Shown one piece after another: positions 1 through 64,000 of a stretch of DNA of 64,000 nucleotides. The notes under the pieces were generated by a model. It was given only the letters and a program-made list of their open reading frames with translations, did no database searches and was not told where the DNA came from. This stretch comes from Saccharopolyspora spinosa NRRL 18395. Its GTDB lineage: Bacteria > Actinomycetota > Actinomycetes > Mycobacteriales > Pseudonocardiaceae. Within the stretch, counting starts at the first letter, position 1. Each line of letters starts with the position of its first letter. The position numbers and the translations under genes are program-made. Location: NCBI RefSeq assembly GCF_000194155.1, contig NZ_GL877879.1:1848637-1912636 (forward strand). Direction: 5' to 3'.

Positions 1-246
1 CACGCGGAACGATTCATACGCTCCGTTCGCGAAGAGAGCACCAACCGAGTGCTGACCTTCGACAGAGGTCACGCGGAGAAGATCCGCCAGGAACACGCCT
101 GCCACTTCAACACCCATCGGCCCCACCAAGCCCACGACCAGCGGGCACCCCTCGACGACCCGAACGTCATACCGCTGCCGACAGCTCGGATCGAACGCCG
201 AAAAGCCGTGGCGGGACTCATCAACGAGTACCGCCAAGCAGCCTGA
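1..246 (+). pseudogene. transposase C-terminal fragment (integrase core, rve type)
   Basis: Open from the first base of the window in frame 1, so the gene begins to the left. The visible 81 residues contain HFNTHRPHQAHDQ, the usual end of the DDE integrase core of IS3-like transposases, where HRPHQ lies just past the last catalytic Glu. They end INEYRQAA before a TGA. The N-terminal HTH and the first two acidic residues would lie outside the window, so whether the full element is intact cannot be judged. It borders a stretch rich in other mobile-element debris. Confidence 0.75.
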
Positions 247-429
247 CGGCCCGACGAAACCCCAGCTCACAACCAGCGAACCCTTTTTGAAGCACTACGC
301 GAGCCGCAGCGCCACCGCTGGCCGTGGCCTCATCCGGGAGTGGCGGGTGCGGCAGGCCGGATGCAGGCCGCTCGATACGAACGACGACAATCCTGGTAAT
401 GCGAACGTGCCGGAAGAGGGAGTGCGGAG

Positions 430-927
430 ATGTCCAGCTCGGTCAAAGCCGAATCGGCGCGGCCGAACTTCCAGCAGGGTCTAGCTCGTGTGAAAGCTGG
501 CCTGGAGCTCCAGCGGAGCCGCATCCTCGCCTGGACCGAAGCCGCCCCCCAGCGGGTCCCGGGGCTCATGGACCTCAGGGGAACTCCGTCGCAGGACCTC
601 GACTACTACGTCTACGAGCTTGCGCGGCTGCAGGACCTCACCCGCGCGGTACTCCGCGTCTTCGACGAACCCGAGCCGATCAAGATCGCCCTCGCCGCGT
701 TCGACTCACAGATCCCTGATCTTCGGACCATCCGGAACCAACTCACCCACATCGACGGCCGTTCTCGGCTCGTCAACGTGATGTGGTTCGACTCAATCGT
801 CGAGCTCGGCCCCAACGGAACAGTCAAATACCTAGTTGATCCTCGGTACAGGCACCATGACGCCGCGATCGCGCTCGCAGCCGCCCTGCAGGACTTCCTC
901 GAGGCCCCGGCTAAGCCCGAGTCCTAG
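430..927 (+). CDS. hypothetical protein, 165 aa
   Basis: Complete ORF starting ATG with GGAAGAGGGAG just upstream, a credible ribosome site. The product is a soluble 165-residue protein with no signal peptide or membrane segment. Its middle part reads IRNQLTHIDGRSRLVN, which resembles the conserved His/Asn motif of HEPN-like or Abi-associated helical proteins, but that likeness is weak and no family is assigned. It is flanked by transposase fragments on both sides, so it may be a passenger gene of a lost element. Confidence 0.55.
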   Translation: MSSSVKAESARPNFQQGLARVKAGLELQRSRILAWTEAAPQRVPGLMDLRGTPSQDLDYYVYELARLQDLTRAVLRVFDEPEPIKIALAAFDSQIPDLRTIRNQLTHIDGRSRLVNVMWFDSIVELGPNGTVKYLVDPRYRHHDAAIALAAALQDFLEAPAKPES

Positions 928-985
928 CTTACTTAGCCACTTTTCCGGGGCTGTCAAGTTTTCGGTGTAACTGTTGATTTCGGTT

Positions 986-1439
986 CTATCGGCGTCCGGC
1001 GGACAGGCGTCCGTCGAAGGTGATCTCGAAGGCGTTGAGGGCCTTCTTCCAGCGGTTGGACCAGCGCTTGCGGCCCGTCCCGGTGGGATCAAGACTCATG
1101 ATTGCGAGATAGACGCACTTCAAGGCAGCCTGCTCGCTGGGGAAGTGGCCGCGAGCGTTCACCGCGCGGCGGATGCGCGCGTTGATGCTCTCGATGGCGT
1201 TGGTCGTGCAGATGATCGTGCGAATCTCCGGTGTCGAACTGCAAAAACGGCACGAACTCCGCCCACGCGTTGGTCCACAGCCGCACGATCGCCGGGTACC
1301 GGGCCTCCCACTTCTCGCTGAACTCGGCGAACCGGTCCAGCGCCGCTTGCTCCGAGGGCGCGGTGTAGACCGGCTTGAGGTCCTTGGCGATCGCGCTCCA
1401 GTCCTTACGGGAGGCATAACGGAAACTGTGGCGCAGCAA
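986..1439 (-). pseudogene. IS256-family (mutator) transposase, C-terminal remnant with frameshift
   Basis: Two overlapping minus-strand frames together give the end of a mutator-type transposase. The upstream frame has LRHSFRYASRKDWSAIAKDL, then EKWEARYPAIVRLW and FVPFLQFD. The next frame continues EIRTIICTTNAIESINARIR, the typical TTNAIES(I/L)N motif, followed by FPSEQAALKCVYLAI and ending at 986. A single-base indel near 1230 separates the two. The N-terminal half, including the first catalytic Asp residues, is absent, so the gene cannot make transposase. Confidence 0.85.
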
Positions 1440-1477
1440 GTGTTCTCTGAACTAGCAATCTCGCATATTTGGCCTGG

Positions 1478-1665
1478 TCAAAGGATTTTGGTGTCGGTGG
1501 TGACGGTGCGGCCGACCAGGTCGGAAAAGTGGGGCATGCCGAGGTGGACGGTCACGGCGCGTGTGGTCATTTCGTCGAGTTGGGAGAGTTTCTGTTCGGC
1601 TCCGGCGAGGCTGATTTTGAGTCCCTCGACTTCGCCGAGCCATCCTTCGCGTTGGGCTTCTCAGG
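1478..1665 (-). pseudogene. tyrosine-recombinase-type integrase, C-terminal tail fragment
   Basis: A minus-strand frame without a start codon reads GWLGEVEGLKISLAGAEQKL, then LDEMTTRAVTVHLGMP, ending at TGA (1478-1480). The same signature (WFGEVEGIDLTLTFLRQKR then VDLGIP) recurs at 10381-10600. It looks like the coiled, DNA-contacting tail of large actinobacterial integrases from memory of that family. It lies beside, but on the opposite strand to, an integrase N-terminus at 1754, so the two pieces are not from one copy. Confidence 0.5.
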
Positions 1666-1753
1666 GATTCGTCAGTCTGTCGTGTGATGTTGCATTGACC
1701 GCCCGCGTGGCCGGTCCTGCGACGGTTCTTTGGGGGTGTAGCTCTGTGGCTCC

Positions 1754-2040
1754 TTGTTGCTGATCAAGAAGGAACAAAGGTACAGAGTGCGAGCGTTTCG
1801 AGTGCGGATGCCCTCGGGCAGCCGGTATTGGACAGTGATTGACGACGGGCTGAACGTCGAGCCGGTGGCCGATAGGTTCCTGCGGGAGCTGCGGTTCGGC
1901 CGGGACCGGGCCGAGTCGACGACCAAGGCGTACGCGGGCGGGATCGCGTTGTTCCTCCGCTGGTGCGTGCGCACCGGTCGGGACTGGACGACAGCGCTGC
2001 GGACATGGGTTTGTTCATGATCTGGCTGAAGTACACCCCG
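1754..2040 (+). pseudogene. tyrosine recombinase, N-terminal fragment with frameshift
   Basis: The frame starting near 1754 reads SGSRYWTVIDDGLNVEPVAD, then RFLRELRFGRDRAESTTKAY and GGIALFLRWCVRTGRDW, a SAM-like core-binding N-terminal domain of phage integrases. The expected continuation (AADMGLFMIWLKY) is in the next frame, so one base has been gained or lost near 1997. The sequence then breaks into proline-rich nonsense and the catalytic Arg-His-Arg-Tyr domain is missing. The remnant abuts a KaiB-like fragment on the other strand, marking a recombination junction around 2040-2090. Confidence 0.65.
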
Positions 2041-2077
2041 GTCGTTCCTCCGCCGCCACCTCCGCGCGTTCGGCGGC

Positions 2078-2199
2078 GTCGACGCCTCAAGTTCGTAGCG
2101 GCCGGGAACCATGGACTCGCACAACAACCGCAAGTTCGCCACCGCAGCCTGAGACCGCTCCGTCTGCCCCGCCACATACAACCTGAACGAGTACATAGT
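2078..2199 (-). pseudogene. KaiB-like (thioredoxin-fold) N-terminal fragment
   Basis: Minus-strand reading from GTG-ACT-ATG gives MYSFRLYVAGQTERSQAAVA, then NLRLLCESMVPGRYELE. This is the first beta-alpha-beta unit of the KaiB family, with the usual LYVAGxTxxS opening and PGRYELE before the second strand. It stops matching after about 38 residues, where unrelated sequence follows. Full KaiB proteins have about 90-100 residues, so this is a fragment. No KaiC-like ATPase is in the window. The call rests on motif memory. Confidence 0.6.
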
Positions 2200-2456
2200 C
2201 ACCCGAAACAGCACATCCGCCCCACACCGAAACCGAACCCGGGCTGCACCCCCCTTTTGTACCCCCGGACTGTCCACCTTGCCGCCCGCAATGCGGCCCG
2301 GTTACAGGTCTGTAGGCCTTCGCCCGCGTCCTCGCGCAGACCAGGTAACACCGCAGCGAAAGGATGTAAATGCCCGGCGCGCTGAGCTGCGCGGGAACCT
2401 CGACGTCCTTAGCCTGATCCTTGGACACGCCCGAGCCGAGCCCCAGGAGAAGATCT

Positions 2457-3581
2457 GTGGTGGTAGCGTCTGTGACCGCACTCGGGCGAGCATCGTTGCA
2501 CCGGGTCGCGGTCCCACTACTTGAGGCGGTGACGGCACCGCATAGCCCGGACCGCTATCTCGAGATGCTCAACCCAATGTGGTCGCTGCGCGAGGTGCGG
2601 GCCAAGATCGTCGATGTGCGGCGCCCCGCTGTTGGCAGCGTCACGCTGTTGTTGCGGCCGAACGGAAACTGGCGGGGTTTCCGCGCTGGACAGCATGTTG
2701 CGGTCACCATCGAGATCGACGGGGTGCGTCGGACTCGCTGTTACTCACTGGCCTGTTCGGCGCACTGCCCCGACGGGCTGCTGGAACTCACCGTTGCCGC
2801 GGAGCCGGAAGGCCTGGTTTCCGGCTATCTGCACTCCGACGCCGGGCCCGGCACTGTGGTTCGGCTGTCGCAGGCGCAGGGCGGTTTCACGCTGCCGGAC
2901 TACCGTCCTGAGCACATTCTGCTGATCAGCGGTGGCAGTGGGATCACACCGGTGATGTCGATGCTGCGCACGCTGTGCCAGGACGGTTTCTGCGCGGTGG
3001 ACGGTGCCGGACGGGTCACCTTCCTGCATTACGCCCGCAGCGCTGCCCACGTCGCCTACCTCGACGAACTGGCGGCGCTGGCCGCCGCGCACCCCGGGCT
3101 GCGCCTGCTGCGCGCCTACACCCGCGACAGCGGCGGCGAGCTCGCCGGCCGGTTCGATGCAAGGCACCTGCCCAGTCTCGGCTCCGACTCGGCGGCGTGG
3201 GTGTGCGGGCCTGCCGGACTGGTCGACGCGGTCCGCGCGCACTGGGAGCGCACCGGGATCAGCGTGCCGCTGCAGACCGAGCAGTTCACCGCACCCACGC
3301 CTGCGCTGCCCGCCGACGACGGCGAGCCTTACGGCGAGGTGTGCTTCACCCGGAGCCGCCACCGGGTGGCCAACACCGGCGAGACCCTGCTCGAGCAGGC
3401 CGAGGCCGCTGGCCTCAACCCCGAGTTCGGCTGCCGGATGGGCATCTGCCTCACCTGCACCAGCCGCAAGACGACCGGCAGCGTCCGGCACCTGCACACC
3501 GGTGAGTTGTCCACCGATCCGGACTCCGAGATCCAGATCTGCTCCACCGTGCCCGTGGGTGACGTCGCCGTCGACCTGTAG
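2457..3581 (+). CDS. flavodoxin/ferredoxin reductase-type electron-transfer protein (FAD, NAD(P)H and 2Fe-2S domains)
   Basis: A 374-residue NAD(P)H oxidoreductase that probably passes electrons to the desaturase encoded 27 bp downstream, as Rv3230c does for DesA3 in mycobacteria. Order of domains: FAD-binding barrel with RCYSLA at residues 94-99, NAD(P)-binding fold with GGSGITP at 159-165, and a C-terminal plant-type 2Fe-2S domain with Cys at about 326, 331, 334 and 362 (CX4CX2C plus a distant C). GTG at 2457 is chosen over the longer TTG at 2421 because AGGAGA (2445-2450) sits 6 bases before it and homologues start close to this point. Very likely co-transcribed with the desaturase. Confidence 0.85.
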   Translation: MVVASVTALGRASLHRVAVPLLEAVTAPHSPDRYLEMLNPMWSLREVRAKIVDVRRPAVGSVTLLLRPNGNWRGFRAGQHVAVTIEIDGVRRTRCYSLACSAHCPDGLLELTVAAEPEGLVSGYLHSDAGPGTVVRLSQAQGGFTLPDYRPEHILLISGGSGITPVMSMLRTLCQDGFCAVDGAGRVTFLHYARSAAHVAYLDELAALAAAHPGLRLLRAYTRDSGGELAGRFDARHLPSLGSDSAAWVCGPAGLVDAVRAHWERTGISVPLQTEQFTAPTPALPADDGEPYGEVCFTRSRHRVANTGETLLEQAEAAGLNPEFGCRMGICLTCTSRKTTGSVRHLHTGELSTDPDSEIQICSTVPVGDVAVDL

Positions 3582-3608
3582 CCGCCTACCGCCCTGAAAG
3601 GAGTCATT

Positions 3609-4721
3609 ATGCCGCATAACACGCCTGCCCTCACACCCGAGCAGTGCGACGCCTTCGGCGCCGAGATGGACGCGCTGCGCCAACGCATCGTCGCCGACCT
3701 CGGCACCGAGGACGCCGAGTACATCCGCCAGGTCCTCCGCGCGCAGCGCGTGCTGGAGGTCACCGGCCGCAGCCTGCTCTTCGCCGGCTTCCTGCCACCC
3801 GCGTGGCTCGGCGGCGTCACGGCATTGTCCCTGTCCAAGATCCTCGACAACATGGAGATCGGCCACAACGTCCTGCACGGCCAATACGACTGGCTGCGCG
3901 ACGAGGCACTCAACTCCCAAACCTTCGAAATGGATCTCGTCGCACCTGCCGAGCTGTGGAAACGCTCGCACAACTTCGGCCACCACACCTACACCAACAT
4001 CGTCGGCAAGGACCGCGACATCGGCTACTGGATCCTGCGGGTCACCCCCGAGCAGCGCTGGACCCCCTACTACCTGGGCAACCCGGTCTACGCGGCGCTG
4101 CTGTCGGTGATCTTCCAGTGGGGCGTGATGCTGCACGACCTCGAGGCCGAACGGGTCGTCTCCGGGGAGAAGGGCTGGGACGAGGTCTCGGCCGACGCCA
4201 AGAAGATGGCCGCCAAGGCGCTGCGCCAAGTGGCCAAGGACTACCTGCTGTTCCCCGCACTGACCGGCCCGCTGGCCCCGCTCACCTTCGCCGGCAACGC
4301 CACGGCGAACCTGGTCCGTAACCTATGGGGCTTCTCGATCATCTTCTGCGGGCACTTCCCAGACGACGTCGCTACCTTCACCGAGGAAGAGGCCGCGAAC
4401 GAAACCCGCGGGCAATGGTACGTACGCCAGCTGCTCGGCTCTGCGAACATCACCGGCAGCAGGCTGTTCCACCTGCTCTCCGGCAACCTCAGCCACCAGA
4501 TCGAGCACCACCTGTTCCCCGACATCCCCGCACGGCGCTACCCCCAGATCGCCGAAGAGGTACGCGACGCCTGCCGCCGCTACGGACTGCCTTACAACAC
4601 CGGACCCCTGCACCGACAGCTCGGGTCCGTCGCCCGCAAACTCATCAGACTCGCACTACCCGGCAGCGGACCAGACGACAAGCACACCGAAGAACGAGCC
4701 GCAAAACCCCAGGCGGCCTAA
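3609..4721 (+). CDS. membrane fatty acid desaturase (DesA3-like, acyl-CoA/acyl-lipid delta-9 type)
   Basis: A 370-residue di-iron membrane desaturase. The three His boxes are all present: HNVLH (86-90), HNFGHH (121-126) and HQIEHH (296-301), the ligands of the di-iron centre. Hydrophobic stretches around 55-75, 160-175 and 215-250 fit the membrane-embedded topology of the family. Introducing a double bond into a saturated acyl chain is the expected reaction, using electrons from the reductase just upstream. AAAGGAG lies 7 bases before the ATG. The substrate (stearoyl-CoA or phospholipid acyl chain) is inferred from family membership only. Confidence 0.9.
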   Translation: MPHNTPALTPEQCDAFGAEMDALRQRIVADLGTEDAEYIRQVLRAQRVLEVTGRSLLFAGFLPPAWLGGVTALSLSKILDNMEIGHNVLHGQYDWLRDEALNSQTFEMDLVAPAELWKRSHNFGHHTYTNIVGKDRDIGYWILRVTPEQRWTPYYLGNPVYAALLSVIFQWGVMLHDLEAERVVSGEKGWDEVSADAKKMAAKALRQVAKDYLLFPALTGPLAPLTFAGNATANLVRNLWGFSIIFCGHFPDDVATFTEEEAANETRGQWYVRQLLGSANITGSRLFHLLSGNLSHQIEHHLFPDIPARRYPQIAEEVRDACRRYGLPYNTGPLHRQLGSVARKLIRLALPGSGPDDKHTEERAAKPQAA

Positions 4722-4891
4722 CGAGTACAGCGGCATCGATCAGCCGTACGCGCCGGGCCACCGCTGGGACGGCTACGAAGTCAATTCGTCTTGCCACCAA
4801 CGGGGTTCGAGTCGCCCGACGCGGGGAACGAACGGATGACACAAGATGCATAGCACCGGTCGGCATGGCCGTGCGTGGCCAGAAGACAGGC

Positions 4892-5240
4892 CTATTCGAC
4901 GATGCGGACCTGGATTTCAATCGCGATGAGCAAGGGGGCTGCCAAGATGTTCATGGTGTCCAACCGCCTGAGGCTGGAGCCGTTGACGAGCTTGGTCGCC
5001 TGTTGGTACCGCGCGAGCGCTTCGCAGACGATCACGAAGGCGTCGGTGTCCCAAGGGGTCAGCACGCCGACCGCGATCAGGCTGGGCGTTAGCCGGTCCC
5101 AGACCGCTCGGGCATCCTCGGACAGGCTCTCGGGCGGCGGCACACCCCGGAACCGGTTCCTCGTTGTTGATCCGATCCGACCAGTCGCCGTGCAGCACCT
5201 TGAGCGCCGTCGGCTTCGTCTTCGTTCCGCGTGCGCCCAC
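4892..5240 (-). pseudogene. phage terminase small subunit (P27-like), frameshifted
   Basis: GTG at 5240, after a GAGG site, opens MGARGTKTKPTALKVLHGDW, then SDRINNEEPVPG, the basic N-terminus of P27-type terminase small subunits. The frame then changes near 5145 and continues as PPPESLSEDARAVWDRLTPS, LIAVGVLTPWDTDAFV and ALARYQQATKLVNG. Both parts match the family in order, so one indel has split the gene. It is an isolated phage packaging gene with no large subunit, portal or capsid gene nearby. Confidence 0.75.
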
Positions 5241-5452
5241 GGTTGCCTCCTCTGCAGTCGGGTGGAGACGACGAAGCCCTCGCCAGGTGAGCAGTCGCAG
5301 GGCGGGGAGGCTTCGGCGCGTCGGCGGGGATTAGGTACCGGAGCTGCGGCCACCAGCCGCGCCCGGTGAGCGGATGCCGAGCCGACGAGCGGCCCCGCGA
5401 ATCATCGTGCCACTAACGGAGAACGCACGACGCATCGTGCTACCTCCTCTTC

Positions 5453-5660
5453 TTACTCCTCATCCATCGGCACACCGAGCACTCGGGCCACGGCGTAGCC
5501 GTCCATGTCCTTGTCGCCGATGCCCATGAGCTTCGCGTTGCGCAGGAACCGTTCCTTGTCCTCGCGCGACTTGACGCAGATCGCCAGCCAGTACTCCGAG
5601 TCCGTGGCGAGCCGAAACCGCTCGGCTTCCCGCTTCGCCCGATCGCGGAACCCCTAGTAC
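5453..5660 (-). pseudogene. phage-related hypothetical protein, C-terminal fragment
   Basis: A minus-strand frame lacking a start reads FRDRAKREAERFRLATDSEY, WLAICVKSREDKERFLRNAK and DKDMDGYAVARVLGVPMDEE, ending TAA at 5453. The pattern (EYW.cvcf.tre.ke.FL, then gDKY.DG..vA..lGi) is one I associate with small conserved phage proteins encoded near terminases. About 65 residues remain. Upstream sequence does not continue it. It is on the same strand as the broken terminase gene and 213 bp downstream, so both probably come from one lost prophage. Confidence 0.5.
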
Positions 5661-5783
5661 TGACCCAGGCGCCGGTGTCACCGTGGCATGTCTTGGGCGA
5701 AGGTGATCGGGGCCTGTTCGGCGCTGGGGTGGCCCACACGGCAGCAGGCCACCCCAGCGATTTCCGACTGAAGCGGCTCCTCG

Positions 5784-6146
5784 CTAGGTGCAGACGTAGG
5801 CCTCGCCCACGAATGGTGTGCTGTTCGAACTGCTGCCACCAGGGCGGATAGACCAAGCGATATCCCAGTTGACACGCCGCATATACACGGTCACGGGCAG
5901 GTTGTTGACGTAAGAGTTGACGTGCTCATCGAGCCCAAAAGCGTTGAGCCCCCAACAACCGGCTCCGGTTCTCTCGGTCACGAAGTGCATGTCGGTGAAT
6001 CCGGTGTTGTAGTACAGACACAGACCGTTAGATCTGCAGGCCTCAACGGCAGAAGCCTGCGGTCCGGCCACGGCACCGGTGGTCGCCAGTGTCACCGCGG
6101 CAGCGACGGCGAGCCCGCCTCGCGCTGCCCGTCGGGTGAATCTCAT
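5784..6146 (-). CDS. secreted peptidase-inhibitor-I36-like small protein
   Basis: 120 residues. The first 30 form a clear Sec signal: basic MRFTRRAARGG, a hydrophobic AVAAAVTLATTGAVAG core, then ASA. The mature part begins ACRSNGLCLYYNTGFTDMHF, which fits the beta/gamma-crystallin-like I36 inhibitor family of actinomycetes, with C..GxLCLYY and a later GCWGLN. Four cysteines could pair. ATG at 6146 has AGAGGG 8 bases upstream; the ATG two codons earlier is too close to that site. Target protease unknown. It stands alone between phage debris and an empty stretch. Confidence 0.75.
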   Translation of the reverse strand: MRFTRRAARGGLAVAAAVTLATTGAVAGPQASAVEACRSNGLCLYYNTGFTDMHFVTERTGAGCWGLNAFGLDEHVNSYVNNLPVTVYMRRVNWDIAWSIRPGGSSSNSTPFVGEAYVCT

Positions 6147-6152
6147 TGGCAT

Positions 6153-7042
6153 TTCCCTCTCGTCCGATTGGTGCCCGGGCCGTTCCGGGCCCCGCACACA
6201 CTGCCCGGATCGGAGACGTCGTTGTCTCAGAGCGAGCACATTCACCCGGACAGAGGCATGCGCGCCCACCGTCGTGTCGCGAATCCGCGCGGCCGCGGTC
6301 GACCCGGGCCGCACGCTCACCCTGATGGTCTGCGGTCCCGGCATGGCCGGATGGGGCTACATCCACCCGGCCGACTGGTCGTTCACGGCCGCCATACCCG
6401 GCGCGGTCTCTCGAACACCAGCGCGCGCTGAACCCGCACCGCCAGTGAACCCGGCCCGCTCGGACGTGGACGTCAGCGGACCGGGCGCAGTGCGGTCCGC
6501 TCGACGAACGACCGGAACTCGATCATGCCGATCTTGAGGACCGGGAGAATTGCGCAAGGTTGGAATATCTGCCCTTCCCCAGTTGCCAACGTCGACCCGG
6601 AAACCGGCCGCACCTACGTGGTCTTCGAGCCCCGCGTGAAGCACGCCAGCCCACAACGCACGCCGTCGCACACGCTGTAATCGCGGATATCAGAACCTGC
6701 GGAATGGGGCCACGGCTGCGGCGGCCGTCCTGCAATCCCTGCTGCAGGAGCGCCGGCGATCCCTGCCCCGGCAGGCATTCACGGTCTCAGCTGGGCGAAG
6801 GGGACAGGCGTTTCACATGGGATGACCGCCGCGTGCCGAAGGTATAAGTCGGCTGGCCTGCTTGCCAGCGGGTAGCAGCAGCTCGCAGCGTCCATTCCTA
6901 CGGTGCGTCATGCTGTGGGTTGATCCGGTACATCCGGGTCCGGAAGCGCTCCTACTCGCCGGGGTCGCGCTGAAGCAGGACATCATCGCTCTACTCGACG
7001 TGGTCACCACCGTGCCAGACGTGGCGTCCTAACGACTGCGAT
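6153..7042. other. 890-bp stretch without a convincing gene
   Basis: No frame here has sustained family-like sequence. Two short pieces may be relics. A plus-strand frame around 6575-6680 reads NVDPETGRTYVVFEPRVKHA and ends at a stop, and a 40-codon ORF at 6910-7032 ends LKQDIIALLDVVTTVPDVAS. Neither has a good ribosome site or a recognisable family. The stretch separates the I36-like gene from the hemerythrin gene, both on the minus strand. Confidence 0.5.
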
Positions 7043-7595
7043 CACCTGCTACGGCGGGCCAGGGCGTCGCGCATCCGGTCGATCAGCCCGAGGCCGGGGT
7101 CCAGGAGCATGTTCGCCGGCGGGCGGTCCGGTGTGGACGGGTCGGCGCGGAGTCCTTGGCCATGATGATCTGCGCGCCGAGCTCCCGCAACTGCTCAGCG
7201 CTGCACGTCTGCTGCAAACGCGGGAACAGATCGTTCTCTTCGTCGGAGACGTGGTGGCGGATGTCCTCGATGAGCTTGCGGGTGAGCTGATCGAACTCTG
7301 TTTCTGCGGGATCCATGCCCTCCAGCTGCTTCATGACATGCTCCGCCTCAGCGTGCTCATGGATCTCGTGGTCGGCGATCTGGTCGCCGTCCGGCAGTGC
7401 CTGCCTGACCGCGGGGTACAGGTATTGCTCCTCGGCGACGGAGTGACGGACGAGCTCAGTGATGATGTGGTCGACGAGGTCCCTCCGCTGCCGGTCGGAC
7501 AGCCCGCCGTTTTCGTAATCACGGAACGCCTCATCGACATGTCGGTGGTCAGCGACCAAGACGTCGACGACATTGCCCTGTTGTGGCATGGTCAT
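7043..7595 (-). CDS. hemerythrin HHE-domain protein (C-terminal frameshift)
   Basis: Two helical HHE repeats: VADHRHVDEAF, then VRHSVAEEQYLYPA for the first, and DHEIHEHAEAEHVMKQLEG, then DIRHHVSDEENDLFPRLQ for the second. The His/Glu/Asp ligands of a non-haem di-iron site are all visible, so oxygen, NO or iron handling in the cytoplasm is expected. The uninterrupted frame runs 7083-7595 and ends in an odd Arg-rich tail. The alternative frame continues PPANMLLDPGLGLIDRMRDA to a TGA at 7043, which resembles the normal tail of the family. A one-base indel near 7120 is therefore likely, affecting only the last 20-25 residues. Confidence 0.8.
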
Positions 7596-7828
7596 GCTCC
7601 TCTCTGCACCGTCATGCAGTCACGCCCATTCGTCTTTCCCCAGTCGGGTATCGCCACACCACGGTGCAGCTCATCGCCCCTGGCGAGAAACGACGATCTC
7701 CAGCAGCAACAGAGCTACTGCGGCGACCGAGATCGCGCCCAGCGCGCCAATCACCCTGAGCGAGCACTGACGAGTTCAGGCAATGGACGTCGGGTGTTGA
7801 TGATCGCAGCAGCGGGTAGGACGTGGTT

Positions 7829-8080
7829 ATGGCCAAGGACAAGAAGACCAGCAAGATCGTCACCGATCCAGACCAAGCCCTTGCCCGCGCGCGGGCGGCC
7901 GCCGAACAGATCAAACCGAAGGATGAGGCTTTGTACTGGGCGACGATCGCTCAAGCCCTACTCTTGAGCGAGATGCGCGACATGATTCGCGACACACGCA
8001 CTCACCAAGGCGGGAGCGTGGAACTACCCGAGCACGCGCCGCCACGGGAAACCGCCAAGGTCACCGTCGTCGAGAAGTAG
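7829..8080 (+). CDS. hypothetical protein, 83 aa
   Basis: Small soluble ORF. ATG at 7829 is preferred to GTG at 7823 because GTAGGA lies 7 bases before it. The product is charged and helical: a Lys-rich start MAKDKKTSKIV, then DQALARARAAAEQIKPKDEA, then a hydrophobic helix WATIAQALLLSEMRDMI. No family recognised. It is followed by an IS4-type transposase fragment on the same strand, which may have truncated its original downstream partner. Confidence 0.45.
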   Translation: MAKDKKTSKIVTDPDQALARARAAAEQIKPKDEALYWATIAQALLLSEMRDMIRDTRTHQGGSVELPEHAPPRETAKVTVVEK

Positions 8081-8146
8081 CACAACGTGGTGGTCGCCGA
8101 GGTGCCCAGCTGCTGCCGGTCCTCATCCGATGCCCCTATTTAGAAC

Positions 8147-8655
8147 AGGAGGTCTGGGCCTTGCTCGTCCTCTACCAACTGTTGCGCATGGCCATGGTCA
8201 CCGCCGTGGAAACCAGCCCCGGCACCGACCCCGACCGAGCCAGCTTCACCACCGCTCTGGAAACCGCCCGCGACCAGCTCACCGCAGCCTGCGGCATCTG
8301 CCCCGCCGGACCGGTCGACCTGCTCGGCGCGATCGGACGAGCCGTTCTCGACACCCTCCTGCCCACCCGCCGACCCCGCTACAGCGCCCGCAAACTCAAA
8401 AGCAGCACGTCCCGATACCACCACCGCGACGACGACCGCCCCGAGCACACCACCACGATCACCGCCATCGACATCGCCCTGCACGCCCCCAACAGCCACC
8501 CAGCCAAACGAAACCGCAGACAATCACCAACCCGCCGCGACCGAGTCACAGCGATCATGAACACCGGCCCCCACCGCGCCTGGCACGGCAGACAACTCGC
8601 CGAACCGGAGGTTGCGGGTCGATTCGTCGGTAGGTTGGTTCGACGCTTCGTCTGA
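8147..8655 (+). pseudogene. IS4-family transposase, C-terminal fragment
   Basis: The frame opens without a start as QEVWALLVLYQLLRMAMVTA, then DPDRASFTTALETARDQLTA, then SARKLKSSTSRYHHRD and HTTTITAIDIALHA. This order is typical of the end of actinobacterial IS4-group transposases that carry an insertion domain. The catalytic DDE part upstream is missing. The last 40 residues after IALHA look unrelated, so the right border of the fragment is near 8500. Nonfunctional. Confidence 0.7.
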
Positions 8656-8962
8656 GCGTGGCGCGGTAGTCCCGTGCTGGTGTCCGGTCATCCGGGTGAG
8701 GACAGCGCTGGACGTCTCCTGGGCCCGGTAGCCGACCTCGGCGACGATGCCGTGACGGTCCCGCCTGTGGTCTCAAATGAATGTTTCGCCGAGTTGCGAG
8801 GAGGCTGTCCGTCCAGAGTGGAGGAGAAGTGATGAAGGCGAGAAGACCCCACACCCTGCCACTTTCAACATATAGCGGACTGGGGGGCTTGCGGCAAGAC
8901 CCGGGTCGTACCTCAGAATGACCGGCCGAATGCCAGAACCTGCGGAAATGGGGAGTTGCGAA
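8656..8962 (+). promoter_or_regulatory. upstream region of glycosyltransferase gene, with a 29-codon leader-like ORF (8832-8921)
   Basis: No long gene. A 29-codon ORF starts ATG at 8832 behind a very strong GGAGGAG (8820-8826) and reads MKARRPHTLPLSTYSGLGGL then RQDPGRTSE. Its TGA (8919-8921) overlaps an in-frame ATG of the downstream glycosyltransferase (8918) in the form ATGA. That arrangement is typical of translational coupling or leader-peptide attenuation. Whether it is translated is not known. Confidence 0.4.
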
Positions 8963-10198
8963 GTGCGTGTGTTGTTGACGACGTGGGGATCGCGCGGGGA
9001 CGTCGAACCGCTGGCAGGACTCGCGGTGGCGTTGCGGGAACTCGGCGCGGAGGCGCGGGTGTGCGCGCCGCCGGACAAGGAGTTCGCGAAGCTGCTGGAG
9101 CGTGTCGGCGTGCCGCTGGTACCGCTCGGTCCGACGGTGCACTCGGTCGTCGCCAACCCGAAGCCACCGAGGGCGCAAGACGCGTTCCAGCTCGCTCCCG
9201 CGCTGGTCGCCGCGCGGTTCGAAACGCTCACCGCGGCGGCCGAGGGATGTGACGCGCTGCTGGCGACCGGCCTGATGCCGGCTGGCGCACGGGACGTGGC
9301 CGAGAAACTGGGCATCCACTACGTGCTCGCGTGCTTCCACCGCCTCGGGCTGCCGTCGCGGCACTTCCCTCCGGGGAGACGGCCGGGCACACCGTCCCCG
9401 CAGGAGGAGACCGACAACCGGGTGCTGTGGGAGCAGGACGCCCAGAGGGTGAACGCCTTGTACGGCGAAGCGCTCAACAGCCATCGGGCGGCGATCGGCC
9501 TGCCACCGGTGGACAACGTCCGCGACCACGTCCTCACCGGCCAGCCGTGGCTGGCGGCGGACGCGACACTGTGTCCGTCGCAAGGCACGACGGACCTCGA
9601 CGTCGTGCAGACCGGGGCGTGGATCCTGCCCGACGAACGCCCGCTCCCGGACGGGCTGAAGGCGTTCCTGGACACCGGCGCGCCACCGGTGTACGTGGGC
9701 TTCGGCAGCATGGCCGCGCACGCCCCGAAAGGCATCGCCCGGGTGGCCATCGAGGCGGTCCGCGCGCAGGGCCGCCGGGTCGTCCTCGCCCGCGGCTGGG
9801 CCGAGTTGACCCCGATCGACGACGCCGACGACTGCTTCGTCCTCGGCGAGGTCAACCAGCAGGCACTGTTCCGCAGGGTGGCCGCCGTCGTGCACCACGG
9901 CGGCGCGGGCACCACCACGACGGCAGCCCGAGCCGGTGCGCCCCAGGTGATCGTGCCCCAGATCGCGGACCAGCCGTACTGGGCCACCCGAGTGGCCGAG
10001 CTGGGCATCGGCGCGGCACACGAGGGCTCGACACCGACCGTCGACTCCCTGTCCGCCGCGCTCACCACGGCCCTGACCAGCGAGACCCAAACGCGAGCCA
10101 GGACCGTGGCCGGCACGATCCGAGCCGACGGGGCGACGGTGGCCGCGAAACTGCTCCTCGATGCAGCCAGCCGGAAAAAGCCGCCCGTAACCGTGTAA
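8963..10198 (+). CDS. UDP-/NDP-sugar glycosyltransferase, GT1 (MGT/EryCIII-like) family
   Basis: About 411 residues with a GT-B fold. The N-terminus VRVLLTTWGSRGDVEPLAGL carries the GSRGDVxP acceptor-domain motif of macrolide, glycopeptide and sterol glycosyltransferases. The C-terminal donor site is VVHHGGAGTTTTAARAGAPQ then VPQIADQPYWATRV, the HHGGxGT...P...DQ signature. It would attach a sugar from an NDP donor to a lipophilic acceptor. GTG at 8963, with GGGGAG before it, matches the family N-terminus; ATG at 8918 would add 15 residues but overlaps the stop of a small upstream ORF. No deoxysugar or polyketide genes are nearby, so a detoxifying role is as likely as a biosynthetic one. Confidence 0.85.
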   Translation: MRVLLTTWGSRGDVEPLAGLAVALRELGAEARVCAPPDKEFAKLLERVGVPLVPLGPTVHSVVANPKPPRAQDAFQLAPALVAARFETLTAAAEGCDALLATGLMPAGARDVAEKLGIHYVLACFHRLGLPSRHFPPGRRPGTPSPQEETDNRVLWEQDAQRVNALYGEALNSHRAAIGLPPVDNVRDHVLTGQPWLAADATLCPSQGTTDLDVVQTGAWILPDERPLPDGLKAFLDTGAPPVYVGFGSMAAHAPKGIARVAIEAVRAQGRRVVLARGWAELTPIDDADDCFVLGEVNQQALFRRVAAVVHHGGAGTTTTAARAGAPQVIVPQIADQPYWATRVAELGIGAAHEGSTPTVDSLSAALTTALTSETQTRARTVAGTIRADGATVAAKLLLDAASRKKPPVTV

Positions 10199-11084
10199 AC
10201 CACACGGAATCGTCGAGCCGCGCCGCGCGCCGCACACGCTCAAGATCCAACTGGTAGAGCCGGGTATTCCCATGAGGCGGCTCGATTGTGGACAGTGGGC
10301 TGGCGCGCGGCCGGACAGGCAAACATCCTGAAACGCCGCGAAGCGGGTGCTCACCGATCTGGTTCGGCCGGCAACTCAGGTCATCGCGGCGCTGTGATGA
10401 CGGGTATGCCGAGGTCGACCGGCGCGATGCGGGCCAGGCGCTTGGTCTCCCTTCGTTTCTGCCGGAGGAAGGTGAGGGTGAGGTCGATGCCTTCAACCTC
10501 ACCGAACCATGCCTCGTGATCGGCGCGGGCTCGGCGGGCCACGTGGCGGTCTTCCAGATGGGCCACGAACACCGGCGGAAGCGGTTGGCGCGGTCCATTC
10601 ACTCCTTGCACCGCCGTTGACGGAGATGCCCCTGTGCAGCGCGCCGTCCGGGATCGGGCATGGCGCCTCGCGCAACCGTCTGCAGAGGCGCTGATCCGCA
10701 GGTCCGGCTGGCCGGGGGCGAGGGCATCGATCTTGGCCCAGAACAGGCCGGCCAGCGAGCGGGACAGCTGTCCAAGGTCGAGTAGTCCATCTCGGGCTCC
10801 CGCTGGTGCAGCGAATCCAGCTTCTCTGCACTTGTCAAGCGAGCGGCTGTGAGTCCGCTGGATCTTGCCGGCTGGGCGTGGCCGCCTTCGCGGCGGGCCC
10901 TGGAGCCTCCGCAAAAACCTGTTGGCGGACTACGGCGACCACTGCTAATTTTCCGGAGGCCGTGCGAGAGAAAGAGGAGGTGGTACCCGTGAACGTATCG
11001 ACATGGGTGCTCCCCTCCGGGGTCACGGTCGGGCGATAGGTCGTCCGGGAGCGCCGTTTGCGAGCACTCCCGAAAGGCACGACC
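10199..11084. other. 886-bp region with integrase tail remnant, otherwise no intact gene
   Basis: Holds the integrase-tail relic at 10381-10600. Between 10600 and 10900 a minus-strand frame reads QLSRSLAGLFWAKIDALAPG and neighbouring frames give similar short hydrophilic pieces, but no family is recognisable and frames change repeatedly. The last 100 bases lead into the hydrolase-fold gene at 11085. Confidence 0.5.
10381..10600 (-). pseudogene. tyrosine-recombinase tail fragment (second copy)
   Basis: Minus-strand frame with LEDRHVARRARADHEAW, then FGEVEGIDLTLTFLRQKRRE, TKRLARIAPVDLGIP and a stop at 10381. It matches the fragment at 1478-1665 in order and spacing (W-GEVEG, then LGxP), so the window has two relics of the same integrase family 9 kb apart on the same strand. 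No catalytic residues are in either piece. Confidence 0.5.
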
Positions 11085-11816
11085 ATGCGATTCACTTCCG
11101 AACAGCGCCTCGACGACGGTGTCTTCGAGCGCGAATTCACCCTCGGCGAGATCCCCGGCATCCTGTGGACGCCCGGATCCGCATCCGCACCGGCCCCGCT
11201 GATCCTGCTCGGCCACCCCGGCGGACTGCACAAGATGTACCCCCGACTGGTGGCACGGGCCAGGCACTCCGCCGCGGAGGGCTTCGCCGCGGCCACCATC
11301 GAGCTCCCCGGGAGCGGTGACCGGCCCCGCTCTGCCGCCACCGAAAAGGCCCGCGCCGACCTGCACCGGGCGCTGGACGCCGGTGAGCGGGTCGACGACG
11401 AGATCGTCGACCGGCTCGTCCTCCCACTGGTCGAAAAGGCGGTCCCGGAATGGCGGGCCGTCCTGGATGCCCTCCTTTCGCTGCCCGAGATCGGCGGCCC
11501 GGTCGGGTACGCGGGAGGGGTGATCGCCATCGGCATCCGGCTGGTGGTGGTCGAGCCGCGCATCTCGGCCGCCCTTCTGTTCGCCGGGAGTTTCGTGCCC
11601 CGCACCATGTTCGAGGACGCCCGGCAGGTCACCATTCCGCTGCAGGTCCTGCTGCAGTGGGACGACGAAGGAAACGACCGGCAGCTGGCCCTGGACCTGT
11701 TCGATGCCTTCGGCTCCAAGGAGAAGACACTGCACGCCAATATGGGCGGGCACACCGGCGTCCCGCAGTTCGAGGGGGACGACGGGAACCGTTTCTTCGC
11801 CCGGCACCTGAAGTGA
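11085..11816 (+). CDS. alpha/beta-hydrolase-fold (dienelactone-hydrolase-like) protein, nucleophile apparently replaced
   Basis: 243 residues. ATG at 11085 has GAAAGG 8 bases upstream. The N-terminal part reads PLILLGHPGG, an oxyanion-loop HPGG motif, and the C-terminal part has LLQWDDEGN and a His in ANMGGHTGVPQF, fitting the acid and His of a hydrolase triad. At the nucleophile elbow the sequence is VGYAGGVIA, where GxSxG is expected, so the catalytic Ser seems to be Ala. The protein may be a non-hydrolytic relic or binding protein. Function otherwise unknown; neighbours give no pathway. Confidence 0.7.
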   Translation: MRFTSEQRLDDGVFEREFTLGEIPGILWTPGSASAPAPLILLGHPGGLHKMYPRLVARARHSAAEGFAAATIELPGSGDRPRSAATEKARADLHRALDAGERVDDEIVDRLVLPLVEKAVPEWRAVLDALLSLPEIGGPVGYAGGVIAIGIRLVVVEPRISAALLFAGSFVPRTMFEDARQVTIPLQVLLQWDDEGNDRQLALDLFDAFGSKEKTLHANMGGHTGVPQFEGDDGNRFFARHLK

Positions 11817-12157
11817 GGCCGAACCGTCAGGCCGGCAGCAGACGCTAGGAGCTGTCGGCCAGGCTGCCGCGGGTTCGTCGAGCCGCTCGAACGAACCCGC
11901 CTTCGGCACGCCCAAAGACCGGACGTCCCGTTCCTCGACCAGCGTCCAACGATCCGGTGACACAGCCGAAGAACATGCCACATCGCCCAGAGAAGATGAT
12001 CAAGAGGCCGAGCTGCAGCGACGCGCCGGGAGGAGCGAAATCAGGCCGGCTCTGCGTGGGGCATCGGCGGCGCGGCAGGTACACCGTGTTGGCGGCGCCA
12101 TGCATTGGGGGCGAGCACGCCGTCTGGCCACGCAGGGGCCGCGTGACCGGACGGGCT
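11817..12157. other. 341-bp intergenic stretch without an intact gene
   Basis: A minus-strand frame around 11850-11960 reads DRWTLVEERDVRSLGVPKAG then SFERLDEPAAAW before a stop. It is gene-like in codon use but too short to assign. Nothing else is visible before the operator region of the aminopeptidase gene. Confidence 0.4.
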
Positions 12158-12203
12158 GGTATTTCTATACCGGGAACATGTACGGTACTGGTATAACTAT
12201 ACC
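12158..12203 (+). promoter_or_regulatory. paired palindromic operators (GGTATNNCTATACC) upstream of map
   Basis: Two 14-bp inverted repeats, GGTATTTCTATACC (12158-12171) and GGTATAACTATACC (12190-12203), extended to CTGGTAT..CTATACCG in both. Their starts are 32 bp apart, three helical turns, so a regulator could bind both on one face. They end 23 bp before the GTG start of the aminopeptidase gene and probably overlap its promoter. The form suggests a GntR- or TetR-type dimer; no regulator gene is adjacent. Confidence 0.65.
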
Positions 12204-12226
12204 GTCACCGACGACGCGAGGTATTT

Positions 12227-13015
12227 GTGATCGAACTGAAGACGCCTACGGAGATAGAACGTATGCACGTGGCCGGGCGTTTTGTCGCCGAGGTGCTCTC
12301 CGAGGTCGGCCGGCTCGCTGACGTGGGCGTCAACCTCTTGGACCTGGAGCACCACGTGCGCGGCATGATCAAACGGCACGGGGCGGAGTCGTGCTACTGG
12401 GACTACGCCCCGTCCTTCGGCAAGGGCCCGTTCCGCAACGTCATCTGCCTCTCGGTCAACGACGCCGTCCTGCACGGCTTGCCCCACAACTACACACTGC
12501 GCGACGGGGACGTGCTCAGCGCGGACCTCGCGGTCAGCATCGACGGCTGGGTGGCCGACTCGGCGCGCACGGTCGTCGTTGGCACTGCTGCCGAGGAGGA
12601 CCTGCGGATCATCCGTGCCACCGAGGAAGCGTTGGAGGCGGCGATCGAGGTGGCACGTCCGGGCAACCGCCTGGGTGACATCTCGGCGGCGATCTGGGCG
12701 GTGGCCCGCGACTACGGCTATCCGGTCAACACCGAGTTCGGTGGTCACGGTCTTGGCCGCACCATGCACGAGGAACCCCACGTTTGCAACAAGGGCTGGG
12801 CAGGCCGCGGCCTGACGCTTCGGCCGGGGCTGACGCTCGCGCTCGAACCCTGGTTCGCGCGTACGACCGACCGGATCGTTTACGACACCGACGGTTGGAC
12901 CATCCGGTCGGCCGACGGCTCGCGTACGGCGCACTCCGAGCACACGGTTGCCATCACCGAGGACGCCCCCTTGGTGCTCACCCGGCGCGACGCAGCGTGC
13001 CGACAGCGCCGTTAG
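12227..13015 (+). CDS. map: type I methionine aminopeptidase
   Basis: 262 residues, removing N-terminal Met from nascent proteins. Substrate and metal residues are all present: H83 (VLHGLP), D100 (SADLAV), D111 (ADSARTV), H174 (GGHGLG), H181 (MHEEPHV), E207 (ALEPWF) and E238 (HSEHTVAI). The N-terminal SH3-binding or zinc extension of some actinobacterial MetAP1 proteins is absent. GTG start with GAGG upstream. The paired operators 23 bp before it mean it is regulated, which suggests a second, conditional MetAP rather than the housekeeping copy, usually found near secY/infA. The last few codons overlap a relic on the other strand. Confidence 0.9.
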   Translation: MIELKTPTEIERMHVAGRFVAEVLSEVGRLADVGVNLLDLEHHVRGMIKRHGAESCYWDYAPSFGKGPFRNVICLSVNDAVLHGLPHNYTLRDGDVLSADLAVSIDGWVADSARTVVVGTAAEEDLRIIRATEEALEAAIEVARPGNRLGDISAAIWAVARDYGYPVNTEFGGHGLGRTMHEEPHVCNKGWAGRGLTLRPGLTLALEPWFARTTDRIVYDTDGWTIRSADGSRTAHSEHTVAITEDAPLVLTRRDAACRQRR

Positions 13016-13318
13016 TGCGGTCTACGAAACCGACCACGGTGACGCTGGTTTCGCCTGCCACGTCAGACTCCTTCATGCGGTCGGCGTAGAGGTAGTAGCC
13101 GGGATCGGCTGGCGTCCACGGCAGCGTTTGCCCGTGCTGCAGAGCGGTTGGCCAGCTGCGTCTTCGCGGGAGCCGCGCCAGGCCACGACGTCGACCTTCA
13201 CGGGGGCGTTCCCAGTCACCTCAGCTGCAACACCGCAAACCCCGCCCGTGTGCCTAGAAACTCCGGCCCCGGCGCAGGACGCCCCACAGGCTCCCAGACC
13301 GGCCCCGCACCACGCCAA
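12978..13318 (-). pseudogene. unidentified protein remnant, frameshifted
   Basis: Minus strand. The first frame has VTGNAPVKVDVVAWRGSRED and AAGQPL. The frame then shifts near 13135 and continues QTLPWTPADPGYYLYADRMK, ESDVAGETSVTVVGFVDRTN, ending TGA at 12978. Both parts look like one beta-rich, extracellular-type protein. No start is visible and no family is assigned. It overlaps the 3' end of the aminopeptidase gene by 38 bp on the opposite strand, which fits insertion of foreign DNA at that point. Confidence 0.4.
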
Positions 13319-13356
13319 ACCGCCAAACCGCCAAAGAAGCAGAAGAACCAGAAAGG

Positions 13357-14788
13357 TTAAATATCGGGTTCAGCAGCGGAAACGGTGCGCCTCGCCAGTA
13401 CGACTTCGGCGAGGGCTACGACCAGGGCGACCGTGACGAAGCCGACCGAGACGATCAGGCCGTCCGAGATCGCCGCGTCGAAGCCGCTCGTCATTAGGGT
13501 GCCGAAGAACAGGCCCGAGGCCGCCGCCGTGCCCACAGCCGAGCCTATGCGCTGGCCCGTCTGCTGGACTCCCGCCGCCGTCCCGCCGTGGGCGGCGTCG
13601 ATCTCGCTCAGCGTCACCGTCTGGTTCGGCGAGATCACCAGGCCGCTGCCGATTCCGGCGATCAGCAGCGGCAGCGCCGTTACCAGTCCGGCCGCCTCTC
13701 CCGGGTGCGTGGCCAGCAGCAGGTCCGTCGCCAGCAGGCCGAGCAGCGCCGCCGCTAAGCCGATGATCACCAGTCGTCGGCCCATCCGGTGCACGATCCG
13801 GCCGCCGAGGGCCGACGCCACCGCCGAGCCGACCGCGAACGGCGTCAGCGCCAGTCCGGCCTGTAGCGCCGAATAGCCGAGGCCGCGCTGGAAGTACACC
13901 GCCAGCACGAAAAAGATGCTGGTGAATCCGGCGAAGTACAGCAGCCCCAGCATTGCGCCGAACGAGTAGCTCTACACCAGCCGCAGGTTCACCAGCGGAG
14001 CGAGCCCCCTCGCCCGATACCAGTACTCCCACGCCACGAACAGCGCCAGGAGGACCACGGCGACGAGACGCTCCCCAGCCGCCTTCCTGCTCGACCAGCG
14101 GCAACAACAGGCACAGCAGGCCACCGCCGAGCAGCAGCACCCCGACCAGGTCGAGGCTGCGGGACTGTTCGCGCGCGCCGTCGCGCGGCAGCACCCGCAG
14201 CCCGTAGAGCACCGCCGCGATACCGATGGGCAGGTTCACGAAGAACACCCAGCGCCAGCCGTGCTCCTGCCCGGCGAGCTGGATGATCAAGCCGCCCAGC
14301 AGCGGGCCGATCGCCGTCGAGATGCCGACCACCGCGCCGAACAGGCCAAAAGCCTTGCCGCGCTCGCGGCCGTGGAACAACTGCTGCATAAGGCCGAGCA
14401 CCTGCGGGTTGAGCAACCCGCCAGCCACCCCCTGCAACAGGCGGGCGATGACCAGCCACAGCGGGGTCAACGCGAATCCGGCCAGCGCGCTGGCCAGCGT
14501 GAAAGCCGCCAGCGCCAGCAGGAACATCCGGCTCCGGCCCCGGTCGTCGCCGAGCCGACCGGCCGGCACCAGGACCAGCCCGAAGGTCAGGGCGTAGCCG
14601 GAGACCACCCACGACAGCGCCGCCGCCGGCGCGTCCAACCCCTGCTGGATCGACGGCAGCGCGACGTTGACGATGCTGACGTCGAGCAGGGTCATGAATC
14701 CGGCGACTAAGCAGATGGCCAGCACTCGCCAGCGCCGCGCGCTCTCCTGCTCCTCGGCGGTCTTCGCCACTGGCCTGGTGCTGTTCAC
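13357..14788 (-). pseudogene. MFS drug exporter (DHA2/EmrB-like, 14-TM type), broken by frameshift and nonsense codon
   Basis: The N-terminal half is a sound MFS protein: LVAGFMTLLDVSIVNVALPS (DHA2 motif D1 region), GRLGDDRGRSRMFL (motif A) and GPLLGGLI (motif C). After VEQEGGW the frame shifts near 14070; the correct continuation RLVAVVLLALFVAWEYW then LVNLRLV meets an in-frame TAG (13972-13974). The same frame resumes SYSFGAMLGLLYFAGF to the end at 13357. Two lesions make it a pseudogene unless it is expressed as fragments. It is divergent from the XRE-TetR regulator, the usual layout for a TetR-controlled pump. Confidence 0.85.
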
Positions 14789-15023
14789 GAGTTCAGCTCA
14801 GCACGTTCGTTCTACGCTCGCACCATCCGAGACTCGCACCGGCATTGCGACCGACTGACTTATCAATCACAACCCACTCCATGCGCGATCGTCGCCACGG
14901 GCCGCGTTAATGCGATTAGCTAGGAATGTTGCTCCACTGAGAGGCATCCCACGGCAAACAGCCGGGATCGCAACACGCACAGTTCATTGCGATTATCGCA
15001 ATGAACTGTTAGCGTTCCGTCCC
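14789..15023. other. divergent promoter region between MFS pseudogene and XRE-TetR regulator
   Basis: 235 bp shared by two outward-facing genes. Its right end holds the 29-bp palindrome described separately. The lower-GC stretch around 14850-14950 has TTAATGCGATTAG, a partial copy of the TTGCGATTA core of that palindrome. Confidence 0.45.
14980..15008 (+). promoter_or_regulatory. perfect 29-bp palindromic operator
   Basis: Arms CAGTTCATTGCGA and TCGCAATGAACTG, each 13 bases with no mismatch, around a TTA centre. It ends 15 bp before the GTG of the XRE-TetR regulator, so binding there would block its transcription or translation start. This is the expected autoregulatory site for a TetR dimer, and it may also control the divergent pump gene. 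Confidence 0.75.
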
Positions 15024-15884
15024 GTGCAGGACACGACGGCTGCGTTGCGCCAGCGGGTGCGCGACGTGTTGCGCAAGTATCCGGGGAGCCAGCGTGCCTT
15101 CGCCGAGCGGATCGGACTGGATCCGACGAAGCTCTCCAAGTCGCTGACCGGGATCCGCCGGTTCACCCCGGTCGAGCTCACCCGGATCGCCGGGCTCACC
15201 GGTGTCACGGTGAACTGGCTGATCTACGGCGGCGACAACGTCGAGACGGCTGCTGCCGCGCCGCAGCGCACCGCACGGCCCGAGCGCGAACCGGGCGACC
15301 TCCGCGAAGCGGGCCGGTACCAGCAGATCCTCGACGCCGCCTGGACGCTGATCGCCGAGCGCGGCTACCACTCGGTGCGGGTCGCCGACGTCGCCAAGGC
15401 CTGCGGCACCAGCGCCGCGACCATCCACTACTACTTCCCCGGCCGCAACGACCTGCTCACCGAGACCCTGCGCTACTCGGTGCGGCTGGCCTTCGACCGG
15501 CAGGTCGCCGAACTGCAGAGCATCCAGGACGCCTACGAACGCCTGCTGCGGCTGGTGGAGCTCCAACTGCCCACGCCGGGCCTGCTGCGCGCGGAGTGGT
15601 CGATCTGGCTGCAGGTGTGGACCGAGAGCGCCCTGAACCCGGATCTCCAGGTGCTGCACAGCGATTCCTACACGCGCTGGCACGACACGATCGCCCGCAC
15701 CATCCGGCAGGGCCAGCAGCAGGGCGCGTTCACCGACACCGACGCGGAAGAGCTCACCGTGACGCTGACCGCGCTCATCGACGGGCTGGGCATCCAGGTG
15801 CTCGCCGGGCGGCCCGGCCGGTCGGTGGAGCGGATGCGCCGGGTGCTGCGCGAGTTCGTCGAGCGCGAGATCGTCCGGCATTGA
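15024..15884 (+). CDS. XRE-TetR fusion transcriptional regulator
   Basis: 286 residues with two DNA-binding domains. Residues 1-75 form an XRE/lambda-repressor-type HTH (SQRAFAERIGLDPTKLSKSL, then LTGVTVNWLIYG). Residues 95-145 form a TetR HTH (ILDAAWTLIAERGYHSVRVA, then CGTSAATIHYYFPGRNDLL). The rest is a BetI-like ligand-binding helical domain. GTG at 15024 is used because upstream codons lie inside the palindromic operator. A one-gene fusion of these HTHs beside carnitine-catabolism genes suggests it once sensed carnitine, betaine or an acyl-CoA; that is inference. The downstream targets are now broken. Confidence 0.8.
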   Translation: MQDTTAALRQRVRDVLRKYPGSQRAFAERIGLDPTKLSKSLTGIRRFTPVELTRIAGLTGVTVNWLIYGGDNVETAAAAPQRTARPEREPGDLREAGRYQQILDAAWTLIAERGYHSVRVADVAKACGTSAATIHYYFPGRNDLLTETLRYSVRLAFDRQVAELQSIQDAYERLLRLVELQLPTPGLLRAEWSIWLQVWTESALNPDLQVLHSDSYTRWHDTIARTIRQGQQQGAFTDTDAEELTVTLTALIDGLGIQVLAGRPGRSVERMRRVLREFVEREIVRH

Positions 15885-15956
15885 AGTGAAAAATCCACCG
15901 TGCGTGGATTCCGGCGCACCCGGGCGATCGGCCACACCCACGGAAAGGAGAGCCCG

Positions 15957-16450
15957 ATGGGCGACGAAGTGATCATCACGCCGCGCTCACCGGCGCCGGT
16001 GACACCACCGGCAAGAGCGAGTTCGTCCCGGTCACCCTCGGAACAGATCGCCAAGTCCGCGGTGGAGGCCGCCGCGGCCAGCGCGGCCGTGGCGCAAATC
16101 CACGTCCGCAACATCGAGACCGGGCAGGGCTCCCGCGACGTGTCGCTCTACCGCGAGGTGGTGGAGCGGATTAAGGAGACCGGCATCGACGTGGTCATCA
16201 ACCTGACCGCAGGGATGGGCGGCGACCTGGTCATCGACGTCGACGACCCGCTCAAGCCGGTGGACGGCCCCGACCGCGCTGGGCGGTAACGTCCGCGTCG
16301 GCCTGGAGGACAACCTCTATCTGAGCCGGGGCGTCAAGGCCACCAACGGACAGCTGGTCGAACGCGCGGTGACGATCGTCGAGGGCATGGGCACGAAGGT
16401 CGCCACCCCCGGACCAGGCCCGCGAACAGTTCGGCCTCGAGAAGCGTTGA
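15957..16450 (+). pseudogene. BKACE-family (DUF849) beta-keto acid cleavage enzyme, internally deleted
   Basis: The N-terminus MGDEVIIT and the later [30 protein letters not shown] and [19 protein letters not shown] are clear BKACE sequence, broken by two compensating frame changes near 15985-16045. It then jumps to the far C-terminus in another frame: [30 protein letters not shown], and after another shift [12 protein letters not shown] before TGA at 16450. Some 170 central residues, with most catalytic ones, are gone. Dehydrocarnitine-cleaving BKACE enzymes sit next to carnitine dehydrogenase, and a piece of that enzyme follows here. Confidence 0.8.
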
Positions 16451-16461
16451 TCCGAACGGCT

Positions 16462-16540
16462 GGGCTGTCCTCCCGAGGAGACGTCTGAGAACCCGCCGCG
16501 GTGCGAGCTGAGTCCCCACGCCGCAAGCGGCTACGCCGCT
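16462..16540. repeat. REP-like element, right-half copy inside carnitine-locus remnant
   Basis: GGGCTGTCCTCCCGAGGAG then TCTGAGAACCCGC parallels 18866-18908, and GGCTACGCCGCTTGC downstream parallels GGCTACGCCGCTCGC near 18930. The copy lies exactly between the BKACE and carnitine dehydrogenase remnants, so the element may have taken part in the deletions there. Confidence 0.45.
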
Positions 16541-16995
16541 TGCACAGCCCCGGCGCTGGAAGAAGCCGTCGCCGAGGCCGACTTCGTGCAGGAGAGCGCG
16601 CCGGAAGACCTTGCGCTCAAACGGGATCTGCTGGCTCGCATCGACGCGGCGACCCCGGTGGGCGTCGTGGTCTCGTCTTGCACCTCCGGCTACGGCATGA
16701 CCGAGATGCAGGTGGACTGCCCGACGCCGCAGCGGCTCGTGGTCGCGCACCCGTTCAACCCGCCGTACATCATCCCGCTGGTCGAGGTCGTCGGCGGCGA
16801 GCGGACCGAGCCGTGGGCGGTGCAGTGGGCAGCGGAGTTCTTCGAGGTCGCGCATTGGTGGCGACCGAGGAGATCATGGCGCTGCACGTGGACGGTCAGA
16901 AGGGCGGCACGACGCCGTTCCCGACGGCTGTGGCGGAGCGGTTCGCCGGCCTGGCCGAGCCCGCGCCGGAGTACGCGGACCGATCCATCGGCTGA
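16530..16995 (+). pseudogene. L-carnitine dehydrogenase / thioesterase fusion, fragmentary
   Basis: Frames join as EEAVAEADFVQESAPEDLAL, KRDLLARIDAATPVGVVVSS, CTSGYGMTEMQVDCPTPQRL and VAHPFNPPYIIPLVEVVGGE. This is the 3-hydroxyacyl-CoA-dehydrogenase-type core with the HPFNPP motif. The following frame gives TEEIMALHVDGQKGGTTPFP and ERFAGLAEPAPEYADRSIG, the end of the hot-dog thioesterase domain found fused to bacterial carnitine dehydrogenases. The Rossmann N-terminus and several hundred middle bases are missing. With the BKACE remnant it marks a lost carnitine-to-betaine pathway. Confidence 0.7.
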
Positions 16996-17470
16996 ACGCC
17001 ACAGGTGAGCGGGCCCCTGTTGCCGGCATAACGGCGGTACCGAAGGAGATCCCGTAGTGGATCGGAAGTGCGGGCGCGAAGAAGAACACCAGGAACCAGC
17101 CAACAACACTCAGACCGCCGTGATCCCCGGCCCGCACGCGCAACAGGCTCCACGACGGCAGTTCCGGACGCGGCCACGCCTCGGCCAGCCACTTGATCAG
17201 CGGGTTGTCGTCGGCCAGGTCGAGCCAGCCGGTGGGCAAGCAGCGCGCGATGAAGGTCGGATCGTCGTGCCACACCCGCATCAGGTAGACCGTGCACAAC
17301 ACCTGGTTCAGGTAGATCGCGCCGACACCGCGAGCAGCCAGAAACCCGGATGCCGCAACGAGGTTGTGCGCTCTGCGCCGTGCGGACGGGACCACCGCCA
17401 GCTGGCCAAGACGGCCCTTGCGGACAAGACGATCAGGGTGCCCAGGACGTCCAACACATTTCTCCCACAA
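16994..17470 (-). pseudogene. membrane protein remnant, frameshifted and truncated
   Basis: Minus strand. One frame starts NVLDVLGTLIVLSARAVLAS then WRWSRPHGAER, a first transmembrane segment. The frame shifts near 17335 to GVGAIYLNQVLCTVYLMRVW, then FIARCLPTGWLDLADDNPLI and KWLAEAWPRPELPSWSLLRV. After about residue 110 it joins unrelated hydrophobic sequence (VVGWFLVFFFAPALPIHYGI). It looks like the front half of a conserved actinobacterial multi-pass protein of unknown function. Not expressible as one chain. Confidence 0.5.
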
Positions 17471-17591
17471 CGCGCGTTCGAGGCAGATGCCATCCGATGG
17501 GAGGCGGCCGGCGGGCGAAGTTGACCACGTCCGTTCCCCCGCGCTGGGCGTACCGTTGACACAAACAACCTGTGTCCTCGGGAGGTCGCGG

Positions 17592-18536
17592 GTGAACTCG
17601 ACCGGTCCCGCGTCGGCGCACGAACGCGCCCGCGGGTTGTTCACAGGAGTCGGACTCGGCGACGCAATGGGCGCCCCGTTCGAAGGCAAGCCATCGGTCA
17701 GCGAGCTGACCTTGCGGGAGTTCGAGCACTCCAACCTCCAGCTGCGCTACACCGACGACACCGCGCTGACCATCGCCGTGGCCGAACATCTTCTGGAGCG
17801 TGCCCGCCTCGGTGGGCATCTGCTGAACGAGGGCGAGCTCGCCGCCGCCCTCGCCTGCGCCTGGAACCGAGAACCGTGGCGCGGATTCGCCACGTCGGCG
17901 GCGGATCTGTTCGGGCGGCTCAACTCGGGCGTGCCGTGGCGGGATGCGGCCGTGTCGATGTTCCACGGGCAGGGTTCGTTCGGCAACGGCGCCGCGATGC
18001 GATGCGCGCCGGTGGCGTTGGCCGCGCAAAGCGCCCACCACGCCGCAGAACTGGGCCGCCGCGCGGCATCGGTGACGCATGGCCACCCCGACGGGCAGGA
18101 AGGCGCGGCGGTGCAGGCCTGCAGCGCATACCTGGCCCTGCACACCCGCGGGTCGCTCGACCCGGAATCTTTCCTGGGCAAGCTGGCCCACGTCATCCAC
18201 GAACCGGAGTGGGTGCGGCGGCTGCAAGCGGTCGCCGCACTGCTCGGGCACCGGGATCCGCACCGCGCCGCCGAGGAACTCGGCAACGACGTGCGGGCCA
18301 CGCATTCGGTGCCGCTGGCGCTGTGGGCATTCCTCGGCCACGCCGAAAGCCCGGTCGACGTGGTACGACAATGCATCCGGGCCGGGGGCGACACGGACAC
18401 CATCGCCAGCATGGCGGCGGCGCTCGCCGGGGCCGTGCGCGGCGCCGCTGGCTGGCCGCAGTCATGGCTGCGCCGCTTGGAGAACCTCCCCCGGCTGCAC
18501 GACCTGGGCGACCAGCTTGCGCGGTTGTCGCCGTGA
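17592..18536 (+). CDS. ADP-ribosylglycohydrolase family protein
   Basis: 314 residues, removing ADP-ribose from modified proteins or nucleic acids, or related chemistry, in the cytoplasm. The two Mg-binding signatures are clear: GLGDAMGAPFEG and YTDDTALT near the N-terminus, and CIRAGGDTDTIASMAAALAG near the C-terminus, giving the T-D-D and D-x-D-T ligands of the di-magnesium centre. GTG at 17592 has GGGAGG (17580-17585) 6 bases before it; longer in-frame starts run into the upstream remnant. The 56-residue acidic ORF follows 69 bp downstream and could be co-transcribed. Confidence 0.85.
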   Translation: MNSTGPASAHERARGLFTGVGLGDAMGAPFEGKPSVSELTLREFEHSNLQLRYTDDTALTIAVAEHLLERARLGGHLLNEGELAAALACAWNREPWRGFATSAADLFGRLNSGVPWRDAAVSMFHGQGSFGNGAAMRCAPVALAAQSAHHAAELGRRAASVTHGHPDGQEGAAVQACSAYLALHTRGSLDPESFLGKLAHVIHEPEWVRRLQAVAALLGHRDPHRAAEELGNDVRATHSVPLALWAFLGHAESPVDVVRQCIRAGGDTDTIASMAAALAGAVRGAAGWPQSWLRRLENLPRLHDLGDQLARLSP

Positions 18537-18605
18537 GCCGCGCGCCGCGCGGCCGGGCTCGTTACCGTTGCGGTTGATCCGACCAGCAACCGACTGGAGG
18601 AATCG

Positions 18606-18776
18606 ATGAACCCCGAAACCCCGGAAGCCGACGCCGCCGAACAGGCGCGCCAAGCCGAGGAAGTGCCCGACGAGGAAGAGCCGGAAGAGATCGAGGTCCC
18701 CCTCGACGCCGACCCCGCAGACCTCGCCGACCAGCACCGCCCGGTCCCGGTGGACGACTCCTACGACCACGACTGA
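18606..18776 (+). CDS. small acidic hypothetical protein, 56 aa
   Basis: Too short for most gene callers but well supported: ATG directly after GGAGGAA (18595-18601), in a frame with strong GC3 bias. The product starts MNPETPEADAAEQARQAEEV and ends VPVDDSYDHD. About a third of residues are Asp or Glu, with no hydrophobic helix, so it should be disordered. Similar small acidic ORFs of unknown role are common in actinomycetes. It follows the ADP-ribosylglycohydrolase gene on the same strand and precedes a large stem-loop, which may end the transcript. Confidence 0.65.
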   Translation: MNPETPEADAAEQARQAEEVPDEEEPEEIEVPLDADPADLADQHRPVPVDDSYDHD

Positions 18777-18800
18777 CCGGCCCACCGACGTAGCGGTGGC

Positions 18801-18945
18801 GGGTAGCGGAACCTCAGCGGCCTTCTCCGCTGTGGGAGCCCGGACACGCGTACGAACGTGCGTCCGGGCTGTCCTCTCGAGAAGGCCGCTGAGAACCCGC
18901 GGTGGTGCCAGTTACGAGGTGGGCCAAGGCGGGCTACGCCGCTCG
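18801..18945. repeat. REP-like dispersed palindromic element (full copy)
   Basis: A nested stem-loop: outer arms CTCAGCGGCCTTCTC (18813-18827) and GAGAAGGCCGCTGAG (18879-18893) match over 15 bases, and inside lies AGCCCGGAC facing GTCCGGGCT. The left half (from GGGTAGCGGAACCTCAG) recurs at 26481 and the right half (from GGGCTGTCCTC) at 16462, so this is a family and not a unique terminator. It could also stop transcription from the small ORF upstream. Confidence 0.6.
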
Positions 18946-19043
18946 CGACTACCCCGAACCGATGGGGCTTCCAGCATCGCGGCTGCGGATCGGCCAGAAC
19001 GGGCTCAATGGAAATCGGCGCGCTGATTTTCATTGAAATCGCC

Positions 19044-20429
19044 TCACGCCGGGTCGGGGAGGACTCGGCCGGGGTTGAGGATGCCGTGGGGATCGAGGGC
19101 GTTCTTGATCGTTCGCTGGGTCCACAGGCTCGCATCGTCGAGCTCCTCCCCCAGCCAGCGCCGCTTGAGGTGGCCGACGCCGTGCTCACCGGTGATAGTG
19201 CCGCCGAGCTCCAGACCCAGTTCCATGATCGCGTCGAACGCGTGCTGCGCGCGGACCGCCTCGCCCGGGGCGTCGGCGTCGAAGGCGACGACGGGATGCA
19301 TGTTGCCATCGCCGGCGTGCCCGGCGCACAGCACCTGAACCCGGTGCTGCTCCGCGATCCTCCCCAGTCCCTCGACCAGGTCCACCAGCCGCCGCCGGGG
19401 CACGCAAACGTCGTCGACCAGCATCGACAGGCCGAGCTTCTCGTGGGCGTCCCCGACCAGCCGCCGGGCCTGCATCAGCAGCTCGCCCTCGGCCGGGTCG
19501 TCCGCGACGACCACCTCGGTGGCGGCGAAGGAACGAGCCACGCGCTCGAAGGCCGCCAGGTCGGCCGGTGCGGCCTCGCCGCGGTCGGACTGTGCGAGGA
19601 GCATTCCTGCCACGCCGTCCGGGAAGCCGAGGTCTGCGATGCGCTGCACCGCGCGCACCGTCGGGGCGTCCATGAACTCCAGCACCGACGGCCGGTAGCC
19701 CTCCCCCAGGTATCCGGCGACGGTGCGGGCCGCGTCGGCGATCGTCGGGAAGAACGCGACCGCGGTCAGCGGCTGCGCTGCGGCTGGCCGCAGCGCGACG
19801 GTCACCTCGGTGACCACGCCGAGGGTTCCCTCGGAGCCGACCATCAGCCGGGTCAGGTCGTAGCCGGCGACGCCCTTGGCGGTGCGGCGGCCGGTGCGCA
19901 TCACCCGGCCGTCGGCGAGCACCACCTCCAGGCCGCGCACGAAGTCGCCGGTCACGCCGTACTTCACGCAGCACATGCCCCCGGCGTTGGTCGCCACGTT
20001 GCCGCCGATGGTCGAGATGCTGCGGGAACCCGGGTCGGGCGGGTAGAACAGCCCGTGCTCGGCGACCTTCGCCGCGAACACGCCGTTGACCACACCGGGC
20101 TGCACGACGGCGATCTGCTCGTCGGTGTCGATCTCGACGATCTGGTCCATCTTCTCCAGCGAGAGCAGGATGCAGCCGTCGATGGCGTTGGCCGCGCCGG
20201 ACAGCCCGGAGCGCGCGCCCTGCGGCACCACCGGAACCCGGTTCTCGTGCGCCCACTTCAGCGTCGTCGCGACGTCCTCAGTGGACCGCGAACGGACCAG
20301 CACCGATGGTTTTCCGGCCGGGCAGAAGGTGGCCCGGTCCCTGCGGTGGGCCTCCAGCACGTCGACGTCGTCGAACACGCTGCCTTCCGGCAACAGCTCC
20401 TGCAGCGGGTGCACGTCAGTGGCGGTCAT
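19044..20429 (-). CDS. FAD-linked oxidase (GlcD / D-2-hydroxyacid dehydrogenase type)
   Basis: 461 residues of the VAO/PCMH superfamily, oxidising an alpha-hydroxy acid (glycolate, D-lactate or D-2-hydroxyglutarate) with FAD. The FAD-binding half has VPQGARSGLSGAANA and PPDPGSRSISTIGGNVATNA then KYGVTGDFV; the substrate half has GHAGDGNMHPVV and GTITGEHGVGHLKR, whose His residues form the metal/substrate site. ATG at 20429 begins MTATDVHPLQELLPEG, matching the family; longer starts add a random-looking extension. A paralogue lies at 43307-44707. No GlcE/GlcF partners adjoin. Confidence 0.85.
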   Translation of the reverse strand: MTATDVHPLQELLPEGSVFDDVDVLEAHRRDRATFCPAGKPSVLVRSRSTEDVATTLKWAHENRVPVVPQGARSGLSGAANAIDGCILLSLEKMDQIVEIDTDEQIAVVQPGVVNGVFAAKVAEHGLFYPPDPGSRSISTIGGNVATNAGGMCCVKYGVTGDFVRGLEVVLADGRVMRTGRRTAKGVAGYDLTRLMVGSEGTLGVVTEVTVALRPAAAQPLTAVAFFPTIADAARTVAGYLGEGYRPSVLEFMDAPTVRAVQRIADLGFPDGVAGMLLAQSDRGEAAPADLAAFERVARSFAATEVVVADDPAEGELLMQARRLVGDAHEKLGLSMLVDDVCVPRRRLVDLVEGLGRIAEQHRVQVLCAGHAGDGNMHPVVAFDADAPGEAVRAQHAFDAIMELGLELGGTITGEHGVGHLKRRWLGEELDDASLWTQRTIKNALDPHGILNPGRVLPDPA

Positions 20430-20585
20430 CGGCTGCTCTCGTCTCCGGCATCGAGGGGGCATGATCTTACTTCTGAACCTAACCCGTGCCAGCCCGGATC
20501 TCCCAGCCACCGGACCGGAGTGTGCGCTTGCTCGCGCGCTGGAACGATCATGGGCCCGCCGGACGACGCCGCGGTTTCCTCACGA

Positions 20586-21537
20586 CTAGCCGGGCCAAAG
20601 TCCGAACAACGCGGCAAATCCCTCGCGCCAGCTCGGCCACATCGGCCGCCAGCCCAGTGTTTCGCGTAATCGGAAGTTGGTGGCACCGCGCTGCTCGGTC
20701 AGCTGGTGCACGGTCAACCAGTCCAGCTGCGCCCTGGCCTGGTCCACCGTCAGCGAAACCGGGGCCGGGCCGCCCGCCATCCGCGCGTAGGCCGGTAACC
20801 ATTCCATCGATTCGGCGGGCTCGTTGTCCACGACGTTGTAGATGCCGGGCTCACCGCCGGTGACCAACGCGAGCACTGCCCCGGCCGCGTCGTCGACGTG
20901 GGTGAACGACGTCAGGCCGACACCGTCGTCCACCAGCGGCAGCGCGCTGCCGCAGACCCGCGCGTGGATCGCCCCGCCCGGCGCGTAGTGGGTGTTCGGG
21001 CCATAAAGCGCGCCGTAGCGCAGCGCGACGCCCTCAATGTCCGGACAGGTCAGCACCGCTTCTTCCATCGCTGCAAGGGCTCGGACCGCGTCGCCCCAGC
21101 AGCCCGGCGCGTCTGTCCACAGTGGCGATTCCTCGTCCAGCACGTCGTGTCCGTGCGGACGGTAGGCGGCGGTCATGCTCTGACCGATGATGCGCCGCGC
21201 GCCCACCTCGACGGCGGCCTCGACCAGGTTCCGGGACCCGCACTCGCGCAACTGCGCGGTACGGCGCAGGCCCTCGTCCTGGTCTGCTCTTCTCTGCTCT
21301 TCCGAAGCCGGACGTCTGGTCGATGACCACGTCCGGCCCGACGCGGCGCAATTCGCGGCGCAATCCGGCCGAATCCAACAGGTCGGCGACTGCGACGTCG
21401 TCGGCCGCAGCCGCGCCGTCCAGCCGGTCCACGTGGCGGACGAGCGCGGTCACGTGATGACCGCGGTCCCGTAGCAGCGGAAGCAGTGTTCTCCCGACCA
21501 CGCCGGTCGCACCGGCGACAACCACACGCAGGGGCAC
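20586..21537 (-). pseudogene. NAD-dependent epimerase/dehydratase, frameshifted by a 10-bp tandem duplication
   Basis: The 5' frame starts MPLRVVVAGATGVVGRTLLP, the GxxGxxG Rossmann motif of extended SDRs, and runs to VGPDVVIDQTSGFG. The remainder is in another frame: RECGSRNLVEAAVEVGARRI, GQSMTAAY, VALRYGALYGPNTHYAPGG and SFTHVDDAAGAVLALVTGG, to the stop at 20586. The break coincides with TCTGCTCTTC repeated twice in direct tandem (21283-21302). Removing one copy (10 bases) restores a single frame. So this is a recent, simple loss-of-function mutation, or a phase-variable site. Confidence 0.85.
21283..21302. repeat. 10-bp tandem duplication inside epimerase gene
   Basis: TCTGCTCTTC occurs twice head to tail, shifting the frame of the SDR gene by one base. 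Slipped-strand replication at this CT-rich site is the simplest cause. Confidence 0.85.
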
Positions 21538-21727
21538 ATCGACCTCGCACCGGGTTAAACGTCAGCGGGCTGGAAGCGTACCCCGGCGGCGTACCCCTTG
21601 ATGAGTGAAAAAGGTTGTCCTCCTCGGCGGCAGACCGGCACCGCAGGCGGCCCGGATCTGCCGCCCATCGGAGGCGGCATCAGAGCTTTCTCCGATGCGT
21701 CGTCATGCCTGTCCGGCACGACCTGGT

Positions 21728-21931
21728 TCAGATCACACGGATCTCCGCGGCCTGCGGACCCTTCGGCCCCTGAGCGATCTCGAACTCCACCCGCTGCTCT
21801 TCCTCCAGCGTGCGGAAACCGGTGGATTGGATCGCGGAGTAGTGGGCGAAGACGTCAGCGCCACCGCCGTCGGGGGTGATGAACCCGTAGCCCTTCTCCG
21901 CGTTGAACCACTTAACCTTACCGGTAGCCAT
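21728..21931 (-). CDS. cspA: cold-shock protein (CspA family)
   Basis: 67 residues, the standard size. The OB fold carries both RNA-binding motifs: [12 protein letters not shown] (RNP1, with KGYGFI) and DVFAHYS (RNP2). It binds single-stranded RNA/DNA and melts structure in mRNA. ATG at 21931 follows AGGAGAAACAAGGA. The 5' side toward 22040 is a leader of about 100 bases ending at a terminator for the upstream gene, so cspA has its own promoter. Protein-level regulation by a cold-sensing 5' leader is possible but not visible in the sequence. Confidence 0.95.
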
Positions 21932-22035
21932 TCCTTGTTTCTCCTGATTCTGCTGGCCAGGGTCAACACTGCGCAGACCCCCGGTCGCCGAGCTGATCAC
22001 CCGGTGCCCGACGCAGCTGCGGAGCACCACGGCAC

Positions 22036-22067
22036 AAAAAAAGTGCCTGCGTTCTGGCAGGCACTTT
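22036..22067 (-). terminator. Rho-independent terminator after leucine/glutamate-type dehydrogenase gene
   Basis: Arms AAAGTGCCTGC (22040-22050) and GCAGGCACTTT (22057-22067) pair over 11 bases with a 6-base loop. Read on the minus strand the stem is followed by a run of seven T. It ends the transcript of the dehydrogenase gene and separates it from cspA. Confidence 0.85.
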
Positions 22068-22195
22068 CCAGTACTGCTGTGACCAAAACTGCAACCACCG
22101 CAACGCTAGCACTCCGACTGCGGGTTGTCACACATCGATTGCACCATGTCAGCAACGTGGCAACCCGCAGCCGCAGCAACTCGAAACCGCTGTCG

Positions 22196-23389
22196 TCAGG
22201 GGATGCTCAGCAGCCCGCGACCGGCCGCTTCGGCGGCCCGATTCTCCTCGTTCCGACGCTCGGCGAGCAGCAAGGCCGCGGTCCGCGGCGTGTGCCCTTC
22301 GGTGTCCCAGGCCGCCAGCAGCGGCGGGATCTTCGCCAGCATCTCCTCGCGCAACACCTGGAACGAGAGCACCGGATCGGCGTCGACCCGCCCAAGCAGC
22401 AACCACCACGCCCAAGCCACCGCACCGGCGTTGGCGACGAAGTCCGGGATCACCGGAATGCCGCGCGTCGCGAGCATTTCCTCCGCATCCGGGGTGATCG
22501 GGGTGTTGGCCGCCTCGATGATCACCTTCGCGGCGACCTCCGGCACCTGCGGCGCCTTGATCGTGAACGAGACCGCGGCCGGGATCAGCACGTCCACCTC
22601 GGCGGAGAGGACGGCTTCGCGCGGCAGCCGCTGGACGTCCGGCGGCACCTGGGCCCGGTCGATCTCGCCGAAGCGGTCGCGGGTTTCCAGCAGCGCTGGG
22701 ACATCCAGCCCGTCTGGGTGGAACAGGGTGCCCGCCGCGTCGGCAAGCGCAACGACCTTGAGTCCCGCCTCGTGCAGGTAGTAGGCCGTGCCGCCGCCCA
22801 TCGTGCCGACGCCTTGCACGGCCACTGTGGTCTCCTCCTGCGCCCAGCCGCGGGCGTGCACGACGCCCAGGCAGCTCTGCGCGACGCCGTAGCCGCCGAC
22901 CACGTCGCCGAGCAGCAAGCCGCCCGGCACAGGCGCGTTGAGCCCGGCGCGAACCCGGCGAAGCGTGCGCTCCGCGTCCGGCGCCCGGCGGATCGCCGCG
23001 TGGTAGGACTGGTGCAGTCCGACCTCGGCGAACACCTCGTCGATCAGGTGCTGCGGCACCCCGAGGTCCTCGGCCGTCACCCAGTGCGCATCCAGCCACG
23101 GCCGCATCGCCTGCACGAAACGGCTCAGCACACCGCGAGCGGCGGGATCCTTCGGATCGCAGTCGATGCCGCCCTTGGCGCCGCCGACCGGCAGGTCGAA
23201 CACGGCAGTCTTGCGCGCCATGCCTCGGGCCAGTGCCTCCACCTCGGACAGCGTGCAGCCGGCACGCATCCGAGTCCCGCCGGTGGCGAGACCGGACACG
23301 AGGCTGTGCACGACCAAGTAACCGTTGCAGCCGGTCACCGAGTCCGTCCAGATCACCCTCATCAGCGGGTCGCGGTCGACGAGTGCCAC
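22196..23389 (-). CDS. Glu/Leu/Phe/Val-family amino acid dehydrogenase
   Basis: 397 residues, NAD(P)-dependent oxidative deamination of an amino acid to its 2-oxo acid. The catalytic region PVGGAKGGIDCDP holds the active Lys of GxGGxKGG, and a Rossmann motif VQGVGTMGGGTAYYL lies mid-protein, with VPDFVANAGAVAWAW near the C-terminus as in the family. GTG start with GAGAGGAGG 7-9 bases upstream. A clear terminator follows. A more distant paralogue is at 38188-39345, inside a catabolic cluster. The substrate cannot be set from sequence by eye. Confidence 0.88.
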   Translation of the reverse strand: MALVDRDPLMRVIWTDSVTGCNGYLVVHSLVSGLATGGTRMRAGCTLSEVEALARGMARKTAVFDLPVGGAKGGIDCDPKDPAARGVLSRFVQAMRPWLDAHWVTAEDLGVPQHLIDEVFAEVGLHQSYHAAIRRAPDAERTLRRVRAGLNAPVPGGLLLGDVVGGYGVAQSCLGVVHARGWAQEETTVAVQGVGTMGGGTAYYLHEAGLKVVALADAAGTLFHPDGLDVPALLETRDRFGEIDRAQVPPDVQRLPREAVLSAEVDVLIPAAVSFTIKAPQVPEVAAKVIIEAANTPITPDAEEMLATRGIPVIPDFVANAGAVAWAWWLLLGRVDADPVLSFQVLREEMLAKIPPLLAAWDTEGHTPRTAALLLAERRNEENRAAEAAGRGLLSIP

Positions 23390-23887
23390 GGGCCGAACCT
23401 CCTCTCAGAGCGCATACCTGACTCGGGCGCGCACGCCCGGGATCCATCAGTGATCGATGTTGCGACGACCTGCGGGGCACCCGCGGCGGTCACCGGCACT
23501 GCCGAAGACTTCGGTCAGTGATGTCGCAGCCAAAGCGAGGAAGAAGACAACCATCGAGCCGGGCGGGGATTGCGGTAAGACTCGGTTCGCATAGCCCACC
23601 TCCCATGTCCGGCCGGAATGGCTCGAAATTAAACGGCGGCTCGTCAGATTGTCAACAATCTGCGCTCAGTACTCTCGTTACGTCGCCGGAACGGGTGCGT
23701 GTCCCCCGGTTACCTGGGAGTTCGAGGGTGCGCAAGTTGTGGCGAAACGTGATCAACTCGGCCGCGACCGATCACCCGGACGGAGTCTTAAGCTTCCGGT
23801 CAAGACGTACGAAGGTGCCGCGCGAACCGGACCGGAACTTGGCCGAAACGGCTCCCACGGTTCCCGCGCTACTGGGAGGATGCAGGC
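23390..23887. other. 498-bp divergent intergenic region with an 18-bp palindrome
   Basis: No gene seen. Contains the palindrome at 23645-23662. GGGAGG close to its right end belongs to the next gene. The region around 23620-23700 is poorer in GC than its surroundings, as expected of a promoter area serving two outward-facing genes. Confidence 0.5.
23645..23662 (+). promoter_or_regulatory. 18-bp palindrome, possible GntR (FadR-subfamily) operator
   Basis: CAGATTGT and ACAATCTG flank a CA centre. The core TTGTCAACAA has the T-x-GT...AC-x-A form of operators bound by FadR-type GntR regulators. It lies 256 bp upstream of the amino acid dehydrogenase GTG and 226 bp upstream of the divergent gene. 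No GntR gene is in the window, so the link is inferred. Confidence 0.45.
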
Positions 23888-24703
23888 ATGAGCCAACCGG
23901 GACCCCATGACCGACCGGGATCGCTGGACGAGGTCGCGCAGCAGCAGCTGATCCAGGAGATCGGCCGCGTCATCGTGCGCTCCCTCCCTCCCGGCTGGCA
24001 GGAGGCCACCGTCGAATACCGCGAACTCGGCGACCACCACGAACTCGTCGCGCAACTGCTCGCCCCCAACGGCACGGTCGTCCCGCTGGCCGTGCCCACC
24101 GAAGTCGCTGGTCTGTTCGTGCAGCTGCGCCACGGCATGTACCAGCCCGACCGCGGCACCTGGATCAGCGCGCTCTACCGGCTGCAGCGACCGGGTAGCT
24201 ACACCGTCGACTTCAACGGCGACTACGAGCCGAACTGGCGCGTCGCTCCCCCACCCGAAGCCTTCGCCGAAGAGCTGCGCCGCTACCCGCGCCCCGCAGC
24301 GGGCACGCCGGACTGGCTGGCGCCGCCGAGTACCGGGCCGGGGCTGCGCACCGCGGAGGTCTTCGACGACGGCGGACGGCCGATCACCGAGCGGCCGGGG
24401 CTCGACCCGGCCGAGCTCGACCAGGTGGCGGAGTACCTGGAGCGGGCCCCGGTCGTGCTGGCCGCGCGCAGCTACGACACGGACCGGCTGGACCCGAACC
24501 GCAGCCCGGCGGTGCCGATGACCTTCCACACCGACGGCAGCTGGATCTGGCCCGGCGCGGTCGGCTACTACCTGCGCCAGCACGGCGTCGCGCCGGAGGC
24601 GGGGCTGGTGGCCCACATTCGCAGCCGCAGCTTCCAGATCCCCGAGGTCGACGAGTCCGCCCGCGAGCAGGCCGTCGCGGTCATCACCGGCGACGGCCGC
24701 TGA
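23888..24703 (+). CDS. hypothetical protein with YezG-like N-terminal domain, 271 aa
   Basis: ATG with GGGAGG 8 bases upstream. The N-terminus (LIQEIGRVIVRSLPPGWQEA, then VEYRELGDHHELVAQLL) resembles the DUF600/YezG immunity-protein fold. The C-terminal third, FHTDGSWIWPGAVGYYLRQH then GVAPEAGLVAHIRSRSFQIP, is a motif I associate with proteins encoded near actinobacterial polymorphic toxins. It might be an immunity or processing factor, but no toxin gene is beside it. Soluble, no signal peptide. Family call is tentative. Confidence 0.6.
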   Translation: MSQPGPHDRPGSLDEVAQQQLIQEIGRVIVRSLPPGWQEATVEYRELGDHHELVAQLLAPNGTVVPLAVPTEVAGLFVQLRHGMYQPDRGTWISALYRLQRPGSYTVDFNGDYEPNWRVAPPPEAFAEELRRYPRPAAGTPDWLAPPSTGPGLRTAEVFDDGGRPITERPGLDPAELDQVAEYLERAPVVLAARSYDTDRLDPNRSPAVPMTFHTDGSWIWPGAVGYYLRQHGVAPEAGLVAHIRSRSFQIPEVDESAREQAVAVITGDGR

Positions 24704-24852
24704 CAACCCGCTCGGCTCGGCACGATTTCGCGCGAGATCGACAGCGCCTCGTGCGCTGAGGGGACGCCTTCGGGCGGAGTAGCGCGGCGAGCCAGACTTC
24801 TGGTTCGGGAAGAAGGGGCTGCTCCTAGGCGTGATGCTGCGACAATTTCGGC

Positions 24853-28883
<4,031 letters not shown>

Positions 28884-28889
28884 GCCGGC

Positions 28890-29011
28890 GCGAACGGACC
28901 GTTCACTCCGGTAGACGGAAGGAACGGTCCGTTCGCCCCAGACACCTCACACCCGTGGTTTGAAGCGAACGGCCTGTTCACGTCAATAGATGACGCGGAC
29001 GGGCCGTTCGC
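28890..29011. repeat. cluster of GAACGG-N-CCGTTC palindromes after geoA
   Basis: Four copies or near copies: GCGAACGGACCGTTC (28890), GAACGGTCCGTTCGC (28922), GCGAACGGCCTGTTC (28965) and GGCCGTTCGC (29002). The first and second copies pair exactly over 15 bases with a 17-base loop; the third and fourth pair over 10. The first pair starts 7 bases after the geosmin synthase stop and is the likely terminator; the array as a whole looks like a REP-type repeat. Confidence 0.65.
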
Positions 29012-29079
29012 TCACACCAGAGCGCCGTGCTGGACGACGTAGCGGATGTGCGCGGGGTCTGCGAGGTTGGCGATGTCGG

Positions 29080-29724
29080 CAGGAACTGCGGGCGCGCTAC
29101 CTGTCTTCGCTGAGCGCCCCGGACGTCGCCGCCGCGCAGCCCACCGAGGGCGAGTTGGGGGCCGCGTCGCTGCGCCGCGACCTGGAGTGCTGGCCGTGCT
29201 GAACCGACGATTGGACGAGCAGCAGATCCGGACCATCACCGAGGCTGTCGCGTAGGCCCGGCGGGTGCTGATCATCGCCAACGGCAGCTACGTCGCGGTC
29301 GGTTCGGCGCTCGGGCACAACGTGCGGCTGGCCGGGTACGACGCGACGGTGGTGCGAGACGACGCCGACCTGGCCAACTCGGTATCCCGGATCGAGCCTG
29401 GCGACGTGCTGGTGGCGATCAGCTTCTGGCGGCTGTACCAGAGCACGGTGACGGCGGCCGAAGAGGCGAGCCGCGGCACCCGGGTCTTCGCCCTCACCGA
29501 CGCGGCCAGCCCTGCGCTGGCCGCCGCAGCCGAGCAGGTCGTGCTGATCCCCGCCGAGGGCGTGGCGTTCTTCCCCTCGCTCGCACCGGGATTGGCGGTC
29601 GCCCAGGGCCATCGTCGCCCGGCTGTCGACCGTGGATCCCAAGCGGATTCGCCGGTCCATCGAGGCAGCCGAGACCCAGTGGTCCCGCTTCGGCCTGATG
29701 CACCGCCAGCCCCGCCGCAGTTGA
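29080..29724 (+). pseudogene. RpiR-like SIS-domain transcriptional regulator, broken
   Basis: Pieces in order: LSSLSAPDVAAAQPTEGELG then AVLNRRLDEQQIRTITEAVA, an in-frame TAG at 29253-29255, then RVLIIANGSYVAVGSALGHN and GDVLVAISFWRLYQSTVTAA, the SIS phosphosugar-binding fold. A frameshift near 29600 separates the end IVARLSTVDPKRIRRSIEAA, finishing at TGA 29722-29724. The N-terminal HTH is missing. At least one nonsense codon and two frame changes make it a pseudogene. Confidence 0.65.
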
Positions 29725-29916
29725 CACCGAAGGCAGTTCCGGGAGCGGCTTTGCACGGCGGCGCGGTTAGCATTCCTTGCGGGAACTACAGTCCTCGTCC
29801 CGCCGCAGGTCGCGTGAATACCCGATTCAGCACGCCGAAACAGGCAATCACCGCGGTTGGGACCCCGAAAATCCAGGGCCCCAACCCGCGAGCAGTTGAC
29901 ACAGCTCCCGCAACCC

Positions 29917-30615
29917 CTAGATACCGGCCGCCCGCGAACTCCCCGACACCAGCCCCGGCCGGAACACCACGTCACTCGACGCGGCCGGCGCTCCGGCGAC
30001 GGCCGTCCAGTGCGCGAGGTACTTGGCCGCCTCGGCAGCCAGCAGTGCGTCCAGCTCGACCCGGTTCGCGTTCTTGCGCAGCCGCAACGGTTTGCCGCGA
30101 CGCACGTCGAGCACCATCGGCGTCGCACCCGGGCGCAGGGCCGGCATCGCGCGCTCCAGGACCCGCAACGCGAGGTTCGCGGAATCCGTGCCCAGCTGCG
30201 GCTCCTTCAGGTACGGCAGCACGACCTCGGTCCGACCGTCCCGGTGGCGCAACGCCAGCGAGCTGCGCTCCGAGATCGTGATCGCGAGCCCGCTGATCTC
30301 CCAACGCGTGGCGACGGTCGGGAGGCCAGTGGCCTTGGCGCGCCCCCACCAGCGCTCGAATCCCGCGTGCAGCTGCCGGAAGTGCGGTTGTTGCACCGGA
30401 CGCGCCTGCCGCACCGCCGCCGCGACGATCTCCACCGCGTCCGGCGAGGTCACCGCCCGCTGCAGCGCCAGCCGGAACGGCCCGTAGAACGCCCACGCCA
30501 TGCTCGTCTCATCGAGGTAGATCTCGCGCTGGTCCCGAACAATGCCCGCGCAACCGCGCGGCGTGCTGCGCATGTAGTCGAGGAACGACCCGAGACTGAT
30601 CTGCACACCGTCCAC
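29917..30615 (-). CDS. conserved hypothetical protein, 232 aa
   Basis: GTG at 30615 with GAAGGGG upstream; the longer in-frame extension contains a promoter-like region. The protein starts VDGVQISLGSFLDYMRSTPR and is mixed alpha/beta with no signal peptide or membrane helix. It contains WWGRAKATGLPTVATRWEIS and a C-terminal part with GATPMVLDVRRGKPLRLRKN. I do not recognise a family. A LexA-like sequence overlaps its putative promoter, so a stress role is possible. It stands alone on the minus strand. Confidence 0.55.
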   Translation of the reverse strand: MDGVQISLGSFLDYMRSTPRGCAGIVRDQREIYLDETSMAWAFYGPFRLALQRAVTSPDAVEIVAAAVRQARPVQQPHFRQLHAGFERWWGRAKATGLPTVATRWEISGLAITISERSSLALRHRDGRTEVVLPYLKEPQLGTDSANLALRVLERAMPALRPGATPMVLDVRRGKPLRLRKNANRVELDALLAAEAAKYLAHWTAVAGAPAASSDVVFRPGLVSGSSRAAGI

Positions 30616-31008
30616 GAGTACCCCTTCCCGCGGTCGAGGGCAGCATCCAACGCCACAGCGAACCGCCCATCGAAGCGACAGTCCACAGTGGTCAAATGTG
30701 CCCAATCCCCCTGCCCGATAACAATATTCTAGCACTCCAGAGGCCGTTTTAGAACACATATTCGAGTGCTTTCGGATCTTGCCGGATGGGGCCGAGTGCA
30801 GGCGACGACCAGACGAGGAACTCACCGACGGCGCATCAGGCCGCGCGTGACGATCGCGACCGGCACCGAGGCTCCGCCCATCGGATTGGCCGTCAGGTCG
30901 CGGTCGGCCGGGGTCCGAGTCGGCGTCGCCACCTACCAGACGCTCGGCGAGCGTTCCATCCCACGAGGCCGCGACGACGCCGTTGCGGCCTTCGCTCGTG
31001 CCGCGGAG
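30616..31008. other. 393-bp intergenic region; possible small relic
   Basis: Lower GC around 30680-30780, where the promoter below lies. Between 30800 and 31000 no frame gives family-like sequence, though XRE-cupin regulators like the one at 31009 are often followed by a second gene that may have been lost here. Confidence 0.4.
30726..30764 (-). promoter_or_regulatory. putative promoter with LexA/SOS-like box
   Basis: On the minus strand GTTCTA (30750-30755) and TAGAAT (30726-30731) are 18 bases apart, acceptable -35 and -10 elements. CGAATATGTGTTCT (30751-30764) matches the Gram-positive LexA consensus CGAACRNRYGTTYC at 12 of 14 positions and overlaps the -35. It would control the 232-residue hypothetical gene starting 111 bases downstream of the -10. 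Confidence 0.4.
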
Positions 31009-31593
31009 TCAGGTTGCGGAAGCAGGAGCGGGCGGCAGCTGGACCGTCATGATCAGGTTGCAGGTTTCGGTACCCGAGCCGCGGTAGACATGAGGGGCAT
31101 CGCCGTCGAAGGTGGCGGTCTGCCCGGCTTCGACGACGTGCTCGGCGCCGTCTACGACGATGGTCATCCGGCCAGCGGTGACGCTGATCGTTTCCACGAC
31201 TCCGGCCCGATGGGGTTGACTGGGGTATTCCTCGTCCGGCTCCAGACGCCACCGCCAGACCTCAACGGGAGCCGCCCCGGATGTCGTCAGCATGAGCCGG
31301 GCCTCGCCGCCCCGCTCTCCGGTCCACAGTGGCGTCACGGCGTCGGCGGCCACGATGCGGACACGACCTTCGGGCGAGCCCTGCATCAGGGCGGACACCG
31401 AGATGCCGAGGGTGTCGGCCAGCCGGACCAGGGTGGCAAGGTTGGGGTTGCCCTGGGCTTTCTCCAACCCCACCAGAGCCCCCTTGCTCACCTGGGCGCG
31501 CCTGCTGAGCTCCTCCAGGGAAAGGCCCGCGCGGATGCGGGCCGCCCGGACGTTGTGCGCGACCGTCCGCAGGGCCGCGGCTGTCTCGGCCAT
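31009..31593 (-). CDS. XRE-family regulator with C-terminal cupin domain
   Basis: 194 residues. The N-terminal HTH is LEELSRRAQVSKGALVGLEK, then NPNLATLVRLADTLGISVSA. The C-terminal cupin has EYPSQPHRAGVVETISVTAG, with a possible metal His, and ends with AEHVVEAGQTATFDGDAPHV then YRGSG. Such regulators sense a small ligand through the cupin. It is divergent from the DMT exporter gene 116 bp away; three phased GGTCGTT repeats lie between, so it probably controls that exporter and itself. Confidence 0.88.
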   Translation of the reverse strand: MAETAAALRTVAHNVRAARIRAGLSLEELSRRAQVSKGALVGLEKAQGNPNLATLVRLADTLGISVSALMQGSPEGRVRIVAADAVTPLWTGERGGEARLMLTTSGAAPVEVWRWRLEPDEEYPSQPHRAGVVETISVTAGRMTIVVDGAEHVVEAGQTATFDGDAPHVYRGSGTETCNLIMTVQLPPAPASAT

Positions 31594-31636
31594 CTGATCA
31601 CCACCCTCGCAACTTGACCATTTGAATGCACGGTTC

Positions 31637-31685
31637 GGTCGTTTGGTTGAGCTACCCGGTCGTTCTGCTGTACTGTTTGGTCGTT
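31637..31685 (+). promoter_or_regulatory. three direct GGTCGTT repeats at 21-bp spacing
   Basis: GGTCGTT begins at 31637, 31658 and 31679, two helical turns apart each time, in the 116-bp gap between the XRE-cupin regulator and the DMT exporter. The even phasing indicates cooperative binding by a regulator on one DNA face. The last copy ends 24 bp before the GTG of the exporter. Confidence 0.6.
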
Positions 31686-31709
31686 CGAATGAATAATAGG
31701 GGATGTGCT

Positions 31710-32546
31710 GTGATCGCTCTGGTGCTGGCCCTCGGCAGCTCGCTCGCTTACGGGTGCGCCGATTTCCTCGGCGGCCTTGGCGCCCGTCGGGCTCACGTGC
31801 TGCGCACCGTGATGATCGCGGCCCCGGCCAGTCTCGTGGTCGAGCTGCTGCTGTGGCCGTTGCTCGGCGCCTCGTTCAGCGCCGCGACCCTCGGCTGGGG
31901 TGCCGCATCGGGCGTCGCCTCGGCCGCCGCGTTCGCCTTGCTCTACCGCACCCTGGCGATCGGTCCCATGAACGTGCTCTCGCCCGTGACCGCGCTGGTG
32001 TCCGCCGCGCTGCCCATTTGCGCGGGTCTGCTGCAGGGCGAACACCTGGCCACCGCCGGACTGGTCGGTCTGCCGCTCGCACTGGTGGCGGTGGTGCTGG
32101 TCAGCGCCGGACATGGCGCGGGCTCGGCGCGCCCGTCCCGTACAGCTCTGCTGCTGGCATTCGGTGCGGGCGCCGCCATCGCCCTCCAGCTGATCTTCTT
32201 GCACCAGGCGCCGTCCGGCAGCGGGGTGGCTCCGCTGATCATCGGCCGGGCGGTCTCCTCGGCTGCCACGCTTGCCGCGGCGGGACTGCTGCACCGCAAG
32301 CTGGGCTCCGGGAGGCCCAGGTACGCGATGTCGGCGGCCGCCGGTGCGCTGGACTCGGTGGCGAACCTGCTGTTTCTGCTCGCCGCCCGCAGCGGGGACC
32401 TCGCCGTCGCCGCCGTGATCGTCGCCCTCTACCCGGCCGGCACGGTCCTGCTCGCCCGCAGCGTGCTCGCCGAACGCATCCACCGTGGCCAGCTCGTCGG
32501 CCTGGGCACCGCCGCCGTCGCCGTCAGCCTCCTCGCCCTGACCTGA
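31710..32546 (+). CDS. EamA/DMT-superfamily transporter
   Basis: 278 residues with ten predicted membrane helices in two EamA repeats. The first repeat starts IALVLALGSSLAYGCADFLG; the second is around residues 140-275, with LAVAAVIVALYPAGTVLLAR and GQLVGLGTAAVAVSLLALT at the end. It is likely an exporter of amino acids or a small metabolite across the membrane. GTG at 31710 has AGGGGA 6 bases before it; an upstream in-frame ATG at 31689 is possible but lacks a ribosome site. Controlled by the divergent XRE-cupin regulator. Confidence 0.85.
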   Translation: MIALVLALGSSLAYGCADFLGGLGARRAHVLRTVMIAAPASLVVELLLWPLLGASFSAATLGWGAASGVASAAAFALLYRTLAIGPMNVLSPVTALVSAALPICAGLLQGEHLATAGLVGLPLALVAVVLVSAGHGAGSARPSRTALLLAFGAGAAIALQLIFLHQAPSGSGVAPLIIGRAVSSAATLAAAGLLHRKLGSGRPRYAMSAAAGALDSVANLLFLLAARSGDLAVAAVIVALYPAGTVLLARSVLAERIHRGQLVGLGTAAVAVSLLALT

Positions 32547-32760
32547 ACGAACCCGCCAGATCACCCAACGCCCGGCAATCACTCACGCACGCAGGAAGCG
32601 GAAACCCGCATGCCTGTCCTCGGCCTCGCCCCCGCTGTCGCGGACGCCTTCCCCAGCGCCCTCGTCACCCTGGTCACCGCCACGACCTGCGCGGCCGCGA
32701 ACCCTGGCCCGCCACCGCCGCTGCCCTGGGGGAACTGGAGCAACAGCCGCCCGAACCACG

Positions 32761-33552
32761 TCACGCCAGCGCGCGGTATGCCGCAGCTCCCAGGGCGGCG
32801 ATGACGTCGCAGGCAGGGCCTCCCCGGTAGCCGGTGCGGGAGCGTTCGTCGGTGAGCTCGTCGACCAGCACCGCGACCACCGCTTGCGGCCGGTCGGCGC
32901 CGATCAGCCCCACGTCGTGGCGCAGCCCGAGCAGCTCGCCGGTCTTGTTCCAGCACTGCGCCCCGTCCGGCAGCAGCGCGGGCAACCGGTCCCGAACCTG
33001 CTGTTTGGACAGGACTTCCAGCGCGTGCTCGGTCAGGTCCGGCGGCAGCGCCGCTCCCCTGGCCAACGCGTCGAGCACGCGCGCCTGGTCTAGCGCGGTG
33101 GTCTCGTTGCGGCCGTGGGCGTTGGGGTCCATCAGACGGCGTTCGACGCGGGTCGCCGTGCACCCCAGGTCGGCGGCGCAGTCCCGGATCGCCTCGAACC
33201 CGACCGCGTCGATCACGGCGTTCGTGGCGGCGTTGTCGCTGATCACGATCATCAGCGTGATCACGTCGCGCAGCGAAATCCGCGTCACGCTGAGGAGTTC
33301 CCGCAGGATGCCGAACCCGCCGACCCGCTCGGCGGGCAACTCGACGTATTCGTCCAGCCCGATCCGCCCCTCCTGCACGGCGCGCAGCGCGGCGATCATG
33401 ATCAGCACCTTGATCGTGCTGGCGGCGTGCACCACCTGCTCCGCATCGACCAGCACGGGCTCCTGCTCGTCGAGGTCCCAGGCCGCGAACCCAGCCCGCC
33501 CAGGGAGGCCGTCGAACGCCAACTCGGCCCGCAACCGCTCCGCAAACCCCAC
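32761..33552 (-). CDS. class A beta-lactamase-like serine hydrolase (no signal peptide)
   Basis: 263 residues. The active-site motifs are S45-T-I-K48, S105-D-N107 and K203-T-G205, in the order and spacing of class A enzymes. The omega-loop Glu appears as GRNETTALD instead of the canonical ExxLN. GTG at 33552 has GGGAGG 6 bases upstream. The N-terminus VGFAERLRAELAFDG has no signal or lipobox, so the protein should be cytoplasmic. This belongs to the 'beta-lactamase2' side of the family, whose members need not hydrolyse antibiotics. Drug resistance should not be assumed. Confidence 0.8.
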   Translation of the reverse strand: MGFAERLRAELAFDGLPGRAGFAAWDLDEQEPVLVDAEQVVHAASTIKVLIMIAALRAVQEGRIGLDEYVELPAERVGGFGILRELLSVTRISLRDVITLMIVISDNAATNAVIDAVGFEAIRDCAADLGCTATRVERRLMDPNAHGRNETTALDQARVLDALARGAALPPDLTEHALEVLSKQQVRDRLPALLPDGAQCWNKTGELLGLRHDVGLIGADRPQAVVAVLVDELTDERSRTGYRGGPACDVIAALGAAAYRALA

Positions 33553-33619
33553 CACTCGCCTCCCGTCGGGTGAAATTCGGCCTGGTGGGAAGCCTTCGAG
33601 CGGCTGCGCCGATCGAAGT

Positions 33620-33902
33620 TTCCCCACTCATCAGCTGCCCGGGTCGGATCAGGACGATGAACAGGACCGTGAACAGGGCCAGGGCTGACGACCGGCCCAC
33701 CCGTTGAACATCATCACCCACGGGTTGAGGAACCCAGCAGCACCGCAGTCCCGGTTCCCGGCGGTATGCCGAGGCCAGCCCGGGCCGGGCCGAACAGCTT
33801 CTGCAGCAGCACCACCTGCGCTACCGCCGCGCCGGAGACACCAAACCAGCCGACGACCAGCACGATAACGCAGAACAGCCACGGCCCGACCCCTTGCCCC
33901 AA
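33620..33902 (-). pseudogene. C-terminal remnant of a multi-pass membrane permease
   Basis: Frames join as PWLFCVIVLVVGWFGVSGAA, VAQVVLLQKLFGPARAGLGI and PPGTGTAVLLGSST, then after a frameshift GFLNPWVMMFNGWAGR, and after another RSSALALFTVLFIVLIRPGQ LMSGE. Three or four hydrophobic helices remain. It looks like the end of a solute permease; the family is not certain. At least two frameshifts and a missing N-terminus. Confidence 0.5.
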
Positions 33903-34120
33903 ACGCCGAAACGCTGCCCCCAGCTACGCCGATCTGGACTTACGCGACGCGGGGGGATGTTCGTCTATGGAGCCCGCGGGCGAAACTCTGAAACCGCTCG
34001 GATGACTTCCGGCTACCCCAAGCCGACCTTCTGCTCACTGCCGTCACCAGTAGCAGTCCGATGTGCGGGGTTCGTGGAGCCACGCGACCAGACCGCTTGG
34101 TCACGAGTGTCCTTCACCTG
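33903..34120. other. intergenic region between permease relic and ornithine-cyclodeaminase-like gene
   Basis: No gene or structured repeat visible in these 218 bases. The two flanking minus-strand features are separated by changing frames without family-like sequence. Confidence 0.4.
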
Positions 34121-35059
34121 TCAGAGGGTGCCGAGGACTGCGTGTGCTGCGGCGGCGTCCTGGACGCCGAGGCCGACGCTGTTGTAGAAGACGACCTCCC
34201 CGCGCTCCGCGCGCCCCGGCGCTTCGCCCAGCAGCACCGCGCCGAGCGCACGCAACTGCGCGCGCTCGATATCGCTGCGCTCCAACGCGCGCACGATCGG
34301 TCCCGCGTGCGTCGCGGCCGCGTCGACTTCGTCGACCACGACCGCTCCGGCGCGTCGGATCAGCTCCGCGTCCACCTCGCACCGGTGGTGCTCGAAGCTG
34401 CCGACGCTGATCACCGTCGCTCCCGCCGCTACCGCGTCGGTCGGGACGACCGGCTCCGTGCTGAGGGTGCACGCCGCGATCAGCGGCGCTCCGCGGACCG
34501 CTTCTTCGGCGCTCGCCACGGCTCGCACCGGGATGCCCAGTTCGGCCGCCAGCTCCGCTGCCGCGGCCTCGCGGCGCGCCGCGTCGCGGCCGTGGATCCG
34601 GACTTCCCGCAGTTTCCGCACGCGCACTATCGCGCGGGCGTGGGCGCGGGCCTGCACGCCGGATCCGAGGATCGCGAGTTCGTCCGCGTCGGGCAGGGCG
34701 AGCGCGTCGGCGGCGACGGCGCTGCCCGCCGCAGTGCGGATTTCGGTGAGCGCGGCGGCCTGCATGGTGGCCACCAGTTGGCCGGTGGCCGGGTCTAGGA
34801 CCAGCACTGTCGCCGAGATCGCCGGGAGTCCTCGGTCGGCATTGCCGGGGTGGATCGCGACGAGCTTGCTGACCGCTCCGTGCCTCGGCGACAGGCGGCT
34901 GAGGTAGCACAGCGTGGTGTCGTTTCCCGTTCGGACGGCGACCTTTTCGGCGAGCTGCGCTTCGCCTCTCCCCAGCGATTCGAAGGCCACTCGCTGCGAG
35001 GCGATGGCGGTGTCCAGGTCCAGCGCCGCGGTGACGTCGGCGTCGCTCCACACGCTCAT
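34121..35059 (-). CDS. ornithine cyclodeaminase / mu-crystallin family protein
   Basis: 312 residues. The Rossmann motif LAILGSGVQARAHARAI, preceded by EIRTAAGSAVAADAL, is characteristic of the family, as are KLVAIHPGNADRGLPAISAT near the front and TVISVGSFEHHRCEVDAELI further on. Members are NAD(P)-dependent: ornithine or lysine cyclodeaminases, or imine reductases such as delta-1-piperideine-2-carboxylate reductase. ATG at 35059 is favoured; upstream codons look random. It is divergent from the aldehyde dehydrogenase/FAD oxidase pair, which suggests a shared pathway involving a cyclic imine. Confidence 0.85.
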   Translation of the reverse strand: MSVWSDADVTAALDLDTAIASQRVAFESLGRGEAQLAEKVAVRTGNDTTLCYLSRLSPRHGAVSKLVAIHPGNADRGLPAISATVLVLDPATGQLVATMQAAALTEIRTAAGSAVAADALALPDADELAILGSGVQARAHARAIVRVRKLREVRIHGRDAARREAAAAELAAELGIPVRAVASAEEAVRGAPLIAACTLSTEPVVPTDAVAAGATVISVGSFEHHRCEVDAELIRRAGAVVVDEVDAAATHAGPIVRALERSDIERAQLRALGAVLLGEAPGRAERGEVVFYNSVGLGVQDAAAAHAVLGTL

Positions 35060-35303
35060 GCGCGGCACGCTGCCACACCGGTTGCCGCAGCGGTAGTGAT
35101 CCACATGTCGCCGCGGAAGGCGGGGAGAAGCACGGGTATCCCCCTATCCCTTCGAGCGCAAGCTGTGCTGTCGCTCAGGGGGTACAGAAATCACTCTTCT
35201 GATTCTCCGCGAACGCGCCTCCGGGGACTTACGGTGATCCCGGCGGCGGAGGTGTCCCACAGCACACCTGCGCACTGGTACCCCAACGAGCTGGAAGAGG
35301 TGC

Positions 35304-36887
35304 ATGTCGGTGCAGTCGACGTTGAACTCCGTGATCGGTCCGGACGCCCCCGCCCGGGTCGACGGCGGAGGCGAGTACATCTCGCGCAACCCGGCGAACC
35401 TGGACGACGTCGTCGCCGAGGTCTCCCTCGGCGGACCCGAGACGCTGCTGGCCGCGACCGAACAGGCGCAGCGGGCGCAGCGCGAATGGGCGCAGGTGCC
35501 CGCGCCGGTGCGCGGGCGGGTGGTGGCCGGGCTGGGCCGGTTGGTCGAGGCGAACAAGGAGTCACTGGCGCGGCTGGTGACCCGGGAGATCGGCAAGCCC
35601 TACGCCGAGGCGCTCGGCGAGGTGCAGGAGATCATCGACACCTGCGACTTCTTCCTCGGCGAAGGCCGCAGGCTCTACGGGCAGACGGTGCCCTCGGAGA
35701 TGCCGGACAAGCAGCTGTTCACCTTCCGCGTGCCGGTGGGCGTCGCCGTGGTGATCACCGCGGGCAACTTCCCGGTCGCCGTGCCGTCCTGGTACATGGT
35801 GCCCGCGCTGCTGTGCGGCAACGCCGTGGTGTGGAAGCCCGCCGAGTACGCCGCGGGCGCGGCGCGGGCGCTGGCCGAGCTGGCCTGGCGCGCCGGGGTG
35901 CCCAAGGGCGTGCTCAACCTCGTCTACACCGACGGCGAGGCGACCTTCGAGGGACTGGCGTCCGCGCTGGCGGCGGGCACCGTCAACAAGGTCGGGTTCA
36001 CCGGTTCCAGCGCGGTCGGCGCGCGGGTCGGCGAGCTGTGCGGCCGGTACCTGCAGAGCCCGTGTCTGGAGCTGGGCGGCAAGAACCCGATGGTCGTCGC
36101 CCCGGACGCGGAGCTCGACCTCGCAGTGGAGGGCGCGCTGTTCTCCGGATGGGGTACGGCCGGGCAGCGCTGCACCTCGCTGGGCAACCTGATCGTGCAC
36201 CGCGACGTGCACGACGAGTTCGTGCGCCGGCTCGACGCGGCGCTGCGCGCGGCCACCATCGGCGACCCGACCGGTGACGTGCTCTACGGCCCACTGCTGG
36301 ACCAGAAGTTCGCGGACAACTTCGAGAACATCCTGGGCAACATCGCCGAGCACCACACCGTGCTGGGTTCGGAGTCGGTCGGGCGGATCGGGGATTCCGC
36401 GCCGCGCAAGGGCTTCCAGGGCGATGCCTCGACCGGGCTGTACTACCACCCGGTGCTGCTGGACGGGCTGCGGCCGGACGACCACGTGTTCCGCAACGAG
36501 ACCTTCGGCCCGATCGTCGGCGTCACCACCTACGACGCGCCGGACGAGGCCATCGAGCTGGGCAACGCCCCCGGCTACGGGTTGTCCGCGGCGATCTACA
36601 CCACCGACCCGGCCACCGCGTTCCGGTTCCGGCAGGGCATCGGCGCGGGCATGGTCAGCGTGAACAACTCGACCTCCGGCGCGGAGGCGCACCTGCCCTT
36701 CGGCGGAAACGGCAAGTCCGGCAACGGCAGCCGCCAGTCCGGCATCTGGGTGCTCGACCAGTTCACCCGTTGGCAGTCGTTGAACTGGGACTTCTCCGGA
36801 AAGCTGCAGAAGGCCCAGATGGACGTCGACACCGTCGAGCCGGAGCTGGACTTCCGGCTGCCCCCGGACCTCGGCGGTGCCCGGTGA
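35304..36887 (+). CDS. aldehyde dehydrogenase, ALDH7 (AmaB)-like
   Basis: 527 residues, NAD(P)-dependent. The fold is complete: VITAGNFPVAVPSW, GNAVVWKPAE, the catalytic Glu in CLELGGKNPM and the catalytic Cys in GTAGQRCTSLGN, then ETFGPIVGV. The NFPVAV motif is a feature of ALDH7-type enzymes that oxidise 2-aminoadipate semialdehyde/piperideine-6-carboxylate. GTG two codons after the ATG would be better spaced from GAAGAGG, so the real start may be 35310. Its stop overlaps the start of the FAD oxidase (TGATG), so both are translated together. Confidence 0.88.
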   Translation: MSVQSTLNSVIGPDAPARVDGGGEYISRNPANLDDVVAEVSLGGPETLLAATEQAQRAQREWAQVPAPVRGRVVAGLGRLVEANKESLARLVTREIGKPYAEALGEVQEIIDTCDFFLGEGRRLYGQTVPSEMPDKQLFTFRVPVGVAVVITAGNFPVAVPSWYMVPALLCGNAVVWKPAEYAAGAARALAELAWRAGVPKGVLNLVYTDGEATFEGLASALAAGTVNKVGFTGSSAVGARVGELCGRYLQSPCLELGGKNPMVVAPDAELDLAVEGALFSGWGTAGQRCTSLGNLIVHRDVHDEFVRRLDAALRAATIGDPTGDVLYGPLLDQKFADNFENILGNIAEHHTVLGSESVGRIGDSAPRKGFQGDASTGLYYHPVLLDGLRPDDHVFRNETFGPIVGVTTYDAPDEAIELGNAPGYGLSAAIYTTDPATAFRFRQGIGAGMVSVNNSTSGAEAHLPFGGNGKSGNGSRQSGIWVLDQFTRWQSLNWDFSGKLQKAQMDVDTVEPELDFRLPPDLGGAR

Positions 36888-38032
36888 TGCTGCCGGGCCG
36901 GGCCGAGGTCGTCGTGATCGGCGGCGGGGTGGTGGGCGTCAGCACCGCCTTCCACCTCGCCGAGGCCGGCGTGGACGTGCTGTTGCTGGAGCGAGACGAG
37001 CTCGGCGAAGGCAGCACGAGCAGGGCCGCCGGCGGGGTGCGCGCGCAGTTCTCCGACCCGGTCAACATCGAGCTTGGGCAGCGCAGCCTGAGCGCGTTCG
37101 AGGACTTCGCGCGGCGGCCCGGCGGCGAGATCGACCTCAAGCAGTTCGGCTACCTGTTCCTGCTGTCGGATCCCGAGGACGTCACGACGTTCGAGCGGAG
37201 CGTGCGGCTGCAGAACGAGTTCGGCGTGCCGAGCCGGATGCTGACCGTCGCCGAGGCCTGCGAGCTCTCGTCGTACGTGGTGCCGGACGGGCTGCTGGCG
37301 GCCGCCTTCTCCCCCACCGACGGGCACTGCACACCGGAGGCGGTGGTGCAGGGTTACGCGCAGGCCGCCCGGCAGCACGGCGCCCTGCTGCGGCGGCACT
37401 GCCCAGTGACCGGCATCGAGGTCACCGGCGGTGAGATCACCGCGGTGCACACCGATTTCGGTTCCGTCGAGACGTCCACCGTGGTCTGCGCGGCGGGCGC
37501 GTGGTCGGCGTCGGTCGGCGAGTTCGCCGGCGTCAAGCTGCCGGTCCGGCCGCTGCGGCGGCAGGTCCTGGTCACCGAGCCCGTGCCGGACCTGCCACCC
37601 CGGCTGCCGTTCACCATCGACTTCAGCACCAGCTTCTACTTCCACGACGAAGGACCGGGTCTGCTCATCGGCATGTCCGACCCCGACGAGGAGTACGGGT
37701 TCCGGCTCAACACCGACGACCGCTGGCTCGGGAGGCTCGCCGACACCTTGGCGCGGCGCGCACCGAGGCTGGCCGACATCGGCGTCGCGCACGGCTGGGC
37801 GGGGCTCTACGAGGTCACGCCCGACCACAACGCCCTGGTCGGGGAGGCGGCGGGACCGAGCCGGTTCCTCTACGCCACCGGCTTCTCCGGTCACGGCTTC
37901 CTGCAGGGACCGGCCATCGGCGAAGTCATGCGCGACCTCGTGCTCGGCCAACCGCCGGTCGTCGACGTCACCGGCCTCGACGTCCGCCGTTTCGCCGACG
38001 CCGGGGTCCGGCCCGAGCACAACTGCGTCTGA
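36887..38032 (+). CDS. FAD-dependent amine/sarcosine-oxidase-like oxidoreductase (DAO superfamily)
   Basis: 381 residues. The dinucleotide-binding motif EVVVIGGGVVGVSTAFHLAE opens the protein and the second FAD signature is near the C-terminus: YEVTPDHNALVGEAAG, then YATGFSGHGFLQGPAIGEV. This is the DAO layout of sarcosine, L-pipecolate and D-amino-acid oxidases or dehydrogenases. ATG at 36887 shares its first base with the ALDH stop, so the two proteins are coupled. A sequence of FAD oxidase (amine to imine) then ALDH (semialdehyde to acid) is consistent with cyclic amine degradation. Confidence 0.88.
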   Translation: MLPGRAEVVVIGGGVVGVSTAFHLAEAGVDVLLLERDELGEGSTSRAAGGVRAQFSDPVNIELGQRSLSAFEDFARRPGGEIDLKQFGYLFLLSDPEDVTTFERSVRLQNEFGVPSRMLTVAEACELSSYVVPDGLLAAAFSPTDGHCTPEAVVQGYAQAARQHGALLRRHCPVTGIEVTGGEITAVHTDFGSVETSTVVCAAGAWSASVGEFAGVKLPVRPLRRQVLVTEPVPDLPPRLPFTIDFSTSFYFHDEGPGLLIGMSDPDEEYGFRLNTDDRWLGRLADTLARRAPRLADIGVAHGWAGLYEVTPDHNALVGEAAGPSRFLYATGFSGHGFLQGPAIGEVMRDLVLGQPPVVDVTGLDVRRFADAGVRPEHNCV

Positions 38033-38187
38033 AAGGCGGAACCCGGGCTCATCCGCGGCCCTTTCGAACGGATCCCCCGACACGCAGTGTGGCAAGACCG
38101 CTTCGAGGACGAAGAACTTCGTAAGACACGAGCAAAATCCCCGATATCCGGGCTGTGCTCGGCACAGCCGACGAAGGAGCGCGAACC

Positions 38188-39345
38188 GTGCGTGATCTGT
38201 TGCAGGAGATCGACGAGTGGGGCCCGGAGAAGGTGGTGTGCGTCTCGGACGCGCGCACCAGCATGCGGGGCGTGCTGGTCATCGACAACACCGCCCGCGG
38301 CACCGGCAAGGGCGGCACCCGGATGAGCCCGACCGTCACCGTCGGCGAGATCGCCCGGCTGGCCCGCGTGATGACCTGGAAGTGGGCCGCGGTCGACCTG
38401 TTCCACGGCGGCGCGAAAGCGGGCATTTTCGCCGACCCGGACGCGCCGGACAAAGAGCTGATCGTGCGGGCCTTCGCGCGGCGGCTGGCCGACCAGATCC
38501 CGGCCAGCTACGTCGCGGGGCTGGACATGGGGATGACCGAGCACGACGCGGCGATCATCCAGGACGAGCTCGGCGACCGCGGCGCGGCGGTCGGCGTCCC
38601 CGAATCGCTGGGCGGCGTGCCCTACGACCAGTTGGGCGTGACCGGTCACGGCGTCGCCGAGGCCGTGGACGCGGCGCTGGCCCACCAGGGCCGCAGCGTG
38701 GCTGGGGCGCGGGTGGCGTTGCAGGGCTTCGGCGCCGTCGGGGCGGCCGCCGCGAAGCGGCTGCACGAGCTCGGCGCCCAGCTGGTCGCGCTGTCCACGA
38801 TCGACGGTTCGGTGCACGACCCGGCGGGGCTCGACGTGCCGCAGTGGCTGGACGCCCGCGCCGAGTTCGGCGACGGGTGTGTGGCCAAGGCCCCGGCGCA
38901 GCACCGGATACCGCGCGGCGAGGAGTTTCAGGTGGACTGCGACGTGCTGATCCCGGCCGCCGGGCAGGACATCATCGACGAATCCGTCGCCGCGGAGATC
39001 CGGGCCGGGTTGATTGTGGAGGGAGCGAACCTGCCGACCACGCCCAGGGCCCGCCACCTGCTGGCGGCCCGGAAGGTCACCATCGTGCCGGACTTCATCG
39101 CCAACGCGGGCGGTGCCATCGCAGCCGGTTTCGCGATGGACGCGCGGCATTCCGCGTTCCGGCCCGAACCGGCGGCGATCCTGCGGACGGTGGCGGAACG
39201 GACCCGCAAAAACACCGTGCTGGTCCTGGACACCGCGCAGGCCGGTGGCGTACTACCTCACCAGGCGGCGCAGGACCTGGCCAAGGAACGCGTCCGGACT
39301 GCGATGCAGCTGCGAGGTCGATTGCCCAGAGCCGCGACCGCGTGA
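38188..39345 (+). CDS. Glu/Leu/Phe/Val-family amino acid dehydrogenase (second paralogue)
   Basis: 385 residues. The catalytic Lys is in FHGGAKAGIFADPD and the Rossmann motif in VALQGFGAVGAAAAKRLHEL; GANLPTTPRARHLLAARKV and PDFIANAGGAIAAGF are the usual C-terminal signatures. GTG at 38188 has AAGGAG 9 bases upstream; the longer frame to 38155 lacks one. A 7-bp stem-loop (GGCTGTG/CACAGCC) lies just before. It might deaminate 2-aminoadipate in the proposed pathway, but glutamate or a branched-chain amino acid is equally possible. Confidence 0.88.
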   Translation: MRDLLQEIDEWGPEKVVCVSDARTSMRGVLVIDNTARGTGKGGTRMSPTVTVGEIARLARVMTWKWAAVDLFHGGAKAGIFADPDAPDKELIVRAFARRLADQIPASYVAGLDMGMTEHDAAIIQDELGDRGAAVGVPESLGGVPYDQLGVTGHGVAEAVDAALAHQGRSVAGARVALQGFGAVGAAAAKRLHELGAQLVALSTIDGSVHDPAGLDVPQWLDARAEFGDGCVAKAPAQHRIPRGEEFQVDCDVLIPAAGQDIIDESVAAEIRAGLIVEGANLPTTPRARHLLAARKVTIVPDFIANAGGAIAAGFAMDARHSAFRPEPAAILRTVAERTRKNTVLVLDTAQAGGVLPHQAAQDLAKERVRTAMQLRGRLPRAATA

Positions 39346-39442
39346 GGACTGCGTTGAACTCGCATCGCGCGGCGCTGCCGACACTCGGGGCGAGCCGGCC
39401 CCGGGTGCGCGGCTTGGCAAACGAGAGCAGAGGGGGTCAGGC

Positions 39443-40366
39443 GTGCTCAACCCGATCCACTTGAGAACCCTGCAGGAATGCGTTCGCACCGGTTCGTTCG
39501 CCGAGGCCGGGCGGGTGCTCGGCTACACGGCATCGGCGGTGTCGCAGCAGATGGTGCTGCTGGAACGCACGGTCGGCGCGCCGCTGTTCGAGCGTTCCGC
39601 GCGCAGCGCCCGCAGCACCGCGCTGGCGATCCGGCTCGCCGGCCGCAGCCGCGATGCGCTCGGGGCGCTCGACGCGCTGGAGCGCGAGGTCCGGGCGATG
39701 GTCGCCGGGGAGGAAGGCAGTCTGCGGCTGGCCAGCTTCGCCACCGCCAACGCTCGGGTGCTGCCGGACGTGCTCGCCGCCGTGGTCTCCCAGCGGCCGA
39801 GCTCCGAGGTGCAGCTCGACGAGGGCGAGCCGGACGAGGTGCTCGGCGACGTGCTGGACGGCGTCCTGGACGCGGCCGTGGTCTTCGAGTACGACCTCGA
39901 TCCGCGGCAGTGGCCGATCGAGCTGTGTGTGGAAGAGCTGATGGCCGAGCCGCTGCGGCTGGCGCTGCCCGAGACGCACCGGCTGGCCGGGGCCGCGGAG
40001 GTGGACTTGCGCGAGCTCGCCGGGGACGCCTGGATCTGTACCCGGCAGGACACCGCGGGAGCGCGGGCGCTGGTGCGGCTGGCCGCCGCGGCCGGGTTCG
40101 TGCCGCGGATCACCTTCCGCAGCAACGACTACTCGGTGATCCGGGACCTGGTGGCCCGCAACCTCGGGGTGGCGGTGCTGCCCGGGCTGGCGATTCCCGA
40201 CGACCACGTGCGCATCTCCCGGATCGCCGGCTGGCAGCCGCACCGCCGGGTGAAGGCCTTGTACCGGAAGCAGAACACGAACCCGCTGCTGCCGATCGCG
40301 CTGGAATGCCTGGCCAAGTCCTGTGCTCAGGTGGCCAACGACTGGCACGCGGTACCGGGCGCGTAG
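39443..40366 (+). CDS. LysR-family transcriptional regulator
   Basis: 307 residues. The winged HTH is LRTLQECVRTGSFAEAGRVL, then GYTASAVSQQMVLLERTVGA, typical of LysR residues 5-50. The C-terminal effector domain follows, with LRLASFATANARVLPDVLAA and DLVARNLGVAVLPGLAIPD. GTG at 39443 after AGAGGGGG. It is on the same strand between the amino acid dehydrogenase and E1 genes and is the obvious local regulator of this catabolic neighbourhood; the effector is unknown. Confidence 0.88.
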   Translation: MLNPIHLRTLQECVRTGSFAEAGRVLGYTASAVSQQMVLLERTVGAPLFERSARSARSTALAIRLAGRSRDALGALDALEREVRAMVAGEEGSLRLASFATANARVLPDVLAAVVSQRPSSEVQLDEGEPDEVLGDVLDGVLDAAVVFEYDLDPRQWPIELCVEELMAEPLRLALPETHRLAGAAEVDLRELAGDAWICTRQDTAGARALVRLAAAAGFVPRITFRSNDYSVIRDLVARNLGVAVLPGLAIPDDHVRISRIAGWQPHRRVKALYRKQNTNPLLPIALECLAKSCAQVANDWHAVPGA

Positions 40367-40962
40367 TGGGTGCCGTGAGTCTTTCGAATCGCTGTAGCGG
40401 CCACAAATCGCTGCAGCGGCCCGAAGGTCTCACGGCACCGAGCGCACCGAGCCCGGCGCTTCACAGCCGGTCGCCCAGTTCGGGAGGATCCGCGTTGAGA
40501 TCTGACACCAGCTCCACAGGCCGACACCGCCAGCCCGGCGGCCACAATATTCTTCGCCGCGTTCACATGACGGTCATGGATGCACGCGCACCCCTCACGC
40601 TTCCACTCGCGCACTGTCAACGGCAGCGCCTCAGCGAGCGTGCCGCATTCCGAGTATTTCTTGGACGAGGGAAACCACCGGTCGATCACGACCAGCTCAC
40701 GCCCGTACCATCTGCACTTGCTTTCCAGCATGGCCCGCAGCTCCTACCACGCGGCATCCGAAATCGCACGGGCCAGCGTGTGGTTGCCCAACATTCCGCG
40801 CCCGTTCAGATCCTCGATCACGACCACTCGGTTGTCGCGGACGAGCAGAGTCGTCACGTTGGGCAGATGATCCCGGCGACGGTCAAAGACCCGTGCAAAC
40901 ACGCGTGCCACCTGCCGGCAAGCCTTCTCCCGGTTCGCCGAATCCGTGACGCCGATTATCAC
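40327..40962 (-). pseudogene. IS200/IS605-type TnpB, inactivated
   Basis: Minus strand. The first part has NREKACRQVARVFARVFDRR, then TLLVRDNRVVVIEDLNGRGM (RuvC-II Glu) and LARAISDAAW. A TAG then interrupts. The rest continues in frame: MLESKCRWYGRELVVIDRWF, PSSKKYSECGTL and ACIHDRHVNAAKNIVAAGLA. In active TnpB the last motif is DRDxNAA, whose Asp is catalytic; here it is His. The zinc-ribbon's first Cys is also lost. The N-terminus is missing, so the protein could not cut DNA. Homologous sense: a relic of an IS605-like insertion. Confidence 0.85.
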
Positions 40963-41036
40963 GGCGGGGGTCGGCTGTCCCCAGGAGCGGCCCCTTCCCG
41001 CCGTGAACGGCGTGGTGTCCGCCGAATGGAGCTTCG
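40963..41036. other. short promoter region before E1 gene
   Basis: The 74 bases between the TnpB relic and the E1 gene hold no ORF. No strong ribosome site precedes the ATG (GGAGCTTCG is nearest), so E1 may be weakly translated or start elsewhere. Confidence 0.35.
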
Positions 41037-43220
41037 ATGAGCGACAAGACCGAACCTGTTGACGAGTTCTTCCGGGCCGCCGTGGCCGGTTGGTCCGCCC
41101 GGTCGTCGACCGCGTCGGGGCAGGACGACGAACTGCTGGTGCTGTTCGACTCGCAGGCCGGTAGCAGGCATCTGGACTTCCAGGCGCGCCAACTGGGCTC
41201 GCTAGGCAAGGGCTTCTACAGCATCGGCTCGTCCGGGCACGAGTCCAACGCCGCGGTCGCCGCCGCGCTGCGGCCCACGGATCCGGCGCTGCTGCACTAC
41301 CGCTCCGGCGGCTTCTACGTCCGCCGCGGCCGGCAGGTACCGGGCCAGCACCCGCTGCGCGACGTCCTGCTGGGCATCGTCGCCTCGTCCGACGAGCCGA
41401 TCTCCGCCGGTCGGCACAAGGTGTTCGGCAACGCCGAGCTGTCGGTCATCCCGCAGACCTCGACCATCGCCTCGCAACTGCCGCGCGCGGTGGGCCTGGC
41501 GTTCTCGCTCGGTCGGGCCGCCAAGCTCGGCGTCCCGACCGCCTGGCCAGCAGATTCCGTGGTGGTGTGCAGCTTCGGCGACGCCTCGGCGAACCACTCC
41601 ACCGCGACCGGCGCGATCAACTCTGCGCTGCACTGCGCCTTCCAGGGCCTGCCGATGCCGCTGCTGCTGGTGTGCGAGGACAACGGCATCGGGATCAGCG
41701 TGCGCACGCCGCAAGGTTGGATCGAATCCACCTACGGCAGCCGCAACGGCCTGCGGTACTTCACGGTCGACGGCGACGACCCGGTGCGCTGCCTGGCGGT
41801 CGCGCGGGAGGCCGCGGACTGGGTCCGCGAGCACCGCGCCCCGGCGTTCCTGCACCTGCGGACGGTGCGGTTGTTGGGGCACGCCGGGTCGGACGTGGAG
41901 TCCGGTTACCGGTCGCGCACCGAGATCACCGCGGACTACCAGCGCGATCCGCTGCGCGCCACCGCGAAAGCACTGGTGGACAAGGGGATTCTGCGCCCCG
42001 ATGAGGTGCTCGCGCGCTACGAGGACAAGCGGGCCGAGGTCGCGCGCATCGCCGAAGAGGCGCTCGGCCGCCGGAAGCTGGGCAGCGCTGCCGAAGTGAT
42101 GGCCTCGATCTGCCAGGACCGGCCGGACGTCGTCGCGCGCCGGGCGGGTGAGGTTCCACCGCGACGCGCGGAGTTCTTCGGCGATCAGCTCCCGGAGTCA
42201 GAGGGGCCGCTGAGCCTGGCGCAGGCGATCAACCGCTCGCTGGCTGACGAGCTGGCCCGCGATCCGCGCGTCGTGGTCTTCGGCGAGGACGTCGCCCGCA
42301 AGGGCGGGGTGTACGGGGTGACGCGCGGATTGCGCAAGAAGTTCGGCGGCACCAAGGTGTTCGATACGCTCCTGGACGAGCAGAGCATCCTGGGCACGGC
42401 GCTGGGCGCGGGGCTCGCCGGGCTGCTGCCGATCCCCGAGATCCAGTACCTCGCCTACGTGCACAACGCGGCCGACCAGCTGCGCGGCGAAGGCAGCACG
42501 CTGAGCTTCTTCTCCAACGGCCAGTACCGGAACCCGATGGTGGTGCGCATCGCGGGTTACGGCTATCAGAAGGGCTTCGGCGGCCATTTCCACAACGACA
42601 ACAGCGTCGCCGCGCTGCGCGACCTGCCGGGCGTTGTGGTCGCGTCGCCTTCCCGGCCAGACGACGCCGCCGCGATGATGCGCACCTGCGTCGCGGCCGC
42701 GCACGAGGACGGCCGGCTGTGCGTGTTCCTGGAGCCGATCGCGCTGTACCACACGCGCGACCTGCACGAATCCGGCGACGGCGAGTGGCTGGCGCCGTAC
42801 CCGGTACCGGGCGAGCACCACGTGCCGATCGGCCGCGGCCGGGAGTACGGCGACGGAGAAGATCTGACGCTGATCAGCTTCGGCAACGGCGTGCCGATGA
42901 GCCTGCGGGTCGCGAAGCGGCTTCAGGAGCGCGGCATCGGGGCCCGGGTGCTGGACCTGCGCTGGTTGGCGCCGCTGCCGGTCGAGGACCTGCTCGCGTC
43001 GGCGCGCGCGACCGGGCGGGTGCTGGTGGTGGACGAAACCCGCCGCAGCGGCGGCGTTTCCGAGCCGGTGGTGACGGCGCTGGTCGATGGCGGGTTCGGC
43101 GGCCAGATCCGCCGCGTCACCAGCGAGGACAGCTTCATCCCGCTGGGCGCGGCGGCCTACCACGTCCTGCTCGACGAGTACACCGTCGAGATGGCGGCGC
43201 TGGAACTGGCGAAGAGGTGA
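41037..43220 (+). CDS. 2-oxoacid dehydrogenase E1, fused alpha and beta subunits
   Basis: 727 residues with both halves of a branched-chain-type E1 in one chain. The alpha half has the thiamine diphosphate motif CSFGDASANHSTATGAINSA through LLVCEDNGIGIS (GDG...NN variant GDA...EDN) and HYRSGGFYV. The beta half begins about residue 390: AQAINRSLADELARDPRVVV, FGEDVARKGGVYGVTRGL, FDTLLDEQSILGTALGAGLA. It decarboxylates a 2-oxo acid and passes the acyl group to an E2 lipoyl enzyme, which is not in the window. In the proposed pathway its substrate could be 2-oxoadipate; branched-chain oxo acids are an alternative. Confidence 0.9.
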   Translation: MSDKTEPVDEFFRAAVAGWSARSSTASGQDDELLVLFDSQAGSRHLDFQARQLGSLGKGFYSIGSSGHESNAAVAAALRPTDPALLHYRSGGFYVRRGRQVPGQHPLRDVLLGIVASSDEPISAGRHKVFGNAELSVIPQTSTIASQLPRAVGLAFSLGRAAKLGVPTAWPADSVVVCSFGDASANHSTATGAINSALHCAFQGLPMPLLLVCEDNGIGISVRTPQGWIESTYGSRNGLRYFTVDGDDPVRCLAVAREAADWVREHRAPAFLHLRTVRLLGHAGSDVESGYRSRTEITADYQRDPLRATAKALVDKGILRPDEVLARYEDKRAEVARIAEEALGRRKLGSAAEVMASICQDRPDVVARRAGEVPPRRAEFFGDQLPESEGPLSLAQAINRSLADELARDPRVVVFGEDVARKGGVYGVTRGLRKKFGGTKVFDTLLDEQSILGTALGAGLAGLLPIPEIQYLAYVHNAADQLRGEGSTLSFFSNGQYRNPMVVRIAGYGYQKGFGGHFHNDNSVAALRDLPGVVVASPSRPDDAAAMMRTCVAAAHEDGRLCVFLEPIALYHTRDLHESGDGEWLAPYPVPGEHHVPIGRGREYGDGEDLTLISFGNGVPMSLRVAKRLQERGIGARVLDLRWLAPLPVEDLLASARATGRVLVVDETRRSGGVSEPVVTALVDGGFGGQIRRVTSEDSFIPLGAAAYHVLLDEYTVEMAALELAKR

Positions 43221-43306
43221 CCCTTCGCCAGGGGCCCGCGAGTGTTTTTGGGCTCAGCCAGGACGACTGCGAACTCACCGACATCGTCGAGGGGTTCGCT
43301 TGACGC

Positions 43307-44707
43307 TCAGCTGTCCGGATCGCCGAAGACCTTGCCTGGGTTGAAGATCCCGGCGGGGTCGAGGGCGTTCTTGACCGCGCGGTGCATGCCGATCACCGCC
43401 GGGCTGAGCTCGGCGTGCAGGCCCTTGCGCTTGAGCAGGCCCACGCCGTGCTCCCCGGTCACCGTACCGCCCAGAGCGATGGCGTCCGCGACGATGTCGT
43501 CGAAGGCCCGCTGCGCGCGCAGCCGGGCCGCCTCGTCGCCGGGCGGCGTGATGATCAACGGGTGCAGGTTGCCGTCGCCGGCGTGCGCGATGTTGGCGAT
43601 CTGGGTGTCGTGCCGCTGCGCCGCAGCCTCGATGCGGCCCAGCATCTCCGGCACCTTCGCCCGCGGCACGCAGACGTCTTCGGTCAGCACCGGACCGAGG
43701 CGTTCCAGCGCCGGGTAGGCCAGTCGGCGCGCGGCGAACAGGGCATCCGCCTCGTGCTCGTCGGTGGAGCGGGCGCTCCAGGTGGCACCGGCCTCCTCGA
43801 AGCAGCGCAGCAGCGCGTCAACTTCCTGTTCCCCTGCGGCGCCCGGGGTGTCGGAACGGCCGAGCAGCAGCACATTCGCCTCCGCGCTGAGGCCCATGTT
43901 CTTCCACTCGTCGACCGCCTTCAGGCAGTGCTGGTCGAGCAGTTCCAGCGCCGACGGCACGATCCCGGCCGCGGCGACCGCAGCAACCGCCTGCCCGGCG
44001 GCGACGAGGGAATCGAAGTAACCGACCACGGTGCGCTCCGGGGCGCGCAGGCCGGGCAGCAGCTTGACGGTGATCTCGGTGATCACGCCGAGCGTGCCCT
44101 CCGAGCCGACGAACAGCCCGCACAGGTCGTAACCGGCGACGCCCTTGGCCGTGCGCCGACCCAGCCGCACGACCTCGCCGCTGCCGACGACGGCCGCCAA
44201 GCCCAGCACGTAGTCGCGGGTCACGCCGTACTTAACGCAGCACACGCCGCCGGCGTTGGTGGCGACGTTGCCGCCGATGGTGGACCACGGCGAGCTGGCC
44301 GGGTCCGGCGGGTACCAGGCGCCCTGCTCGCGGCATGCGGCGCGCAGATCGTCGTTGACCACGCCCGGCTGGACCACCGCGAGCTGCTCACGCGGGTTGA
44401 TCTCCAGGATCTCGTTCATGCCTTCGAAAGAGATCAGCACGCAGCCGTCGATCGCGTTCGCGCCGCCCGACAGGCCGGTCCCGGCGCCTCGCGGCACCAC
44501 CGGAACCCCCAGCTCAGCGCAGACCCGAACCACCGCGACCACGTCATCGGTACTGGTCGCGCGCACCACTGCCAGCGGCTTGCCGTACGGAGCCCACTCG
44601 GCTTCGTCGTGCGCGAACCGGGCGACGGAGTCGGGGTCGGTCAGCAGCACCGGCTCGGGAAGTTCCGCTCGCAGCGCCGCAAGCGCCTTCTCCGCCGTGC
44701 CCGACAT
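43307..44707 (-). CDS. FAD-linked oxidase (GlcD / D-2-hydroxyacid dehydrogenase type), second paralogue
   Basis: 466 residues. VPRGAGTGLSGGANA and STIGGNVATNAGGVCC then KYGVTRDYV bind FAD; AHAGDGNLHPLI and TVTGEHGVGLLKRKG hold the catalytic His and metal-ligand residues. ATG at 44707 follows GGAGG 6 bases upstream. Related to 19044-20429 but clearly diverged. Convergent with the E1 gene. D-2-hydroxyglutarate, the intermediate of one lysine route, is a plausible substrate, as are D-lactate and glycolate. Confidence 0.88.
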   Translation of the reverse strand: MSGTAEKALAALRAELPEPVLLTDPDSVARFAHDEAEWAPYGKPLAVVRATSTDDVVAVVRVCAELGVPVVPRGAGTGLSGGANAIDGCVLISFEGMNEILEINPREQLAVVQPGVVNDDLRAACREQGAWYPPDPASSPWSTIGGNVATNAGGVCCVKYGVTRDYVLGLAAVVGSGEVVRLGRRTAKGVAGYDLCGLFVGSEGTLGVITEITVKLLPGLRAPERTVVGYFDSLVAAGQAVAAVAAAGIVPSALELLDQHCLKAVDEWKNMGLSAEANVLLLGRSDTPGAAGEQEVDALLRCFEEAGATWSARSTDEHEADALFAARRLAYPALERLGPVLTEDVCVPRAKVPEMLGRIEAAAQRHDTQIANIAHAGDGNLHPLIITPPGDEAARLRAQRAFDDIVADAIALGGTVTGEHGVGLLKRKGLHAELSPAVIGMHRAVKNALDPAGIFNPGKVFGDPDS

Positions 44708-44794
44708 GCCGTCCTCCGTCCGCCGCAATCCACCCCCACGTTAACCACCTCGAACCTGGTTTCGGCCACCGCCTGCGGCGGGCCCGACCGCATG

Positions 44795-45583
44795 TCAGCG
44801 CGCGAGGGCGTCCAGGGTGAACTGCTCGGGGAAAGGTGAGCGCGCCACCGCCTGCTCTGCGGTGAGCGTCCCCGCCGCCACCGCCCGGCACAGCTCGGCC
44901 ACGGCCGCCAGGTCGGCGCGCTGGCGCCGCACGAACTCGCGATCCACCGGTTCGCCATGCCCGGGCAGCACGATCGGCGCGTCCAACGCGAGGATGGCGT
45001 CCAGCGCGGCCGGCCACTCCTGCGGGTATGCGTCACCGAACTGCGGTGGTGCACCGTGCTCGACCAAGTCACCCGCGAAAACGACACCCGCGTCCGGCAC
45101 GTGCACGACCAGATCGTGGTCGGAGTGCGCCGGTCCGAAGTGGAGCAGCGCCACCTCACGCCCGCCGAGGTCGAGCACCGCCCGGTCATCGACCAGGTTG
45201 TCGGGCGGCACGATCCGCACGGCGTCGATGCGGTCTGCGACTCCGTGCTCACCCCGCTCGCGGTAGTGCCGCGCCCACTTCGCACGCTGATCCGCCCCCG
45301 TGGCCATGAGTTGGGTGCGGCACCTGTCGTGTGCCCAGACCGGGCACGGGGTGAACGCCTCGGTGCCGAAGCCGTGGTCGAAGTGCGCGTGGGTCAGGAC
45401 CACCGACCAGGGCAGCGGCGTGACCTCGCGGACCGCCGCCGCGAGCTCGGCACCCTGCCCGGCATCCCCACCCGTGTCGACGACCAGGCAGCGTGCGCTT
45501 CCCACGACGAGGCCGACCGAGAGGTCCAGTTCCTCGTACCGGCGCACCAGCACGCCGTCGGCCACGTCGATCCAGCGTCCCAC
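44795..45583 (-). CDS. metallo-beta-lactamase-fold hydrolase
   Basis: 262 residues. The metal ligands are THAHFDHG (HxHxDH), GPAHSDHD for the third His, GDLVEHG for the bridging Asp and PGHGEPVD for the last His. The fold hydrolyses thioesters, lactones or phosphoesters. It starts MGRWIDVADGVLVRRYEELD. The gene is 87 bp upstream of the FAD oxidase gene on the same strand and probably in its operon, so removal of a thioester or lactone intermediate is a fair guess, not evidence. Confidence 0.85.
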   Translation of the reverse strand: MGRWIDVADGVLVRRYEELDLSVGLVVGSARCLVVDTGGDAGQGAELAAAVREVTPLPWSVVLTHAHFDHGFGTEAFTPCPVWAHDRCRTQLMATGADQRAKWARHYRERGEHGVADRIDAVRIVPPDNLVDDRAVLDLGGREVALLHFGPAHSDHDLVVHVPDAGVVFAGDLVEHGAPPQFGDAYPQEWPAALDAILALDAPIVLPGHGEPVDREFVRRQRADLAAVAELCRAVAAGTLTAEQAVARSPFPEQFTLDALAR

Positions 45584-45693
45584 TTCACACCCACCTCGGA
45601 GTCACGGCGAACCGGTAAGAGCTCCGCCCCTGCGAGTGCATTCTCCGCCGTGCCTGGCACCGCGCAGGCCACGCCCCTCCCCGGTGTCGGAGC

Positions 45694-46677
45694 TCAGCGC
45701 GCGTTCTTCGCGATGATGGCGTTCACCAGTTCGCCGCCCGGGAAATCCATCATGATCACACCGGTGCGCGGCAGGTCGTTGCCGGTGAGGTGTTCCAGGG
45801 CGTAGTCGTTGACGCCGCGGAAACCGGCGGCGCCGCAGGCGACCGCGTTCGGGAAGGCGCCCGGACTGGAGCCGCTGGAGAAGTTCAAGAACATCCGTCC
45901 CGGATCGGCGGCCACCGTCTTGTCCAGGTGGTCCCGCACCTTGAACCACTTGTCGTCGACGTCGAACAAGGTCGGCACGTTGTACTCGTCCTGAACGTAC
46001 TCGCCCCAGGATTCGCCGTTGAACTGCCCGAGCCCGCGTCCCTCGTACAGCGCGCCGTGCGCGCCCTGCAGGCTGGCCAGCACGATCTTGCCGCGCACCT
46101 GACCGAGCGTCGGCATCTCGCCGCCGGCGGGGTCATGCAGGTACTTGCCGTTGGGGTCGTTGTCCCGGTACCAATCGAGAATCTGCGCGGTGTCGAGTTG
46201 GCTGTTCTCGTCGGTGCACGAGCGGACTTCGCCGGTGCACTCGGCCTTCAGCCTCATGAGCACCGTTTCACCGGGATGCGCGGCCAGGAACTCGCCCGCC
46301 TTCCGCAGCACGTCGGAGAAGTTGGCGTTCTGGTAGAACGGCCCGTGGTGCAGGGTGAACAGGTCGTCGTAGCGCCGCACCCGGATGTCGATGGCCCGGA
46401 TTCCCGACTGCAGCTGCACGGCCAGCGTTTCGGCGCTGTCGCCGTGGTTCTCCTGCGTCTGGGTCAGCGAACCGCCGTGCAGCGACAGGGTCTGGTGGGT
46501 GCCGGGGATCGACAGCTGGGCGAGGCTGGCGTCGTCGGGCAGGCCCGCCATCCAGTCCGGGTTCGACGCCTCGGTGATGCTCTGGCAGTACGGCGCCGCG
46601 GAGGCCGTTGCGGGCAGGACGGCGACGGCCAGCGCCATCGCCAGGACCGCTGCCGCGCGAGTCGATCTTCCAGGCAT
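45694..46677 (-). CDS. secreted phosphatidylinositol-specific phospholipase C-like protein
   Basis: 327 residues. The first 28 are a Sec signal: MPGRSTRAAAVLAMALAVAV then LPATASAA. The PI-PLC X domain has both catalytic His: LSIPGTHQTLS and FTLHHGPFYQN, and the Asp/Arg of AIDIRVRRYDD. It ends in a TIM barrel with VIMMDFPGGELVNAIIAKN. It should cleave phosphatidylinositol or a GPI-like head group outside the cell without calcium. It is not clearly linked to the neighbouring esterase. ATG at 46677. Confidence 0.88.
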   Translation of the reverse strand: MPGRSTRAAAVLAMALAVAVLPATASAAPYCQSITEASNPDWMAGLPDDASLAQLSIPGTHQTLSLHGGSLTQTQENHGDSAETLAVQLQSGIRAIDIRVRRYDDLFTLHHGPFYQNANFSDVLRKAGEFLAAHPGETVLMRLKAECTGEVRSCTDENSQLDTAQILDWYRDNDPNGKYLHDPAGGEMPTLGQVRGKIVLASLQGAHGALYEGRGLGQFNGESWGEYVQDEYNVPTLFDVDDKWFKVRDHLDKTVAADPGRMFLNFSSGSSPGAFPNAVACGAAGFRGVNDYALEHLTGNDLPRTGVIMMDFPGGELVNAIIAKNAR

Positions 46678-46919
46678 GCGCCCAAGAATCCCGTGCCCGC
46701 CGCGACAACGGCGCGAATGGCGGAAACTCGCCAGTCCGTGCTGAACGCGTCGATGCGACGCCGTTGCCCCGCTGGTCCGGGCGCCCCTGGTGCCGCCGAT
46801 CTGGCCCGGGTCCGCCCTGAACGTGTTGCTGCCCCGTCTGCGGCTTCAGGGAAGAGCACCCCGTCAACCGCTCTCGTACGTCGACTCCGCTTTACGCCGG
46901 AGGCCAGCGGGGTGCGGGC
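46678..46919. other. intergenic region
   Basis: No gene seen in these 242 bases; it lies upstream of the PI-PLC gene on the minus strand and so must hold its promoter. Confidence 0.4.
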
Positions 46920-47025
46920 CTAGAGCTTCCAGAGCTTGGCGTACTTCTTGCGGTACTTGTCGTCGGTCTCGCTGTCGATCAGCTCTTGCGCCTTCGCTGC
47001 TGGTCCAGATGGTATCTGCGGCGCT
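46920..47025 (-). pseudogene. C-terminal fragment of an unidentified protein
   Basis: A minus-strand frame without a start reads PAAKAQELIDSETDDKYRKK, then YAKLWKL before TAG at 46920. Charged, clean sequence like the end of a true gene, but only about 30 residues remain. It lies directly downstream of the carboxylesterase gene and is probably left from a deletion. Confidence 0.35.
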
Positions 47026-47057
47026 CGCCTCCCCAGACCTCGAAGCACCCACGGGTC

Positions 47058-48509
47058 TCACGCCTGGAAGCGGTGTTGCCAGATCTCCCGGGATACCTTG
47101 ATCGGATCGGCCACCACTGTCGGCGGCACGTTCCACACCCGGGCCGAGCGGTCGGCGACGGTGTAGGCAGGCCAACCCGGATCACCCGTCGTCGCGAAGG
47201 AAACCCACGCCTCGCGCAGCTCTGCCGACAGGTCTTCGAAATCCGGCGGGACCTCGCCGCCGAACATCGCCTTACCGAGCGCGTCCGCTACGGTTCCGAA
47301 GGTGAACGGAACGTCCAGCCCGTGGTGCGCGCCGAACGCACCGCCGCGCACCGGGCTCGACCAGGCGAACTCGTAGGCGTAGCTGCGGCCCCCGGCTAGG
47401 GCGTGCGCTTCAGCGCTCCACAGCGACGGCATCCGGAACAGCTGATCGCTGAGAATCAGCGAGAACAGCTCGGCATCCTCGATCCCCGGATATCCGGCGC
47501 GGTACCGGCCCACCACTGACGGATCCAGCCGCAGCCGCTGCGCCATCAGCACCGGGTCCTTGTCCTCCGCGGGAAGGTCCACTGTGAACATTCGGGCTTC
47601 GTCGGCGGTGTAGCCGCTGATCAGGTCCACGTCGCGGCCCGCGCCGGTGCGCAGCGCGACCCACGGCAGGTCGTCGAGCACCGCGCCGTCGAGGATCACC
47701 GCGTACGGCGTGGAATTCGTCCAGTCCGCGCGGTTCTCGTTCTGCTCCGCCATCACGGGCAGCTGCGCCGAGTGGATCGCCTCCGACGGCACCGCCGCCA
47801 GCTCCTCGGCGGTGGCCGGGACACCGAGCGGACCGACGATGAGCTCGCTGAGCTTGCGCGCCTCGTCCTCGGCGCAGTACAGCGAGCCGACGCTCTGCGC
47901 GATCGCGCGGCGGAACAACCCGCTCCGGGTCGATCCCCCGATTAGCGTGGCCACCGAGGTCGCGCCCGCGGACTCGCCGAAGATCGTCACATTGCCCGGG
48001 TCGCCGCCGAACGCGGCGATGTTGTCGCGCACCCAGCGCAACGCCGCGAGCTGGTCCAGGATGCCGCGGTTGGACGGCGCATCCGCAACCCAGCCGAAAC
48101 CCTCATAACCGACCCGGTAGTTCACCGTCACCGCGACGACCCCGGCCTGCGCGAACAACGCCGGATCGTAGTCGGCGGCCGTACCGCCCAGATAGGCCCC
48201 GCCGTGGAACCAGACCATGACCGGCAGGCCGCCGCCGCGATCCGGGGTCCACACGTTGACGCTCAGGCAGTCGGTGCTGTCACCGGGGTTCCACGACGGC
48301 GGAAACCCGGGGATCACCGCCGGTTGCGGCACCGACCCGCTGAACTCCAACGCGTCCCGCACCCCTTCCCACCGCTCCGGGGCAACAGGGGCCTGAAACC
48401 GACGCGCCCCGTCCAGCGGTGCCGCATACGGAATTCCCCTGAATATGCTCAACTCGTCGTTCGCGGTTCCCCGCACCGCGCCGTGCTCGGTCCGCACCAC
48501 AAGATCCAT
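47058..48509 (-). CDS. carboxylesterase type B
   Basis: 483 residues of the alpha/beta-hydrolase type B family. The nucleophile elbow is FGESAGATSVA, the oxyanion loop is VMVWFHGGAYLGG, the acid is in SGYTADEARMF and the His in FGAHHGLDVPF. It hydrolyses esters of unknown identity in the cytoplasm; there is no signal peptide. ATG at 48509 (MDLVVRTEHGAVRG) follows GGGGG and matches the family start; the longer frame to 48563 is not needed. Confidence 0.88.
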   Translation of the reverse strand: MDLVVRTEHGAVRGTANDELSIFRGIPYAAPLDGARRFQAPVAPERWEGVRDALEFSGSVPQPAVIPGFPPSWNPGDSTDCLSVNVWTPDRGGGLPVMVWFHGGAYLGGTAADYDPALFAQAGVVAVTVNYRVGYEGFGWVADAPSNRGILDQLAALRWVRDNIAAFGGDPGNVTIFGESAGATSVATLIGGSTRSGLFRRAIAQSVGSLYCAEDEARKLSELIVGPLGVPATAEELAAVPSEAIHSAQLPVMAEQNENRADWTNSTPYAVILDGAVLDDLPWVALRTGAGRDVDLISGYTADEARMFTVDLPAEDKDPVLMAQRLRLDPSVVGRYRAGYPGIEDAELFSLILSDQLFRMPSLWSAEAHALAGGRSYAYEFAWSSPVRGGAFGAHHGLDVPFTFGTVADALGKAMFGGEVPPDFEDLSAELREAWVSFATTGDPGWPAYTVADRSARVWNVPPTVVADPIKVSREIWQHRFQA

Positions 48510-48566
48510 GCCCCCATACAACCAGCGAAAGCGTGGCCGCGTCATCCGATCGACGTTGTGCATGCC

Positions 48567-49889
48567 TCACGACCGGTCGTCGAGTTCGGCCACCGCGAAC
48601 GGCAGCGCTTCGCTGAGCTTCTCCAGGTCCGGCAACGCCGCGCGATTGGCATGCACGCCCACGTGCACGGTGTCGCGGTACTGCGAAACCGCAATCGCCA
48701 GCGCGTGCCTGGCCGCCAGCGGGGCCACCGGGTACAGCTCCACCAACTCCGCCCCTCCCAGGGCCGCCCGGAAACCCGGCAGCGGCACGTTGGTGATCAC
48801 GGTGTCGAACAGCAGCGCGGCACCGTGCCCGGCCAGTGGGGCGGCCACCTGGTGCACGATCTGCGGAACCCGCCCGGCAAGCACCGGGAACGCACCAGGC
48901 CCGCGCAGCGGCCCCGCGCTCTTGTTGCGACCCATCGCGGCCCGGATCGCCTGCAGCCGCGCCACCGGGTCCGGCTCCCCCACCGGCAGATCGCACAGGT
49001 AGCCGGACAGCTGGTTGTTCCCTCGCGCGTTGTCGCCGCGACGACGACTGACCGGGATCAGCGCCCGCAGCGGCAGCTCGTCGACCGGGTGCCCGCGCGC
49101 GGCCAGCCACCGGCGGAACGCCCCGGTGAGCACCGCGAGCACGACGTCGTTGGTGGTGCCGCCGTGCCGGGCACGGATCCGCCGCAGGTCAGCGAGGCCG
49201 ATCGGGATCAGCGCCACCCGCCGCGCCGCGGAAACGGAAGCGCGCAACGGCGAATCCGGAATCGGCACCCGCATGCTGCGCACCACCGACGAGGCGATGC
49301 CGAGCGTTTCACCGGACTTCGACAGGGTTCCGCGAACCGCATCGAACAGCTGCTGCGGTTTGCGGAGCAGGTCCAGCGGGCTGCCGTCGGGATCGGGCAA
49401 CGGTTCCGGCGCCTCGGGCGTGAAGCCGTCGAGCAGCCCCAAACCCATCTCGACCGCTTCCCGGCCATCGGCGAGGGCGTGATGGAACTTCACCAGCACC
49501 GCGAACCGGTCCCCGTCCAGCCCGGTGATCAGGTGCAGTTCCCACAGCGGACGGCCCCGGTCCAGCGGGTCCGCGATGAGCTCCGCGACCAGCTCGGCCA
49601 ATTCCTCCCGCCCGCCCGGCGAGGGCACCTGGTGGCTGCGCACCTGCTCGGCCGCGTCGAATTCCGGCGCTTCCGCCCAACGGGCCTGGCCGGGCAGCCA
49701 TGACTGGCCGATCCGCAGCCGCAGCCGCGCGATCCGCTGGGCCCGCTCGGCCAGCAGCGCCAGCAGCCGCACCCGGTCCGCCGGTTCCGACGGCCGGAAC
49801 ACCGCGACCGCACCGATGTGCATCGGCGCGGTTTCCTGCTCCAGGCACAGGAACGCCCAGTCGAGCGCACTGACCTCGGTCGTCATCAT
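48567..49889 (-). CDS. wax ester synthase / diacylglycerol acyltransferase (WS/DGAT)
   Basis: 440 residues. The catalytic HHxxxDG motif is KFHHALADGREAVEMG, near residue 135, and the family's opening (LDWAFLCLEQETAPMHIGAV) is present. It transfers acyl chains from acyl-CoA to a fatty alcohol or diacylglycerol to make wax or triacylglycerol stores. The C-terminal half has TNDVVLAVLTGAFRRWLAA. Minus strand, 57 bases before the carboxylesterase start, so the two may share a transcript: one building and one cutting esters. Storage-lipid role is from family knowledge. Confidence 0.88.
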   Translation of the reverse strand: MMTTEVSALDWAFLCLEQETAPMHIGAVAVFRPSEPADRVRLLALLAERAQRIARLRLRIGQSWLPGQARWAEAPEFDAAEQVRSHQVPSPGGREELAELVAELIADPLDRGRPLWELHLITGLDGDRFAVLVKFHHALADGREAVEMGLGLLDGFTPEAPEPLPDPDGSPLDLLRKPQQLFDAVRGTLSKSGETLGIASSVVRSMRVPIPDSPLRASVSAARRVALIPIGLADLRRIRARHGGTTNDVVLAVLTGAFRRWLAARGHPVDELPLRALIPVSRRRGDNARGNNQLSGYLCDLPVGEPDPVARLQAIRAAMGRNKSAGPLRGPGAFPVLAGRVPQIVHQVAAPLAGHGAALLFDTVITNVPLPGFRAALGGAELVELYPVAPLAARHALAIAVSQYRDTVHVGVHANRAALPDLEKLSEALPFAVAELDDRS

Positions 49890-50576
49890 CGCCGCACCTC
49901 ACCACGCGATTCGAGAACAGCTTGCCGGAAACAATCCGGGCGGAATCGGAATAGTTCGCCGGGCTGGTTACGGAATTGTTTCCACCCGGGAAATATCCAG
50001 CGATCGGCAGACCCGGGAGGTGATCTGATCCGCGAGCGAATCGAATGACCGCCCCGACGAAGCGGAAAATGATTCGTCTTCTACGGGCGGCCCCGACTCG
50101 AAACCGGGGCCACCGCCGACGGGGCGGGCAGGGCCTGGAGGTGCTGGCGACAACGGCACTGACGTGGTCCTTCCTGTCACGGCGGGCGACGCCGGGCGCC
50201 GCCGGGCGCCGCCGCGGCAACGCTTGCGGCTTAGCTCCTGACGGCGCTTTCCATCCGGTGCACCGTTGCACTTCCGTCCAAATAGACCGATTGCGGCCGG
50301 ATCGACTGAATTGAGCCGACCAAGCCGCGAATGCGTCGACTTTAAACCAAAACGAGGACGGATGAAAACGAGGACCGCCGGCAGCGACGAGCACGATGCA
50401 GGCCTTGATCGCTCCGATAGGTATTGATCAAACGCTCCGAGTCACCCACAAGTAGGCACGGCAGTCGCCCGCGACGGCGCGGCCGACCGGATTCGGTGAC
50501 ACCGCGCACCCGCCGCGCGCGGAGCTCGACGTCGCGCGGTGAGCGAACTCACCCGGCTGTCGGGCCGTACAACGCG
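49890..50576. other. 687-bp non-coding region upstream of WS/DGAT gene
   Basis: No gene-like frame. Around 50190-50215 a short GC-rich unit (GCCGGGCGCC) is repeated in tandem. The stretch 49910-50050 is lower in GC and probably holds the promoter of the acyltransferase. It lies between two minus-strand transcription units. Confidence 0.45.
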
Positions 50577-50608
50577 AAAACCGCCGCCCAGCTCGGGGCG
50601 GCGGTTTT
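50577..50608. terminator. terminator after the methylene-THF reductase gene
   Basis: AAAACCGCCGCCC (50577-50589) pairs exactly with GGGCGGCGGTTTT (50596-50608) around AGCTCG. With A and T runs on its outer sides it can work in both directions. It lies 18 bases past the stop of the reductase gene and ends the betaine/methyl-cycle gene group. Confidence 0.85.
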
Positions 50609-50626
50609 CGGTCGCGCGAGGTCAGC

Positions 50627-51505
50627 TCACGGCGCCCAGTGGTCGAGCATGGTCGCGAAGGTCTCGAAGGCCGGCTTGTTGTAGCCGTAGGGCGCTTCCA
50701 GGTGGACGCTGAGTGGGAAGCCGAGACCGTGCACCCCGTCAATAACCCGCTTGTAAAGGTCCACGACCCGCTGCTTGCGCTGCTCGAAGCCCAGCTCCGC
50801 GGTCTGCGCCACGAATTCCTGCTCGCCGGCCACGGCCGGGTTGCCCGGGTCCTGGATGAGCCACTGGATCAACTTCTTCCTGCTCTCCACACCCGGGATG
50901 AACCCGAAGGACAGCAGGATCTCCGGGCGGTGCGGCGTGGTCCGGGCGAACTCAGCGAGGAACCGTACGATCGCGTCGGAGTAGAGCAACTGGGTCATGC
51001 CGTAGGTGGCGCCGCGCTCGCACTTGAAGCCGAACCGGCCTTGCTCGCCGTGCCGGGTCGGGATAAGGATCGAACCGCGGTGCGGCACCACGTCCTGGAA
51101 CTTGGCCAGGGCGTCGGTGGGCGCGACGCCGGGGCCCTCGCCGTCGGCCATGTTGCGCGGCACCCCGACGAACGCGATGCCGTCCATGCCCGCGTCGCGC
51201 AGGTTCTGCAGGCGCTCGGTCAGCTCCTGCTCGTCGTGGAACGCGGTGACCTGCGTGCACAGCCCGCGCATGCCGCCCAGTTCGGGCTCGATCGTCCGCC
51301 AGAAGTCGATGGTGTCCATCTTCTCCCGGAAGCCGACCGGCCGGTCCCCGTCCTCCTGGATGATGCCGGGGATCATCACGTGCTTGATGTGGCCGGCCAG
51401 CCCGGAGGCGCGGCTGAGCTCGGTGACCTTGCGACCTTCCGCGACGGCCATCTGCACGCCACCGTCGAGATTGGGCGGTACCAGTTCGAGTGCGATGGTG
51501 TTCAT
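50627..51505 (-). CDS. metF: methylenetetrahydrofolate reductase-like protein (mycobacterial flavin-independent type)
   Basis: 292 residues, TIM-barrel fold. It starts MNTIALELVPPNLDGG, close to the mycobacterial Rv2172c-like group reported as flavin-independent MTHFR; the usual E. coli MetF FAD motifs are absent. It would make 5-methyl-THF, the methyl donor for MetH, two genes upstream. ATG at 51505 has CTGAGG 5 bases before it. The 379-bp gap to ahcY contains two stem-loops and the duplicated ahcY end, so this gene may have its own promoter. Gene symbol given by function; orthology to metF is not shown. Confidence 0.75.
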   Translation of the reverse strand: MNTIALELVPPNLDGGVQMAVAEGRKVTELSRASGLAGHIKHVMIPGIIQEDGDRPVGFREKMDTIDFWRTIEPELGGMRGLCTQVTAFHDEQELTERLQNLRDAGMDGIAFVGVPRNMADGEGPGVAPTDALAKFQDVVPHRGSILIPTRHGEQGRFGFKCERGATYGMTQLLYSDAIVRFLAEFARTTPHRPEILLSFGFIPGVESRKKLIQWLIQDPGNPAVAGEQEFVAQTAELGFEQRKQRVVDLYKRVIDGVHGLGFPLSVHLEAPYGYNKPAFETFATMLDHWAP

Positions 51506-51802
51506 GTCGGCCTCAGGTTTTCCTTCTGTCGGCTTTCGGTCACCATAGCGCCCGATCGAGATGCACTCCTGCGACTGCTCTTCTCGACGAGCAGGGACCA
51601 TTTTTCCTCTGATGACTGGGAATTCGTTCGCCGAAATGCGAATTTCGGTTATCCTGAAAGGATCGTCGTTCAGCCACGCGCAGAAAAGGCTGTGCATTCG
51701 GATCAGCGACGCGGCCGGGCCCCGGTCGGGTACGCGCTTTCACCCGGTCGGCGTATTTATGGCGAAACCGGTTGCGCGGAGCGCGGTTTCAGCGCCGGAT
51801 GT

Positions 51803-51876
51803 CCGGCGGCTCTCCCGGCCGAGGAGAGCCGCCGTTGCGACCCGGTACCGCCGCGCGAAAGCGAAGCGGTACCGGG
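51803..51876 (-). terminator. two stem-loops between ahcY and metF
   Basis: GGCGGCTCTC/GAGAGCCGCC (51803-51812 and 51822-51831) and CCCGGTACCGC/GCGGTACCGGG (51841-51851 and 51866-51876), both perfect. Neither has a T run, so they could attenuate, protect the upstream mRNA's 3' end, or stop it through Rho. They lie after the duplicated ahcY end. Confidence 0.55.
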
Positions 51877-51884
51877 GAGTTCGG

Positions 51885-52013
51885 TCAGTAGCGGTAGTGG
51901 TCGGGCTTGTAGGGGCCGTCGACGTCGACACCGATGTAGGCGGCCTGCTCCTTGGAGAGCTTGGTCAGCTTCACACCCAGAGCGTCCAGATGCAGACGAG
52001 CCACCTTCTCATC
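51885..52013 (-). repeat. exact tandem copy of the ahcY 3' end (129 bp)
   Basis: The 129 bases 51885-52013 repeat 52014-52142 without a difference that I can see, directly adjacent. The unit is the last 43 codons of ahcY including its TGA. Because 129 is a multiple of three, a readthrough product would gain 42 residues. AhcY itself is not altered; the copy is an untranslated tail. Confidence 0.9.
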
Positions 52014-53474
52014 TCAGTAGCGGTAGTGGTCGGGCTTGTAGGGGCCGTCGACGTCGACACCGATGTAGGCGGCCTGCTCCTTGGAGAGCTTGGTCAGCTT
52101 CACACCCAGAGCGTCCAGATGCAGACGAGCCACCTTCTCATCCAGGTGCTTGGGCAGCACATACACCTGCTTGTCGTACTCACCCGGCTTGGTGAACAAC
52201 TCGATCTGCGCGATCGTCTGGTTGGTGAAGGAGTTCGACATCACGAAACTGGGATGCCCCGTAGCATTGCCCAGGTTCAGCAACCGGCCCTCAGACAACA
52301 CGATGATCGAATGCCCATCCGCGAACACGTACTCATGGACCTGCGGCTTGATCTCCTGCTTACGGACACCAGGCGTTTTCTCCAACCCCGCCATGTCGAT
52401 CTCGTTGTCGAAATGACCGATGTTGCCCACGATCGCCTGGTGCTTCATCCGCGACATGTGCTCCGCGGTGATGATGTCGAAGTTCCCCGTCGTCGTGACG
52501 AAGATGTCAGCGATCTCCACGACATCATCCAGCGTGGTCACCTGATAACCGTCCATCACCGCCTGCAACGCGCAGATCGGGTCGATCTCGGTCACGATCA
52601 CCCGCGCACCCTGACCCCGCAACGACTCCGCCGAACCCTTACCGACATCACCATAACCACACACCACCGCGACCTTGCCGCCAATGAGCACATCCGTGGC
52701 ACGGTTGATGCCGTCAACCAGCGAGTGCCGGCACCCGTACTTGTTATCGAACTTCGACTTCGTCACCGAGTCGTTGACATTGATCGCCGGGAACAACAAA
52801 TCCCCCGTCTTGGCCAGCTCATACAGCCGGTGCACACCGGTCGTGGTCTCCTCCGTCACACCCCTGACCTCACCCGCGATCCTCGTGAACCGCTTGCCAT
52901 CCGCGGCAACGCTGGCGCGCAGCGTCTCCAGAATGACCCTGTACTCCTCCGGGTCATCCTCGCCAGCCTGCGGCACCACCCCAGCCGCCTCGAACTCCAC
53001 ACCCTTGTGCACCAACAACGTGGCGTCACCACCATCATCGAGGATCATATTCGGACCCTCACCACCACCGAACTGGAACAACTGGTCCGTGCACCACCAG
53101 TACTCCTCCAGCGACTCACCCTTCCACGCGAACACCGACACACCCGCAGGCGCCTCCGGCGTCCCATCCGCGCCCACCACAACCGCAGCGGCAGCCTCGT
53201 CCTGGGTCGAGAAGATGTTGCACGACACCCACCGGACCTCAGCACCCAACGCGACCAGCGTCTCGATCAACACCGCCGTCTGCACCGTCATATGCAACGA
53301 ACCCGCAATCCGCGCACCCCTCAACGGCTGCGAAGACGCATACTCCCCACGCGTCGCCATCAAACCCGGCATCTCATGCTCAGCCAACCGGATCTGATGC
53401 CGCCCGGCCTCAGCCAACCCCAAATCCCGGACAGCGAACTCCAGGCCGTTGACCTTCTGCAACTCGACGCTCAT
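52014..53474 (-). CDS. ahcY: S-adenosyl-L-homocysteine hydrolase
   Basis: 486 residues. The NAD site is [20 protein letters not shown]; substrate residues lie in [20 protein letters not shown] and [17 protein letters not shown], and the C-terminus KPDHYRY completes the tetramer NAD site. It splits S-adenosylhomocysteine, the inhibitory product of the methyltransferases, into adenosine and homocysteine. ATG at 53474 has AGAAAGG upstream and lies 40 bp after the metH stop, so the genes are one operon. The stop is followed by the tandem repeat of its own end. Confidence 0.97.
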
Positions 53475-53514
53475 AACTACCTTTCTCTACTTTCCGGATT
53501 CAGACAGGCAGGAA

Positions 53515-56500
53515 TCAGGTGTTGAAGTACTTCGCCTCTGGATGGTGGGCGACGATCGCGTCGGTGGACTGCTCGGGGTGCAGCTGGAACTCTTCGGAGA
53601 GCACCACGCCGATGCGCTCGGCCTCCAGCAGGTCGACGATCTTCGCCCGGTCCTCGATGTCCGGGCAGGCGCCGTAGCCGAAGGAGTACCGCGCTCCGCG
53701 GTAGCCGAGTTTGAAGAACTCCTGCACGTCGGCCGGGTCCTCCTCGGCCACCGAACCGCCCGAGGACCACAGAAGCTCCCGCCGGATGCGGCGGTGCCAG
53801 TACTCGGCCAGCGCTTCGGTGAGCTGCACGCCCATGCCGTGCACCTCCAGGTAGTCCCGGTAGGCGTTCTTGGCGAACAGCTCGTTGGCGAAGTCGGCGA
53901 TCGGCTGACCCATGCTGACCAGCTGCATCGGCAGCACGTCCACCTGGCCTGTCTGCTCGGCCTGCTCCCGCGACCGGAAGAAGTCCGCCAGGCACAGCCG
54001 CCGGTCGCGCTTCTGCCGCGGGAAGAAGAACCGGTGCCGCTCCGGGGCGTCCGGCTCTTCCTTGTCCAGCACGACGAGGTGGTTCCCCTCGGTCACGCAC
54101 GGGAAGTAGCCGTAGACCACGGCCGCGTGCTGCAGGATGCCCGCGGTGGACAGCTCGTCGATCCAGTGCCGCAGCCGCGGCCGGCCCTCGGACTCGACGA
54201 GTTCCTCGTAGGACGGTCCCTCGCCCTTCTTCGCGCCGCGCAGGCCCCACTGGCCGAAGAACGTGGCCCGCTCGTCCAGCAGCGCCAGGTAGTCGGCGAC
54301 CGCGATGCCCTTGACCACTTTCGAGCCCCAGAACGGCGGCGCCGGCACCTGCGCGTTCGCGTCCACATCGGACCGCGTGGTGTCGGTGTACTCCGGCTCC
54401 GGCCCCTGCTCGGCCTTGCGCTTCTCGGCGATGCGCAGCGACCGCTCACGACGAGCCTTGCGTTCGGCCTTCTTCTCCCGCTCGGCCGCATCGTCGGCAG
54501 GCGCGTCACCGCGCTTGACGGCCATGATGCGGTCCATCAGGTGCAGGCCTTCGAAGGCGTCCTTCGCATAGCGCACATCGCCCTGGTAGACCTCGTCCAG
54601 GTCGTTCTCCACGTAGGACCTGGTGAGCGCCGCCCCGCCCAGCATCACCGGGTACTTCCCGGACATCCCCCTGGAGTTGAGCTCCTCCAGGTTCTCCTTC
54701 ATGATCACGGTCGACTTCACCAGCAGCCCGGACATGCCGATGGCGTCGACCTTGTGCTCCTCGGCGGCTTCCAGGATGGCGCTGATCGGCTGCTTGATGC
54801 CGATGTTGACCACGTCGTAGCCGTTGTTGGACACGATGATGTCGACCAGGTTCTTGCCGATGTCGTGCACATCGCCCTTGACCGTGGCCAGCAGCAGCTT
54901 GCCCTTCCCACCGGAGTCGTCCTTCTCCATGTGCGGTTCGAGGTTGGCGACAGCCGCTTTCATCACCTCGGCGGACTGCAGCACGAACGGCAGCTGCATC
55001 TGCCCGGAACCGAACAGCTCGCCCACGACCTTCATGCCGGCCAGCAGGTTCTCGTTGATGATCTCCAGCGGCGGCTTCTCCGCCATCGCCGCGGCCAGAT
55101 CCGCTTCGAGCCCGTTGCGCTCACCGTCGACGATCCGCCGCTCCAGGCGTTCGAACAGCGGCAGCTTCGCCAGCTCCTCGGCGCGCGAGGCGCTGCTGGA
55201 CTTCGCGGTCTTGCCCTCGAAGAGCTCCATCAACTTCTGCAGCGGGTCGTATCCCTCGCGGCGCCGGTCGTAGACCAGGTCTAGCGCGGCCTGCCGCTGC
55301 TCCTCATCGATCTTGTTCATCGGCAGGATCTTCGAAGCGTTCAGGATCGCGGTGTCCAGGCCAGCTTCCCGGCATTCGTTGAGGAACACCGAGTTCAGCA
55401 CCTGCCGCGCCGCCGGGTTGAGCCCGAACGAGACGTTCGACAAGCCGAGCGTCGTCTGGACGTCTGGGTGGCGCTTCTTGAGCTCCCGGATCGCGTTGAT
55501 CGTCTCGACGGCGTCCTTGCGGACCTCTTCCTGACCCGTGGTGATCGGGAAGACCAGGCAGTCGATGATGATCGAGGACTTCTCCAGGCCCCAGTTGGTG
55601 GTCATGTCCTCGATCAGCCGCTCGGCGACCCGCAGTTTCCACTCGGCGGTGCGCGCCTGGCCTTCCTCGTCGATGCAGGTCACCACGACGGTGGCACCGT
55701 GCTCAACCACGAGCCTCATCACGCGCTCGTACCGCGAGCCCGGCTCGTGACCGTCCTCGTAGTTCACCGAGTTGACCGCGCACCGGCCGCCCAGGTGATC
55801 CAGACCGGCCTCGATCACGTCCGGCTCCGTGGAGTCCACCATGATCGGCAGGGTCGAGGAGGTCGCCAGGCGCGACGCCAGTTCCCGCATGTCGACCGTG
55901 CCGTCGCGGCCGACGTAGTCCACGCACAGGTCCAGCATGTGGGCGCCCTCGCGGGTCTGGGCCTTGGCGATCTCCACGCAGTCGTCGTATCGGCCGTCCA
56001 GCATCGCCTCGCGGAACGCCTTGGAACCGTTGGTGTTCGTGCGCTCACCGATGTTGAGGATCGACGCGTCCTGTTCGAACGGCACCGACTGGTACATCGA
56101 CGAGATCGCCGGGATGTGCTCGGGCTGGCGCACCTTCGGCGGCAGCGACGCGACGGCCTCGGCCACCGCGCGCACGTGCTCGGTGGTGGTGCCGCAGCAG
56201 CCGCCGACCAGCCGGGCGCCGAAGTCGTCGACGAACCCGACCAGCGCCTCGGCCAGCTCGTCCGGCTGCAGCGGGTAAACAGCACCGTTGGGGCCAAGCT
56301 GGGGCAGACCGGCGTTGGGCATCACCGACAGCGGGATCCGGGAGTTCTGCGCCAGCACCCGCAGGTGCTCGCTCATCTCCGCCGGACCGGTCGCGCAGTT
56401 CATCCCGATCAGGTCGATGCCCAGCGGCTCCAGCGCGGTCAGCGCCGCGCCGATCTCGGAGCCGACCAGCATCGTGCCGGTGGTCTCCACGGTGACCTGA

Positions 56501-57081
56501 GCGATGATCGGCAGCTGACGACCGACCTGGGCCATCGCCCGCTTCGCGGCCACGATCGCGGCCTTGGTCTGCAGCAGGTCCTGCGAGGTCTCCACCAGCA
56601 CCACGTCGATGCCGCCGTCGAGCATGCCCAGCACCTGCTCGATGTAGGCGTCGCGCAGCACGGTGTAGGGCGCATGGCCCAGCGTCGGCAGCTTGGTGCC
56701 CGGACCGACCGAACCGAGCACGTACCGCGGCCGCTCCGGCGTCGAGTACTCGTCGGCGGCCTCGCGGGCCAGTGCCGAGCCCTTCTCCGCCAGCTCCCGG
56801 ATCCGTTCCGGGATGTCGTACTCGGCGAGGTTGGCCAGGTTCGCCCCGAACGTGTTGGTCTCGATCGCGTCCGAGCCGGCCTCGAGGTAGCCCCGGTAGA
56901 TCGAGGACACCACGTCGGGCCGGGTCACGTTCAGGATCTCGTTGCAGCCCTCCAGGTTGGCGAAGTCGTCCAACGTCAGGTCGAACGCCTGCAGCGCGGT
57001 GCCCATGCCACCGTCGGCGACGAGGACGCGTTCGCCGAGGGCGGTGAGGAACCCGCTCGGATCGTTCTGCCGGTCTGCCAT
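53515..57081 (-). CDS. metH: cobalamin-dependent methionine synthase
   Basis: 1188 residues with all four modules: homocysteine/zinc module (GMNCATGP and VGGCCGTTTEH, the three Cys ligands), pterin-binding module (NIGERTNTNGSKAF, VDSTEPDVIEAG), B12 module with the lower-ligand His in VKGDVHDIGKN, and the activation domain near the C-terminus. It remethylates homocysteine to methionine using 5-methyl-THF. ATG at 57081 lies 19 bp after the kinase gene. Together with AhcY, MetK and the kinase it closes the methyl cycle. Confidence 0.97.
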   Translation of the reverse strand: MADRQNDPSGFLTALGERVLVADGGMGTALQAFDLTLDDFANLEGCNEILNVTRPDVVSSIYRGYLEAGSDAIETNTFGANLANLAEYDIPERIRELAEKGSALAREAADEYSTPERPRYVLGSVGPGTKLPTLGHAPYTVLRDAYIEQVLGMLDGGIDVVLVETSQDLLQTKAAIVAAKRAMAQVGRQLPIIAQVTVETTGTMLVGSEIGAALTALEPLGIDLIGMNCATGPAEMSEHLRVLAQNSRIPLSVMPNAGLPQLGPNGAVYPLQPDELAEALVGFVDDFGARLVGGCCGTTTEHVRAVAEAVASLPPKVRQPEHIPAISSMYQSVPFEQDASILNIGERTNTNGSKAFREAMLDGRYDDCVEIAKAQTREGAHMLDLCVDYVGRDGTVDMRELASRLATSSTLPIMVDSTEPDVIEAGLDHLGGRCAVNSVNYEDGHEPGSRYERVMRLVVEHGATVVVTCIDEEGQARTAEWKLRVAERLIEDMTTNWGLEKSSIIIDCLVFPITTGQEEVRKDAVETINAIRELKKRHPDVQTTLGLSNVSFGLNPAARQVLNSVFLNECREAGLDTAILNASKILPMNKIDEEQRQAALDLVYDRRREGYDPLQKLMELFEGKTAKSSSASRAEELAKLPLFERLERRIVDGERNGLEADLAAAMAEKPPLEIINENLLAGMKVVGELFGSGQMQLPFVLQSAEVMKAAVANLEPHMEKDDSGGKGKLLLATVKGDVHDIGKNLVDIIVSNNGYDVVNIGIKQPISAILEAAEEHKVDAIGMSGLLVKSTVIMKENLEELNSRGMSGKYPVMLGGAALTRSYVENDLDEVYQGDVRYAKDAFEGLHLMDRIMAVKRGDAPADDAAEREKKAERKARRERSLRIAEKRKAEQGPEPEYTDTTRSDVDANAQVPAPPFWGSKVVKGIAVADYLALLDERATFFGQWGLRGAKKGEGPSYEELVESEGRPRLRHWIDELSTAGILQHAAVVYGYFPCVTEGNHLVVLDKEEPDAPERHRFFFPRQKRDRRLCLADFFRSREQAEQTGQVDVLPMQLVSMGQPIADFANELFAKNAYRDYLEVHGMGVQLTEALAEYWHRRIRRELLWSSGGSVAEEDPADVQEFFKLGYRGARYSFGYGACPDIEDRAKIVDLLEAERIGVVLSEEFQLHPEQSTDAIVAHHPEAKYFNT

Positions 57082-57100
57082 GCCCCTGCTACTCCCGTCC

Positions 57101-58075
57101 TCAGCGAAGCTTCGGCTGGACCTCGGCCGCGGCGGCGTCGCCGTACGCCTCAGCGATGCGGGCGGCGAACGAGTCGCGCTCGACCTCGTACTCCTGGGGG
57201 CCGTCGGTCTCCAGCGAAACTGTCGCCAGCGTGCAGCCGAGCTGCAGCGAGCGCTCCAGGCCGAAGTCGTGGGTCAACCCGGCCAGGAACCCGGCGCGCA
57301 ACGCGTCGCCGACGCCGGTGGGGTCGCCCTTCTGCTTCTCCTTCGGCGGCGCGACCTCGATGGTCGGCTCGGACTTGGACTCCACCTGAACGCCCTTGGG
57401 CCCGAGCGAGGTCACCCAGATGCCGACGCGCTCCAGCACCTCGGTGTGGGTCCAACCGGTGCTCTGCAGCAGCAGGCCGTGCTCGTACTCGTTGGTGAAC
57501 AGGTACTCCGCGCCCTCGACGAGGTTGCGGATGTCGTCGCCTTCCATCCGGGCGAGCTGCTGGCCCGGGTCGGCGAGGAACCGGTAGCCGCGGTCCCGGC
57601 ACTCCTGGGTGTGCCGCAGCATCGCGTCCGGGTCGTTGGCGGAGATCACCACGACGTCGAGGCCACCGAGCCGGTCGGCGACCGGCTTGAGCTCGATCTC
57701 GCGGGCCTCGGCCATCGCGCCCGCGTAGAACGAGGCGATCTGGTTGTGGTCGGTGTCGGTGGTGCAGAGGAACCGAGCGGTGTGCTTGGTCCCGGAGACG
57801 TGCACCGAGTCGGTGTCCACGCCGTGGCGATCCAGCCACGCGCGGTACTCGTCGAAGTCCCGGCCGACGGCGCCCACGAGGGCCGAGCCGACGCCGAGCT
57901 GGCCGAGGCCGAAGGTGATGTTGGCCGCGATCCCGCCGCGGCGCACCTCCAGCTCGTCGACCAGGAACGACAGCGACACCTGATGGAGGCGATCAGCGAC
58001 GAGCTGATCGGTGAACCTACCGGGGTAGGACATCAGATGGTCGGTGGCGATCGAACCGGTCACCGCAATCCGCAC
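57101..58075 (-). CDS. PfkB-family kinase, probable adenosine kinase
   Basis: 324 residues. The C-terminal ATP/anion-hole motif is GDPTGVGDALRAGFLAG, with catalytic Asp in GD; the N-terminus MRIAVTGSIATDHLMSYPGR and GGIAANITFGLGQLGV form the PfkB substrate lid. In this setting it most likely phosphorylates the adenosine released by AhcY, pulling the hydrolysis forward. GTG at 58075 has AAGGAG 7 bases upstream. Substrate is inferred from position; ribokinase-like enzymes for other nucleosides share these motifs. Confidence 0.85.
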   Translation of the reverse strand: MRIAVTGSIATDHLMSYPGRFTDQLVADRLHQVSLSFLVDELEVRRGGIAANITFGLGQLGVGSALVGAVGRDFDEYRAWLDRHGVDTDSVHVSGTKHTARFLCTTDTDHNQIASFYAGAMAEAREIELKPVADRLGGLDVVVISANDPDAMLRHTQECRDRGYRFLADPGQQLARMEGDDIRNLVEGAEYLFTNEYEHGLLLQSTGWTHTEVLERVGIWVTSLGPKGVQVESKSEPTIEVAPPKEKQKGDPTGVGDALRAGFLAGLTHDFGLERSLQLGCTLATVSLETDGPQEYEVERDSFAARIAEAYGDAAAAEVQPKLR

Positions 58076-58158
58076 TGCATTACTCCTTCACCAGGGTAGT
58101 CGGCTGCCGCTGCGGCACCGACCACGAAGCTCTACTGAACCCGGGCCGTCACAACGGA

Positions 58159-58185
58159 CTGCGGGGCGCGCGCCACGCCCCGCAG
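58159..58185 (-). terminator. stem-loop between metK and kinase genes
   Basis: CTGCGGGGCG (58159-58168) pairs with CGCCCCGCAG (58176-58185) over a 7-base loop, no T run. In a 135-bp gap within the gene group it may act as an attenuator or mRNA stabiliser, not a full terminator. Confidence 0.5.
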
Positions 58186-58210
58186 TACGCCGCCACGGCT
58201 TCGGTCATTG

Positions 58211-59362
58211 TCAGATGCCGGCGGCGCTCTTCAGCGCCTCGGCCCGGTCGGTGCGCTCCCACGGCAGGTCGACGTCGCTGCGCCCGAAGTGACCGTACGC
58301 TGCCGTCTGGGCGTAGATCGGCCGCAGGAGGTCCAGGTCACGCACGATGGCCGCGGGGCGCAGGTCGAAGACCTCGTTGATCGCCGCCTGGATCTTGACC
58401 GGGTCGACGTTCTCGGTGCCGAAGGTCTCCACGAACAGGCCCACTGGGGCGGCCTTGCCGATCGCGTAGGCGACCTGCACCTCGATGCTCGCGTAGGCGG
58501 CGGAGCGGTCGACCTTCGACGGGTCCTTGCCGGAGAACGCGCCGCCGCCGTGGCGGGCCATGCCGCCGTAGGTGTCGACGATGATCTTCCGGCCGGTCAG
58601 GCCCGCGTCGCCCATCGGGCCTCCGACGACGAACCGGCCGGTCGGGTTCACCAGCAGCCGGGTGTCGGCGGACTCCAGGCCGACCCGCTGGATCTCCGGG
58701 TCGATGACCTTCTCCTTGATGTCCCCGGTCAGCATGCCTTCGAGGTCGATGTCGGCGGCGTGCTGGGTGGAGAGCACCACGGTGTCCAGGCGCACCGGCT
58801 GGTCGCCGGCGTACTCGATGGTCACCTGGGTCTTGCCATCCGGGCGCAGGTACGGCAGCACGCCGTCCTTGCGGACCTTGGTCAGCCGCCGCGACAGGCG
58901 GGGGGGCCGCGGCAGCGGCATGAACTCCGGCGTGTCATCGCAGGCGTAACCGAACATCAGGCCCTGGTCACCGGCGCCCTGCTTGGCGATCTCGTCGATC
59001 ACGCCCTCGACGCGGGACTCGTGCGCGACATCCACGCCCTGCGCGATGTCCGGCGACTGGGAGCCGATGGCGACGTTCACGCCGCAGGAGGCACCGTCGA
59101 AGCCTTTCGCGGAGGAGTCGTAGCCGATCTCCAGGATCTTCTCCCGCACGATCGTCGGGATGTCCGCGTAGGCGTCAGTGGTCACCTCGCCGGCCACATG
59201 CACCTGACCGGTGGTCACCATCGTCTCCACCGCGACCCGCGACCGCGGGTCCTGGGACAACAACGCGTCCAGCACAGCGTCGCTGATCGCATCGCAGATC
59301 TTGTCCGGGTGTCCCTCGGTCACCGACTCACTGGTGAACAACCTGCGGTTGATCTCACTCAC
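58211..59362 (-). CDS. metK: S-adenosylmethionine synthetase with two apparent internal deletions
   Basis: 383 residues; actinobacterial MetK normally has about 400. Present: [46 protein letters not shown] and [14 protein letters not shown], so ATP, Met and metal residues near the phosphate tunnel are kept. Two places differ from the family. After EFMPLP the usual PIxxAHR is PRPPR, two residues short. After RSAAYA the sequence goes to [11 protein letters not shown], omitting about 15 residues of a conserved helix (normally MRWVAKNVVAAGL or similar). Both are in frame. GTG at 59362 follows AGGAG. Activity is doubtful. Confidence 0.85.
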
Positions 59363-59542
59363 GACTGCTCCTCACCTCACAGCTGATGCAGCTCTAGATC
59401 TTTGCGTACAGTAGTGGCGATTTACGGCACCGGGGGGTCCGATACTGTTCTTGCTCGTCTTGCGGGGCGGTGCCGATTGCGTGCGCGGGCTTAACGGCTG
59501 CGCCGCTTCAAGCACGAAGACCAAACCCACCTCGGACACCTC
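59363..59542. other. 180-bp gap between methyltransferase and metK genes
   Basis: Long for an operon gap; likely contains a second promoter for metK. I see no SAM riboswitch core here. Confidence 0.4.
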
Positions 59543-61246
59543 TCATGCTCGAGCGTGGATGATTCCCCAGGCCAAGTTGCCCGCTTTGCCGCCGGCGACC
59601 CAGTTCTTCAGACCGGCCTTCATCTTGGTGCGGTACTCGTCGCTTATCCGGTCGGCGAGCTCCGCTTCCTTGCCCTCCAGGACTTCCAGGACCCGCGCGT
59701 AGTGCGTCGGCAGGTATTCGGTCAGGTCCTCGAAGTCGAAGTCCTGCAGGCCGAGGCGGGCCAGCTCGCGGCGGTAGAAGCCAGGCGAGCCCATCGTCTC
59801 CAGGTTGAGCCGGTCCAGGATCGGCCCGAGGTCCCGCAGCCTGGCGTCGACGGCGGCCATCGGATCGGTGAAGATGAAGGAACCCCCGCCCTTGAGCACG
59901 CGGGTCACCTCCTCCAGGACCCGCTCCCGGTCGCCGCTGTGCAGGATCGCATCCTGCGACCAGACGATGTCGAAGGCATTGTCCTGGAACGGAATGTCCT
60001 CGAAGGAACCGTCCTTGACCTCGATCAACTCGTCCAGCCCGGCGGCGCGGTTGAACTCGACGTTGCGGGCGTTCTCGACCTCGCTGAGATTCAGGCAGGA
60101 CACCTTGCAGCCGTAGGTCTCGGCCAGGTAGCGGGCCGCGCCGCCGTAGCCGGAGCCGATGTCCAGGATGCGGGTGTCCGGACTGATCCGGACCTTGGCG
60201 GCCATCCGCTCCACGGTGCGCCGCGAGGCGGCGTCGATGTTGTCGTCCGGGGTCTCGTAGAGGCCGATGTGGATGTCGTTGCCGCCCCAGACGTGGTAGT
60301 AGAAGTTGTCCGCATCCTCGGAGTTGTAGTAGTCCCGCGCGGTGTGCACCGCGGTCGAGTACACGTCGGAGAGTTCCTCGTCCGGGCGGTACTTCTTCTC
60401 GGCCACGTGAATGAAGAAGTCCGGCTCGGTGTCGTGGTAGGTCTCCTGGAAGTCACCGTAGGTGTCGATCCGCTGGAAACCGACTTCGCGCATGAGCCGC
60501 CGCATGTAGTTCTTCCGCAGCGGATACATGTTCAGGAAGAATTCAGATCGATCCGGGAACGTGTACTTGAATCGCGCCAGGCCCTCATCGATGTAATCGG
60601 GTTCCGCGGAGACGTCTTCGCCGGCGTAGTAATAGGTGTGCTTCGTGGAGAATCCGCTGTCCAGAATCGAATCGTAATTGCGCTGATCGATGATCAGCAC
60701 GCCGTCGTGCTTGAGCATCGCGTAGAACTCGGCCAGCGCTTTGCGCCGATCCCGTTCGGAGAACAGGTGGGTGAAGGAGTTACCCAGGCAGACGATCGCG
60801 TCGTATTCGCCGTGGACGTCACGATTCAGCCAGCGCCAGTCGGCGTGCACCACGCGCAGGATGTGGCCGCCGTAGGTCAACCCGTTGCTGAACGCCTTGG
60901 CCAGCATCTGCGGGCTGCCGTCGGCGCTGACCGCCTCGAAGCCCTCCTCCAGCAGTCGCACGGAGTGGAACCCGGTGCCGGTGGCCACGTCGAGGACGGA
61001 GCGGACGCCGCGCGCCTTGAGCTGGTCGATGAAGAACGAGCCCTCGCTCTGGTAGCGCTTCTTCCAGTCGATCAGCTCATCCCACTTCTCGACGAAACCG
61101 CCGACGTACTCGTGCGTGTAGTGGTCCGATTCGCGCACTTCCAAGGGATTCTCGCCGAACACCTGCTCTTCACGGGCCACCAGATCAGCGGTATCCGGCG
61201 ATCCTTGGTGCTCGCTCGAAGCAAGGTCGTCCACGCTCTTGGCCAT
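59543..61246 (-). CDS. glycine/sarcosine N-methyltransferase - sarcosine/dimethylglycine N-methyltransferase fusion (glycine betaine synthase)
   Basis: 567 residues, two SAM-dependent methyltransferases in one chain, like the Actinopolyspora halophila enzyme of about 565. The first (GSMT) has motif I VLDVATGTGFH at 84-94, then VVHADWRWLN and IVCLGNSFTHLFS. The second (SDMT) starts about residue 300 and has ILDIGSGYGGA at 360-370, then DIVWSQDAILHSGDRERVLE. It methylates glycine three times to glycine betaine. ATG at 61246 has GGGAG 6 bases upstream. It is the first gene of the group whose other members regenerate SAM. Confidence 0.95.
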   Translation of the reverse strand: MAKSVDDLASSEHQGSPDTADLVAREEQVFGENPLEVRESDHYTHEYVGGFVEKWDELIDWKKRYQSEGSFFIDQLKARGVRSVLDVATGTGFHSVRLLEEGFEAVSADGSPQMLAKAFSNGLTYGGHILRVVHADWRWLNRDVHGEYDAIVCLGNSFTHLFSERDRRKALAEFYAMLKHDGVLIIDQRNYDSILDSGFSTKHTYYYAGEDVSAEPDYIDEGLARFKYTFPDRSEFFLNMYPLRKNYMRRLMREVGFQRIDTYGDFQETYHDTEPDFFIHVAEKKYRPDEELSDVYSTAVHTARDYYNSEDADNFYYHVWGGNDIHIGLYETPDDNIDAASRRTVERMAAKVRISPDTRILDIGSGYGGAARYLAETYGCKVSCLNLSEVENARNVEFNRAAGLDELIEVKDGSFEDIPFQDNAFDIVWSQDAILHSGDRERVLEEVTRVLKGGGSFIFTDPMAAVDARLRDLGPILDRLNLETMGSPGFYRRELARLGLQDFDFEDLTEYLPTHYARVLEVLEGKEAELADRISDEYRTKMKAGLKNWVAGGKAGNLAWGIIHARA

Positions 61247-61996
61247 TCTTCACTCCCACCACTCACGTTGGTCATGCGCCGCCGCAAACTCGGATACGCG
61301 CAAAAATCCGTGCCCCGAGCTCCTCCCGTGGCCGTGCCGGGTCGCCGCTGCGAAAAAGGCAACACCTGGACCGGCGTGGGCAGCCGAGAAACGCTCAAGG
61401 CCGCAACACCTACGCCGATCACCGTCCAGTCGGCACCTTTGCCAACCGGCGCTGACGCGATATTTCTGCGTCGGTTAACCAAACTAGGCGAACGAGATCG
61501 CAAAGCAAGCGTACAAACGTGTGACGCTAATCACTAGAATGCGATGATAGCGTGAATCGGATTGTCACCCTGGGTGAATGAATGCGCCGCCACCTGCGCC
61601 GATTCAGCGCATTTTGGATAGGTAAAACGATCACGCAAGTGCAAGTCGGCAACGATCTGTGTATACTGGCGCGCGCATCGCGTACCACAACAACTGCAAA
61701 TTGCACAACCGCGACCGTCGACAAAAGCCTTAAAATTAGGCATCGCGCGGTTGACTTTCTCTTTCGGTCATTCCATCGCGGGATCGAGCACGGATGTTAC
61801 GGTGCGCGCATCCCGGAAGCGAGCCATTTTCGGCGCCGCCGGAAATCTCGCTCGTCGGCCACCACCCACCGCCCTCCCCCATCAGGCTTGCTCCACGTTC
61901 CCCGGTCGAGGCGTCGGCGGAAGAAGCATCGCCGCACCAGCCCCAGGGAAGTGTGGCACGCACCATTGGCGCGTGCCACCGGAGCCCCGCCCGGGC
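61247..61996. other. 750-bp AT-richer regulatory gap upstream of the betaine gene group
   Basis: No true ORF on either strand; the short minus-strand frame at 61534-61743 lacks a ribosome site and has unusual Cys-rich composition. GC between 61500 and 61760 is clearly lower than in the genes. It contains a perfect 11-bp palindrome TGCAAATTGCA (61695-61705) and GTGACGCTAATCAC, a short inverted repeat. The promoter of the methyltransferase must lie here, pointing left. The right end leads to the 3' end of the acyl-CoA synthetase gene. Confidence 0.5.
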
Positions 61997-63727
61997 TCAG
62001 CCCGTCAGCTCGGGGAAGTCCTCCTCGCGGAATTCCCGGTTTTCACCGGCGGAGCCGCCGTCCGCTTGGTGGAGCTCGTTCTCTCTGCTGCGCAGTTCCA
62101 CGCGGCGGATCTTGCCGGAGATTGTCTTCGGCAGCTCGTAGAACTCCAGCCGCCGCACCCGCTTGTACGGGGCGAGGTGCTCGCGCGCGAACCGCAGGAT
62201 GGACAGCGCCGTCGCCCGCGTCGGCTCGTGCCGCCCGGCCAGCACCACGTACGCCTTCGGCACCGCTAGCCGGATCGGATCCGGCGGCGGGACCACCGCC
62301 GCCTCGGCCACCGCCTCGTGCTCCAGCAGGACGCTCTCCAGCTCGAACGGCGAGATCCGGTAGTCGGAGGCCTTGAACACGTCGTCGGTGCGGCCGACGT
62401 AGGTGATGTAGCCGTCGGCGTCCCTAGATCCGACGTCACCGGTGTGGTAGTGGCCGCCGCGCGTCACCTCGGTGGTCCGGTCGGTGTCGTCGGCGTAGCC
62501 GGTCATCAGGCCCACCGGCCGCGGTTGCAGCGCCAGGCAGATCTCGCCCTCTTCGGCCGGCTCCCCGGTGACCGGGTCGAGCAGCGCCACCTCGAAACCG
62601 GGCAACGGGCGGCCCATCGAGCCTGGCCGGACGGGTTGGCCGGGGGTGTTGGCCACCTGCACGCTGGTCTCGGTCTGGCCGAAGCCGTCCCGGATGGTCA
62701 CCGACCACGCGCGCCGCACCTGCTCGATGATCTCCGGGTTCAGCGGCTCCCCGGCACCGACCACTTTGGATGGCGGAGTGGCCAGCGTGCCGAGGTCGGC
62801 CTGGATGAGCATCCGCCAAACCGTCGGCGGCGCGCAGAAACTGGTGATCCCGCAACGCTGCATCTGCGCCATCAGCCCGGCGGCGTCGAACCGGGTGTAG
62901 TTGTAGATGAACACCGTCGCCTCGGCGTTCCACGGCGCGAAGACGTTGCTCCACGCGTGTTTCGCCCACCCCGGCGAGGAGATGTTTAGGTGCACATCGC
63001 CCGGCTCAAGGCCGATCCAATACATCGTGGACAAATGGCCGACCGGATAGGACACCTGGGTGTGCTCGACCAATTTCGGTTGCGCCGTGGTACCGGAGGT
63101 GAAGTAGAGCAGCATCGGATCTTCGGCGCGGGTGGGACCGTCCGGGGCGAACTCATCGTCGGCACCGGCACTGTCCGCATAGGACTCCCAACCGGCCACC
63201 GGCTCGCCGACGGCGACGCGCGTGTAGCCGCCGGGCACGTCGGCGAACTTCGCCGCGTCGGCCGCCGTGGTGACCACGTGCCGGGCCCGGCCGCGGTCGA
63301 TGCGGTCGCGCAGGTCCGCCGGGCCGAGCAGCGGGGTCGCGGGGATGATCACCGCGCCCAGCTTCATCGCGGCCAAAATCGTCTCCCACAGCTCGACCTG
63401 GTTGCCGAGCATCAGCACCACCCGGTCACCGCGGGACACGCCCAGCCCGCGCAGCCAGTTGGCGACCTGGTTGGAACGGCGCGTCATGGCGCGGAAGGAG
63501 ACCTGGTGCTCGCTGCCGTAGGCGTCGACGATCCACAGCGCGATAGCGTCCCGCCGTTCGCCGATCGTGTCGAACCAGTCCAACGCCCAGTTGAACTCCG
63601 CCGGCCGCGGCCATTCGAATTCGCGGCGCGCGGTGTCGTAGTCCTCGCGGTGTCGCAGCAGGAAGTCCCGGGCGGTGCGGAACACCCCGGTCGCGGCGCC
63701 TTCCTGTGCTGTGGAATAACCGGTCAC
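61997..63727 (-). CDS. AMP-dependent acyl-CoA synthetase
   Basis: 576 residues. Adenylate-forming motifs are complete: LLYFTSGTTAQPKLVEHTQV (P-loop), RDGFGQTETSVQVANTPG, GGHYHTGDVGSRDADGYITY and the catalytic Lys in PKTISGKIRRVEL. It activates an aliphatic acid to its CoA thioester. GTG at 63727 has AGGAGGG 7 bases before it and starts VTGYSTAQEG; the longer frame upstream is unlikely. It is upstream of the betaine genes on the same strand but 750 bp away and not obviously related. Medium-chain acids are the usual substrates of close relatives. Confidence 0.88.
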   Translation of the reverse strand: MTGYSTAQEGAATGVFRTARDFLLRHREDYDTARREFEWPRPAEFNWALDWFDTIGERRDAIALWIVDAYGSEHQVSFRAMTRRSNQVANWLRGLGVSRGDRVVLMLGNQVELWETILAAMKLGAVIIPATPLLGPADLRDRIDRGRARHVVTTAADAAKFADVPGGYTRVAVGEPVAGWESYADSAGADDEFAPDGPTRAEDPMLLYFTSGTTAQPKLVEHTQVSYPVGHLSTMYWIGLEPGDVHLNISSPGWAKHAWSNVFAPWNAEATVFIYNYTRFDAAGLMAQMQRCGITSFCAPPTVWRMLIQADLGTLATPPSKVVGAGEPLNPEIIEQVRRAWSVTIRDGFGQTETSVQVANTPGQPVRPGSMGRPLPGFEVALLDPVTGEPAEEGEICLALQPRPVGLMTGYADDTDRTTEVTRGGHYHTGDVGSRDADGYITYVGRTDDVFKASDYRISPFELESVLLEHEAVAEAAVVPPPDPIRLAVPKAYVVLAGRHEPTRATALSILRFAREHLAPYKRVRRLEFYELPKTISGKIRRVELRSRENELHQADGGSAGENREFREEDFPELTG

Positions 63728-63934
63728 GTGCACACCCTCCTGGACTCGGCAGCTCGCGCCCATTGCTTGAGCGGGCCAACAACGTAACCTCGCGAGCCCT
63801 ACCGATCCATGCCGGTTGCTCCGATTTGCGGGCGCTCTTTCGGCCGCGTTGACTGTGCGTGCGTTCATGGTCATTGTTGTCGGCTGATGGTGATTGCTCT
63901 TCGCCTTCTTCGGCAAGTCGGTCTGGAGGCAATC

Positions 63935-64000
63935 GTGTTGCTGCGAGCCCTGCTGCTCACCACGCTGTTGGCCACCGCCTCCGGGACCCCCGCGCCCGCC
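63935..64000 (+). CDS. start of a secreted or membrane-anchored protein (cut by window end)
   Basis: GTG at 63935 with GGAGG (63925-63929) 5 bases before it. The 22 codons read VLLRALLLTTLLATASGTPA, a signal peptide with a hydrophobic core and a small-residue cleavage region. The remainder lies beyond the window. Divergent from the acyl-CoA synthetase. Confidence 0.6.
   Translation, partial: MLLRALLLTTLLATASGTPAPA

Follow-up and report, generated by a model that had tools for sequence, protein, structure and literature searches.

In the TetR family, Bacillus FadR has a TGAATGA-type palindrome as its operator, and BetI is a repressor that responds to choline. Animal POU transcription factors place lambda-repressor-like and homeodomain-like heads on one chain, connected by a flexible linker, and bind a composite site. 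In Pseudomonas aeruginosa, carnitine catabolism is regulated by CdhR, which controls the carnitine dehydrogenase genes (excerpts of PMC5806209). Close to the regulator considered here is a protein of Saccharomonospora viridis (PDB 4ICH), named a 'putative TetR family transcriptional regulator'; it has the same domain order over its full length, with a construct matched over residues 7-285, and its TetR body aligns to the model of our regulator with a Z score of 27.3 and 62% identity. This orthologue has been solved alone (4ICH), with choline (4KWA), with benzamidine (4JNN), and with a ligand whose partial name reads as trimethylamine (4NEL), with coordinates for the TetR part only (193 of 311 residues). 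Searches of the open-licence literature with its PDB codes found no operator, function or paper. Searches there for XRE-TetR fusions, dual-HTH TetR proteins and carnitine regulators likewise found no paper on this XRE-TetR regulator, which does not prove that none exists, and no regulator of carnitine-type catabolism in actinobacteria.

Here, we analyse the proposed operators of an XRE-TetR regulator gene in a 64,000-nt stretch of Saccharopolyspora spinosa DNA (the window, taken whole); coordinates without a genome, contig or locus label count from its first letter. The regulator shares with BetI the BetI-type TetR_C_6 domain and a link to quaternary amines, but BetI as modelled has no XRE domain, and the regulator's neighbours are of the carnitine type rather than that of choline oxidation. 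FadR is among the structural neighbours, and the half-sites and spacing of its operator resemble TGACTGAnnnnTCAGTCA, the second motif described below; however, it lacks an XRE domain and its ligand is an acyl-CoA (a stearoyl-CoA complex, according to the structure title). The likeness to POU factors – two head types, a flexible linker and a composite site – is our own analogy, and they differ in having an unrelated architecture and belonging to another kingdom, whereas the XRE-TetR protein is a ligand-sensing dimer. CdhR resembles the system in having a gene divergent from its targets and half-sites round a main site, but belongs to the AraC/GATase-1 family, uses direct repeats and is a class I activator (excerpts of PMC5806209).

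The XRE-TetR regulator and its neighbourhood

The features of the locus are collected in Table 1. Profile matches bear out the initial annotation in giving the regulator two HTH domains, with the XRE domain matching HTH_31 (32.8 bits) and HTH_3 (25.5 bits), and the remainder matching TetR_N (58.3 bits) and TetR_C_6 (101.9 bits), all past the cut-offs. The protein has the architecture of the TetR family – an N-terminal TetR HTH followed by an all-helical ligand/dimer domain, with a modelled body that matches TetR structures – and the XRE part has the five-helix HTH of XRE/lambda-repressor-like domains, by profile matches and by the helices modelled within residues 3-68. BetI is the best NCBIfam hit, at 83 bits against an equivalog cut-off of 201.3. 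In an AlphaFold2 model (26 sequences, pLDDT 86.7), this N-terminal domain is helical (3-68) and is joined to the TetR body by a linker modelled at low confidence (73-91), which would allow the XRE heads onto either side of a TetR site or onto a separate palindrome. A VIA-align structure search with the full chain gave no match to the XRE part among its results. The regulator has a dN/dS of 0.26 to its nearest relative and 0.11 between two relatives, on too few changes to judge constraint.

Table 1. Positions of features in and around the regulator locus
Feature	Position	Strand	Remarks
Divergent MFS transporter gene	13357..14788	-	Split over two frames; two MFS_1 pieces
XRE half-site TTGCGA	14845..14850	+	Precedes the TetR-type palindrome by one base; putative composite operator
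TetR-type palindrome CGACTGACTTATCAATCA	14852..14869	.	Candidate site for a TetR dimer at the divergent promoter; 12 of 14 informative bases
Additional XRE half-site TCGCAA	14968..14973	.	Upstream of core; GATCGCAA block conserved in 16 aligned regions
Perfect palindrome	14979..15009	.	31 bp; arms 14979-14993 and 14995-15009, one-base centre 14994, zero mismatches
Outer 6 bases of each palindrome arm	flanks within 14979..15009		Without conservation in relatives
Operator core TTGCGATTATCGCAA (consensus TTGCGAnnnTCGCAA)	14987..15001	.	Proposed XRE-dimer site; conserved in relatives
Predicted -35 box TTGCGA	14987..14992	+	Same bases as the core's left half-site
Predicted -10 box TAGCGT	15010..15015	+	8 nt before GTG; conserved in intergenic alignment
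XRE-TetR regulator, 286 aa	15024..15884	+	XRE 22-66, TetR_N 102-147, BetI-type C-terminal domain 172-283
Remnants of BKACE and 3-hydroxyacyl-CoA/carnitine-dehydrogenase-like genes	15900..17008	+	Five deletions relative to G351

At 32 named loci, genes for a BKACE and a 3HCDH protein often come after the regulator gene, which faces a BCCT gene or an MFS gene of the DHA2 type. The BKACE (322 bits), BCCT (535 bits) and 4HBT_2 (102 bits) neighbours all score past their Pfam cut-offs, and the best NCBIfam hit of the 3HCDH protein is L-carnitine dehydrogenase (PRK07066), at 349 bits below the cut-off of 414. Carnitine dehydrogenase and BKACE form part of a route from carnitine through dehydrocarnitine and betainyl-CoA to glycine betaine (excerpts of PMC12482172). 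The BCCT, BKACE and carnitine-dehydrogenase-like neighbours, together with the choline-bound crystal structure of the orthologue, suggest quaternary amines as the signal, and because the S. viridis orthologue was solved with choline, benzamidine and apparent trimethylamine, the TetR pocket is one that takes amines.

Relative to its closest relative (G351), the window lacks approximately 390, 380, 720, 250 and 440 bases in and after the operon, whereas the genes of G351 are intact, its counterpart of the MFS gene encoding a 482-aa protein. Across 13357-17130 the full local target set (MFS, BKACE, dehydrogenase and onward) is broken or partly deleted by comparison with G351, while the regulator and the operators are intact; these appear to have outlived their local targets in this species. 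Elsewhere in the genome, a BKACE gene (C5:63094) and two full-length BCCT genes are without internal stops.

The palindrome at the predicted regulator promoter

The initial annotation had placed a perfect palindrome of 29 bp 15 bp before the regulator start codon. The palindrome is indeed perfect and adjacent to the GTG at 15024, but measures 31 bp, with 15-base arms (left ACAGTTCATTGCGAT, right ATCGCAATGAACTGT) around a one-base centre, T, and ends 14 bp before the start. It is the longest perfect inverted repeat in the window (loop of at most 5), the next two having 10-base arms, and arms of 15 bases were seen in none of 40 dinucleotide-shuffled windows, one of which reached 14. The 31-base motif occurs once in the window, and its inner 23 bases occur once in the 8.58-Mb genome with up to 3 mismatches allowed. 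A plasmid similarity search with the intergenic region matched nothing.

Homologues were sought in 390 genomes of the family, all of which have some TetR-type match and far fewer of which have an orthologue; they were found at 39 loci of named genomes, the close ones mostly in Saccharopolyspora, Actinopolyspora and Nocardiopsis. With 77 further loci added, 139 locus records including the window were scanned (a species fetched twice being counted twice), and motifs were counted in 117 distinct upstream regions, with identical upstream regions or proteins taken once. The conserved part of the palindrome is its 15-bp core, with the consensus TTGCGAnnnTCGCAA, which is present with at most one mismatch in 81 of the 96 upstream regions of genes whose products carry KLSK in the XRE helix, and in none of 15 XRE-less, 4 TALSK and 2 unparsed regions (0.0009 in shuffles); it is thus absent from all 19 regions without an intact XRE KLSK helix (15 XRE-less and 4 TALSK). 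Residues K36, L37, S38 and K39 are invariant across 26 aligned proteins, and the four TALSK proteins, whose upstream regions are without the core, have alanine in place of K36. At those loci (L099, L100, L110 and L111) TALSK stands in place of TKLSK in the XRE helix, and neither motif is found within 350 bp upstream. Seven of the 96 KLSK regions have the core only at three or more mismatches; five of these, all from one group, have neither motif, and the two of them with mapped neighbours (L053 and L063) lack the BKACE and dehydrogenase clusters as well. Among remoter homologues, L064 has the core at two mismatches and L065 has neither motif. On a TetR-domain tree made by a quick method the XRE status changes two or three times, and the core follows it in both of two independent pairs, too few to reach significance. 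Two loci, L081 (broken frame) and L087 (misaligned), were kept as their own class in the upstream-region count and left out of the tree. We propose that the core belongs with the XRE domain and is an XRE-dimer site.

Beyond the core, pairing of the arms exceeds the permuted level 8 bases out from the centre, where 41 of 78 regions pair, and slightly at 9 (33 of 78), and is at chance level in relatives from 10 to 15 bases; only 1 of the 78 regions has 15-base arms. The outer arms were considered as a conserved operator and rejected for the relatives on this chance-level pairing. Since the outer symmetry is at chance in relatives, the long arms are a chance or lineage-specific lengthening of a shorter operator. 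It is very unlikely that the full 31 bp is functional, with ACAGTTC/GAACTGT arms acting as weak TetR half-sites round the XRE core so that four heads share one symmetric site. Two relatives carry comparable bases at the same places (GTCAGTTCA in L012 and CAGTC/GACTG in L046), and in 6 of 74 non-abutting regions CAGT precedes the core by 6-7 bases; but besides the scarcity of 15-base arms and the chance-level outer pairing, the right arm overlaps bases conserved for the promoter (CTGTTAG), and the window was picked for its perfect palindrome, which selects for chance extension. The site looks like a dimer-bound operator of the adjacent regulator, as had been suggested, but because the recognised part is the 15-bp core, the length of the arms gives no evidence for unusually strong binding.

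The position of the core is tied to a predicted promoter. TANNNT follows TTGCGA by 16-18 nt in all 109 locus records with the core at up to two mismatches (species fetched twice again counted twice), and the start codon follows after another 6-9 nt in 104 of these, a distance that is partly built in because the starts of relatives were chosen by script as the first in frame at least 12 bases past the core. In-frame extension of the gene upstream lacks conservation (one codon in L048). The regulator mRNA is probably leaderless, and the operator spans the -35 box and spacer of a leaderless-looking promoter; by sequence, the arrangement is that of an autoregulated leaderless promoter, in which the -10 box stands immediately ahead of the start codon and the operator lies across the -35 box. 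Because the core overlaps the -35 box of this probable leaderless promoter, autorepression of the regulator is likely.

A perfect inverted repeat would fold in RNA transcribed from farther upstream, and the palindrome could in principle act as an RNA hairpin or terminator, or serve another regulator. This is highly improbable, as the predicted -10 box and start are downstream of the palindrome, its outer stem lacks conservation, and the core is tied to the presence of the adjacent regulator. Nor is it a dispersed repeat, the alternative that the initial annotation had named: the exact core is found in 20 of 22 genomes of the genus, once in 18 and twice in two (G352 and G362), compared with three places in total for the reversed control.

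The TetR-type palindrome and a probable composite operator

Alignment of 16 intergenic regions reveals conserved blocks that coincide with the core, the half-sites and a TetR-type palindrome, with additional conserved elements at 14845-14869 and 14968-14973. A partial copy of the core had been reported near 14907; this stretch varies among the 16 regions, and the candidate was dropped for want of conservation.

XRE-less homologues have palindromes of the type (C)TGACTGACGCGTCAGTCA(G). The motif TGACTGAnnnnTCAGTCA is present with up to two mismatches in 12 of the 15 XRE-less regions (0.0017 in shuffles), and in 31 of the 96 XRE-KLSK regions, rising to 62 of 96 when three are allowed (0.0085 in shuffles). 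A TetR-type score of at least 10 of 14 is reached in 76 of 92 regions, with shuffle means near 8.2, and a score as good as that of the window's palindrome was obtained in none of 60 shuffles. The palindromic operators characteristic of the TetR family are thus represented by candidate sites in XRE-less and XRE-bearing homologues and in the window. In XRE-bearing regions, about one third of which have no TetR-type palindrome at up to three mismatches, the palindrome either abuts the core or lies farther upstream towards the divergent gene.

XRE hexamers usually accompany these palindromes where the homologue has an XRE domain. Such a hexamer is found no more than 25 bp away from the palindrome at 52 of 62 XRE-bearing loci and at none of 13 others (12 XRE-less and L081), and near random positions in the same regions in 0.19 of draws. 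The commonest layout has TTGCGA 1 or 2 nt 5′ of the palindrome (29 hits), and in the L026/L027 group XRE half-sites stand on either side (gcgttgcgatt-CGACTGATGAGTCAGTTG-cgcaacg). The pattern TTGCGAN{1,2}CNACTGANNNNTCA is found in 19 of the 22 genomes of the genus, that of the window being one of them, and nowhere in the reversed control.

These observations bear on which domain reads the core. A TetR protein commonly binds a single palindrome at the promoter of its own gene, and every homologue examined has a TetR domain; the TetR heads might thus recognise the TTGCGA palindrome in the manner of a conventional TetR autoregulator, leaving the XRE domain a role in dimerisation or contacts but no DNA specificity. 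We regard this as unlikely, because XRE-less homologues with a similar TetR HTH lack the core (0 of 15) and mostly have the other palindrome (12 of 15), because XRE hexamers occur beside TetR-type palindromes only where an XRE domain is present, and because two loci with the same TetR HTH stretch differ, the core being present only in the XRE-bearing L132 and both motifs absent from L089. The earlier suggestion that one or both domains recognise the site can be made more specific: the core follows the XRE domain, and the TetR domain most likely reads the palindrome at 14852-14869, which the initial annotation had overlooked. Each head probably reads its own word, which would make the site at the divergent transporter promoter a composite operator.

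Sites elsewhere in the genomes and a proposed model of regulation

The 20 genomes of the genus with the exact core are exactly those with a close orthologue; in the two that lack it, G357 and G360, the protein is matched only remotely (E values of 1.6e-11 and 7.0e-13). The additional match in G352 is explained by its location in a repeat array (L212 4950-6450), in which about 19 copies of a ~37-nt repeat starting GTTGCGATCCTCGCCAGCC recur with a CRISPR-array-like period of 71-75 bp. The additional core in G362 (L211 6500-7100) lies close to a decayed second copy of the XRE-TetR gene, which is accompanied by operators of both types, and to a permease gene that was identified by eye as NCS1-like. 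In Amycolatopsis taiwanensis, an isolated exact TTGCGANNNTCGCAA lies 5616 bp upstream of the homologue (L050 ~350-400); it is the only extra site at up to one mismatch across 1.14 Mb of loci, and the reversed control also has one.

Within the window's own genome, the core with up to one mismatch is found at 10 places, as is its reversed control, and is uninformative for the regulon by itself. At C1:2021816-2021956 (L168 ~9816-9957), however, TetR-type and core-like sites with one mismatch each lie about 120 bp apart, in a region matched in 12 of the 22 genomes of the genus; L223-L230 and L231 are loci of relatives with this pair. Among eight aligned loci of this kind, our own included, TTGCGAAAGTAGCAA does not vary and the TetR-type site hardly does, and the TetR-type word of this locus is present with up to one mismatch in 10 of the 22 genomes and not in the reversed control. 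In G351 the site precedes a solute-binding-protein and permease operon of an ABC transporter of the peptide-transporter type (named by eye); in our genome the solute-binding-protein gene there is a fragment. A tblastn search of the 15-kb stretch around the G351 site gave no convincing regulator homologue. We predict that the pair of sites before the ABC-transporter operon is a target in trans.

The two motifs, their conservation and link to domain content, the promoter geometry and the gene neighbourhood are read from the DNA itself, and with fairly good confidence we infer from them that the core is an autoregulatory operator, that XRE and TetR heads read separate words, and that an amine loosens repression. 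The core would serve the protein encoded just downstream, whose dimer would set its two N-terminal XRE (lambda-repressor-like) heads on both TTGCGA half-sites and, because the left half-site doubles as the -35 box, would block RNA polymerase at the regulator's own, probably leaderless, promoter. Towards the divergent transporter gene, the TetR heads of the same dimer would read the TGACTGAnnnnTCAGTCA palindrome, and since a single XRE half-site adjoins it, both kinds of head could grip together through the flexible linker. In vivo, the complex would be loosened once the TetR pocket holds a quaternary or tertiary amine (carnitine, choline or a product), and the transporter and catabolic genes would be induced.

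A further reading, to which we give somewhat less than an even chance, is that the regulator is a bacterial analogue of POU factors, in which lambda-repressor-like and homeodomain-like heads of one polypeptide read different words. The dimer would lock either onto the XRE palindrome at its own promoter or onto a TetR palindrome with one or two XRE half-sites at transporter promoters, so that one amine signal would set two kinds of promoter with different logic, and a lineage without the XRE head would have operators without the XRE word.

One-component regulators are usually pictured with one sensor and one DNA-reading head. Here, sequence comparison assigns a separate, testable DNA word to each head in a single chain, and the many species supply natural variants in which a head is absent, a head is altered, or one site is lost. 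The analysis also puts forward a candidate regulator of actinobacterial carnitine-type catabolism, and suggests a possible function for structures deposited in 2013 (4ICH and 4KWA).
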